From: Lachnospiraceae bacterium
GTDB taxonomy: Bacteria > Bacillota > Clostridia > Lachnospirales > Lachnospiraceae
Direction of reading: 5' to 3'
Length of the DNA stretch: 36,862 bases
Assembly: GCA_017449745.1 (NCBI GenBank)
Contig: JAFTFD010000142.1
Span: forward strand, 1-36,862
Position numbers and translations under genes: made by a program. A model generated the notes under the pieces. The model was not told the origin of the DNA. It saw only the letters and a list, made by a program, of their open reading frames with translations, and ran no database searches. Shown here in pieces: positions 1 to 36,862 of this stretch (the first letter of the stretch is position 1; each line of letters starts with the position of its first letter).

Positions 1-72
1 TACAATGAACGCAATTGTCAGTAAGCCTGTAAATCCGATCCCGCCATGTGAACCGTTATTTTTTTTGCTCAT
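1..72 (-). CDS. Partial copy of small membrane protein gene (5' end)
   Basis: The ATG at 72-70 and the following 24 codons repeat the 5' end of the gene given in full at 36608-36793. The gene runs off the left edge only because the circle was cut inside it. It is not a second gene. Confidence 0.9.
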   Translation of the reverse strand, partial: MSKKNNGSHGGIGFTGLLTIAFIV

Positions 73-141
73 ATCTTTTCTCCTTATATCTTTCTGGCAG
101 AGGCCTGTATGCCACAATTTCCGGTACGTGATATCCGAAAA
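1..141. repeat. Terminal direct repeat, copy 1 (circle closure)
   Basis: Bases 1-141 are identical to 36722-36862. The overlap is exactly 141 bases, which equals the largest k-mer in the default list of a common metagenome assembler (MEGAHIT). I therefore read it as an assembly overlap marking a circular sequence, not a biological terminal repeat. Confidence 0.95.
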
Positions 142-436
142 TCCATCCGAAGTTTGTCATTGCTCCGGTATACATCTCTCCGTCAGTACACTGAACCAGA
201 TATTTCCCGTTTGGAATCTCGTCACCTTCTATGTATGGCTTCCAGCCTTCTTTTTCGATCACCAGACGCAGGCCCATTGCTTCCAGGATCCGGTTCACGG
301 TCGATAGCCTCGGATCCGTTCTTCCCTGTTCTGTGAATGCGATCGTTGAGAAGCTGACATCTGTTTCGAGCGATAATTTTTCAATGCTCATTTTGCGGAT
401 TTTCCGCTGCCTCCTGATCTCTTCTCCTATGTTCAT
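56..436 (-). CDS. XRE-type HTH protein with DUF551-like C-terminus
   Basis: A 126-aa protein. Residues 1-62 form a Cro/CI-like helix-turn-helix (GEEIRRQRKIRKMSIEKLS and following) ending in the block ILEAMGLRLVI, which is nearly shared with the HTH protein at 1243-1452. Residues 65-120 look like the DUF551 fold found in the genes at 35922 and 36223, with a GKYLVQCTDGE strand and a VAYRPLPE ending. A regulator fused to a DUF551-like module is unusual, and its role is unknown. It overlaps the upstream gene by 56 nt and the downstream membrane-protein gene by 17 nt, so it is embedded in the early operon. HTH assignment is firm; the C-terminal family is inferred. Confidence 0.8.
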   Translation of the reverse strand: MNIGEEIRRQRKIRKMSIEKLSLETDVSFSTIAFTEQGRTDPRLSTVNRILEAMGLRLVIEKEGWKPYIEGDEIPNGKYLVQCTDGEMYTGAMTNFGWIFGYHVPEIVAYRPLPERYKEKRYEQKK

Positions 437-572
437 TTTGTTTCTCGTCTTTTCCGTTCAAGATATAATCTTCAAGTTCGTTCCACCAGTCAGGTACTTC
501 ATCCTCGTAATATTGGCAGTCCTTTTCCGTACAGCAAAAGCACATTGTCTTGATTCCTTTAGGGCAAACCAT
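381..572 (-). CDS. Small Cys-rich hypothetical protein
   Basis: A 63-aa protein starting at an ATG with a clear GGAGG ribosome site 7 nt upstream. Residues 11-22 carry a cysteine cluster (CFCCTEKDC) that could bind a metal, followed by a Trp-rich acidic stretch and a highly charged tail. The last 56 nt overlap the next gene. I do not recognise a family. It sits among short early phage genes of the same strand and may be a small zinc-binding accessory or host-takeover protein, but that is only inferred from context. Confidence 0.65.
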   Translation of the reverse strand: MVCPKGIKTMCFCCTEKDCQYYEDEVPDWWNELEDYILNGKDEKQNEHRRRDQEAAENPQNEH

Positions 573-573
573 T

Positions 574-1053
574 TTAATCCTCCAGAATAACCATCCCTTC
601 GCAAAGCTTTGCTGTGTTTGTCACTGCCTTTTGCAGTATGTCGCTATCCAATGTCAACGGCCTTACCTCTCCGCTTCTGGCAATACCAGCACATACACAG
701 TCGCATATCATTTCCAGGACGTCGATCAGATTGACGTCCTCCGGGCAGTGTCGCGTCAAGTGATGGCGTTCTGCCGTATAATGATGTTTTACCCATTCAC
801 CTTCTTCAAATTTCATCTTTCCCTCAATCGTGTTCGAGAGATCTCTGTAAAACTGACTTTTGTGCGGTTCTGTTCTCTTTGTGTAATCGTGGCTTGCTCC
901 CCGAATTGCTATTTTCGCGGAAATACAACTCATCATTTCCTCTACTTCTCTTGTGTGCGCATGATTCGCTCTGATGAATTCATCTATGGTCGGCACTTTC
1001 GTTGCTACTCTTGAATCACCGTTTGTATTCTTCTTGATTTTTATCGTTCTCAT
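574..1053 (-). CDS. DUF5662-like phage protein
   Basis: A 159-aa protein with several conserved histidines and acids: an HD pair near residue 55 (ASHDYTKR), an HH pair in the block HHYTAERHH around residues 90-98, and a C-terminal helix LIDVLEMICDCVCAGIARSG. This pattern resembles the DUF5662 family of Firmicutes phages, whose function is not known. The His/Asp spacing suggests a metal-binding helical bundle, possibly HD-like. The gene is separated by one base from the next in the early operon. The family assignment is from memory of the motif and is moderately sure. Confidence 0.7.
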   Translation of the reverse strand: MRTIKIKKNTNGDSRVATKVPTIDEFIRANHAHTREVEEMMSCISAKIAIRGASHDYTKRTEPHKSQFYRDLSNTIEGKMKFEEGEWVKHHYTAERHHLTRHCPEDVNLIDVLEMICDCVCAGIARSGEVRPLTLDSDILQKAVTNTAKLCEGMVILED

Positions 1054-1079
1054 ATATTTGTGTTTTTCCTTATTTTCGC

Positions 1080-1253
1080 TTATTCCCGCTTATTCACACT
1101 TATTCCTTCCAGTTTCCACCTGCACGGCCAGCAGATCCGGCAGCCATACGGTCCACCATGAAACGGACATCCTTTGCAGGTCTTCGCCATCAGACAGTAT
1201 TTCTGCAGATTCTTTGCGATTACCTGCAGCGTCACTATTTCGTCACGTCTCAT
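1080..1253 (-). CDS. Short Cys-rich protein, 57 aa
   Basis: This gene is too short for usual cut-offs. Reading from ATG at 1253 (or ATG at 1256) it encodes about 57 residues ending at TAA 1082-1080. Residues about 26-43 hold five cysteines in the pattern C-x2-C-x8-C-x2-C-x2-C (CKGCPFHGGPYGC, then RICWPC), typical of small phage zinc-ribbon-like proteins. A GGAGG lies 6 nt before the second ATG, inside the end of the upstream HTH gene, which it overlaps by 11 nt. Without it the interval 1054-1242 would be empty. Function unknown. Confidence 0.7.
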   Translation of the reverse strand: MRRDEIVTLQVIAKNLQKYCLMAKTCKGCPFHGGPYGCRICWPCRWKLEGISVNKRE

Positions 1254-1452
1254 CATCCGCCTCCATGATCACCAGTCTCAGGCCGAGCGATTCCAGGATC
1301 GTTTCAATCGTGAAAAAATAAGGCTGTTTCATTTTTCCGTTCGCGATATCTCTGATCTGCCTGGCACTGTATCCTGATATTTCCTCGACATCCTCGTATT
1401 TCAATCCCTTTTCCGCCATGCGGATTTTAATTGCTTTTTCGTAATCGAGCAT
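1243..1452 (-). CDS. Small HTH regulator
   Basis: A 69-aa protein with an XRE-like helix-turn-helix (residues about 18-40, ISGYSARQIRDIANGK) and the C-terminal block ILESLGLRLVI, shared with the HTH domain at 56-436. The start is set by AAAGGAGGT just upstream of ATG 1452. It is the first gene after the 285-bp gap that follows the HNH-like gene. It may be an early-operon regulator or antirepressor-type protein; the target is unknown. Likely paralogous to the HTH at 56-436. Confidence 0.8.
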   Translation of the reverse strand: MLDYEKAIKIRMAEKGLKYEDVEEISGYSARQIRDIANGKMKQPYFFTIETILESLGLRLVIMEADDET

Positions 1453-1737
1453 TTTACCTCCTTTGCGTCTGCAGGAACTGCGCTGCGGACCGGGCTGATA
1501 CGGCAGTGCAGCTCCTGCTCAGTGGCAAGCTCGGTGCTGCCTTACCCCGTCAGCCGACTCCTGACGGTGATATAATAACCGACGCGATTGTTCCGGTTTT
1601 CCGCAAAACTACCACATTTCACGATATTTACTGGACCCTATGCAACAAGATCCGTTTACAGTTACTGCGCCGGATATTACCGTTTGCGCCCGGCCGCGTT
1701 GGGCGCGTGTGTGAAGTAATCCGAAAAGAATCACGGC
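1453..1737. other. 285-bp gene-free interval with inverted repeats
   Basis: No convincing gene on either strand. It contains a perfect 7-bp inverted repeat CCGTCAG-7nt-CTGACGG (1547-1567) and a 6-bp repeat GCGCCC-9nt-GGGCGC (1686-1706). Next to the first repeat is TGATATAATAAC (1568-1579), which resembles part of the phiX174 origin (TGATATTAATAAC) with one base missing. It could be a replication or packaging signal, or simply a regulatory spacer. A stronger origin candidate lies at 5001-5047. Confidence 0.4.
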
Positions 1738-2085
1738 CTACAGATAATTCTTACCAGCAATCCGCATCCAGTCTCCCCGTGTATGGGTGCGCTCAAAGAC
1801 CTTCTGTGCGTCCTGCTGGATCAGAAGCATGTTATCATGATTGGAGTGTACCGCTGCCGCGGATCCGCGATGGTGCGGCATGCATAAATACACTTTCAGC
1901 CCATTTTCCTCCGATATTTTGCGTCCCGCTGCCCCCGGAATCACATGATGCTCTTCCAGGTATGCATGTATCTTGTAATCTCCGTTCAGCTTCATGCACA
2001 GATAGCATGTACCATCCTTTTCATGCAGGATGCTCTTCGGGTGCCTGATCTTTTTCTTTTTTGTCTTGTTTTTCAAGTACTGCAT
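1738..2085 (-). CDS. HNH-like zinc-binding phage protein
   Basis: About 115 aa from ATG 2085 (an in-frame TTG lies at 2091). The N-terminus is very basic. A CYLC pair, then EEHHVIPGAAGRK, then VYLCMPHH form a treble-clef/HNH-like arrangement, and the C-terminus ends in FERTHTRGDWMRIAGKNYL, a hallmark of a widespread Firmicutes phage protein family usually left unnamed. A nuclease or DNA-binding role is inferred from the HH/HNH-like layout. It follows the zinc-finger gene at 2129 in the replication region. No strong ribosome site is seen, so the exact start is uncertain. Confidence 0.75.
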   Translation of the reverse strand: MQYLKNKTKKKKIRHPKSILHEKDGTCYLCMKLNGDYKIHAYLEEHHVIPGAAGRKISEENGLKVYLCMPHHRGSAAAVHSNHDNMLLIQQDAQKVFERTHTRGDWMRIAGKNYL

Positions 2086-2128
2086 CACCAATCTGCCGAC
2101 AATGTGGTTTCTTCCTTGGTCGTATATT

Positions 2129-2467
2129 TCAGTTCAATGGATCCGCCCTTTTATACATAGCTGCAATCCCGCCTTCCGGTGTGACGCATGTGATCCGCTT
2201 AATATCTCCTGTGTAGATGATCCCTTTTGCTTCCTGAAGGATATCGGCAATCTCCGGATAAGATTCCCGGAATAATGTTTCTATGTTGTCTGAGCATTTC
2301 TCGATGATCAGCTGTGTTGCCCTCCAGTCAGACCCGTCCTTGCAGTTGCATTCGATCGTTGTCTGATAGCACGCTTCCTCCATTTCGGTTTCTTCCGGTA
2401 TATTATCCGGAAGATCCACATACCGTGTCTGGCCGCAGAAGTTACAGGTTCCCATTATGGTTTTCAT
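2129..2467 (-). CDS. Zinc-ribbon-like hypothetical protein
   Basis: A 112-aa protein. I place the start at ATG 2467, because GGAGG lies directly upstream and the longer upstream reading would overlap the ParB-like gene. The N-terminus has CNFCGQTR, and a second CNC motif follows near residue 52, together forming a likely four-cysteine zinc site. The remainder is helical and acidic. The family is common next to ParB-like genes in Firmicutes phages, but its function is not known to me. It starts 1 nt after the ParB-like gene ends, so the two are translationally linked. Confidence 0.75.
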   Translation of the reverse strand: MKTIMGTCNFCGQTRYVDLPDNIPEETEMEEACYQTTIECNCKDGSDWRATQLIIEKCSDNIETLFRESYPEIADILQEAKGIIYTGDIKRITCVTPEGGIAAMYKRADPLN

Positions 2468-2468
2468 A

Positions 2469-3824
2469 TCATTCCTCCCTGATATACAGTTCGTGCGTTC
2501 CGTCCAACATCTGCTTCTCTTCTTCATCCGGCTGATATCCGTACAGCTTTAGGATTTCATAGATCCTTCTCTGCTCGTCCAGGTAATTGCTTTCTTTGTC
2601 CAGCTTCCCCCGCCATCCGAACATTCCGCTGCCGTCTCCGGCATTATGTGCGCAGGCAATGACGAGCAGGGCCGTTTTGTCGATAGAAAGAAGTTCCTGC
2701 GTGGCAGCGTCCTTCTGTTCCGGTGTCAGGTCGTAATATGATGTTCCCTTCAGGAATTCCCACGTACTTGTTTTGCTGATCGCAGTGTAATGCTCGAATG
2801 CATACTCCCAGCATTTGTTTTCGACCATCGCATAGTCATTTGCATACGGTTTATAAGTCCCGATCGCGATGCCTTCGATGAACAGCCGCCGGTCTTCGTA
2901 TTTACTTTTGCAAAGATCTTTGAATGCTTTCTTCCTGCGGTTCAGGTCCTTCTCACGCTCGTCGATCTGGACCTCCTTCTGCGTCTTACGCTTATGGACG
3001 CAAATATACAGTGATCCATAGAGAACAGCTGCATACGGCGTCTCTCCCTCTTTCAGATCGATGTTGATTTCCTTGGGATTGTCCAGAATGATCTCATCGA
3101 GAATGTCGTACTTCCCGCTCCACTTCCAGTTCGGCTCACTTTTCGGGATCTTCTTAATGCCGATTGGTTTCAGCTTTTCCATGATGGCCGCTGCCGTCTG
3201 TTCCCTCTTTTCATCGCGCTCCGCATTCTCCGCCTGCCAGCGGATCTCGTTCGAACTGTATGCTCCCTTCAAAATCTCATTCCGCTTCTTGATATCCTTG
3301 ACCTTTTCCAGTGCGTACAGATCTTTGAGTGACAGCTGAAAACTTTCATCCTCCTGTTTTTTCTTCAATTCCTTCTGATCCAGTTTGGCCAGCTGCAGCC
3401 GATGCCGGACCGTTGTTCTGGAGAATCCTGTCTTCTCCGCTATGGATTCTTCCGTCTCGCCGAGATCGAGCATCATCTGGAATCCCTGGGCCTGCTCCAC
3501 GATCGTCAGATCGTTCCTCTGCATATTCTCTTCCAACATGATCCCGACCTGATCCTTATGGGACAGACCGAACACGATCCGCGCCGGAACCTGATAGATG
3601 CCGGCCTTTTTGGCCGCTGCCAGTCTGCGATGCCCAATCAGGCAGATATACTTGTCCGGATTGTCTTCATCGACCGGTACAACCGTCAGGTTTTGCATGA
3701 TCCCATTCTTCTCGATCGACTCCGTCAGTTCCTCCAGATCTCCCAGATCCTTCCGCGGATTATCCGGATGTGGGGTGATATCTGAAATGTGCAGTGTCGT
3801 CAGCAATGAATCATCTAACAACAT
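2469..3824 (-). CDS. ParB/Spo0J-like protein
   Basis: A 451-aa protein with a ParB N-terminal domain. It shows PHPDNPRKDLGDLEEL at residues 18-33, the nucleotide-binding GHRR box at 64-67, and the ENMQRNDL box around 99-106, followed by a helix-turn-helix at about 124-146 (EESIAEKTGFSRTTVRHR). The remaining ~300 residues are charged, helical and specific to phage versions. Chromosomal ParB is a CTP-dependent DNA clamp for partition; phage copies are often found next to replication genes and may organise or segregate DNA. No ParA gene is present. AAGGAGG precedes the ATG, inside the end of the RNase H-like gene. Confidence 0.9.
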   Translation of the reverse strand: MLLDDSLLTTLHISDITPHPDNPRKDLGDLEELTESIEKNGIMQNLTVVPVDEDNPDKYICLIGHRRLAAAKKAGIYQVPARIVFGLSHKDQVGIMLEENMQRNDLTIVEQAQGFQMMLDLGETEESIAEKTGFSRTTVRHRLQLAKLDQKELKKKQEDESFQLSLKDLYALEKVKDIKKRNEILKGAYSSNEIRWQAENAERDEKREQTAAAIMEKLKPIGIKKIPKSEPNWKWSGKYDILDEIILDNPKEINIDLKEGETPYAAVLYGSLYICVHKRKTQKEVQIDEREKDLNRRKKAFKDLCKSKYEDRRLFIEGIAIGTYKPYANDYAMVENKCWEYAFEHYTAISKTSTWEFLKGTSYYDLTPEQKDAATQELLSIDKTALLVIACAHNAGDGSGMFGWRGKLDKESNYLDEQRRIYEILKLYGYQPDEEEKQMLDGTHELYIREE

Positions 3825-4269
3825 TCAGTGTTTCCTCCTTCATGATCTGTTTCTTGATTTCCCCTTGCAGCCAGCTGCTGTATTCATGCCGGTTTGAATC
3901 CGTCCCGATCTCCGTGATCCGCAGCTCCTGCAGCTTCTTCGTGATGCTTTTCCATATTTCCGCATGCTTTACCGGATCACCGTTCGCCCGGATCCAGCCG
4001 GACCGCTGCCACTCCGGCACTTGATTTACAAGAGCCTGCATGATGTACGGATCTCTGGCATAAATAAATAATTCGCATTTTCCGAGCAGCCTCTGCACTG
4101 CTTCGTTCAGCGCTGTCAGTACCGCGCCATGAAATGTCTCCGTCACTTTCCCGAAGCCTTCCACGGTAATAAGTCTGCCCTGGTATTCACTGGCCATGAC
4201 ATACCCGTACCTGTGCGGCTGGCATTTCTGTATCTGATTGTCAGTCTCGATGTATATTCCCACCTGCAA
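3811..4269 (-). CDS. RNase H-like fold protein
   Basis: A 152-aa protein. The start is a TTG at 4269, chosen because AGGAGGG lies 6 nt upstream and no ATG fits. The pattern of an N-terminal strand (VGIYIET), a helix ALNEAVQRLL, then CELFIYARDPYIMQALVNQ, a GWIRANGDPVKHAEIW block and a C-terminal HEYSSWL resembles phage and ICE proteins with a ribonuclease H-like fold. Some canonical acidic residues are not obvious, so catalytic activity is uncertain. It sits between the HUH Rep and ParB-like genes (1-nt gap and 14-nt overlap), which suggests a role in replication, for example primer or R-loop removal. Confidence 0.65.
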   Translation of the reverse strand: MQVGIYIETDNQIQKCQPHRYGYVMASEYQGRLITVEGFGKVTETFHGAVLTALNEAVQRLLGKCELFIYARDPYIMQALVNQVPEWQRSGWIRANGDPVKHAEIWKSITKKLQELRITEIGTDSNRHEYSSWLQGEIKKQIMKEETLNVVR

Positions 4270-4270
4270 T

Positions 4271-4987
4271 TTATTCCCTCCTGCGTATCAGCGTGTACGA
4301 TCGATAAGGATATCCCGTTATCGGGTTGATGCCTTCGTGCATGGATTCCTTGTCCAGATAGAATCCTTCCGGGATCCTGATCTTTCCCCATGACTTCCAG
4401 CGGACCACCTTCTTCTCCGGTTCCGGAAGCGGCATGTTGCGTGAGCTTGAGTAATCGGATTGCTTCAGCCTGCTTTCGGTTTTCGGCGACTTCGTTATGT
4501 ACGCGGCCAGTTCTCTGAATTCTCCGCGCTCATGCAGCAGCTGGTGTGTCACTCTTCCTTTCGTCCATGCCTTCCGGATCAGGATGTCTGCATCCGCTAT
4601 CCTGTTGAGAACCAGATGCACATGCCATGCACCCTTTGTTCCGACTTCTATGTTTCGGATCCAGCGAAGCTCCTGTCCGCGTTTCCTGTATTCCGCTCTC
4701 AGTTTGCGCATGCATTTTGCAAAATCTTTTTTCGCCTGCTGCAGGTCCGGAGGCCGCGCCTCTCTGGCATATGTCAGTGTCACGAAATAATCGTTCACGT
4801 CGAAGTATGCCCGCAGCTTCCTCCTGCACTTCTTTTCTTTATTCCGCTGATTTACCTTGTCGATCTGTTCCGGTGTCGGTTTCCTTTTCGGTTTTCTCTT
4901 CTCTCCCGGCGCTCCGTATCTGGCAGTGTGATATTCCTCAACCTCGATCGCGTGAGGGAATCTGAATTTCTTCTGTACGTAAGCCAT
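4271..4987 (-). CDS. HUH rolling-circle replication initiator
   Basis: A 238-aa protein. Motif 1 is FVTLTY at residues 68-73, the metal-binding HUH motif is HVH at 122-124 (in WHVHLVLN), and the catalytic tyrosine motif is YITK at 163-166, the single-tyrosine type. The order and spacing match small Rep proteins that nick one strand and start rolling-circle replication, as in microviruses and many plasmids. An N-terminal basic segment (residues 25-60) could bind DNA. No DNA polymerase, helicase or primase is encoded here, so host machinery would extend the nick. The interval just upstream holds a candidate nick site. Start ATG 4987 is preceded by AGGA. Confidence 0.85.
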   Translation of the reverse strand: MAYVQKKFRFPHAIEVEEYHTARYGAPGEKRKPKRKPTPEQIDKVNQRNKEKKCRRKLRAYFDVNDYFVTLTYAREARPPDLQQAKKDFAKCMRKLRAEYRKRGQELRWIRNIEVGTKGAWHVHLVLNRIADADILIRKAWTKGRVTHQLLHERGEFRELAAYITKSPKTESRLKQSDYSSSRNMPLPEPEKKVVRWKSWGKIRIPEGFYLDKESMHEGINPITGYPYRSYTLIRRRE

Positions 4988-5148
4988 AGAGATGTCCTAA
5001 CTTTAATATTGTTATCAAGTTCTCACAGGGGCCTCGAAATCCCCTGTTTTCCTTGCTTTTCCGGCCGCTTTGGCTTACAATAACCTTGTTCATCTAGTTG
5101 GCTATTTTTTAGCCACGGCGCCCGTGTTTTCCCTGAATGCGGGTGCTT
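4988..5148. other. Gene-free interval upstream of Rep, candidate origin region
   Basis: A 161-bp spacer between the Rep gene and the small gene at 5149. It contains the minus-strand motif AACTTGATA (5021-5013), a 7-bp inverted repeat ACAGGGG/CCCCTGT (5025-5047), a TGGCTA/TAGCCA hairpin with a 5-T loop (5099-5115), and a GCGCCCG/CGGGTGC stem (with one G-T pair) followed on the plus strand by a T-rich tract (about 5117-5160). The dense secondary structure next to a Rep gene is typical of a double-strand origin. Confidence 0.5.
5001..5047 (-). other. Candidate rolling-circle nick site and hairpin
   Basis: On the minus strand the sequence GAGAACTTGATAACAATATT begins at 5024. AACTTGATA matches the core of the phiX174 gene A origin, where cleavage occurs after CAACTTG. 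A 23-bp inverted repeat (5025-5047) lies directly upstream. The site is on the same strand as, and about 26 bp upstream of, the HUH Rep gene. The match is short, so this is an inference. Confidence 0.4.
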
Positions 5149-5334
5149 TTATTTTTCCATGTTTTCTTCGACGTCTTCCCATTCGCCCAGCTTGTCGACC
5201 AGATCACCGGACATCCACATGACGCCGTTTTCTCCGTAGATCGTCAGCTCCCCTGCGTAGTCGAGCGGGATCCGGAATTTATGTTTGTTGCCCTGGACGT
5301 GGTTGGATCGCGTATATCGTTTCTGCTTCTTCAT
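5149..5334 (-). CDS. Small hypothetical protein, 61 aa
   Basis: A 61-aa protein starting at ATG 5334, which overlaps the stop codon of the upstream gene in an ATGA, so it is probably translated by coupling. The N-terminus is basic (MKKQKRYTRSNH), the middle predicts beta strands (KFRIPLDYAGELTIYG), and the C-terminus is acidic. I do not recognise a family. It is the last gene before the candidate origin interval. Confidence 0.7.
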   Translation of the reverse strand: MKKQKRYTRSNHVQGNKHKFRIPLDYAGELTIYGENGVMWMSGDLVDKLGEWEDVEENMEK

Positions 5335-5777
5335 TCGATTTCCCCGTTTTCTCTCATTGCCTTCAGATGTCTGTATACTGCTGATTCCGCGCATCGCATT
5401 TCTTCTGCTATTTCCTTCGCCTTCCAATTAGCTTTATACAGCGTTTTTATTTTGCCGACATCAAGCGGCGCTGTTTTTCCACCTTTCTTCGGCGTGTTCT
5501 CGATTCTGTCGCAGATCTCTTCTTCCTCTTCCTGCGTCATTTCCTCTTCGATTTCTTCCTCGATTTCCTCCTGATCAGGTTCGAGCAGATCACAGACACC
5601 TCGGAAGCAGTCGAGGCAATAGTCGTTCTTCTGGATCTTCTTTGCTTTATCTTCAAGCGCCTCGGATCCGATTTCTGCCACATCTCCGTACTGATCATAC
5701 GAACACGGCACCAGTTTTATAGGCAATCCGTTTATTTCCTTGCTGCATTTGTCACAGATATATATGATCTTCTTCAT
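5331..5777 (-). CDS. Zinc-finger and HTH protein
   Basis: A 148-aa protein starting at ATG 5777. An N-terminal CDKC and a second CLDC (around residue 55) make a likely zinc ribbon. A very acidic run of Glu (about residues 65-90) follows, then a C-terminal helix-turn-helix (IKTLYKANWKAKEIAEEMRC and following) that resembles resolvase or sigma-region-4-like DNA-binding helices. It probably binds DNA, perhaps as an early regulator. Both gene borders are ATGA overlaps with the membrane protein upstream and the 61-aa gene downstream, a tightly coupled trio. Confidence 0.75.
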   Translation of the reverse strand: MKKIIYICDKCSKEINGLPIKLVPCSYDQYGDVAEIGSEALEDKAKKIQKNDYCLDCFRGVCDLLEPDQEEIEEEIEEEMTQEEEEEICDRIENTPKKGGKTAPLDVGKIKTLYKANWKAKEIAEEMRCAESAVYRHLKAMRENGEIE

Positions 5778-5956
5778 TCCTCTTCGTTTCCTCCCCGCTT
5801 TCCGACTACATCGGCGATCGTCGCCGTGCATGCGATCAGAACGTATAATCCGCCGACAATTACGCCGATCGGGCTGCCTGCATAGGCCGCTGTCGCGATC
5901 CAGCAGATCACCGCGAAAAAAATCCATCTTGCAAAATCAGTTCTTGTCATTTCCAT
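5774..5956 (-). CDS. Small two-helix membrane protein
   Basis: A 60-aa protein with hydrophobic segments at about residues 11-27 and 28-50 (IFFAVICWIATAAYAG, then VIVGGLYVLIACTATIADVV), a basic N-terminal region and an acidic tail, so it is probably an inner-membrane hairpin. GGGAGGAACAAC precedes the ATG. It is coupled by ATGA to the next gene. Possible roles include superinfection exclusion or host-membrane modulation, but nothing in the sequence decides this. Confidence 0.75.
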   Translation of the reverse strand: MEMTRTDFARWIFFAVICWIATAAYAGSPIGVIVGGLYVLIACTATIADVVGKRGGNEEE

Positions 5957-5968
5957 GTTGTTCCTCCC

Positions 5969-6199
5969 TCATTTAAACAGCGCCAGTATCTGTTCGTCCG
6001 AAAGGTTCCGGACCTTGACGATCTTCTTAAGTCTCCCGAACGGGATCTTTGTCGGATCGCTCTTATATCTTCGCAGCGTACCGGCATCGATCCTCGTCTT
6101 CTCTTCCAGTGCCGGTATGCTGACCTTCTGTAGTTTGTCTCCGAACAGGATCTCTCTCTGATCCTGATCCGGATCCCTGCAATAATTCACCCTCGGCAT
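5969..6199 (-). CDS. Small HTH-like phage regulator
   Basis: A 76-aa protein from ATG 6199, chosen for the AAAGGAGGAAG site just upstream. A predicted helix-turn-helix spans residues about 34-66 (IPALEEKTRIDAGTLRRYK, then FGRLKKIVKVRNLSDEQIL). It is the second or third gene of the leftward early operon, where lambdoid-like phages carry cro, excisionase or antirepressor genes. Excisionase is a reasonable alternative since no other candidate is seen. Unproven. Confidence 0.65.
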   Translation of the reverse strand: MPRVNYCRDPDQDQREILFGDKLQKVSIPALEEKTRIDAGTLRRYKSDPTKIPFGRLKKIVKVRNLSDEQILALFK

Positions 6200-6314
6200 A
6201 GTCTTCCTCCTTTCTCGGCAGTCCGTTGTCAAAGTTCCTGCAGGTCAGTCCGCGGTCCGCTTCCAGACATCTTATGCAGTTGATACATGCCCTGCGGGCT
6301 CCTTGTGGTTTCAT
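6063..6314 (-). CDS. Possible small Cys-containing ORF
   Basis: An ATG at 6314 preceded by AAGAAGGAAT opens a frame whose first ~38 codons fill the otherwise empty interval 6200-6314 and contain C-x2-C-x2-C (ACINCIRC) and a later CRNF. After that the frame overlaps the HTH gene at 5969-6199 by 137 nt and becomes low-complexity, so the C-terminal part may not be under selection. It may be a real short protein with a long overlapping tail, or the remnant of one. Confidence 0.3.
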   Translation of the reverse strand: MKPQGARRACINCIRCLEADRGLTCRNFDNGLPRKEEDYAEGELLQGSGSGSERDPVRRQTTEGQHTGTGREDEDRCRYAAKI

Positions 6315-6324
6315 ATTCCTTCTT

Positions 6325-6342
6325 TCTTGCGTTTATGCAAGT
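6325..6342. promoter_or_regulatory. Operator-like site O1
   Basis: TCTTGCGTTTATGCAAGT matches the perfect palindrome at 6568-6585 at 15 of 18 positions. It lies at the 3' end of the Cro-like gene, away from the main control region, where repressor binding could block early elongation. Confidence 0.5.
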
Positions 6343-6545
6343 TCGCGAGCAAAAAAAATTTCCTGTGGGTTATCAATCCCAAGAATTTCCACGATCTTTC
6401 CAATCTCTTCGCGCGTAAAGTTTCCATCCGCATTAATCTTTCTGTACAAAGTAGATTCATTAATGCCCAACTTTGCCGCCAATTCTTTAGAATTAATACC
6501 TGCAAGAACCATTTGAGCCTTGAACTTGTTCTTGTTGAACAGCAT
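6333..6545 (-). CDS. Cro-like HTH protein, first early gene
   Basis: About 70 aa from ATG 6545. An AAAGGAGGT site is 11-13 nt upstream, which supports this start, although longer alternatives to 6569 exist. Residues 10-55 form an XRE helix-turn-helix (INSKELAAKLGINESTLYRK). It is transcribed divergently from the CI-like repressor across a 173-bp control region containing three operator-like palindromes and a consensus-like promoter. This is the classic position of Cro, which represses the lysogeny promoter and commits the phage to lytic growth. Confidence 0.85.
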   Translation of the reverse strand: MLFNKNKFKAQMVLAGINSKELAAKLGINESTLYRKINADGNFTREEIGKIVEILGIDNPQEIFFARELA

Positions 6546-6567
6546 CTGTATGTGCACCTCCTTTCGC

Positions 6568-6585
6568 ACTTGCGTTTGCGCAAGT
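6568..6585. promoter_or_regulatory. Operator-like palindrome O2
   Basis: ACTTGCGTTTGCGCAAGT is a perfect inverted repeat (7 bp, 4-bp spacer). It lies between the -10 of the leftward promoter and the ribosome site of the Cro-like gene, so bound repressor would block early transcription. Confidence 0.7.
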
Positions 6586-6587
6586 CT

Positions 6588-6617
6588 ATATTAGCACCAC
6601 GTTTACAAATATGTCAA
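6588..6617 (-). promoter_or_regulatory. Early leftward promoter (pL-like)
   Basis: On the minus strand TTGACA (6617-6612) is followed after 18 bp by TAATAT (6593-6588), with an upstream TG giving an extended -10 (TGCTAATAT). It drives the Cro-like gene and the early operon. Operator-like site O3 overlaps the -35 and O2 lies just downstream. Confidence 0.75.
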
Positions 6618-6632
6618 TGCGTATTTGCAAGT
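6615..6632. promoter_or_regulatory. Operator-like site O3
   Basis: CAATGCGTATTTGCAAGT is a degenerate copy of the 18-bp operator. The right half TTGCAAGT is well kept. It overlaps the -35 of the leftward promoter. Confidence 0.5.
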
Positions 6633-6655
6633 TTTTTTCATTCTTTGATCGGGCG

Positions 6656-6673
6656 AATTGCATTTTTGCAATT
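6656..6673. promoter_or_regulatory. Operator-like palindrome O4
   Basis: AATTGCATTTTTGCAATT is a perfect inverted repeat (7 bp, 4-bp spacer) with the same TTGC...GCAA core as O2. It covers the -35 of the repressor promoter, suggesting autoregulation or Cro control. Confidence 0.65.
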
Positions 6674-6686
6674 ATCAGAGTATAAT
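6658..6686 (+). promoter_or_regulatory. Repressor/lysogeny promoter
   Basis: TTGCAT (6658-6663), a 17-bp spacer and TATAAT (6681-6686) lie 33 bp before the repressor ATG at 6719. The -35 is inside operator-like site O4. Confidence 0.75.
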
Positions 6687-6718
6687 ATGTTTTACGCAGG
6701 GGAGAAGCGAGGTGCTTT

Positions 6719-7102
6719 ATGAGTATTAAAGAGATCTTGAAGAGTCGACGTATAGAACTAGGATATACTATGAAGGAGCTTGCTGATTTAGTCGGTGTTA
6801 GTGAGGGAACTATTTCCCGATGGGAGTCTGGTGACATCGCCAACATGCGCAGGGATAAGATAGTTTCTTTGGCAAAAGCGCTTAAACTATCCCCAGCAGT
6901 TATTATGGAGTGGGAAGAATCTGACGATGATTCATACTACATTGATAAGGAGGCACGCGAATACGCGGAATTTCTCTACAAGAATCCTGAGTACCGTGTA
7001 CTTTTCGATGCTTCTCGTAATGTTAAGGCCGAAGATATCGATTTTGTAAGACAGATGATTGACCGTCTCGGAGGCAAAAACAATGATGACACCGGAGCAT
7101 AA
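6719..7102 (+). CDS. CI-like XRE repressor
   Basis: A 127-aa protein. The N-terminal helix-turn-helix covers residues 5-60 (YTMKELADLVGVSEGTISRW), and the C-terminal 60 residues (EAREYAEFLYKNPEYRVLF and a final helix) match the short non-LexA C-terminus of Firmicutes phage repressors. It should hold the prophage silent by binding the 18-bp palindromes around the divergent promoters. It lacks a self-cleaving peptidase domain, so induction is more likely through the adjacent ImmA-like protease. The repressor gene and that gene overlap by 20 nt. Confidence 0.9.
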   Translation: MSIKEILKSRRIELGYTMKELADLVGVSEGTISRWESGDIANMRRDKIVSLAKALKLSPAVIMEWEESDDDSYYIDKEAREYAEFLYKNPEYRVLFDASRNVKAEDIDFVRQMIDRLGGKNNDDTGA

Positions 7103-7496
7103 TGTGCAGTATTTAGATATGCCCACTACTGTCCACAGTTTCGTAAAATCGAATCCTGATGGTTCCTATACCATTGCCATCAACGCCCGTCTCAGTTACG
7201 ATGGCCGTCTTAAAGCGTATGACCATGAGATCCACCATATTCAGAACGGCGATTACGACTATGATATCACCCGCGATCTGAACCAGATTGAACTCGAAGC
7301 ACATGCCGCAGCTGCTGTTGCTGCTCTTCCAGAGCCTGAACCGGCATCTCCGCAGCCGGCCCGTAAGAAACGCAAGCGCTGCAAGACCAACACATGGCGT
7401 AAACGCAGAAATACGATGCGTGCTCTCGGGATCTCTGTTGATCCCTGGAGCGAACACGAAAGACACTGGATGGATCCAGACTGGAAATTCTACTAG
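7083..7496 (+). CDS. ImmA/IrrE-like metallopeptidase
   Basis: A 137-aa protein; start ATG 7083 is chosen because GGAGG lies 8 nt upstream inside the repressor gene. The zinc motif HEIHH is at residues 48-52, with downstream glutamates (QIELEAHA around 68-75) as expected for the third ligand. The C-terminus is basic and Pro-rich. In ICEBs1 and similar phages, ImmA cleaves the repressor encoded by the preceding gene to induce the element; the gene order here is the same. It is somewhat short for the family but has the active site. Confidence 0.85.
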   Translation: MMTPEHNVQYLDMPTTVHSFVKSNPDGSYTIAINARLSYDGRLKAYDHEIHHIQNGDYDYDITRDLNQIELEAHAAAAVAALPEPEPASPQPARKKRKRCKTNTWRKRRNTMRALGISVDPWSEHERHWMDPDWKFY

Positions 7497-7565
7497 CAGG
7501 AAGGAGGGAATACCGAAAATTTAAAATACAGTTCTTTTATACACACCATATTCAAGGAGGAAAAC

Positions 7566-8123
7566 ATGAAAGCAAAAAGAAATGTAATGTCTCTGATCCT
7601 GACAATAATACTTGCTGTGTCGTTGCTGTGTCCGGCTGCAGTCTTTGCTGATACTACTGTATATACAACAGAAACCGGCACGAAGTATCACAGCACATCC
7701 ACATGCTCCGGGCTAAGCAATGCGAAAAAGGTTTATACAGACACGGAAAGCAGCGCGATCAGCCGTGGCCTCACGAAATGCAGTAAATGCTGGAACGGAT
7801 CTTCCAGCAGCTCGTCTTCTTCCAGTAGTTCCTCGACAACATCTTCCATTACTACTACCACTACCACGAAGGCGTCGACCGCTGCCACTGCAAAGATTGC
7901 ATTAAAGGCAAAGACCAAGAAGGTCAAAGTCGGAAAGAAACTCAAAATCAAATTAACGAACAACAAAAGCAAAGTAAAATGGACTCTTTCCAACAAAAGG
8001 GCAAAGATAACAAAGAAGACAAACTCCTACGTAGTTATTAAAGGCAAAAAGAAGGGAAATGTGGTCTTGAAAGCAAAAGCCGGCGGAAAGACTTACAAAA
8101 TCAAAATAAAGGTCGTGAAATAA
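7566..8123 (+). CDS. Secreted Ig-like protein, lysogenic conversion candidate
   Basis: A 185-aa protein with a clear signal peptide (residues 1-28, hydrophobic core SLILTIILAVSLL, probable cleavage after VFA). Next is a domain with the pattern Y-x5-G-x-KYHSTSTC ... CSKCW (about residues 32-76), seen in small secreted Gram-positive proteins. A 13-Ser and Thr-rich linker (about 79-100) follows, and then a very Lys-rich bacterial Ig-like (Big2-like) domain to the end. AAGGAGG precedes the ATG. It lies between repressor and integrase on the lysogeny strand, so it may be expressed in the lysogen and alter the host surface. Role unknown. Confidence 0.8.
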   Translation: MKAKRNVMSLILTIILAVSLLCPAAVFADTTVYTTETGTKYHSTSTCSGLSNAKKVYTDTESSAISRGLTKCSKCWNGSSSSSSSSSSSSTTSSITTTTTTKASTAATAKIALKAKTKKVKVGKKLKIKLTNNKSKVKWTLSNKRAKITKKTNSYVVIKGKKKGNVVLKAKAGGKTYKIKIKVVK

Positions 8124-8124
8124 A

Positions 8125-8496
8125 ATGAAAGCAGGAATGCGAAAGCCCAGCATCAAACGGAGCGTGAAGGCCAGAACGACAGGCCGGATCAAAAGATCCA
8201 TAAAGCGTTCGGTCAATCCGTTGTACGGCAAGAAGGGAATGGGATTTATTAAGAACCCGGAGAAGGCACTGAAAAACGCTGTCTATCATCGCACTACTTT
8301 TGGCGTCAGTGATGTTGCCATGGCTGCCAGCAAAGCAACCGGTTCCGGAAAAAGAAGTAATCCTTCGAAAGCTGTGCCCAGTGTGCTTTCGATTATAACA
8401 ATCCTGATCGGCATTGCGCTTCTTCTGGCCTCTCCGATCGGCATCGTTTTCATTCTGCTCGGGATTGTAATATTGATTGTAATCAATAAATTATAA
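8125..8496 (+). CDS. Basic membrane protein of the lysogeny module
   Basis: A 123-aa protein starting 1 nt after the secreted-protein gene stops. The first ~75 residues are very basic with the block KARTTGRIKRSIKRSVNP and YGKKGMGFIKNPEKALKN, a pattern seen in uncharacterised Firmicutes prophage proteins near integrases. Two hydrophobic helices follow (about 88-121, ending LLGIVILIVINKL). The layout suggests a membrane-anchored protein with a cytoplasmic basic domain. Superinfection exclusion is a possible role for this location but is not shown by the sequence. Confidence 0.75.
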   Translation: MKAGMRKPSIKRSVKARTTGRIKRSIKRSVNPLYGKKGMGFIKNPEKALKNAVYHRTTFGVSDVAMAASKATGSGKRSNPSKAVPSVLSIITILIGIALLLASPIGIVFILLGIVILIVINKL

Positions 8497-8500
8497 TAAT

Positions 8501-8535
8501 AAAAACCGCCCGACCTGTTGCAGCAGGTCGAGCGG
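8501..8535 (-). terminator. Rho-independent terminator, minus strand
   Basis: On the minus strand CCGC-T-CGACCTG, loop CTGCAA, CAGGTCG-G-GCGG is followed by TTTTTATTATT. The stem is 11 bp with one mismatch. It would stop leftward transcription that has passed the lysis genes and crossed the integrase gene antisense. It has no U-tract for plus-strand transcripts. Confidence 0.75.
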
Positions 8536-8651
8536 CAGCTTCTGAGATGGTGGCCGCCTCAATGAGTAGATCCTCTTGATTATACCACCCTCTGGAGCGC
8601 AGGCACAAGTAAACTGCGCTATTTTTGCGCCCATTTTCAGGAGGTGATCTC

Positions 8652-9656
8652 ATGGCGCGCATCGAAAGAACGCCATCCGGCAAATATCGGATTCGCGTTT
8701 ACATCGGAAAAGATGCTGCCGGTAAAAAACACTGGAAGTCTATCACGCATAATGACAAAACGAAACTGAAGCTGATTGCGGCAGAATATGAAGATACCCA
8801 CAAAGAATACATAGAGTACGACACATTTAAAAAAGCCGCAGAGAATTATATCGCGATCCGCAAACCTGTTTTGAGTCCTTACACAATCAAGACCTACCAG
8901 GACACTCTTGATATGCTTTCTGATAAGTATTCATGGTTCTGTGATTCAAGCGTAGACGATATATCCGAAATGTCGCTGCAGAAGCTGATCAATGCACTTG
9001 CCATTGGTGGAAAGTCCTCTAAGTACATCCGAAACATTCATGGATTTATCAGATCTACTATCTCGAACGCAGGCTGTAAAGTGCCGCCAGTCACACTTCC
9101 AGAGAAGAAACGTCCGGATCTTCATGAGCCAACAACCGACGAGATCAAAAAAGTTATTGAAGCTTCAGTCGGAACTGCACTGGAGATCCCGATCCTGCTC
9201 GGCATACACGGCCTGCGCCGCGGCGAGATCTGTGCATTACACTATCCGGAAGACTTCGAGGATAATGTTGCACACATCAGGCGCAGTGCGGTATACCTCG
9301 GAAAAGGCGAACGATTCGAAAAGACTCCGAAGAACCAGCAGTCAGACCGGCTCGTTCCTCTGACGCCTTCTCTGGTGGAAAAAATCGAAAAGCAGGGATA
9401 TGTGGTCCGCTGCGCTCCGCAGACTCTGACCACTTCTTTCAGAAAGCTCCTGGAGAAAAACAAGCTGCCGCTATTTCGTTTCCATGATCTTCGCCACTAT
9501 TTTGCTTCATACCTTCACGAACAAGGATTCACGGATGAAGAAATAATCTCTCTGGGCGGATGGAAAACGGACTATGTCATGAAAAGAGTATATCGATATG
9601 CTTTGGATGACGGTACAAATGGTCGTATGAAAGAGGCAATGGCAAAGCTATTTTAA
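8652..9656 (+). CDS. int: Tyrosine integrase
   Basis: A 334-aa protein. ATG 8652 is preceded by an ideal AGGAGGTGATCTC. Residues 1-40 form an AP2-like arm-binding domain (ARIERTPSGKYRIRVYIG), residues about 55-145 a core-binding SAM-like domain, and the rest the catalytic domain. That domain has Arg189 (HGLRRGEIC), His278/Arg281 (HDLRHYFAS), Trp304 (GGWK) and Tyr314 (KRVYRY). It integrates the phage at a tRNA gene and, with an excisionase, excises it. The attP lies directly downstream with two pairs of direct-repeat arm sites, as expected for an enzyme with an arm-binding domain. Confidence 0.95.
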   Translation: MARIERTPSGKYRIRVYIGKDAAGKKHWKSITHNDKTKLKLIAAEYEDTHKEYIEYDTFKKAAENYIAIRKPVLSPYTIKTYQDTLDMLSDKYSWFCDSSVDDISEMSLQKLINALAIGGKSSKYIRNIHGFIRSTISNAGCKVPPVTLPEKKRPDLHEPTTDEIKKVIEASVGTALEIPILLGIHGLRRGEICALHYPEDFEDNVAHIRRSAVYLGKGERFEKTPKNQQSDRLVPLTPSLVEKIEKQGYVVRCAPQTLTTSFRKLLEKNKLPLFRFHDLRHYFASYLHEQGFTDEEIISLGGWKTDYVMKRVYRYALDDGTNGRMKEAMAKLF

Positions 9657-9729
9657 AACGAAAGTTGACGCAAAAAGTTGACGCATGGCAAAAACATGCA
9701 GGTTTTATGCGTTGTTTAGGCATTATTTT

Positions 9730-9754
9730 CAAGGTTCGAATCCTTGTAGCCCTG
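9730..9754 (+). other. attP core: 3' end of a tRNA gene
   Basis: CAAGG-TTCGAAT-CCTTG is a perfect tRNA T-arm (5-bp stem, 7-nt loop), followed by the 7-nt acceptor strand TAGCCCT and a discriminator G. The upstream sequence does not fold as a tRNA, so only the 3' end is present. This is the signature of integration into a host tRNA gene, whose 5' end should begin AGGGCTA. Confidence 0.8.
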
Positions 9755-9761
9755 TAAAATC

Positions 9762-9797
9762 AGCGGGAAGTCATAGATGTATGATTTCCCGCTTTTT
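9762..9797 (+). terminator. Integrase/lysogeny operon terminator
   Basis: AGCGGGAA-G-TCAT, loop AGATGT, ATGA-T-TTCCCGCT followed by TTTTT. The stem is 12 bp with one mismatch. The flanking GTAAAATCA/TGATTTTAC also pair, so the whole region 9754-9809 is an extended inverted repeat that may act in both directions. Confidence 0.75.
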
Positions 9798-9906
9798 GTT
9801 GATTTTACGCGGTTTTCTCGCATTCATATCTGAGTGTTCAATAACCAGATATGTATTAAAAAATCCATGTTTGAGTGTAAAAGTTGACGCGCCAGTTGAC
9901 GCACCA

Positions 9907-10020
9907 TCATCTGTGATCTGATCGCAGGATGTATGCAATTAAAAGCACTGCCGCAGCTGCGATCGGCGATGTTATGATGATAGTTCCAGCCATCAATATA
10001 TTACATATCATTTCCTGCAT
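9907..10020 (-). CDS. Small membrane protein after endolysin, 37 aa
   Basis: A gene below common length cut-offs. ATG 10020 is preceded by AAAGGAGGATCGAT, a near-perfect ribosome site, and opens 37 codons to TGA 9909-9907. After a short N-terminus (MQEMICNIL) the protein is one hydrophobic helix (about residues 10-31, including IIITSPIAAAAVLLIAYIL) with a basic end (RSDHR). It is the last gene of the leftward late operon, 15 nt after the endolysin, next to an attP arm site. A second holin/antiholin-like or lysis accessory role fits its location. No family recognised. Confidence 0.7.
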   Translation of the reverse strand: MQEMICNILMAGTIIITSPIAAAAVLLIAYILRSDHR

Positions 10021-10035
10021 ATCGATCCTCCTTTG

Positions 10036-11508
10036 TTATTTCTTCTTAATATATGAAGCTTTTACAAATCCATAGTACTTCCTGGCGATCCTGATGTAAT
10101 ACCATTTGCTCCCGTCCTTTGCCTTGACGGTATCGCATACATCCACCTCGTTTCCTTTGGCCAGCTTTGGCCATGACTTAATTGTCTGGTTCTCTGTGCC
10201 TGCCCACGTCCGGACATTGAGCAGGCTGCAGTTGTACACCACTCCAGTCCACTTCGGCGTCTTAGACGGTGCGGCTGCGTTCGTAGCAGTTGTCGAAGTT
10301 GTTGAACCGGTTGATGAAGTAGTTGATGCAGTTGTTGAGCCAGTTGATGCAGACGAATAACGCGGTTTCGCAAATCCCCGGATATATCCCCATCCTATAT
10401 TGACTGTTCGTTTACCAACAACTCCATTCATATTACCTTCAATGACTGTGAACTGTTTCTTTGCAGTGTTTACGGATTCCACGATACCGATATGGTCCGC
10501 CCATCCCGTGTTCGGCTGCACGCCGTCGTCCCAGTTATAACAAACGATATCCCCGACTGCAGGTGTAACAGATCCATCCTCATTCCAGATGCCGGCAGGT
10601 TTGAATACGTCTTCGATGAACCTCTCTACTCCGCATTCCGTTCCGCCGATCGGATCCACGGTTCCGCAGGCAATGAAAGCTGCAGATACCGTCGTCGCGC
10701 AATAATCATCCGTGTATGTGACCTTGTATCCTCTGGCCCTTGGCGTATAGCTGTTATACAGGTCGATTATATCCTTATGTGTGCCTTCTGCTCTGCTCTT
10801 TCCGATCCATGCGCGCATTACAGCCAGGACGTCTTCTGCTGTGATTCCTGTCTTTTCTACAGCAGTCTTTGCTGCAGTCCGATCTTTTTTCGCGCACATT
10901 GCTTTCCACTGTTCTTTCGTCAGTTTGGAAGTGTTACGGTCCACCTTCCCTCCTGAGTTTGTGTACTGCCAGATCGTCCAGGACTTCCAGTCTCCGATGT
11001 TGTATCGGCTCGGAAATGCCGGCACGTCCCAACTGCTACTGTAATCCGGGTATCCCGCGAACCACAGCGGCACCAGCGCCGCAACATTCGCGCAGTCCGC
11101 GCATCCGGTCGATCCTGTATATAACATCGGATAGATCCCGGCCAGTGCATAAAACGCATTGCAGAAGGCTTTCACCCATGTTGTCGATCTCCACGCTGAA
11201 TTATCATCGGATTCCCAATCGATCGCTGGAATGATATCACCCTTATCCAAATCCGGTTTGATAACCGAATAGAAATATTCCGCCTCCTTCTTCGCGGTCA
11301 GGCCGGTGGCGTAGTGATACGCTGCCAGCAGCTTTCCATCCTTCCTTGCTCTGTCCATCGCGGGACGGTAGTATGACTCCCACTTGTATGCAGACATCCA
11401 CTGCGTCGCCTTAACGATCGCGAAATCAGATTCCTTGTAAGCTTTTTCAGTGACTGCATTGAACGGCCATCCATTATAATGACTGATGTCGATTCCTTTT
11501 AATGACAT
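10036..11508 (-). CDS. Endolysin: GH25 muramidase, CHAP and SH3b domains
   Basis: A 490-aa protein with two catalytic domains. Residues 1-210 are a GH25 lysozyme (GIDISHYNG at 5-13, catalytic DWE at 97-99, WTIWQY near 178), which cuts the glycan. Residues about 225-385 are a CHAP amidase/peptidase (Cys270 in DDYCATTVS, GDIVCYNWDDG, His339 in WADHIGIVE). A Ser/Thr-rich linker (386-412) leads to an SH3b wall-binding domain (about 418-490). There is no signal peptide, so it needs the holin. GGAGG precedes the ATG. A GGGATCC/GGATCCC inverted repeat (11532-11558) lies in its leader. Confidence 0.92.
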   Translation of the reverse strand: MSLKGIDISHYNGWPFNAVTEKAYKESDFAIVKATQWMSAYKWESYYRPAMDRARKDGKLLAAYHYATGLTAKKEAEYFYSVIKPDLDKGDIIPAIDWESDDNSAWRSTTWVKAFCNAFYALAGIYPMLYTGSTGCADCANVAALVPLWFAGYPDYSSSWDVPAFPSRYNIGDWKSWTIWQYTNSGGKVDRNTSKLTKEQWKAMCAKKDRTAAKTAVEKTGITAEDVLAVMRAWIGKSRAEGTHKDIIDLYNSYTPRARGYKVTYTDDYCATTVSAAFIACGTVDPIGGTECGVERFIEDVFKPAGIWNEDGSVTPAVGDIVCYNWDDGVQPNTGWADHIGIVESVNTAKKQFTVIEGNMNGVVGKRTVNIGWGYIRGFAKPRYSSASTGSTTASTTSSTGSTTSTTATNAAAPSKTPKWTGVVYNCSLLNVRTWAGTENQTIKSWPKLAKGNEVDVCDTVKAKDGSKWYYIRIARKYYGFVKASYIKKK

Positions 11509-11577
11509 TGATTTCCTCCTATACGCAAACAGGGATCCAGACTTTTCGCCCGGATCCCCTATATTCAGTGTGTAGTT

Positions 11578-12066
11578 TTACTTCCCGTCGTCTTCCATAT
11601 TCGCTGCGGGTATAATGCCGGCCAGCTGGTACTTCTGCAGCTCGGCCTGTACAATCAGGTACTTCGCCTTCAGTTCGTCGTAGCTGTCGTTCTGGATGCT
11701 GTTATGTACGTTGTTCACAAAATTCTTCAGGAACTTTGGCAACGGCACGCCCATTTTATCCAGATTCTCAATGATTGAAAGGCACTCCATCAGCAGAATA
11801 TACAGGCTGATGGCTTTCAATATGTATGGTGGCAACTGCATCCCTGTCGTGAACAGAATCCCCATCAGGATGATCAGAATCTCTCCCACCTTCTTAACGA
11901 GGCCTGCACGCATTTTCGCCGATTCAAAATTCTTCTGCACAAACCATGCTGCCAGAAAGCCTGTGACGATGTCGATCGCCATCATGGCACATGGTAAAAT
12001 CATGATCCATTTGTAACTGGCAAAGTGTACCTTCGCCAGCAGATCCATCAGTGTAGCTGTCTGCAT
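11578..12066 (-). CDS. Holin
   Basis: A 162-aa protein; start ATG 12066 follows a GGAGG site, which rejects longer readings. Three to four hydrophobic segments are seen: about residues 15-40 (WIMILPCAMMAIDIVTGFLAAW), 60-80 (ILIILMGILFTTGM) and 85-105. The sequence pattern, with a DIVTGFLAAW block and a charged cytoplasmic C-terminus (LKFLKNFVNN and following), matches the phage holin / toxin-secretion family. It would form the membrane lesion that releases the endolysin encoded 69 bp downstream. Confidence 0.85.
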   Translation of the reverse strand: MQTATLMDLLAKVHFASYKWIMILPCAMMAIDIVTGFLAAWFVQKNFESAKMRAGLVKKVGEILIILMGILFTTGMQLPPYILKAISLYILLMECLSIIENLDKMGVPLPKFLKNFVNNVHNSIQNDSYDELKAKYLIVQAELQKYQLAGIIPAANMEDDGK

Positions 12067-12067
12067 T

Positions 12068-12250
12068 TCATATTCCTCCGTCAATCTTTTCGATTTTATT
12101 TGCCAGCTCGTATACTTCCAGTTCGAAATCGTCCCCCGCACAGTCGGCCAGACCGTTCTGTGCGAGGATCGAATACAATCGATCGATCAGGTTCGCTTCT
12201 CTTCTGACGATATCCACCAGTTCGGTGACTGTCTCATAATTTGTTTCCAT
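12068..12250 (-). CDS. Small helical protein between RT and holin, 60 aa
   Basis: A 60-aa acidic protein with heptad-like helices (TNYETVTELVDIVRREANLI and ELEVYELANKIEKI) and no membrane segment. AGAGGATTAAAG precedes the ATG, and the gene overlaps the 3' end of the reverse transcriptase gene by 17 nt and stops 1 nt before the holin ATG. Its position next to the RT makes a DGR accessory role possible, but known Avd proteins are about twice as long, and small helical proteins are also usual ahead of holins. Function unknown. Confidence 0.65.
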   Translation of the reverse strand: METNYETVTELVDIVRREANLIDRLYSILAQNGLADCAGDDFELEVYELANKIEKIDGGI

Positions 12251-13304
12251 CTTTAATCCTCTTTCTGTTTGCTCTGATGATGTTCTTCAGACGTTTTGCT
12301 TTGATGTCATCGAAATATTTCTTCCTGATGTTTACTCCGCTGCAATGTTTCAGCTGCCCGACTCTTGATAACAGGCCTGCCGCTTCTCTCACTGACAATG
12401 TTTTTCCTGTTTCGATCTTCTTTTTCACCCTCCTGCATTGTCGGACAAGCTTCAAATAATTTCGCTTCCGCAGAAGGGTGTATCCGTGAAAGAACCGATA
12501 ACCCACGAAATCGACGCCTCTGTCGTCCACCCTGAATACCTGCCAGTTCTTTTTCAGCTCCAGACCTAATGAGCCGAGATGTTTCGCGACTGCCCTGATC
12601 GCCTTGTGCAGCTTCTTCTTGTTCGGGCCTATCAGGACGAGATCGTCCATGTTCCGGACGTAATACTTTACTCCGTCGCATGTAGTGATCATTTGATCCA
12701 GAGATTCCAGAAATACATTCGCAAGCCACTGGTTCAGATAGAATCCGATCGTCAGTCCGGCTCCGTCAGAAGTGATGATCTTGCGGATTAATCCGAGGAA
12801 CTTTTCGTCCTTTATCTTTCTTCGAAGGACATCCATCATCTTCTCGTGGCTGATATTCGGATAATAATGCCTGATATCCATCTTCGTGCAATATTTCGAT
12901 CCTTTGACATCTTTCATTGCCTTTTTCATATATTTGATCGCATGCATATTTCCGCGTCCCGGGATCGATGCGCAGCTGTGTGCGTACATGCCGCGCATGA
13001 AGATCGGTCTGGCCACTTCCACAATCAGGCGATGTATGATTCCATCCGGATAATACGGCACGACTCCGATCGTTCTCTTTTTAACTGAACATGTATCCAG
13101 TATCGTGATGTGTCTCGGATCCGTCGGAACGTATGTCCCGCATTTCAGAATCTCATACACTTTATCTGTGTATTTCTCTACGTCGCTTAGTACCTTTTTA
13201 ACATCGTGCCTCTTCCGCTTCCCTTTCGAGCCTTCTATAATGACCTTCCGGATCAGATTTCTGTCCAGCATTTTCTCACATAGATGTCCGATTCTTTTCG
13301 GCAT
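12234..13304 (-). CDS. DGR reverse transcriptase
   Basis: A 356-aa reverse transcriptase. Motif A is KMDIRHYYPN (Asp143), motif B is LTIGFYLNQWLANVFL (187-200), motif C is NMDD (218-221), and motif E-like DFVGYRFF follows. Motif B aligns with the DGR-specific IGxxxSQ box, but with Asn191 in place of Ser, and motif C has Asn rather than Tyr before MDD. There is no intron maturase or endonuclease domain. It should copy the TR RNA with errors at adenines so that cDNA replaces the VR. AAGGAG precedes the ATG. The TR lies 117 bp upstream on the same strand, and the target gene just beyond. Confidence 0.92.
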   Translation of the reverse strand: MPKRIGHLCEKMLDRNLIRKVIIEGSKGKRKRHDVKKVLSDVEKYTDKVYEILKCGTYVPTDPRHITILDTCSVKKRTIGVVPYYPDGIIHRLIVEVARPIFMRGMYAHSCASIPGRGNMHAIKYMKKAMKDVKGSKYCTKMDIRHYYPNISHEKMMDVLRRKIKDEKFLGLIRKIITSDGAGLTIGFYLNQWLANVFLESLDQMITTCDGVKYYVRNMDDLVLIGPNKKKLHKAIRAVAKHLGSLGLELKKNWQVFRVDDRGVDFVGYRFFHGYTLLRKRNYLKLVRQCRRVKKKIETGKTLSVREAAGLLSRVGQLKHCSGVNIRKKYFDDIKAKRLKNIIRANRKRIKDGNKL

Positions 13305-13420
13305 TGTTTCTCCTTGTTCGCCTCAGAGCTTTTCGAGAATAACCTACTAGGCCCTGCCCTATGCGGCGATATTTTTGCCAAGTGGCAAGGAATTACTGCG
13401 TCACCCAGATAAATTGACAA

Positions 13421-13557
13421 GGTGGCGGGAGCCATAGTTCGCGTTGGTGTTCGACGCCGTGTTGTTCGCGTTGACGTAGAAGAATCCATAGTTATCGTTG
13501 TCGTTATAGTTGCCGCCCACGCGCGCGACGTAGGTGTCGGTGTTCGAGTTGACGCGG
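13421..13557 (-). repeat. DGR template repeat (TR)
   Basis: About 137 bp aligned without gaps to 13688-13824 (offset 267). Read in the target gene's frame it has 12 AAC codons (as in GGNYNDNDNYGFFYVNAN), the codon that adenine mutagenesis can diversify most widely without making stops. Of 38 adenines on this strand, 18 differ in VR (12 A to G, 6 A to T); of 99 other bases, one differs (13523, C to T on the coding strand). Confidence 0.95.
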
Positions 13558-13646
13558 CACCGGATCCAGCCGTGGCTCAACGACGCAGTAATCCCCGAGT
13601 TGACAGTTACATTGTTTTCCCGGAAGGCACCGGATTGCCTCTACTT

Positions 13647-13666
13647 CCGGGGGATGACTCCCCCGG
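13647..13666. promoter_or_regulatory. DGR hairpin/cruciform downstream of VR
   Basis: A perfect inverted repeat: CCGGGGGA, 4-nt loop, TCCCCCGG (8-bp GC-rich stem). It starts 7 bp after the adhesin stop codon and about 21 bp beyond VR. An 8-bp stem with a 4-nt loop just downstream of VR is required for efficient retrohoming in the Bordetella phage DGR. The coding-strand loop is GTCA, not the GRNA described there. A terminator is the alternative, but no T-tract follows. Confidence 0.75.
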
Positions 13667-13673
13667 TCCCCCT

Positions 13674-16600
13674 TCAGGGTATGTAAAGGAGGCGGGAGCC
13701 ATAGCCCGCGCTGGTGCCCGACGCCGTGTAGTACGCGTAGACGTAGAAGAATCCATAGTAATCGTAGTCGCTATAGCTGCCGCCCACGCACGCGACGCAG
13801 GTGCCGGCGTTCGAGCCGACGCGGTCTGTGACATATGTCGTATAATCCGATCCGGATGCCGTATCCGGAATAAACGCCCACGGTGTATCTGCGCTGTATC
13901 CAAATCCCTGTATCGCTCCGGATGACGGCAGCGTGATTCCCGTGTTTGCCAGATCGTTCGTCGTGCCTGTGTATCCGGTATCGCTTACGCCTGCGTATAC
14001 CGCTCTGGATGATGCAATGAATCCGTCGATATTATCAAGTACGTTGCTGAATGGATCCTCGATCCATCGATACTGATTGTGCGCGCCTGTTGTTTTGATT
14101 GTGTGGTATGCGGCGCCGGTTGTTCCGCCCATTGTTCCGACAGATCTCGTGTTCCATCCCTTTCCGAGTGCATCCTGTGAATAGAATGTCGCAAACTCGA
14201 TCAGGTAGAGCATCTGGATCGCGGACCACGATGCAAGATCCATCATGTACCAGTTACTGCCCTTGTTGTGGCTGTATGTGCGGAAGTTGCCCTGTGTCGT
14301 GCTTGCCAGTGGTGCGATTCCGCCTTTTGTGAATACCTCCGTTGAATCTCCTCCGGTGTGGAATCGTCCGACGTACCTTCCGGATCCCGGATGCTTCTGG
14401 TATCCCGTTTTCTCTGTCGGCGAAATCGCCCACAGCCACTTATTGTTCGTAGTGTCTTTGATCGCCGTATACCAGAATTCCGGAATGTACACGACCGTGT
14501 CATACAGCGTTTCATCGAACCCGGAATCATCCTGCGAATATGATATCTCGCCATTAATGACGTTGTAGCGTTTCATGCCGGCCCACGGCTGGATATTGTC
14601 GAACGGCGACGAACCGCTGCCGCTCACTGACGTTGCCGGTGTCGGATCTGTGAACGATGCTGCAAGTCCCACCCTCGTGACGGCCGGACTCGAATTTGTA
14701 TACGTCCATTCGACGCCGTATGCATTGGTCACGTCGGTCGAACTCGGAGCGTCCGCTTTGAACGCAGCGTACACATCCATGTTCGACTGAATATTTGTCA
14801 GGACTGCATTCGCAGTATGCGCTCCGTTCGATATCGCCCATCCAAGGAACTCCATGCCCTTGCCGCTCGGATCGACCGGAACTGCTCCGTCGTATACGGC
14901 CTCGCTTCCCTGCTGAACGGACTTCGTCTGCATTAGTGTTGTTCCGTTGTAGAATCTGACCTGATATATCGGCAGATATGTCGCCGTATATGTCTGGTTC
15001 CCTGTGACATTTGCAATCGCCGGGTTCCACCCTGTTGCTGTCTGCCCCTGATACGTCGGCGTGGATCCGTTGTATTCCGGTCTTGCGCCGTACGGCACAT
15101 TCGTGTCTGTCTCCAGTGTGGTTGCGTCTGCATTATTCCATGTGATCGTGTATGTTCTGACCGTTCTGGAGTATGCAGCGTACACCGTTCTGTCTTCCGT
15201 TACGTTCTGGATACATGATGCATCTGCAGTCTGCGCGTCCATCTGTGTATTCCATCCGACCGCTGTGAATGTATACTGGTCCGTCTGTGATCTTGACGGT
15301 ACAGACGGTATCGCGCTCTGCGGGACGCCGTTGTAACATGTGATCGCTGCCACTGTAGATGATCCGTCCCATGTCTTCAGCGTTAATGTCGTCTCGAGGT
15401 AGTCAGCATCGTAGTTGATGTACGGATATCTCGATTCAAATTCTGCTTTCTGTGCGCCGGTCAATGCGGGTACGTGAATTGTTCCGCTGACCTGTGCCTG
15501 TTCGACATTGCCGCCGGACTCGTCCAGGCCTTTCATCGTGTCCAGAAGATCCAGCAATCCATCAATCTCAGCCGCATCAGTGCATTCCCAGTGTATACCG
15601 ATCAGACGCACCCTTGGGATCTGTGTCGCACTGACCGTCAGGCCTCTCAGGATTGCCTTTTCATCGACCGCTGTGCTGACGTTTTCCAGACGTAAGGTTG
15701 AGATACCTGAGTAATCGTTTCCTTCTACCGCAAACGAAGTGATTGCCGGCTGATTCATAATCGTCAGATTTCTGATCGTGTTCGGCAGATGCAGCGTCTT
15801 CAGGACGCCGCCGTTCGGCAGCGTAATACCCTGAATCTTCGTGCCTTCCATGTATACGTGTTCGATGATCGAACATCCGGAGATATCGACCGTCGTCTGT
15901 GTATGGCCTGTCATGGATGTGTCTCCCAGACCGGAACAGCCTCTTGCATCGATCGTCTTTAACAGGACGTTCGCACCGAACGTCAGCGCATACAGGTTTG
16001 TATTCTCGTATTCTGAATCAGAGTCGCCGATCTTCAGTGCCTGCAGTCGTGTAGCATTACTGATGTCGATCTGGCCAACCTTCAGTGGTGCCAGATCTCC
16101 GATCTGCGCCAGCTGCGACGAGCTGTAGACCGTGACGATGTTGCCGTTCATGCTGGCGTATGGACAGTGCAGCGTGACCGGATAGTTTCTCGGCGCGCGC
16201 TCCTGTGTGATCGTCGCATCCCATGCGATCGTTGCATAGATGTCTGCGTACGGTGTGAGCGTGATATCTGCAGCTGCATACGGCCTCAAGAATATCGTGT
16301 CGTTTCTGGCATCACCCGCAATATACTTGGAGTCAATATATCTGAAACGATTGTACAGCCACCATTTCCGCTGCTCTGCCTTGGATCCCAACAGCATCGC
16401 CAGATAGTTTGCGCTGCTCTCGACAAACGGTTTGATATATTTGAATTCAGCATCCTCGTTAAAGATCGCTTCAGACCATTTCGCCTGATGCTCTTCAAAT
16501 GCCTGCTCGACTGCCTCGTAGGAGAAATTCCCCCCGGATCGGAGCGTCCGGTACATTTCGGCCAGCTCCTGACCGAATGCCGCCCGGATGTTCTTCCATA

Positions 16601-16754
16601 CGACGGAGTCCTGACCGTTGAAGATATTCTCTCCACCGGTCTGATGATCGATGTCTTCCAGCTCATAGCCGAATACCATCTGGCCGTCGTTGTTGATACC
16701 GATCGCCGTATCCATATCGTACGGCAGCCATACTATTTTCTTGTGCATGCTCAT
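13674..16754 (-). CDS. Diversified adhesin: CotH C-half, LRR, InlB repeats, CLec tip
   Basis: A 1026-aa protein. Residues 1-150 continue a CotH-kinase-like domain (LPYDMDTAIGINNDGQMVF, then NGQDSVVWKN, then EDAEFKYIKP). Residues about 205-400 are leucine-rich-type repeats (ISNATRLQALKIG, TIDARGCSGLGD). Residues about 440-665 hold three InlB/Flg_new-like repeats (YTITWNNADATTLETD, ATGWNPAI, FLGWAISNG). Residues about 680-1026 form a C-type-lectin-like domain ending in SRLLYIP, and the VR is at its end. It is probably the receptor-binding tip of the tail. The ATG overlaps the upstream stop as ATGA, with GGAGGTGG 10 nt before it. Confidence 0.88.
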   Translation of the reverse strand: MSMHKKIVWLPYDMDTAIGINNDGQMVFGYELEDIDHQTGGENIFNGQDSVVWKNIRAAFGQELAEMYRTLRSGGNFSYEAVEQAFEEHQAKWSEAIFNEDAEFKYIKPFVESSANYLAMLLGSKAEQRKWWLYNRFRYIDSKYIAGDARNDTIFLRPYAAADITLTPYADIYATIAWDATITQERAPRNYPVTLHCPYASMNGNIVTVYSSSQLAQIGDLAPLKVGQIDISNATRLQALKIGDSDSEYENTNLYALTFGANVLLKTIDARGCSGLGDTSMTGHTQTTVDISGCSIIEHVYMEGTKIQGITLPNGGVLKTLHLPNTIRNLTIMNQPAITSFAVEGNDYSGISTLRLENVSTAVDEKAILRGLTVSATQIPRVRLIGIHWECTDAAEIDGLLDLLDTMKGLDESGGNVEQAQVSGTIHVPALTGAQKAEFESRYPYINYDADYLETTLTLKTWDGSSTVAAITCYNGVPQSAIPSVPSRSQTDQYTFTAVGWNTQMDAQTADASCIQNVTEDRTVYAAYSRTVRTYTITWNNADATTLETDTNVPYGARPEYNGSTPTYQGQTATGWNPAIANVTGNQTYTATYLPIYQVRFYNGTTLMQTKSVQQGSEAVYDGAVPVDPSGKGMEFLGWAISNGAHTANAVLTNIQSNMDVYAAFKADAPSSTDVTNAYGVEWTYTNSSPAVTRVGLAASFTDPTPATSVSGSGSSPFDNIQPWAGMKRYNVINGEISYSQDDSGFDETLYDTVVYIPEFWYTAIKDTTNNKWLWAISPTEKTGYQKHPGSGRYVGRFHTGGDSTEVFTKGGIAPLASTTQGNFRTYSHNKGSNWYMMDLASWSAIQMLYLIEFATFYSQDALGKGWNTRSVGTMGGTTGAAYHTIKTTGAHNQYRWIEDPFSNVLDNIDGFIASSRAVYAGVSDTGYTGTTNDLANTGITLPSSGAIQGFGYSADTPWAFIPDTASGSDYTTYVTDRVGSNAGTCVACVGGSYSDYDYYGFFYVYAYYTASGTSAGYGSRLLYIP
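13688..13824 (-). repeat. DGR variable repeat (VR)
   Basis: Encodes residues about 977-1023 of the 1026-aa adhesin. Eleven of the 12 TR AAC codons are changed here (five to Tyr, three to Gly, three to Ser), and TR His, Tyr, Asp and Thr codons are also altered at adenines. Constant residues such as GFFYV and YGSR are kept, as expected for a C-type-lectin scaffold with a diversified surface. Confidence 0.95.
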
Positions 16755-19700
16755 GAATTAGCCACCTCCGATCCGATGAATGACGGGAATGCGTTCTTGG
16801 CTCTGCTGTCCACCATGAGGAACAGCTCTGTGAACAGGTAGTAGAACAGCGCACTCTGCAGCTCCATGTAATCACCTGCTTCGGCCTTGAATTTCGCCAG
16901 ACGGTATGCCGCCGTGTCGTTCGTGTACGTGGTGCCGTCGTATGTGACCGGCTCGGCCAGTGCATTGCCCGTAGCCGCCTCCGTGTCCGTCTGGACGACC
17001 CATGCAGCGAAGGTCTGCAGCTGCTCCGGATCCTGATACGGCGGATCTGTATCCGGGAATCGAGCCTCGAAATCGGACAGCCACGTCGTACCGGAATAGT
17101 CGTCTGTCTTCCACAGGACATAGTCGCCGGCATTGTTCAGCATTTCCCACGATTCATCCGGTGTAGCGAACCCGAACACATCCTCAGTACTCTTGTCGTT
17201 GTTGAAGTTATACTTCCCGAGGAATGAGATTTCTCCCAGTCCAGTGTCGTTCCAGAAGATCAGGATCGGGAATCCGTCTATACCCTGCCTTACCTTGCTG
17301 TTTGCCACCTGTGCCGGTGTCTTATACGGGCATACACGATCATACAGCCGTACCAGTTCGACGTTGTTTGCCCCTTCCGAGGATGCAAAGTCAGCCTTCA
17401 TGCAGAAGGTATCTACCGGTATTGCATCGTTGTTCATGGCGTACTTCTCAGCAGTGGATCCACTTGCAAGCGTGAATCCGTTCTTGAACTTCATCTTGTA
17501 GTTCTTTCTGGGATAATACTGGGAAGACGTACCCTGTACATCGATCTGGCATCCGGTAAACGTGAAGTTTCTCGACGGCAGCAACGGATTGACGAACGAT
17601 CCGCTGCAGGTCTTCTTGTCGCCTTTTGACTGCGGCAGCTCTGCGGCCTCGATGATCATGTACGGCAGGTCGTACGGCAGATTTGCAATGACGATCTTTC
17701 CGTAAGCGTCGAAAACATTGTTTCGCGCATATCGGTCGAGCATCAGTGTGCCGTCCTGTGTGTCTGCAATCCAGTTGTCGACGATCTGGAATCTTGTCAG
17801 GTCATTGTCGTAGATGCGGATGTTGTACAGATCAATCGTGCAGTCGGAAGATCCGACGCTGATATTAACCGGTGTCGCCTGTGAAAAGTCATCATCTGCA
17901 GGATACTGCACGACGCCTGATGCGATACCGTTGATATAGATGTACAGCAGACGGTTCTCCGTACGCTTCTGGGCCACAAATGCGATCCTGATGTGTTCAT
18001 CCTCTTTGTACTGCGTGCTGATCTGCGACTGCTCTGACTGCAGCAATGCTTTCTGCGCTGTGATGGAGAATCCTCTGTCACCGCTCATGCAGGACATAAT
18101 TACTGCGTCGTAATTCAACACATCCCGTGTAGCAAACTCCAGCTCGATCGTCTTTCCGGTCGATCGGAAGTCTGCTGCAAACGGCTGATACGGAATGCTG
18201 ATTCTCGCATCACCACTAACTCGCATGACGGCAATACCTTCTTTGTCCTTCACCCATCCGTTCGATGCCCAGTTGAATCCTGTGAGGGCAGCTGTGATCT
18301 TTGAGGCGCCTGATCCATATTCCCACGTCTCACGGTCGACATCTGCGTTCGACCGGCCCTGAGATGTCAGATACAGCTTCAGATCCTCTGTGACCGGCTC
18401 CACATCAATTTCGGATTCTGTGACGGTCGTTGTGATCGTCTTCGATGTGCCGCCGCTCTCGATCCTGAATGTCAGCGTGCCGACATCATTGGCTTTGTAT
18501 GTGTAAGACTGCTCCGTCCTGTCAACCGTCTGCGTTGATACCAGCGTATTGTTCACGTAGATCTTGGCTTCTGCTGTCAGGTTGTTCGGATCATATACCA
18601 TGAACGGAAGACCTATGTTCGTATACTGTGCTTCAGTCGTATTGTGGTACGAGCTCGTGATGATGACCGTGTCGACCAGTTCAACAACCGAAATGAACTC
18701 GTAGTACAGCTCGTTCGATCTGACTGTCTCGTTGTTAATCGTCGCTTCGAAATAGACCAGCAGCGAATGCCCGCCGTGCGACTGTGCCGGGATCGTGTAC
18801 GTGATCTGCTGACCTGAAATCGGTGTGACCTGCGTACCGACTTCTCTGCCATCGACAACAAAATGCACCGTCTTCTGGACTTCTCCGGTCGGTACATATC
18901 TGAACGAAATAACACTGTCGTATATCTGTGTAGAATCAAAACTCGATGCGATCGTCAGTTCAATCGCAGTGACGTTGAAGGTCGTCGTATGCCCCTGATC
19001 GTAGGTATCAGAGATACGCACCTTGACCTTGTTCGTACCCTTGCCAAGATACGGTTTCGAATCAATGGATACGTCGCCCTGTGCGATCTGCTGCGTGGAC
19101 TTCACGACCTCATTGACCGAAATCCTGATCGTGCCGTCTCCGGTCGGCAGTCCGTCCTCAATAGATGACCACCGGAATGACACCGGGCAGGAAGATCCGT
19201 ATGATATTGTCTTCGACAGCCATCCAGAAGTATTATCGACTGTAAGATCTGCGTCGATGACGTCTCCGCCGCCTCCGCCTCCGCCGCCTCCTGCAAGCGG
19301 AATGCCATTCTCTGATCGCTGACCCTTGTATGTCGGGTAAACGTAGTACGTATCAGGATCCTGCTCCAGACCAAGGTCATCAACATCAATCTCGACATTA
19401 TCGAGCTTTCTGATGATCTCCTTCATCTGGTTGTCGATACCGGTCAGTTCGTTCGCAGTGTTATTTGCCGTATCAAGTGCCTCTGCTGCTGTTTGTTCAG
19501 CTCTCGTCTTGATGTCTAGGATCTGCTGCCCTTTCTGTTGAATGGCGGCCATCTCAGACTGATACTGCGTTTCCATGGCCGTCATGTTTTCTTCATGCGC
19601 TTCGGCCATTTCATCAATAGCATCCTGCGTCTTCTGGGCAATGACAGAATCCAGATTCTGGTATGCCCGCTCTGCAGCCTGTGCCGACTGTGCGGCATTC

Positions 19701-20209
19701 TGTTCTGATGTCGATGCGTTCTGCGCAGCCGTCTCGGACCGTGTGGTCAGCGCTGCAATAGCCTCCTGCGCTGCATCGGCCTGCCTTGCTGCCGCAATGA
19801 TTTCATCCGTCCTGTCGATGACATCGATCAGCTCCCGGATTTCTGAATTCGAGATTGTATCTTTATCCAGTGCGGACCGTTCCACATGGATCAGGAACGT
19901 GGCGCTGTTCAGCTCTTTTTCGCCTTTTTTCAGTACCAATTCGAACGCAGCAATACCGGCCGCTGCCGTCATCTGCTGATGTCCTGCTACTGTGACTGTG
20001 CTTCCGGAAAGCGTGCAGTCTGCAGAAAATCCATGCCCGTCTCTCTTTGTGCCGCGGATCTCCGCTGTCGTTCCGGACTGGATCTCAAACGTGCCGGCCC
20101 GCGAAATCAGATTAAATACCAGCGTAAAATCCGAATCGTACTGTTTTAACCCGAATTCAAGAGGCAGGCCGCCGTGCGACATGTCCAGGTCAAATTCATG
20201 TGTGATCAT
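16751..20209 (-). CDS. Baseplate/adhesin protein: BppU-like N-terminus, CotH N-half
   Basis: An 1152-aa protein. Residues 1-120 resemble the BppU N-terminal domain that plugs into the baseplate (FDLDMSHGGLPLEFGLKQYDSD). Residues about 120-280 are an Ala/Gln-rich coiled coil, then a 9-Gly hinge near residue 315, beta/Ig-like domains (about 325-590), a LamG-like jelly roll (about 590-810), and the first part of a CotH-kinase-like domain (YYPRKNYKMKFKNGF, then FYYLFTELFLMVDSRAKN at the end). It stops inside that domain, and the next gene carries the rest. It likely anchors the adhesin to the tail tip. Confidence 0.85.
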   Translation of the reverse strand: MITHEFDLDMSHGGLPLEFGLKQYDSDFTLVFNLISRAGTFEIQSGTTAEIRGTKRDGHGFSADCTLSGSTVTVAGHQQMTAAAGIAAFELVLKKGEKELNSATFLIHVERSALDKDTISNSEIRELIDVIDRTDEIIAAARQADAAQEAIAALTTRSETAAQNASTSEQNAAQSAQAAERAYQNLDSVIAQKTQDAIDEMAEAHEENMTAMETQYQSEMAAIQQKGQQILDIKTRAEQTAAEALDTANNTANELTGIDNQMKEIIRKLDNVEIDVDDLGLEQDPDTYYVYPTYKGQRSENGIPLAGGGGGGGGGDVIDADLTVDNTSGWLSKTISYGSSCPVSFRWSSIEDGLPTGDGTIRISVNEVVKSTQQIAQGDVSIDSKPYLGKGTNKVKVRISDTYDQGHTTTFNVTAIELTIASSFDSTQIYDSVISFRYVPTGEVQKTVHFVVDGREVGTQVTPISGQQITYTIPAQSHGGHSLLVYFEATINNETVRSNELYYEFISVVELVDTVIITSSYHNTTEAQYTNIGLPFMVYDPNNLTAEAKIYVNNTLVSTQTVDRTEQSYTYKANDVGTLTFRIESGGTSKTITTTVTESEIDVEPVTEDLKLYLTSQGRSNADVDRETWEYGSGASKITAALTGFNWASNGWVKDKEGIAVMRVSGDARISIPYQPFAADFRSTGKTIELEFATRDVLNYDAVIMSCMSGDRGFSITAQKALLQSEQSQISTQYKEDEHIRIAFVAQKRTENRLLYIYINGIASGVVQYPADDDFSQATPVNISVGSSDCTIDLYNIRIYDNDLTRFQIVDNWIADTQDGTLMLDRYARNNVFDAYGKIVIANLPYDLPYMIIEAAELPQSKGDKKTCSGSFVNPLLPSRNFTFTGCQIDVQGTSSQYYPRKNYKMKFKNGFTLASGSTAEKYAMNNDAIPVDTFCMKADFASSEGANNVELVRLYDRVCPYKTPAQVANSKVRQGIDGFPILIFWNDTGLGEISFLGKYNFNNDKSTEDVFGFATPDESWEMLNNAGDYVLWKTDDYSGTTWLSDFEARFPDTDPPYQDPEQLQTFAAWVVQTDTEAATGNALAEPVTYDGTTYTNDTAAYRLAKFKAEAGDYMELQSALFYYLFTELFLMVDSRAKNAFPSFIGSEVANS

Positions 20210-22480
20210 TTACACGCCCATCCTTTCTATGAGTTTTTCAAGTTTTTCAACGCGAAGCTTCAGGCTGTCGATTTCTTCTTTTTGTTGCTGAATCGCTTTT
20301 TCATCATGTGCGATTCTGGCAATCAAGAATTCTGTATAGTTAAGTGCGTAGTATTCTTCATCGTTGTTTGGCTGCTTTGCTTTTTTGACGATAGATGAAT
20401 CTCTCCAGTTAAGATTCTCCTTCTCGAGTGATTCAATAACATCCTGTGCAACAGCTCCGAAATGAATACCTTCTTGGTCTCTGAATTCATATTCGACAAT
20501 CTGAACAGATCCGATGGCTTTCAGATAGCAATCTTCAATTATATCTACGTTCTTCTTAAGACGAATATCCGACGAGGATATTGGCTGATCTCGCACATAT
20601 AGCGTTGCGGTCACATAGCATGTTTTTATAGTGGCAGTCCCAGTAGTTTCGAACGTTGTTGCACTTAATTTCTGGTTTGCTGTTACGCCGTTGTCATCGA
20701 CAACCAATACGCCACCAGCAGTAGTTCCACGCCCTATTCTGACTTCGTCATCACTTATTTGGATATATGGAACGTCTTCGAGGGAGCTTGTACTTGCATA
20801 ATGAATTGTTCCATAGCGCAGTATTAATCCGTTAGCACCTGCTATAACCGGAATATTATTCCCCGAAACATTGTATCCGGGTGCAATTCTGAGCATCCCG
20901 TTTTGGTAACTTTGGTTGTAAATCTTTAAATAGCCTCTTACCCAAGATCCGCTACTATCCAATCCTGTGTCCAGCGTTACATTTTGCCTTAATGTTTCGT
21001 TGTTCGTGATCATCGTCGCGGCCAAAACATTATTATCCAGATCAAAATATGCCTTTCCGTCCGCTGACGATAGAAGGCCTGTGACAATAGTGTCTGCAAC
21101 AATGCCCAATGCCGTGATTGCCGTGGTCCATACCCAGTCTGTACCGGCCTGATTTCTGGTCTTCGAAATCATGATCCCCTGTGTGCCGATTCCGAGCGCT
21201 CCGTATGTGTCAGATGTCGGATCCAGATTTTCAAAGAGAATTGCCATGACATCCTGACGTTCCGCGATGTTGTACTGCGTCCGGATCATGGCCATCGATC
21301 CATTCAGCACACCCTTGATTTTTTCGGCAATTATTGATCCGTCCCCGCCCAGCGCAGAATTAGCCCTCTGTGCCAGCTCGTCGATCCCGCGCAGTCCCTT
21401 TGTCAGCGTATCGAAATATGATTCCTGGAAGGATCCCAGTGTTACGTTCTCGACACGTTTCTCCAGACTGTTATATGTCAGCTCCACAACTCTGGCATTC
21501 GTTGTGATTCCCAGATGGTTGTTATAACAATGAATCGTGTCTCCGAGTGATACCGATTCCAAATCTGCTATATCTGCATATTGCTCCGTGTTCTGCAGGA
21601 GAATCAGATCAGCTTCGATCGTAAGTTCCGGTTTATCTGCTCCGGCATCATATTCTTCGAGACACTTCGTGCGGAGCGCTGCATCCAGCTCGGCCTGTGA
21701 ATCACATACGATAATTCCATTCAGTTCGTCGTCTTCCTGGGCGTCTTCCCGCATTTTTACATCCGAGAATGTGATCGTTTTGGCGTATATCAGGGCATAA
21801 TTATTGATCAGCGGAGAATCAACATATCCGTGATTCGTCATCATATAACCGTTGTACGCCTTCGGATAGATCCTCGTCGTAACTTTGGCCATGTCAAGTT
21901 CGACGCTCATTCCGTTTTCCGGAAGATTCTTTCCGTATCGGATTTCGACGTTATAATCGCCGCCGGCGCGGGAATTGATCGATATCGTGTAATTATCAAA
22001 GATCACTTCCCCGCCCCACCTGTTTAAGAAGCTGTTATCCTGATCTCCGACCAGCGCCTCCAACAGGTTCTTATATTCGTAATATGCCGTGCTTTGCGTC
22101 AGGATATCTGACAGGCCTCTGTACTTCCCTGTGCACAGGATGTTCAGCGCTTCCTGCCCGTTTTTTCTCTCCGGTCGGACATCCACGAGGAACGTATCGT
22201 TCCTGCAGTCATAGAAGATCGGCTCCATCGTGCATGATACGCCGACGTCTGTTTTATATGGTTTTCTTATCCGGAACAGCTGATCACCATTAAATGACGG
22301 CATCTTCACGACCGCTTCTTCAGTCAGATATTTCCATCTGCCTTCTTTATCGAGCGGATGCTCCAGTTTTCCTTCCCACGCACCATTCAGAACCACATGT
22401 ACTTCGGCCACTTCCGGAAACAGGACGCAATCACCGTTTTTCGTATAATCCGTATTGTCACGGTTGTATACCTGTATCAT
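20210..22480 (-). CDS. Tail-associated lysin/endopeptidase-like protein (Tal) with S74 chaperone
   Basis: A 756-aa protein. The first ~370 residues match the Tal/gp18-like hub of siphoviruses (starting MIQVYNRDNTDYTKNGD). A central beta-rich region follows, and the C-terminus has a Peptidase_S74 intramolecular chaperone: SSSDIRLKKNV (about residues 645-655), FGAVAQDVIESL, ALNYTEFLIARIAHDEKAI and a final coiled coil. In S74 proteins the Ser before Asp is the self-cleavage site that removes the chaperone after trimer folding. The gene overlaps Dit by 4 nt (ATGA) and abuts the BppU-like gene. Confidence 0.85.
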   Translation of the reverse strand: MIQVYNRDNTDYTKNGDCVLFPEVAEVHVVLNGAWEGKLEHPLDKEGRWKYLTEEAVVKMPSFNGDQLFRIRKPYKTDVGVSCTMEPIFYDCRNDTFLVDVRPERKNGQEALNILCTGKYRGLSDILTQSTAYYEYKNLLEALVGDQDNSFLNRWGGEVIFDNYTISINSRAGGDYNVEIRYGKNLPENGMSVELDMAKVTTRIYPKAYNGYMMTNHGYVDSPLINNYALIYAKTITFSDVKMREDAQEDDELNGIIVCDSQAELDAALRTKCLEEYDAGADKPELTIEADLILLQNTEQYADIADLESVSLGDTIHCYNNHLGITTNARVVELTYNSLEKRVENVTLGSFQESYFDTLTKGLRGIDELAQRANSALGGDGSIIAEKIKGVLNGSMAMIRTQYNIAERQDVMAILFENLDPTSDTYGALGIGTQGIMISKTRNQAGTDWVWTTAITALGIVADTIVTGLLSSADGKAYFDLDNNVLAATMITNNETLRQNVTLDTGLDSSGSWVRGYLKIYNQSYQNGMLRIAPGYNVSGNNIPVIAGANGLILRYGTIHYASTSSLEDVPYIQISDDEVRIGRGTTAGGVLVVDDNGVTANQKLSATTFETTGTATIKTCYVTATLYVRDQPISSSDIRLKKNVDIIEDCYLKAIGSVQIVEYEFRDQEGIHFGAVAQDVIESLEKENLNWRDSSIVKKAKQPNNDEEYYALNYTEFLIARIAHDEKAIQQQKEEIDSLKLRVEKLEKLIERMGV

Positions 22481-23172
22481 CTTGTCCTCCAGTTCGGTAT
22501 GACTTTTGTTCCGGATCCGGATGCGCTGACCGTATTGACGCCCGGCACCAGATACAGATCTTCATAGTCGCCTGATAACCTGGTGTTTCTCAGGGCCATA
22601 TCCGCCAGTGTATATGTGATCATCCTGTCCGTATCGATCAGTGTGGTGCCCTGCACGGTCACCGTTACTGTGTTTCCGTTTACCGTCAGTGTCTGTGATC
22701 CCGACCCTGTCAGGATCCAGATCGGATGTGATGTCTCATATTCGTTATTGAGGATCCTTCGGTCCGTGATAGCATATTCTTCCTTACCATCGATCCGGTA
22801 TGAATACGGATCGAGGTTGAAGGTTGCTTCGAACCGTCCGATCCTTTTCAGTTCCCTCTCTTCGCCGGATACCTGCACCGACAGAACCTTGCGATAATAT
22901 TCCCTGTCATCCGACAGGATCAGTTCTCCGGATCCCTGCAGCCACGTCCTGATTTTTCTCATTCGCTCGGCCCACTTATTCGGCCGTTCGCGGAAGTTAA
23001 AAGGGATGGTGAATTCTACAGGGTTCAGATACCTGTCTCTTACCAGCGCCCCGTCACGTCCTGCTACTTGTATCAGTTCTACATCTTCTACTGGCGCCGG
23101 GATTGCCGGCCGGTCCGTGATCAGTACACCATTCTGCCGGCCGGTAACACCTTTATATTCGATATCAAACAT
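22477..23172 (-). CDS. Distal tail protein (Dit)
   Basis: A 231-aa protein between tape measure and Tal, the standard Dit position. The N-terminus (MFDIEYKGVTGRQNGVLITDRPAIPAPVED) and the GRDGALVRDRYLNPVEFTIPF block match the siphovirus Dit/Sipho_tail family, which forms the hexameric hub at the end of the tail tube. A galectin-like C-terminal half contains SHPIWILTGSGSQTLTVNG. GGAGGG precedes the ATG. Confidence 0.88.
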   Translation of the reverse strand: MFDIEYKGVTGRQNGVLITDRPAIPAPVEDVELIQVAGRDGALVRDRYLNPVEFTIPFNFRERPNKWAERMRKIRTWLQGSGELILSDDREYYRKVLSVQVSGEERELKRIGRFEATFNLDPYSYRIDGKEEYAITDRRILNNEYETSHPIWILTGSGSQTLTVNGNTVTVTVQGTTLIDTDRMITYTLADMALRNTRLSGDYEDLYLVPGVNTVSASGSGTKVIPNWRTR

Positions 23173-23174
23173 AC

Positions 23175-25472
23175 TCAGCGCCCTCCTTTGGATAATGCGC
23201 TTCCTCTCTGAATATCCGTGATTTCTTTGATCACGAATCCTGTCAGCGGGCGCCCATCCAGATAGTATTTGTTTACGACACTAATATCTCCCGCGCCGGC
23301 AATTTCGCGAAGTTTATCTTCACTCAGAACGACTTCTCCTCCGTTTCCATCGCCGAATCCCTTGGCACCGTAAGGTGTCTGCAGGACCGTCGGCCGAGTG
23401 AACATGATCGGATTGTTATACGCTTTTTTGTACCAGTCGACGCGCAGGCTCGTCGGATCAGGGATCGTTCCGATAACCGGAATATCTATATAGCTTCCAA
23501 CTACGATATGCGGCAGCTTCAGGTCAGGTAGTTTCCAGTCAAACGTGAAAAATCCTTTGATTGTATCTATGATTCCCCTGACCTTTTCTTTTGCCGACTC
23601 AATCTTGCCCGTGATCGTTTCTTTTATGTTCTCCCACGCAGTTCCGGCAGCCGATTTAACCGATCCCCAGATATTAGCGGCCGTTTCTTTCAATGCATTG
23701 AATTTTTCAACGGCTCCATCTCTGATGTTTCCGGCAGTAGTGACCACCTTATCTTTCACATTGTCCCAAGCTTCCGCCGTTTTGGTTTTGATGTTCTCCC
23801 ATGAGTCTGCTATCTTTGTTTTTATTGCTTCCCATTTTTCAGCCACGGCAGCCTTCAGGTTTTCTGCTGTCGCCTTGACCTCTTCCCAGTTTGCGATCAG
23901 GTACCCTCCGATCGCAATCAAACCGACAATTCCTGCGACTAACAATGTGATCGGGCTAAATAACAAGCCTATGACCGTTATAATCGAGCCAATTCCTGAA
24001 ATGATCCCACCGATGATCATGACAATCGGGCCAACCGCTGCCGCGATCGCAGCTGCTTTTAATATCGCATCCTGCGTTGCCGGTGAAAGTCCGTCCCATT
24101 TGTCTTTTAGTTCCTGGATGACATCACGCAGTTTCTCCATTGCAGTCTGAATCATTGGTGCTGCCGTATCTACCAGCTCCGCACCCAATTCCTTCAATGT
24201 ATTCATCGTTGTTGTCATCTTATCGAGCGGATCCAGCGTATCCTCAAACGTCTGATCGACCGTGCCGGCATAATCCTGCATCGATGTGCCCAGTTCTTCG
24301 AATGACAGCCTGCCATCCATACATGCATCTGCGATTGCCGGACCAGCCTTCGCGCCAAACAGTTCGATTGCCGCCTGATACGCCTCCGTTTTATTCGCCG
24401 AATCACCGAGCGTACCCTGCAATTCACCAAGCGCCTGATCCATCGTCTTTCCCTCTTTGGAGGCGTTGGTCAGGGCTTTTTTCATGCCTGCAAGCACAGA
24501 AGACGTATCTACACCGTTTTTACTCAGGTTCGCAAGGAACATCGCGGAGTCAGACAAGGAAAATCCCATTTCGGAAAGAGCTGCTTTGTTTGTGGTCAGC
24601 TGCTGCGACAGTTCATCCACGCTGACGCCAGTATCCTGTCCGGCTTTTGTCAGTGTGTCCAGAAGCAGTCCCGCATCCTGCGTGTCCACATTCCACGCGG
24701 CCATCACAGACTGCACGTTATCGATAGATGTTGATACGTCTGTATCATTCAGATCTGCGAACTTTATGAATTTCCCAGAAAGCTCTTCCAGGGCCTGCCC
24801 CGTGAGTCCGAATCTGGTGTTTACTTCGCCGACTGCTTCACCTGCGGTTTGAAAAGACGTCGGAATTGTTTCTGCAAGACTCTTCGCCGAGTCCTGCATA
24901 TCCTTTAGCGCCTGACCGGAAGCTCCTGTCTTCTTTGTGACGGTGTCCATCGCCTCGTCGACTTCTTTCCACGCCACAACAGATGCACCAGCAACGCCGG
25001 CGATCGGAGCAGTAACCTTTGCTGTAAGATTCGCCCCGAAGTCTGTCACCTTTTCACCGACTTTTTTTACATCTTCTCCCACCGCCTGGAACTGCTGCTT
25101 TGCAACTGACCCGAAGTCCTTCGTCTGTTTTTCAAGACTTTTGAGTGCCTGTTCATCTTGCGAGATCTGCCGCTCCAGCTGTGCCATCTGTTCCTTAATT
25201 TCAGGAGTCTGGTCCGCTTTTTTCAGCTGTGATAGCGCTTCTTTTTCTGTGTCGAGTTTCTTTTTCGAATCTTCTACCGCTTTTGCGAGTAACTCCTGCT
25301 TCTGTTTGAGTAACTCGACATTCTTTGGATCGAGCTTCAGCAGGCGATTTACGTCATTCAACGAGGACTTGGTATCGCTCAAGCTTTTATTTGTATCTTT
25401 AAGGGCTTTATCAAGACCGGTTGTGCTTCCACCGATTTCAATCGTGATGCCCTTGATTCTGTTTCTTGCCAT
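23175..25472 (-). CDS. Tape measure protein
   Basis: A 765-aa protein. The N-terminal ~130 residues are coiled coil, rich in Lys, Gln and Asp. A TP901-type core follows (about 150-400: SGQALKDMQDSAKSLAETIP, GAKAGPAIADACMDG). Then come hydrophobic segments at about 465-530 (AAAVGPIVMIIGGIISGIGS, LLVAGIVGLIAIGGYLIANW) and repeated W-x2-IK-x-K helices at about 545-640. It sets tail length and leads DNA ejection. GGAGGATAAGAT upstream of the ATG lies at the end of the frameshifted chaperone gene. Confidence 0.93.
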   Translation of the reverse strand: MARNRIKGITIEIGGSTTGLDKALKDTNKSLSDTKSSLNDVNRLLKLDPKNVELLKQKQELLAKAVEDSKKKLDTEKEALSQLKKADQTPEIKEQMAQLERQISQDEQALKSLEKQTKDFGSVAKQQFQAVGEDVKKVGEKVTDFGANLTAKVTAPIAGVAGASVVAWKEVDEAMDTVTKKTGASGQALKDMQDSAKSLAETIPTSFQTAGEAVGEVNTRFGLTGQALEELSGKFIKFADLNDTDVSTSIDNVQSVMAAWNVDTQDAGLLLDTLTKAGQDTGVSVDELSQQLTTNKAALSEMGFSLSDSAMFLANLSKNGVDTSSVLAGMKKALTNASKEGKTMDQALGELQGTLGDSANKTEAYQAAIELFGAKAGPAIADACMDGRLSFEELGTSMQDYAGTVDQTFEDTLDPLDKMTTTMNTLKELGAELVDTAAPMIQTAMEKLRDVIQELKDKWDGLSPATQDAILKAAAIAAAVGPIVMIIGGIISGIGSIITVIGLLFSPITLLVAGIVGLIAIGGYLIANWEEVKATAENLKAAVAEKWEAIKTKIADSWENIKTKTAEAWDNVKDKVVTTAGNIRDGAVEKFNALKETAANIWGSVKSAAGTAWENIKETITGKIESAKEKVRGIIDTIKGFFTFDWKLPDLKLPHIVVGSYIDIPVIGTIPDPTSLRVDWYKKAYNNPIMFTRPTVLQTPYGAKGFGDGNGGEVVLSEDKLREIAGAGDISVVNKYYLDGRPLTGFVIKEITDIQRGSALSKGGR

Positions 25473-25475
25473 ATC

Positions 25476-26059
25476 TTATCCTCCGAGAAATTCATTGAAC
25501 TGCTTCTGCTCAGCCTTCAGCGGATATTCCACTTCGTCGTTCAGGCTCTCTGTCATCATGTCCATGACCAGTCCGTACTCCAGAAGATCCAGTTCGCATA
25601 AAGAAAGACCCATCTGCTTGCACCGCAGCAGATAGGTCGCTGTGATTATTTCACGGATGGTTTTCTGCTGTTTTTTTTTGCAGTTGCAGTCGTGATTTCT
25701 CCGCCATGCCAGAGATCTATGATTTCTGGCAGCGCGTTATAGATTGAAAAGGTCTGGAATGTGTCGATCCATTCCCAGGGATCCGGATAGTTCTCCCGGA
25801 ACTCCTTCTGCTCCGATGTCTGTCTCGGCGTCGGAGCCAAACCCTGATACGCGAAGGTGTATACCACCCGAACGAACGCTTCATACACTTCCATTGAAAG
25901 CGTGTTTTCACCTTCCAGATCTTTCTGCGTCTGGTAGAGCATTTCTATATCACGCAGGAAGTCACGCCCCGGAAATAGTTTGTTGTACTGAATAGGTGTA
26001 AAGGCAGAAGCCTTGAAATTATAGCTTCTGCCCTCTTCGATTGTGATGATCTTTTCCAT
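25476..26059 (-). CDS. Tail assembly chaperone gpGT (-1 frameshift product)
   Basis: In the -1 frame after the A-run at 25671-25679 an open frame continues for about 59 codons (QQKTIREIITATYLLRCKQM, later ELDLLEYGLVMDMMTESLND, ending NEFLGG) to TAA 25478-25476, 3 nt before the tape-measure ATG. It has no start of its own. This is the classic gpG/gpGT arrangement of siphophages, in which the minor fused product (about 194 aa) binds tape measure and major tail protein. Confidence 0.88.
25646..26059 (-). CDS. Tail assembly chaperone gpG
   Basis: A 137-aa protein encoded between the major tail protein and the tape measure. It is mostly helical (EVYEAFVRVVYTFAYQGLAP, DPWEWIDTFQTFSIYNALPEI) and ends TATAKKNSRKPSVK after reading the A-run in frame. 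It is the abundant chaperone form made when ribosomes do not slip. GGGAGATCTT precedes the ATG. Confidence 0.88.
   Translation of the reverse strand: MEKIITIEEGRSYNFKASAFTPIQYNKLFPGRDFLRDIEMLYQTQKDLEGENTLSMEVYEAFVRVVYTFAYQGLAPTPRQTSEQKEFRENYPDPWEWIDTFQTFSIYNALPEIIDLWHGGEITTATAKKNSRKPSVK
25670..25679 (-). promoter_or_regulatory. Programmed -1 ribosomal frameshift site
   Basis: The minus strand reads GCA AAA AAA AAC. A_AAA_AAC is a canonical X_XXY_YYZ slippery heptamer in the zero frame of gpG. A slip of one base gives the open gpT frame (CAG CAG AAA ACC). The tail-chaperone position makes it very likely to be functional. Confidence 0.85.
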
Positions 26060-26074
26060 AAGATCTCCCTCTTA

Positions 26075-26701
26075 TCAGCCCGCTGCCTGTGTGCCGCCCG
26101 GAAGCTGCGCTGCCTGTGTGCCGCCCGGAAGCTGCACATCCGTAAACCAGTTGTTCCATGTGGTTGCATTGTCTGATTTTTTAACGCCACCTCTGACGAT
26201 GTTCTTATCTTCGCCGCCAATCGTGACCGGAAGCGGTGAAGCGGTCATGGTGATGGACTCCTCGTCCGGCTGCTTCATCGTTTCCTTGTTGTCACCGGAC
26301 TGGCTCGGACGTGTTGCCTTGACGTTGTAGAAGATCCAGCGAATGTTTTCTTCATCACCTTTAAACTCTCCCATCAGTGCGAACGGAGCGAATTCTGCGT
26401 CAGCGTCTTCGTACTGGATGCCGCTCGTCTCGTCTTTGACTTCGGCCAGCAGATCCTGTCTGAACTGATCAGACAACTGTACGAAGTTCGCGGTCAGTTC
26501 ATAACCTTCGTTGGAAGGTACGACGATATAATCGATACCGTCCGCACGAATCTTCTGAACATCTCCCTGCGGAGCAAATTCGATAGAACGGATACCCGGC
26601 TCCTGTCGTGCTTTTGTCTTGTCGAACGTCACGGTTCCGTCGTTATTCTGAACGCCCGGAATGTAGTGGCAGTTCTTGACGTCGTAATGATATTTATTCA
26701 T
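26075..26701 (-). CDS. Major tail protein
   Basis: A 208-aa protein upstream of the chaperone, in the fixed place for the tail tube protein. It has the beta-rich pattern of Firmicutes tube proteins (GIRSIEFAPQGDVQKIRADG, then IDYIVVPSNEGYELTANF, then FALMGEFKGDEENIRWIFYN, then PDEESITMTASPLPV). The C-terminus carries a 9-residue duplication (QLPGGTQAA twice) caused by a perfect 27-bp tandem repeat. GGAGGTATAACG precedes the ATG. Confidence 0.88.
   Translation of the reverse strand: MNKYHYDVKNCHYIPGVQNNDGTVTFDKTKARQEPGIRSIEFAPQGDVQKIRADGIDYIVVPSNEGYELTANFVQLSDQFRQDLLAEVKDETSGIQYEDADAEFAPFALMGEFKGDEENIRWIFYNVKATRPSQSGDNKETMKQPDEESITMTASPLPVTIGGEDKNIVRGGVKKSDNATTWNNWFTDVQLPGGTQAAQLPGGTQAAG
26082..26135. 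repeat. Perfect 27-bp tandem repeat in major tail protein gene
   Basis: Two identical adjacent units (26082-26108 and 26109-26135) encode the repeated QLPGGTQAA at the protein C-terminus. The perfect identity suggests a recent duplication or a slippage-prone site. Confidence 0.9.
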
Positions 26702-26703
26702 CG

Positions 26704-27048
26704 TTATACCTCCGTGGTATAGTTCGTCTCATAAAGAGACAATTCGTCATTGTAATATTGCTGCTTCGTGAATTTTTCGAATGATTCCCTCAATGATTCG
26801 TCGACCGTCCGGCCAGATGGTGTGATGATCTCCACGTCCTCATTCGTGTCGCTGTAGATACGGATGATCAGCGTCTTCCAGCTCAGATAATCGATACCGT
26901 CGGCGCGATACGTGTTTTCCTGTGTGCCCCACTCCATGAACGGAGGCTCCAGTGTGTCGAGTTTCTCTCTGGATACATGGTCCGGATGATCCGGATCGTA
27001 ATAGATCCCGAGTTTGTCCAGCTCTGCTGCTATTTCTGCTCTCGTCAT
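26704..27048 (-). CDS. Tail completion / tail terminator-like protein
   Basis: A 114-aa protein between the HK97 gp10-like gene and the major tail protein, where siphophages encode the tail terminator or completion protein. It starts with a helix (TRAEIAAELDKLGIYYD) and has a beta-strand body (FMEWGTQENTYRADGIDYLSW, then LIIRIYSDTNEDVE). The family is inferred mainly from gene order. It overlaps the upstream gene by 4 nt (ATGA). Confidence 0.7.
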   Translation of the reverse strand: MTRAEIAAELDKLGIYYDPDHPDHVSREKLDTLEPPFMEWGTQENTYRADGIDYLSWKTLIIRIYSDTNEDVEIITPSGRTVDESLRESFEKFTKQQYYNDELSLYETNYTTEV

Positions 27049-27455
27049 CCTTTGTCCAACTCCTCTTCAAGGTTTTTCGTCAGCATCTGCTCCGTCACGT
27101 CATCTGACTGGATATGATCAAATGCGCGTGTCTTGTTCCGACCTTTCCCTGCCAGATATCCTGTGACCTCATGGCCATACTGAAGTAGATGTGTTAGCTG
27201 CGGTTTTTTCTTGTTGTATACGGTTTTTCCGTATATTCCCCTCGACTCACTAGCCTCGTCTGCCTTGGCCGCCCAGTTTTTCTGATATACGCCAGTTCTG
27301 GCAGGTGACTTTTGTTTTGTTTGCTCGACAGTCTGTTTCGCCGTTTTATCGACCGCTGCCTTCAACGCATCGAAAGTTCTGCCATTTGCTTCAGCCAGAC
27401 AGTTCTGGATTTCGTTCTGCAGTTCCGCACCAGACCTGACCTTAATTCCCGCCAT
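27045..27455 (-). CDS. HK97 gp10-like head-tail/tail component
   Basis: A 136-aa protein from ATG 27455 (AGGAGCAGG upstream). The helix AVDKTAKQTVEQTKQKSPARTGVYQKNW is followed by GKTVYNKKKPQLTHLLQYGH (KSPxRTGxY and THLLxxGH are typical of the HK97 gp10 family). It should act at the neck during tail joining. It overlaps the head-closure gene by 14 nt. Confidence 0.85.
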   Translation of the reverse strand: MAGIKVRSGAELQNEIQNCLAEANGRTFDALKAAVDKTAKQTVEQTKQKSPARTGVYQKNWAAKADEASESRGIYGKTVYNKKKPQLTHLLQYGHEVTGYLAGKGRNKTRAFDHIQSDDVTEQMLTKNLEEELDKG

Positions 27456-27795
27456 TGTTCCTGCTCCTGTGTCCGATCGTCGCACTGGCGAGGGATACAA
27501 GCAGTGATACAGGCCGCGTATCGCGCCTGTCGACCTGCTTCACTTCGTACTGTTCGCCGGAGCTGTCTACGAAGATGTCACCCTCCATGATTTTCGTTTC
27601 CAGAGGAACAAGAATCGCCTTCTTGATCTGAACACCGGCGACATATGCCTCCCAGTACCGGTACATTCCGACAGAGTATTCGTCATAGTGGATCGTCGGC
27701 TGCCTGATCTCCGTCAGGCGCCGATCCGATACCTTCCATGATGTTCCCCATCCGTCTGTATATGTCTGGAACTTTTTCTTCTGCGGCTTAAGCAT
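27442..27795 (-). CDS. Head-tail adaptor / head closure protein
   Basis: A 117-aa protein from ATG 27795. It is beta-rich with the pattern KILVPLETKIMEGD-like (AILVPLETKIMEGDIFVDSS) and EQYEVKQVDRRDTRP, resembling the phage head-tail joining (gp16/SPP1-like stopper) family. It lies between the gp6-like connector and gp10-like genes, the standard order. The upstream extension to 27888 is low-complexity Arg/Ser and overlaps the connector gene, so it is not used. Confidence 0.78.
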   Translation of the reverse strand: MLKPQKKKFQTYTDGWGTSWKVSDRRLTEIRQPTIHYDEYSVGMYRYWEAYVAGVQIKKAILVPLETKIMEGDIFVDSSGEQYEVKQVDRRDTRPVSLLVSLASATIGHRSRNNGGN

Positions 27796-28093
27796 ATCCC
27801 TGTGCCTCCGCATACGCTTTGATATCCGACTCGTTCTTGATCTCGACGATGTCCTGGGTGAAGTCCTGCAGGAATGTTTCCGCCGCACCGGCCTCTGATC
27901 TCAGAACATACTCACACAGGAGCTGTCCGCACCGCGTCCCCGGAGAGCAGTCTGCCTCCGGGTCGCAGTATTTCTGGATCAGCGCTATGCCGGCAGCGCC
28001 TTCTGTCCGGATCCGCTCTGCGGTATCCTCGTCCGGCGTATAGGTGACGTGCAGGGCACGCAGCAGCATATTATAGATCGCTTCTGTTATCAT
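27788..28093 (-). CDS. Head-tail connector gp6-like protein
   Basis: A 101-aa helical protein directly after the major capsid gene. The pattern (MITEAIYNMLLRALHVTYTP, then GAAGIALIQKYCDPE, then CGQLLCEYVLRSEAGAAETF) fits the HK97 gp6 / phage connector family that forms the ring below the portal. AGAGGTGG precedes the ATG. Confidence 0.82.
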   Translation of the reverse strand: MITEAIYNMLLRALHVTYTPDEDTAERIRTEGAAGIALIQKYCDPEADCSPGTRCGQLLCEYVLRSEAGAAETFLQDFTQDIVEIKNESDIKAYAEAQGYA

Positions 28094-28110
28094 TCACGCC
28101 ACCTCTTCGA

Positions 28111-29310
28111 TCATGCCTGTTCTTTGGTCTTCACTGTGCCGCGGACCTTTACCGGATATGCGTATCTTTCAAGGTTCGCAATGTTGACGTTGATGAAGGA
28201 TGTGTTGTCCACCGGACGGCCTGCTCCATACATTCTCGTGGTGTATACGCGGACGTCGTCAAGGAACTGTGCTTCGTCGGAATACTCGATGATGCCGGAT
28301 GTTCCTCCATTGATCGCTGCGAAGTAATTCTTTGCGATACCGATCTTCGCGGTGCCCTCTGTTACGAAAACAGATGTAACAACATTTGTCGGGTATTCGT
28401 TGTCGATCTTATTCAGGATTCCTGCCGGTGTGATCGCACGCATGGTCGGTCCGATCTTCTTCACGAAATCTTTCGGGTTGACTACCATGAGCACTTCTGA
28501 GAAGTTGCGATAGTCTCCGTTTCCATCGACCAGAAGATTGTCTGCGATCAGGTTCGCATATTCATCCCAGTCACTCAGAGTGACCGCTGTCTTCTCGGAA
28601 TATTTTCCCTGTGTCTGCTGAGACAAATCGAATGCCAGACCTGTGAACTGTCCGTCACCATCGCCCAGGACGATTGTTCTCTCAAGGCCGAATGCACAGG
28701 ACTCTGACAGGATCAGTCGGATGTAGTTGTCGACCCACATCGGCGCGTATCCGAAATTGAACTTCACGAAATCCTTTGGGATCAGGAAGTATGCGGTGTA
28801 TTTCGCATCTGTAATGTCGATCAGTTTGAGCGCGCCAGTCAGCTGCTGTGTGATTGCAGATCCGATCGCGCCCCAGCTTCCGAGCTTGGATGCCATCTGT
28901 GTTCCGTTCAGAATCAGCTTCTTTGCACCGCCCGCATTCTGGATCTCGATTGCAGACAGAAGCGGGTGCTCCTTCTTCATGTCTTCGATCACGCGGTCGA
29001 TGATGGTCGGCGGCATAGCGCCTGTGAGATTGGTGATCTCCTGCTTCGCGCCGCTCTTTACAGCGTTGATGAATTTCTGATACCACTCGGTTTCATCGGA
29101 TGTCAGGACTCTGAGTCCGCGGGACTGCAGCACAGACATATCAGTGATATCCTTGTACTGCTCGAACTCTGTCTCGATCACGTTGCACACATGATCCTGC
29201 AGGTTCTGCATTGCCTCTGCAGCTGCATCGACGTCATTTTTCTGCAGAGCGTCGGAAAGCGCCTGCATCAGGTTGATGTTTTCCTGTTTGATGAGATCTT
29301 TGTTTCTCAT
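28111..29310 (-). CDS. Major capsid protein, HK97 fold
   Basis: A 399-aa protein. The first ~70 residues are a charged coiled coil (delta-domain-like scaffold: LMQALSDALQKNDVDAAAEA), probably removed by the adjacent protease. The rest has HK97-type features: a long spine helix region, an E-loop-like segment near LILNGTQMASKLGSWGAIGS, GYAPMWVDNYIRLILSES and the C-terminal KNYFAAINGGTSGIIEYSDE. GGAGGTAAGAAA precedes the ATG, and the gene overlaps the protease gene as ATGA. Confidence 0.93.
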   Translation of the reverse strand: MRNKDLIKQENINLMQALSDALQKNDVDAAAEAMQNLQDHVCNVIETEFEQYKDITDMSVLQSRGLRVLTSDETEWYQKFINAVKSGAKQEITNLTGAMPPTIIDRVIEDMKKEHPLLSAIEIQNAGGAKKLILNGTQMASKLGSWGAIGSAITQQLTGALKLIDITDAKYTAYFLIPKDFVKFNFGYAPMWVDNYIRLILSESCAFGLERTIVLGDGDGQFTGLAFDLSQQTQGKYSEKTAVTLSDWDEYANLIADNLLVDGNGDYRNFSEVLMVVNPKDFVKKIGPTMRAITPAGILNKIDNEYPTNVVTSVFVTEGTAKIGIAKNYFAAINGGTSGIIEYSDEAQFLDDVRVYTTRMYGAGRPVDNTSFINVNIANLERYAYPVKVRGTVKTKEQA

Positions 29311-30146
29311 TTTCTTACCTCCATTTTTCTGAGTGCCTGGGCGAATGTTTCGCTCATGGTCGGTTTTGTGGTTTTGTCCATTTTCGGCTGTACGCCGACT
29401 TTGATCTCCAGCAACATCTTGTTGATTTCCTGCTGGCGGGCCAGCATCTCTTTCAGTTCCTGTTCGAACCGTTTCTGGACTTTCTGATTGATCAGATCGT
29501 CATCGTCCGGATCATCATCAGGATCGTCATCGATGCCTGTTGCCTTGAAATCATCGATCATGTCACAGAATCCGTACTTCAGACAGCTTTCCGGGTCGAG
29601 CATCGTCTCGCGGTTCATGAGATCGGCCAGTTCTTCCTGTTCGATCTTCCCGCCGGACCTTGCAAGGTACAGCTGCTGAGACGCGAGTGCCAGCGCGTCG
29701 AGCTGGTCTGCGTAATTGCGAAGCTGTTCCGCGTTGCCGGATGCATACATCCACGGATTGTGCAGGAACATCGTGGTGCCGAGGCCCATGTGGATCTCTG
29801 TCGCTGCCATGATGATGTCCATTGCTACGGAGTAGGCCATGCCATCAACGTATCCGATGATGGTGCTGCCTGCGTCTCTCTTCTGCTTCAGCAAATTGAA
29901 GATGGTGACGCCTTCGCCAACCTCTCCGCCTGCAGAATTGACATGCAGCTCGATCGTCTCACCGTCCGGGATCTCGTCGAGTCTGTCGCGGAAGTATTTC
30001 GCGGAGGTTTCAGACTCCTCATACTCCCATTCACGCCAGTCGAAGTCACCCCGTGCGCGGATTGAATCGTAGACGTACAGCTTATGTACGTTTCCGCCGG
30101 ATGCATTTACTTCCTGTCGGAAGCTGTATTTCATTCCGTTTTTCAT
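29307..30146 (-). CDS. ClpP-like head maturation protease
   Basis: A 279-aa protein. It has the ClpP/S14 fold: ELHVNSAGGEVGEG (about residues 67-80), the nucleophile Ser in GYVDGMAYSVAM (about 105), and His in MFLHNPWMYA (about 129). The C-terminal ~80 residues hold an Asp-rich run (DDDPDDDPDDDD) and a coiled coil that could act as a scaffold or delivery domain. It is expected to cleave the capsid N-terminus during prohead maturation. It lies between portal and capsid genes. Confidence 0.9.
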   Translation of the reverse strand: MKNGMKYSFRQEVNASGGNVHKLYVYDSIRARGDFDWREWEYEESETSAKYFRDRLDEIPDGETIELHVNSAGGEVGEGVTIFNLLKQKRDAGSTIIGYVDGMAYSVAMDIIMAATEIHMGLGTTMFLHNPWMYASGNAEQLRNYADQLDALALASQQLYLARSGGKIEQEELADLMNRETMLDPESCLKYGFCDMIDDFKATGIDDDPDDDPDDDDLINQKVQKRFEQELKEMLARQQEINKMLLEIKVGVQPKMDKTTKPTMSETFAQALRKMEVRK

Positions 30147-30197
30147 ACGTTTCCCCTCCTTTCTTCCGTATTTTCACCGGTTCCTGTTCCGGTTCTG

Positions 30198-31475
30198 TTA
30201 TTCAGTATTAATCGGCGGATCCTTCCCGCCTGCGCTTGCCGGGGCCGGATCACCTTCCAGTTCATCCATATCCATGAAGTTCTTGCTGATCATGTATGCC
30301 GAACTGCGCTCCGTGCGGAGTGCCGGCAGCCCTACCAATTCCCTGATCTCGTCGATCGACAGTGTTCCGGTTCCCAGAAGGTTGTAAATGCCCTGGGCCG
30401 CATCGAAGATGTCTGTGTACTGGATCCTGGTCGTGTCTATGATCTGGTATGTTCCTTTCAGGACGTTCTTTCCGTTTCTCTTTCGGTTGTTCTCCGTCTC
30501 GATCATGTCGGCGATCGGCCGGATCCCGAAGGTAATCAGGTTCCTCGTCAGCTGGCCAACATCTGCAGCCGTTCCGAGGAGAAGCTGCGGCGGGATCTGC
30601 AGCGCATTGGCCACGCGTGTATAGATTTCCTCCGTCAGATCTGTGACGTCTTTCACTTCGGACGTTGATTTCTTGGACGCCTCGCCGCCTTTGATCTGAT
30701 AATCGAATCCCTTCCACAGCGGCATGACAGCGTTCTGACTCTTGAAATACGTGGCGAAGCGCTTATTCATCATCTCCGCGAACACATCATTAAACGTCCT
30801 CGGCGTGCCATCTTCCTTCATGCCGTAGTTCTGAGTCGTGGCAGCGTTTCCGTCGATCGTCAGGACGCCTCTTTCACCGCCGGACTTGTGGAGCTTATCG
30901 ACAGCTGTCGTGAGCAGCTGGTTGTATCCCTCCATCACGTACTGCAGAAGCTCCGTGATATTTCGGCTCGACAACTTGTAAAACAAGACCTCGTCCATCC
31001 TGAAAGTCTTGTTAAACGTGTATGGATGGATGATCCCATCATCATCCGCAGCACACACTGTCACGTTCCGGAAAGTGTCCGGATACAATGCATATTTTTC
31101 GCGCTGATATGAGTCAGCGACCATCAGTTCGCCCTTCGGTGTCTCGATGACCAGACACTCGTTCCTATAGATCAGGTTCCAGACGATCCTCTGCATGAAT
31201 TCGTTCGCGTTGTAGTTCGTGTGCGGGGAATAATTCCAGAGATAGTATTCTTCTCCGTGCTCTTCCTTCCAGTTCACGAACGTCCTGATCTCACAGGCAG
31301 ACAGCGCATTCGCGATGATGTTGATACCGGAATGCAGGGCAAATTCATAAAGCCTCAATTCACCCAGCTTCTCGCTATCTACAAGATTCGCCAGTTCTTC
31401 CGACGTGATCCGGACCTCATTGGTTCCGGTCATCTTGTTCTGTATGTAATTCCAGAAGTCTTTGAATACTGACAT
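30198..31475 (-). CDS. Portal protein
   Basis: A 425-aa protein with HK97-family portal features: SGINIIANALSACEIRTF near residue 50, the clip/stem region with IPPQLLLGTAADVGQLTRN (about 297-315), and an ending MDMDELEGDPAPASAGG that fits the Pro-rich flexible C-terminus. It forms the dodecameric DNA entry ring. GAGGATTGAGCA precedes the ATG, 10 nt after the large terminase stop. Confidence 0.9.
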   Translation of the reverse strand: MSVFKDFWNYIQNKMTGTNEVRITSEELANLVDSEKLGELRLYEFALHSGINIIANALSACEIRTFVNWKEEHGEEYYLWNYSPHTNYNANEFMQRIVWNLIYRNECLVIETPKGELMVADSYQREKYALYPDTFRNVTVCAADDDGIIHPYTFNKTFRMDEVLFYKLSSRNITELLQYVMEGYNQLLTTAVDKLHKSGGERGVLTIDGNAATTQNYGMKEDGTPRTFNDVFAEMMNKRFATYFKSQNAVMPLWKGFDYQIKGGEASKKSTSEVKDVTDLTEEIYTRVANALQIPPQLLLGTAADVGQLTRNLITFGIRPIADMIETENNRKRNGKNVLKGTYQIIDTTRIQYTDIFDAAQGIYNLLGTGTLSIDEIRELVGLPALRTERSSAYMISKNFMDMDELEGDPAPASAGGKDPPINTE

Positions 31476-31485
31476 TGCTCAATCC

Positions 31486-33183
31486 TCAAAATGTTACGAC
31501 GGACATATCGATGTCCGGCATGTCTCCACTCTCCGGGAGACTTTCCAGGCAGCACATCGCGTTCACGAATGCCATGAATCCATCGGTCTTTCGAAGCTTC
31601 GGCTCGATCTTTCCGTAGGATGTGTTGCCCTTCGAATCAATAATTTTCTTGGTGTTGTTGGTATACCAGCAGAGCATCCGGTCCCATCCGCTGATCGTCT
31701 GATTTAGAAATGCTGAATTGATCAGCGCGCTGGTCTTCGCGATATCCGAAGGCCGGACCAGTGTTACTCTTTTGTTTTCTTTGTCGTAAGCATCGAATCC
31801 GATCTTCCGGAAGGATGCGTTCAACCATGTGAATCGATAGGAGTCGATGCCGATCATCATGATCTGGTACTTCATGGCGTAATCCGCGAACCACTTCGCC
31901 GGCAGATCCGGCGGGATCTCCACATCATTGACGATCGTGCAGATTCCTCCCTTGGCCCACTTGTCGATCGGCGCGTGGATGTTCGGCAGATCCTTCGATT
32001 TCTTACAGATGAATGTGTGATGGAAGCCGGTTATCTTTCCGTTTTTCCTGAATAACAGGTAGCATCCGCAGAAATCGTTCGTCTTTGTGTAGTCGACGCC
32101 TCCGACGCACGGCATCCCCTGCAGTGGTTCGAAGTCCCGCTGCCGTGTGCAGGCTGTGATATCTGACCACTCTGCGACAGCTGACTGCGGATCGCTGATC
32201 GGGAAATTACATCTCTTTGCAAGGTACTCCGGATAGTATTCCGGTTTGAACGGCATATCCTCGATCTCCTGCTCGATCGTTGACCGAAGTGACCAGAACG
32301 ACGGATCCGCGAGTGAAGGATTTGCTTTGACCAGCTTATCCATCTGATTCCACTCTTCTTCTTTCTCGATCCGGAACCAGTTCACGAATGTTCGGTTCTT
32401 CGGATTGTATTCGGCCAGAATCACTTCATTCTGTGCCTTTTCATCGTCCAGGACGCCGCCCCGGACGTGGCCGTCTGTCGTGATCGTGATCTCCCGCCAC
32501 CACGGCATCTTACCTGTGCCGGATTTCAGCGTGTTCATGTTGCGGGTATCGACATATTGATGCTTCTCGTCATAGATGACGCAGCCGGTCCGCTTCGAAT
32601 CCTTATTCTTTGTGGACGTCGTGTTCAGGCGGAACTCTGCGTTCATCTTCTTGCCGATCACCTTCTCGGACATTCCTTTGAAGTTCGCAGCCAGCACCTT
32701 CTTATGTGCCGGGATCTCCGGATCTGTTACAAGCGCACTCACATCTTTGATCGATGTGCCGGCCTGCTCCTCTCCGTTTGCGATCAGATCCACGTTGTAT
32801 CCCCTGATCCCGTGATACGGACTGATCATGTACAGAGCACAGAAGTCGATGAATCCATTCTTGCCGGCACCGCGGCCGATGATGTCCCGGATCACATGGA
32901 AGTAGATGTCATCCCTTGGCGCGTCCGGCTGTCTTAAGAACACGCCGAACATGATTGCGAACTGATATTTCTCCCATGGGAGAAGGTCAAAAGGAAAATA
33001 CTTCTGAAGACTCAGTCCCTTCCGGATCCGCTCGGCGTCAACATAGACATCCTTGCGCTCCAGTACCGGTATGATGTTGTTCTGTATTGCCAGCTCCTGC
33101 TCCCGGCAGTGCTCGATGTGGTTTCCCGTGATCAGGTAGATCCATTCATCGATGTTTGGTTCATAGCTCGTCCTCATCGCCAT
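31486..33183 (-). CDS. terL: Terminase large subunit
   Basis: A 565-aa protein of the Terminase_1 type. It has a Walker A-like GRGAGKN (about 105-111), Walker B with catalytic acid CVIYDEKH (about 201-208), a coupling-motif region with ITTDGHVRGG, and an RNase H-like nuclease domain with Asp in VGGVDYTKTND (about 374-384) and IGIDSYR further on. It powers DNA packaging and cuts the concatemer. It overlaps the small terminase gene by 23 nt. Confidence 0.93.
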   Translation of the reverse strand: MAMRTSYEPNIDEWIYLITGNHIEHCREQELAIQNNIIPVLERKDVYVDAERIRKGLSLQKYFPFDLLPWEKYQFAIMFGVFLRQPDAPRDDIYFHVIRDIIGRGAGKNGFIDFCALYMISPYHGIRGYNVDLIANGEEQAGTSIKDVSALVTDPEIPAHKKVLAANFKGMSEKVIGKKMNAEFRLNTTSTKNKDSKRTGCVIYDEKHQYVDTRNMNTLKSGTGKMPWWREITITTDGHVRGGVLDDEKAQNEVILAEYNPKNRTFVNWFRIEKEEEWNQMDKLVKANPSLADPSFWSLRSTIEQEIEDMPFKPEYYPEYLAKRCNFPISDPQSAVAEWSDITACTRQRDFEPLQGMPCVGGVDYTKTNDFCGCYLLFRKNGKITGFHHTFICKKSKDLPNIHAPIDKWAKGGICTIVNDVEIPPDLPAKWFADYAMKYQIMMIGIDSYRFTWLNASFRKIGFDAYDKENKRVTLVRPSDIAKTSALINSAFLNQTISGWDRMLCWYTNNTKKIIDSKGNTSYGKIEPKLRKTDGFMAFVNAMCCLESLPESGDMPDIDMSVVTF

Positions 33184-33463
33184 TGATCACGCCTTCTGTG
33201 TCAATCCTCAGTATTTTCAAAAGCGCCAGCATCTGCCGGTTCACGATTGGCAGCTGTTTCGCGGAGGTGTTGTCCTTGCCGTCTGGCGTCCTGATCCCGT
33301 ACTTCCGGATGTCCTCGATCAGCTGCTCCTTCAGATCCCACATGGCCATGTAATCTTCGATCTGATCCATGAACAAAGCGACGTCCGCACCCTTGTTTTT
33401 CAACTGCTCTAACAGGGTTTTTTTGACCTCTTTTCGGACTGTTGAACGCTTCTTGGTTGCCAT
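33161..33463 (-). CDS. terS: Terminase small subunit, P27-like
   Basis: A 100-aa protein from ATG 33463, preceded by GGAAAGGATT. The N-terminus is basic, helices follow (VRKEVKKTLLEQLKNKGAD, LFMDQIEDYMAMWDLKEQLI), and the segment YGIRTPDGKDNTSAKQLPIV matches the P27 small-terminase family in which a conserved loop precedes the oligomerisation helix. It should recognise the packaging site, likely the gene-free interval just upstream. Extension to 33661 would read through that GC-rich spacer and is rejected. Confidence 0.85.
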   Translation of the reverse strand: MATKKRSTVRKEVKKTLLEQLKNKGADVALFMDQIEDYMAMWDLKEQLIEDIRKYGIRTPDGKDNTSAKQLPIVNRQMLALLKILRIDTEGVINGDEDEL

Positions 33464-33596
33464 TTTTATGTGAATCCTTTCCATTAGGTCGCGCGCGTGC
33501 GCGCCTGAATCCGCGTGAAAATCCAAAAACTCGCTAGGATAGGGTGGACATCGGTCGGGGAGGGCCGTCCGCTTTTCAAACTTTTGACCCGGGGGA
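33464..33596. other. Candidate cos packaging site interval
   Basis: A 133-bp gene-free spacer between the HNH gene and terS. It holds a GC-rich palindrome GCGCGC-GT-GCGCGC (33491-33504) and a GGAC...GTCC inverted arrangement around 33546-33571 near CGGGGAGGGCC. In many HK97-type phages with an HNH gene next to P27 terS, cos lies here. The exact cut cannot be read from one genome. Confidence 0.45.
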
Positions 33597-33947
33597 TTAC
33601 CAGCGCTCCGGCGTCCAGAAATCTTTTTTTCTTTTGTGACGTTCCGGATGAATTTCTTCATGACAATCTCTGCAAAGAGATTCGAGATTGCTGTCCGTCA
33701 GTGCCAGCTCCGGCCAGTCCTTCAGGTGCTTCTTGTGATGGACCGTGTCGGCCTTCCTGTACTTGCCCTTGCGCTTGCATTCCTGACACGCATTGTGATC
33801 GCGCTTCAGGATCTCTCGCCGCTTCCGTTCCCACTCCGGCGTTTTATAGAACGCCTTGTACTTATACGGTGACGTCTCTGCCATCTGCCGGATCTGCTTA
33901 CCTGTCTGCAGCTGTTCCTCTGTGTACTGAATGTTCATTCTCGTCAC
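33597..33947 (-). CDS. HNH endonuclease (packaging-associated)
   Basis: About 113-116 aa (ATG 33938, or GTG 33947). Zinc/HNH features are CQECKRKGKYRKADTVHHKK (CxxC then HH, about 54-74), NLESLCRDCHEEIH (Asn and the second CxxCH), and a C-terminal FWTPERW. HNH proteins beside the terminase work with the large subunit to cut DNA specifically at cos in several phages. It is the first gene of the late operon, after a strong hairpin. Confidence 0.87.
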   Translation of the reverse strand: MTRMNIQYTEEQLQTGKQIRQMAETSPYKYKAFYKTPEWERKRREILKRDHNACQECKRKGKYRKADTVHHKKHLKDWPELALTDSNLESLCRDCHEEIHPERHKRKKDFWTPERW

Positions 33948-33966
33948 CGCTTTCCAGATATAACGA

Positions 33967-33995
33967 AAGCGCCGGGATCGCTCCCGACGCTTTTT
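33967..33995. terminator. Strong hairpin between early and late operons
   Basis: AAGCG-C-CGGGA, loop TCGC, TCCCG-A-CGCTT has 10 paired bases and one mismatch. On the plus strand it is followed by TTT; on the minus strand by TTCGTT. It lies between the late-regulator gene and the HNH gene and could separate early from late transcription, or be read through under an antiterminator. A minus-strand AT-rich GATAAT (34013-34008) just upstream may be part of the late promoter. Confidence 0.5.
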
Positions 33996-34048
33996 GCCGA
34001 TATCATATTATCATGAGATTCTGTCCTTCGAATCCCAGACTTTTTATG

Positions 34049-34468
34049 TTATTCTTTTTTCTTATCCAACCTCCAGAAGAACTCGTGTCTCAGTCTGGTG
34101 AATGTGTTCTTACTGACCGGAATATCGTGTTTGCTGCGCAGTGTCTGAAATGTCACACGCTTGGCCACGCTCATGATTATATACTTTGCCAGATCCGGAT
34201 CCGTCTCCCGCGCAGCTTCATCTACCATCTCGATCCTGCGCCGGATCCTGTTGATTGCAAACGCTGCAGCTTCTGTCGGATTGTTCGCACCGCTGCCCCG
34301 CGTCCGCTTGTAATCCACCGCTCGTGTGCCGGCTCTGTCTTCTTGCAGCCTTCTCAGTTCCTTCTTCCAGTCATCGTACTGCCTGCAGTAGTGAATCAGC
34401 TCTGCCCTTCGATGTTCCGGCAAGTAGTATTTATTTCTTCGTGATATCTTTGTCCGTTCGTTCGGCAT
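34049..34468 (-). CDS. ArpU/RinA-like late transcription regulator
   Basis: A 139-aa protein. The order NKYYLPEHRRAELIHYCRQY, a variable basic loop, then AINRIRRRIEMVDEAARETD, KYIIMSVAKRVTFQTLRSKH and a terminal HEFFWRLDKKKE matches phage late regulators of the ArpU/RinA type, which resemble sigma-region-4-like activators. It sits at the end of the early operon directly ahead of the late genes, where such activators turn on packaging, structural and lysis genes. Confidence 0.8.
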   Translation of the reverse strand: MPNERTKISRRNKYYLPEHRRAELIHYCRQYDDWKKELRRLQEDRAGTRAVDYKRTRGSGANNPTEAAAFAINRIRRRIEMVDEAARETDPDLAKYIIMSVAKRVTFQTLRSKHDIPVSKNTFTRLRHEFFWRLDKKKE

Positions 34469-34482
34469 CGCTATTTCTCTCT

Positions 34483-34731
34483 TCAGAAGTTCTTCATCAC
34501 TTTGGGATATTGCTCTTTGCGTTTCAATGGTTTGCCAGGCTTATATACTGTGCAGTAATCCGGATCGTCGCAGATCAGGATTCTTGGATGACCTGTGACT
34601 CCAATGTAATCACAGCATATCCCTGCTTCCGGTTCGTACGGCCCCTTCTGGAACACGCTTACCGTCCCATGGTATTTGCACTTCTTACACAGCTGCTTTC
34701 TGTCGTTGTTTGGTTTCTTTGGTTTCTTCAT
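34483..34731 (-). CDS. Small zinc-binding phage protein
   Basis: An 82-aa protein with Cys pairs CKKCKYHG (15-22), then GICCDYIG (about 38-45), and a later Cys in CDDPDYCTVY, consistent with one or two structural zinc sites. The N- and C-termini are Lys-rich. Many Firmicutes phages encode this small family near the late regulator; its function is not known. It overlaps the dUTPase gene as ATGA. Confidence 0.75.
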   Translation of the reverse strand: MKKPKKPNNDRKQLCKKCKYHGTVSVFQKGPYEPEAGICCDYIGVTGHPRILICDDPDYCTVYKPGKPLKRKEQYPKVMKNF

Positions 34732-35207
34732 GATGTGCTGCCGATGCCTCCTGACCGCTGCCCCGTTGCGTCATCGTCTTCTGTCTTGCCATAGATCGTA
34801 AATACGCCCTGTACTATTCTTTCGCCGGCCGTGATCAGGATCGGTCGCGTAGATGTATTCCGTACACCGATAAGAATATGCCCTTCGTTATCTTCACTGT
34901 TGTAATAATCACTGTCGATCACGGATACGCCCGTCTGCAGTACCAGCCCCTTCTTGATAGCTATACTGGATCGGATATACAGGAACATCGCCCAGCCTTC
35001 ATCGATCTGCACTTTCAACCCTGTCGGGATTACCCGATCACATCCTCCCGGAATTGTGATGTTCACGGGAGACGCTATATCATATCCCGCGGATCCGACC
35101 GTGCTTCTCTTTGGCATTTCGATATCATCGTATTCGTCAGCTCCGCAGTGCATGTATGAGTTTGTATGTTTCTTGAATTCTCTGAACGATACCTTCTCGA
35201 ACTTCAT
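34728..35207 (-). CDS. dut: dUTP diphosphatase (trimeric dUTPase)
   Basis: A 159-aa protein with all five trimeric dUTPase motifs: motif 1 AGYDIASP (about 40-47), motif 2 RSSIAIKKG (78-86), motif 3 GVSVIDSDYY (92-101, catalytic Asp), motif 4 GERIVQGVF (about 127-135), and motif 5 RSGGIGSTS at the C-terminus. It hydrolyses dUTP to dUMP and keeps uracil out of phage DNA. A few residues (EDNEGH) are inserted after motif 3, and motif 5 has Ser/Ile in place of the usual Gly/Phe, so activity may differ. GGGAGGACAG precedes the ATG. Confidence 0.9.
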   Translation of the reverse strand: MKFEKVSFREFKKHTNSYMHCGADEYDDIEMPKRSTVGSAGYDIASPVNITIPGGCDRVIPTGLKVQIDEGWAMFLYIRSSIAIKKGLVLQTGVSVIDSDYYNSEDNEGHILIGVRNTSTRPILITAGERIVQGVFTIYGKTEDDDATGQRSGGIGSTS

Positions 35208-35416
35208 CAGCTTCTGTCCTCCCTTATCTTGCTGCCAAATGATTCAAGCAGACGTGTCGCATCATATCCCGACATCTCTGCTTTTGTGAATTTGCACTTC
35301 ATGCAATGTTCGCCATTATCCCGATCCGGACATCCTTTGCCGTATCCCGGACCCTTGAAGCATTTATAGGTGATGTTGATACCATAGCATGACAGTGCAA
35401 TCGTCATGTGTTTCAT
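35207..35416 (-). CDS. Small Cys-rich hypothetical protein
   Basis: A 69-aa protein from ATG 35416 (GAGGAAAGTAAC upstream). It has cysteines in ALSCYG, YKCFKGPG, GKGCPD and EHCMKCKFT, enough for one or two zinc sites. Its stop overlaps the dUTPase start by one base (TGATG), so it is coupled to it. No family recognised. Confidence 0.7.
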   Translation of the reverse strand: MKHMTIALSCYGINITYKCFKGPGYGKGCPDRDNGEHCMKCKFTKAEMSGYDATRLLESFGSKIREDRS

Positions 35417-35417
35417 G

Positions 35418-35513
35418 TTACTTTCCTCGTTCATTCTCCCATAGCGCGCCAGCGAAGAATGCGACGCACATTGTGAAGATATTAAATGTCAGCATAACCA
35501 TTGCTCTTAGCAT
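35418..35513 (-). CDS. Very small membrane protein, 31 aa
   Basis: ATG 35513 opens 31 codons to TAA 35420-35418. The product is nearly all one hydrophobic helix (MLRAMVMLTFNIFTMCVAFF, then AGALWENERGK). The start overlaps the 3' end of the gene at 35507-35674 and the stop lies 1 nt before the next ATG, so it fills its slot in the operon exactly. The ribosome site (GAGAAACATC) is weak. Function unknown. Confidence 0.5.
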   Translation of the reverse strand: MLRAMVMLTFNIFTMCVAFFAGALWENERGK

Positions 35514-35674
35514 GATGTTTCTCTGGTTCTGTAAGGGCAGCTATATTCAAACGGCCTCCACGGCCTTATTATCAGCTGCTGTTTATCCGGTTCGATATTC
35601 AGTTCGATTTCAACTTTGACTTTTATAACCCGCTCTATCAGCTCGTCAATGTCTTTATATTTGATTCCTTCCAT
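35507..35674 (-). CDS. Small hypothetical protein, 55 aa
   Basis: ATG 35674, preceded by AGGATCAGGAAT, opens 55 codons to TAA 35509-35507. The product has an N-terminal amphipathic helix (GIKYKDIDELIERVIKVKVE) and a C-terminal segment with RPWRPFEYSCPYR. It overlaps the next small gene by 7 nt. No family recognised; the start signals and tiling argue for a real gene. Confidence 0.65.
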   Translation of the reverse strand: MEGIKYKDIDELIERVIKVKVEIELNIEPDKQQLIIRPWRPFEYSCPYRTRETSC

Positions 35675-35688
35675 ATTCCTGATCCTTT

Positions 35689-35925
35689 CTATCTTTTCAA
35701 GCGTTTTATATGCATTGTGAATTTCAACGCCCTTCGTTTGATGATTATCTTTTCTCCCTCTTTCATCTCTTTGATCTTCTGCTTGATATCGTCATTGATT
35801 ATGCTTCGGCATATCCCTGCCAGACGCTTTGCTTCCTGAATTGCTTCATCGGCTGTTTTTGCTTTTGCGGAATCATCAAAGAGTATGTCACCTGATGACA
35901 TCCATCGTCTGATTGTATAGCTCAT
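35689..35925 (-). CDS. Small basic hypothetical protein
   Basis: A 78-aa protein from ATG 35925, which overlaps the previous stop as ATGA and has GGAGCAGACG upstream. It has a beta/alpha pattern: SYTIRRWMSSGDILFD, a helix TADEAIQEAKRLAGICRSI, another helix, then a basic strand-rich tail KRRALKFTMHIKRLKR. It resembles no named family that I can recall. Confidence 0.65.
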   Translation of the reverse strand: MSYTIRRWMSSGDILFDDSAKAKTADEAIQEAKRLAGICRSIINDDIKQKIKEMKEGEKIIIKRRALKFTMHIKRLKR

Positions 35926-36236
35926 TCGTCTGCTCCTTCCTGATATGGTTCTGGTAGTGGTATCCACGCCTTGTTGCATCTCATCCAGTATTCTTCCGAA
36001 TTTCCATTATGACTAAACACATGGACTTGAACCTGTCCTTTGCTTGTAGTGACAAGATACAAGCCGTCTTCTTCTGGCAACCTCTCACTGCATGGAATCC
36101 AATGTGGTTCCTGCACGATGGTTGGTTGTTCGTTGAGGATTCTGACAATGTCCTCGACCCGAATCATCGCCATCCCACAGACATTATGCATGAACTCCGG
36201 TTTAACCCTTATTCCTTCAGCATTAATCAGTCTCAT
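35922..36236 (-). CDS. DUF551 domain protein (copy 1)
   Basis: A 104-aa protein from ATG 36236 (AAGGAGCAGACA upstream). It starts MRLINAEGIRV and has the DUF551 signature WIPCSERLPEEDGLYLVTT near residue 45, a middle beta strand QVQVHVFSHNG, and the closing KAWIPLPEPY. DUF551 proteins are frequent in phages, and their function is not established. It is a close paralogue of the upstream gene (36223-36582), which it overlaps by 14 nt; see the repeat at 36076-36478. Confidence 0.85.
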   Translation of the reverse strand: MRLINAEGIRVKPEFMHNVCGMAMIRVEDIVRILNEQPTIVQEPHWIPCSERLPEEDGLYLVTTSKGQVQVHVFSHNGNSEEYWMRCNKAWIPLPEPYQEGADE

Positions 36237-36478
36237 TGTCTGCTCCTTTCCAAGGTTCTGGTAATGGCATCCATGCAAGCACGTTGTCATCTGGTATCAC
36301 GCCAAACCCAATATCTCTCCAATTAACTTTCCTGCTTCTTGGGTCTGCCATTCTTATAGCTATGGTCACACACCACTTATTGCCAGATATTTTTGTCGGT
36401 TTTTTACTTATAAGCACGTACTCTTCTTCCGGCAACTGCTCACTGCATGGAATCCACTGCGGTTCTGGCTCGATGGTT
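36076..36478. repeat. Duplicated block in DUF551 genes
   Basis: The blocks 36076-36122 and 36431-36478 are nearly identical, sharing CTCACTGCATGGAATCCA, and encode the W-I-P-C-S-E signature of both genes. The start regions are also alike. They mark a tandem gene duplication. Confidence 0.8.
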
Positions 36479-36582
36479 GCCATTTTGTTGATAGCTTTAC
36501 CTATGGTTTTGGTGCTAAGTGTCCGTAAATCTGGTATTCTTGCTATTTCTTCGATTAGCGCATCCGCATCAATCAATCTCAT
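36223..36582 (-). CDS. DUF551 domain protein (copy 2)
   Basis: A 119-aa protein with the same plan as its downstream neighbour: MRLIDADALIEEIARI at the N-terminus, QWIPCSEQLPEEEYVLISKK in the middle, and LAWMPLPEPWKGADN at the end. GGGAGCAGGCA precedes the ATG. Shared DNA blocks show that the two genes arose by tandem duplication. The function of DUF551 is unknown. Confidence 0.85.
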   Translation of the reverse strand: MRLIDADALIEEIARIPDLRTLSTKTIGKAINKMATIEPEPQWIPCSEQLPEEEYVLISKKPTKISGNKWCVTIAIRMADPRSRKVNWRDIGFGVIPDDNVLAWMPLPEPWKGADNETD

Positions 36583-36607
36583 TGCCTGCTCCCTTTCCGT
36601 AAATGCC

Positions 36608-36793
36608 TCATTTCAACAGCCATGCGAATATAATCACAAGAATCACTGCGGCCAAAGCGCCGATCCACAACGGCGATAGCACCCACAACCATGACCATTC
36701 GATTACGCCGGTCAGCTTCAGTACAATGAACGCAATTGTCAGTAAGCCTGTAAATCCGATCCCGCCATGTGAACCGTTATTTTTTTTGCTCAT
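36608..36793 (-). CDS. Small two-helix membrane protein
   Basis: A 61-aa protein from ATG 36793. After a hydrophilic N-terminus (MSKKNNGSHGGIGFTG) there are two membrane helices (about 15-29 and 34-60, LLTIAFIVLKLTGVI and LWIGALAAVILVIIFAWLLK) with Trp-rich interfaces. Homologues in Firmicutes phages are often labelled 'transmembrane Fragile-X-F protein', a name without functional meaning. The gene spans the circle junction, and its 5' end is repeated at 1-72. It lies between the HTH-DUF551 gene and the DUF551 pair. Confidence 0.85.
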   Translation of the reverse strand: MSKKNNGSHGGIGFTGLLTIAFIVLKLTGVIEWSWLWVLSPLWIGALAAVILVIIFAWLLK

Positions 36794-36862
36794 ATCTTTT
36801 CTCCTTATATCTTTCTGGCAGAGGCCTGTATGCCACAATTTCCGGTACGTGATATCCGAAAA
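36722..36862. repeat. Terminal direct repeat, copy 2 (circle closure)
   Basis: Second copy of the 141-base overlap. Removing one copy leaves a circle of about 36,721 bp in which the early leftward operon continues without a break from the HTH gene at 56-436 into the small membrane protein at 36608-36793. Confidence 0.95.

What the first reader, a model, noticed from the sequence alone, without database searches (positions are those of the whole stretch)
13421..13824. Active-looking DGR: TR and VR differ almost only at template adenines
TR and VR align without gaps over about 137 bp. On the coding strand 18 of 19 substitutions are at the 38 TR adenines, against one at the other 99 positions. 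Eleven of 12 AAC codons are altered. This pattern is diagnostic of adenine-specific mutagenic retrohoming. With the RT gene next to it, it shows that this phage has diversified its tail tip.
Basis: partly seen in the sequence, partly recalled or inferred. Interest (0 to 1): 0.92.

Follow-up and report, generated by a model that had tools for sequence, protein, structure and literature searches.

The report
Phage protein-diversifying retroelement with unusual enzyme
A bacterial virus carries a genuine self-diversifying cassette that rewrites the end of one of its tail proteins, and the enzyme that does it belongs to a branch whose catalytic signature differs from the textbook one and which seems to write a narrower set of changes.

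Summary
TR (13419-13557) and VR (13686-13824, end of a 1026-aa tail gene, minus strand) align without gaps over 139 nt. Of 19 mismatches, 18 fall on the 38 template adenines and one on the 101 other positions; 11 of 12 AAC codons are altered. It is a diversity-generating retroelement (DGR) on a temperate siphophage contig: target, hairpin, TR, structured RNA, RT. As a DGR it is ordinary.

The RT is not. It has NMDD instead of YxDD and IGFYLNQ instead of [IVL]GxxxSQ. Its clade of 23 RTs with TR/VR pairs shares both changes. The sister clade has CQ, often with YxDN or HxDN. Surveys I could read found both aspartates invariant, or took non-SQ variants for probable inactivation or sequencing errors (PMC3521204, PMC4244168). 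Yet two phages of this clade differ at 16 VR sites, all template adenines, and at 0 of 1170 sites around them: such RTs work. The clade rarely writes A to C at the second A of AAC (1 of 120 substitutions, against 56 of 244 in SQ/YxDD RTs); the cause is unproven. Covariation places TR inside a structured RNA whose TR-to-RT part is Rfam RT-18. Present activity of this copy is not shown.

The parts
13686..13824 (-). Variable repeat (VR), end of the target gene; the stop codon ends 12 nt beyond it
13419..13557 (-). Template repeat (TR), between target gene and RT gene
13647..13666 (-). Hairpin/cruciform element after VR: 8-bp stem CCGGGGGA/TCCCCCGG, loop GTCA, 19 nt after VR end
13582..13595 (-). 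5' arm of the long-range helix that closes around TR (GGGATTACTGCGTC)
13389..13402 (-). 3' arm of the same helix (GACGCAGTAATTCC); 13 Watson-Crick and 1 G-U pair with the 5' arm, counted on the sequence
13310..13387 (-). Rfam RT-18 RNA (RF03021), 75.6 bits (gathering 41.3), between TR and RT; includes a small hairpin 13376-13387 and further covarying helices
12234..13304 (-). DGR reverse transcriptase, 356 aa
   Evidence: RVT_1 6.3e-14, PHROG 1423 3.2e-98, tree
12729..12749 (-). RT motif 4, IGFYLNQ (SQ signature changed to NQ), residues 186-192
12642..12653 (-). RT catalytic motif NMDD (YxDD changed to NxDD), residues 218-221
13674..16754 (-). Target gene, 1026 aa tail protein; C-terminal part related to DGR variable proteins
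16751..20209 (-). Upstream large gene, 1152 aa, overlapping the target gene by ATGA (context)
12068..12250 (-). 60-aa ORF overlapping the RT stop; no Pfam hit over cut-off, no PHROG or NCBIfam match; not shown to belong to the DGR
11578..12141 (-). Holin (context)
10036..11508 (-). Endolysin (context)
8625..9656 (+). Phage integrase (context: temperate phage)

Best explanation
This is a phage DGR of a branch with a noncanonical RT active site. The TR is transcribed inside a structured RNA; its flanks pair and its 3' part (RT-18) lies against the RT gene (structure supported by covariation; transcription inferred). The RT copies TR into cDNA, misincorporating opposite adenines (inferred from the TR/VR pattern), and the cDNA replaces VR next to a GC-rich hairpin (hairpin seen; the step is inferred from BPP-1). 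The outcome is a new set of residues in the C-terminal part of a tail protein, probably its ligand-binding face (inferred). The RT carries N in place of Y in YxDD and N in place of S in the SQ signature, both fixed in its clade and compatible with function, and the clade writes almost no A-to-C at the second A of AAC. An altered RT active site is one plausible cause of that skew; this is not shown.
For: TR/VR adenine bias. RT gene and phage neighbours. 145 of 178 RT loci gave a TR/VR candidate near the RT; 141 were kept after I dropped four, and in all 141 the template is the downstream copy. Same TR, different VR: in eight TR-identical pairs of loci 110 of 116 VR differences lie at TR adenines (sum of the pairs). 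Checked without any adenine rule and with flanks, inside this clade L042/L203 differ at 16 of 34 TR-adenine sites of VR, 0 of 98 other VR sites, 0 of 132 TR sites and 0 of 1170 sites elsewhere; L048/L056 at 15 of 29, 3 of 96, 0 of 125 and 2 of 1174. Hairpin in 23 of 23 NQ-clade loci. RNA: 28 pairs on 30 sequences, 94.8% of cells paired against 82.0% in shuffles, 133 cells with both sides changed against 37.9, 0 of 500 shuffles as high. N191 and N218 invariant in 13 aligned clade members. Skew: 1 of 120 A-to-C at the second A of AAC; 18 of 19 NQ-clade loci with at least 4 such changes have none, against 11 of 24 YxDD loci.
Against: No reads, RNA or enzyme data: current activity of this copy is unproven. 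No Avd gene was found beside it. The hairpin loop GTCA does not fit the published GRNA consensus. In the MAFFT register of A6 the window forms only 20 of 28 pairs; seven of the eight misses are in the TR-closing helix, whose arms pair fully when compared directly. The full 369-nt RNA does not fold better than shuffles. The A-to-C skew varies among SQ clades (0 of 3 up to 7 of 18), is modest against the nearest relatives (p 0.024 and 0.022), C is the rarest substitution in DGRs generally (PMC3521204, passages), and the window's own 0 of 18 is weak alone (about 0.02).
Confidence: 0.93

Rival explanations
1. The cassette is a relic: it diversified the tail in the past, but the NxDD/NQ enzyme of this copy no longer works.
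For: The catalytic tyrosine and the SQ serine are replaced; PMC4244168 (passages) reads non-SQ variants as probably inactivation or sequencing errors; one static VR is seen.
Against: The RT frame is intact, both residues are shared by a clade of 23, and two relatives with the same motifs are identical over 1170 flanking sites and over TR yet differ at 16 VR sites, all template adenines.
Confidence: 0.07
2. The rarity of A-to-C in this clade comes from selection on the target protein, host repair or nucleotide pools, or clade drift, not from the RT motifs.
For: Single evolutionary origin of the NQ change; SQ clades differ among themselves; host effects cannot be separated; five S-type RTs with N at the tyrosine position (one of them N-DN) show 3 of 17, so that residue alone does not explain it.
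Against: Serine is reached by AGC 57 times and by TCC 0 times here, against 77 and 16 in Y-type relatives (p 5e-4); protein-level selection does not distinguish them, though codon preference might. A clade drawn from the spread of nine others would give 1 of 120 or fewer with probability 0.0012.
Confidence: 0.45
3. Two copies of a coding segment diverged by ordinary mutation or gene conversion and merely look adenine-biased.
For: Only one pair in the window.
Against: Fisher p 2.9e-11; RT alongside; the same layout in relatives; ordinary divergence would put changes on all bases.
Confidence: 0.005

Closest known systems
Bordetella phage BPP-1 DGR (the best sequence match in the PDB, 8ub7 series 'Reverse transcriptase' is taken to be its bRT from recall)
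   Same: Adenine-specific TR to VR change; VR at the 3' end of a tail gene; 8-bp GC-rich hairpin with 4-nt loop after VR (PMC3240598, passages); structured RNA between TR and RT (PMC12875486, passages).
   Different: The PDB chain has YMDD and IGSLTSQ, this RT NMDD and IGFYLNQ; no Avd gene seen; loop GTCA instead of GRNA; the 5' flank of TR is the avd coding end in BPP-1 (PMC12875486) and has no recognised gene here.
DGRs of other Bacillota phages: Butyrivibrio phage Closwp03, Faecalibacterium phage FP_Epona, Lactobacillus phage LBR48
   Same: RT 31-39% identical; target, TR, RT in the same order before the lysis genes in the first two.
   Different: Closwp03 and Epona have YMDD and SQ; LBR48 has NIDD with SQ; Epona carries the Rfam RT-4 RNA and no RT-18 hit.
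CQ sister clade of phage RTs (IMG/VR contigs, e.g. L233, L239, L221)
   Same: Sister branch with joint support 100; hairpin in 12 of 14 loci; members in the RNA alignment.
   Different: C instead of N in motif 4, and the second catalytic Asp replaced by Asn in 17 of 25 rows.
Rfam RT-18 (RF03021), RT-17 and RT-4 RNAs
   Same: Window 13310-13387 matches RT-18 at 75.6 bits; RT-17 scores below its cut-off.
   Different: The match covers only the TR-to-RT part; the TR-closing helix lies outside it.

Membership tests
Diversity-generating retroelement | TR/VR pair with changes confined to template adenines | tested here: met
   18 of 19 mismatches at 38 adenines
Diversity-generating retroelement | RT gene next to TR, RT placed among RTs that have TR/VR pairs | tested here: met
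Diversity-generating retroelement | (I/V/L)GxxxSQ in RT motif 4 (diagnostic in older surveys, not a functional definition) | tested here: not met
   IGFYLNQ; S replaced by N
Diversity-generating retroelement | YxDD (or FxDD) catalytic motif (usual in older surveys, not a functional definition) | tested here: not met
   NMDD; both aspartates kept
Diversity-generating retroelement | GC-rich 7-10 bp hairpin with 4-nt loop 4-34 nt after VR (PMC3240598) | tested here: met
   8 bp, 4 nt, 19 nt after VR; stem of at least 7 in 23 of 23 NQ, 12 of 14 CQ, 69 of 118 other loci
Diversity-generating retroelement | GRNA loop (phage DGR consensus of PMC3240598) | tested here: not met
   GTCA; 0 of 68 four-base loops, as my script delimits them, in 155 loci fit GRNA
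Diversity-generating retroelement | Avd accessory protein | tested here: inconclusive
   No Avd-like Pfam, PHROG or NCBIfam match in the ORFs scanned near the RT; no positive control run. PMC8934634 (passage): 62% of DGR RTs in complete genomes co-occur with Avd_like, so absence is not excluding
[quoted passage not shown]
   Only PDB match is TaqVP 5VF4 at E 0.042; hhalign 97.2% with Epona/Closwp03 targets, few sequences; 0 of 15 members with a Pfam hit; structure prediction switched off
Diversity-generating retroelement | Mutagenic retrohoming in living cells | not testable with these tools
   Needs reads or an assay; relatives show same TR with different VR
Rfam RT-18 RNA | Score over the curated gathering cut-off | tested here: met
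   75.6 against 41.3 bits

The most novel reading that the evidence does not exclude
In this clade the DGR RT active site itself has been re-tuned. Replacement of the SQ serine (to N, or to C in the sister clade), accompanied by NxDD or YxDN, gives a working retroelement with a different mutation alphabet: dG is almost never placed opposite the second A of AAC, so Thr, Ala, Pro and TCC-Ser nearly drop out of the residues reached from AAC. This would be a natural test of the 2012 proposal that motif 4 sets DGR fidelity.
Probability: 0.4. Interest if true: 0.72.

Novelty: new variant of a known kind. Interest (0 to 1): 0.5.

Why it matters
DGRs are well known, so the cassette alone is one more member. 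The RT is the point. Surveys I could read hold SQ and YxDD to be hallmarks of DGR RTs, and one reads departures as probably dead enzymes or sequencing errors. Screens keyed to those motifs would miss or discard such elements. If the enzyme causes the skew, natural NQ, CQ and SQ enzymes form a ready set for finding what makes a DGR RT misread adenine. The covariation also suggests that Rfam families such as RT-18 and RT-4 are parts of DGR template RNAs.

Tried and rejected
Zero A-to-C in the window alone as a finding: rejected as weak (0 of 18; chance about 0.02 from the pooled share; 14 of 124 loci have none, about 8 expected). The skew was pursued only at clade level.

N at the tyrosine position as sole cause of the skew: five S-type RTs with that N (one of them N-DN) give 3 of 17, not different from YxDD (p 0.77). 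CQ/DN gives 3 of 38 (p 0.033) and CQ/DD 1 of 10 (p 0.46). The first A of AAC shows no significant difference (12 of 125 against 45 of 291, p 0.12).

Whole-RNA stability: the 369-nt RNA does not fold better than shuffles (z -0.57), so covariation and not energy is the evidence.

Near relatives by DNA: none in 'phages'. The first single-protein scans found nothing. An exact 18-mer of TR/VR hit one contig without a visible DGR in the stretch read (L196). No relative with the same TR as the window was found in these searches.

Extra VRs for this TR in the host assembly: none.

60-aa ORF after the RT as an Avd substitute: a first-round search gave only L053 at 0.0045; an iterated one gave many short ORFs, some next to the RT and others hundreds of bases away, so drift is possible. 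Left open.

Structure prediction of RT and target: switched off.

Rows dropped before counts: L165, L166, L016 and L171 were removed from the TR/VR set by hand (141 of 145 kept, 124 nonredundant). Of 178 RT loci, 33 gave no pair; I did not check why. One search used 102 loci that I picked; one search repeats the count on all 155 unique pairs. One search used 118 of 124. groups rows into ten clades that I read off the tree; 18 of 155 rows lie outside them, and one search uses nine of the ten. One search uses 30 of the 38 loci prepared. The pair finder rewards adenine mismatches and punishes others, so adenine-specificity counts over loci are biased upward; it does not favour G, T or C among them. 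The window pair was found first by a search without that rule, and nine pairs of relatives were recounted without it (in three of these nine the flanks differ by 57 to 137 sites, in the other six by 0 to 5).

Full report
Observation. A repeat search without any adenine rule finds the two copies at 13419-13557 and 13686-13824. On the coding strand the ungapped 139-nt alignment has 19 mismatches, 18 of them at the 38 adenines of the first copy and one at 101 other positions (Fisher p 2.9e-11). Eleven of 12 AAC codons differ. The host assembly holds no further copy. The finding as written is correct.

Context. The 36,862-base contig is a temperate siphophage: integrase, terminase, portal, maturation protease, capsid, major tail, tape measure, Dit, Prophage_tail protein, two further large genes, RT, holin and endolysin. 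The assembly that holds it has 393 contigs and 4.16 Mb. The target is the second of those two large genes; VR is its 3' end and the stop codon ends 12 nt beyond it. Its C-terminal part matches PHROG 5302 'tail protein'. As a profile of 15 relatives it has one PDB match, 5VF4 at E 0.042, which PMC6328139 (passages) identifies as the C-type-lectin DGR protein TaqVP. Profile comparison with the Epona and Closwp03 targets gives 97.2% probability, on few sequences. None of the 15 members has a Pfam match. The fold is likely but not proven.

Hairpin. After VR lies CCGGGGGA-GTCA-TCCCCCGG, 19 nt beyond its end. PMC3240598 (passages) describes stems of 7-10 bp, 4-nt loops of consensus GRNA, 4-34 nt after VR, and shows that stem structure and loop matter for homing in BPP-1. 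Stem, loop size and distance fit; the loop sequence does not. In 155 unique TR/VR loci a stem of at least 7 occurs in 23 of 23 NQ-clade loci, 12 of 14 CQ loci and 69 of 118 others, and 0 of 68 four-base loops, as my script delimits them, fit GRNA. On 102 loci that I picked, an in-gene control segment gave 1 against 76.

RNA. Rfam RT-18 (RF03021) matches 13310-13387 at 75.6 bits (cut-off 41.3). At gathering thresholds 16 of 20 related loci have an RT-n hit, 14 RT-18 and 2 RT-4. The flanks of TR are complementary: GGGATTACTGCGTC (13595-13582) with GACGCAGTAATTCC (13402-13389). In 61 of 118 loci a locus's own arms pair better than all 12 swapped partners, against about 9 expected; in the other 57 they do not. 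On an alignment of 30 loci 21 of 28 pairs show changes on both sides; 133 cells have such changes against 37.9 in shuffles, and sliding the partners removes most of the signal. The structure was derived from the same alignment, which favours it over the slid versions. In that alignment the window forms 20 of 28 pairs; seven of the eight misses are in the TR-closing helix, whose arms pair fully when compared directly, so a register shift of its 3' arm is likely. So TR sits in the loop of a long-range helix, followed by a small hairpin and the rest of the RT-18 structure. This agrees with the BPP-1 picture given in PMC12875486 (passages): the spacer recruits the enzyme and primes cDNA synthesis, and a motif in the upstream flank stops it. 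The 2025 structural paper on that RNA is not held and was not read. A search for RT-17 and RT-18 with DGR terms found no held paper; the paper that I recall as the source of the RT-n families is not held either.

RT. The best PDB match by sequence is the 8ub7 series, 'Reverse transcriptase', which I take from recall to be bRT of BPP-1. On that alignment, by my count, N191 and N218 face S186 of TSQ and Y213 of YMDD. Of 218 RT rows, some near-copies, 140 are SQ with YxDD, 33 are NQ with NxDD, 25 are CQ (17 of these with DN instead of DD) and 20 are minor types. A tree of 155 RTs puts the 23 NQ rows together (SH-aLRT 96); their sister is the set of 14 CQ rows plus one long-branched S row (L252), support 86; joint support is 100. 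PMC3521204 (passages, section 10) reports both aspartates 100% conserved, Tyr replaced by Phe in 14%, and SQ almost exclusive in its 155 elements, and proposes that the SQ motif sets fidelity. PMC4244168 (passages) treats five non-SQ variants as probable inactivation or sequencing errors. A search for NMDD with reverse transcriptase found 0 papers in the library. I could not check later DGR catalogues for these motifs. PMC2148107 (abstract) shows that an Asp-to-Asn change in Ty1 RT keeps in vitro activity though transposition is lost, so DN motifs need not mean a dead enzyme.

Activity in relatives. Among the 141 kept pairs, eight TR-identical pairs of loci have different VRs (differences at TR adenines 3 of 3, 15 of 18, 16 of 16, 16 of 16, 14 of 16, 19 of 20, 11 of 11, 16 of 16). 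The other same-TR comparisons there had identical VRs. Because the pair finder favours adenine changes, these eight and L042/L203 were recounted on plain alignments with flanks. L042/L203, in the NQ clade, differ at 16 of 34 TR-adenine sites of VR, 0 of 98 other VR sites, and 0 of 1170 sites elsewhere. L048/L056, also in the clade, differ at 15 of 29, 3 of 96 and 2 of 1174. Other near relatives, one of them (L030) from the window's host genus, show the trend with small TR differences. NxDD RTs of this clade are therefore functional.

Mutation alphabet. At the second A of AAC, A-to-C makes up 1 of 120 substitutions in the NQ clade, 4 of 48 in CQ and 56 of 244 in SQ/YxDD-type RTs (p 7e-10 for NQ against the last). 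Without near-copies of one cluster it is 1 of 84. A locus-label permutation on an earlier set of 112 loci gives 5e-5, but it ignores kinship. Serine codons argue against protein selection: TCC to AGC 0:57 against 16:77 (p 5e-4). Against the nearest clades the difference is modest: p 0.024 (CQ), 0.022 (nearest SQ clade), 0.006 (both). SQ clades range from 0 of 3 to 7 of 18, and a clade drawn from the spread of nine clades would be this low with probability 0.0012. PMC12875486 (passages) reports that in bRT the NAC context raises G misincorporation, i.e. A-to-C; the NQ clade lacks this at AAC, while at other NAC sites it does not differ from SQ/YxDD (3 of 70 against 10 of 169). PMC3521204 (passages) found C the rarest substitution overall and argued against a strong enzymatic bias. 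Since NQ arose once on this tree, host, target and other RT changes remain possible causes.

Verdict. The RT branch is a variant not described in the surveys I could read, and the restricted alphabet is a testable lead. I put the DGR reading at 0.93 overall, and the reading that RT changes cause the skew at 0.4.

Noticed in passing
L032 5195-5322 and 5967-6094 (own genome contig C333); L006 535-644 and 819-928 (contig C231): Two further DGR-like TR/VR pairs in the same assembly, 13 of 13 and 18 of 18 mismatches at template adenines, each near an RT.
   Followed up: partly
window 16751-16754: A domain that looks CotH-kinase-like by eye (recalled, no Pfam hit) is split over two overlapping ORFs; in relative L030 the split lies earlier in the domain.
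   Followed up: partly
L221, L222, L233, L235, L239, L242, L247, L250: DGR RTs of the sister clade with the second catalytic Asp replaced by Asn (YxDN, HxDN, NxDN), yet with adenine-biased TR/VR pairs.
   Followed up: partly
L014 4855-4971; L022 2688-2805: Rfam RT-4 RNA lies between TR and RT in these DGRs, as RT-18 does in the window's relatives; the RT-n families may be DGR template RNAs more widely.
   Followed up: partly
L176 3402-3860 and 3891-4286: Two consecutive small ORFs share a similar C-terminal pattern (AF.AGS.SRL), perhaps two targets served by one TR.
   Followed up: no
window 12068-12250: 60-aa ORF overlapping the RT stop; similar small ORFs may lie near other RTs.
   Followed up: partly
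L030 7408-7547: In this relative 8 of the 12 TR/VR mismatches sit in the last 35 nt of the 140-nt VR, as if a short cDNA had been used last.
   Followed up: no
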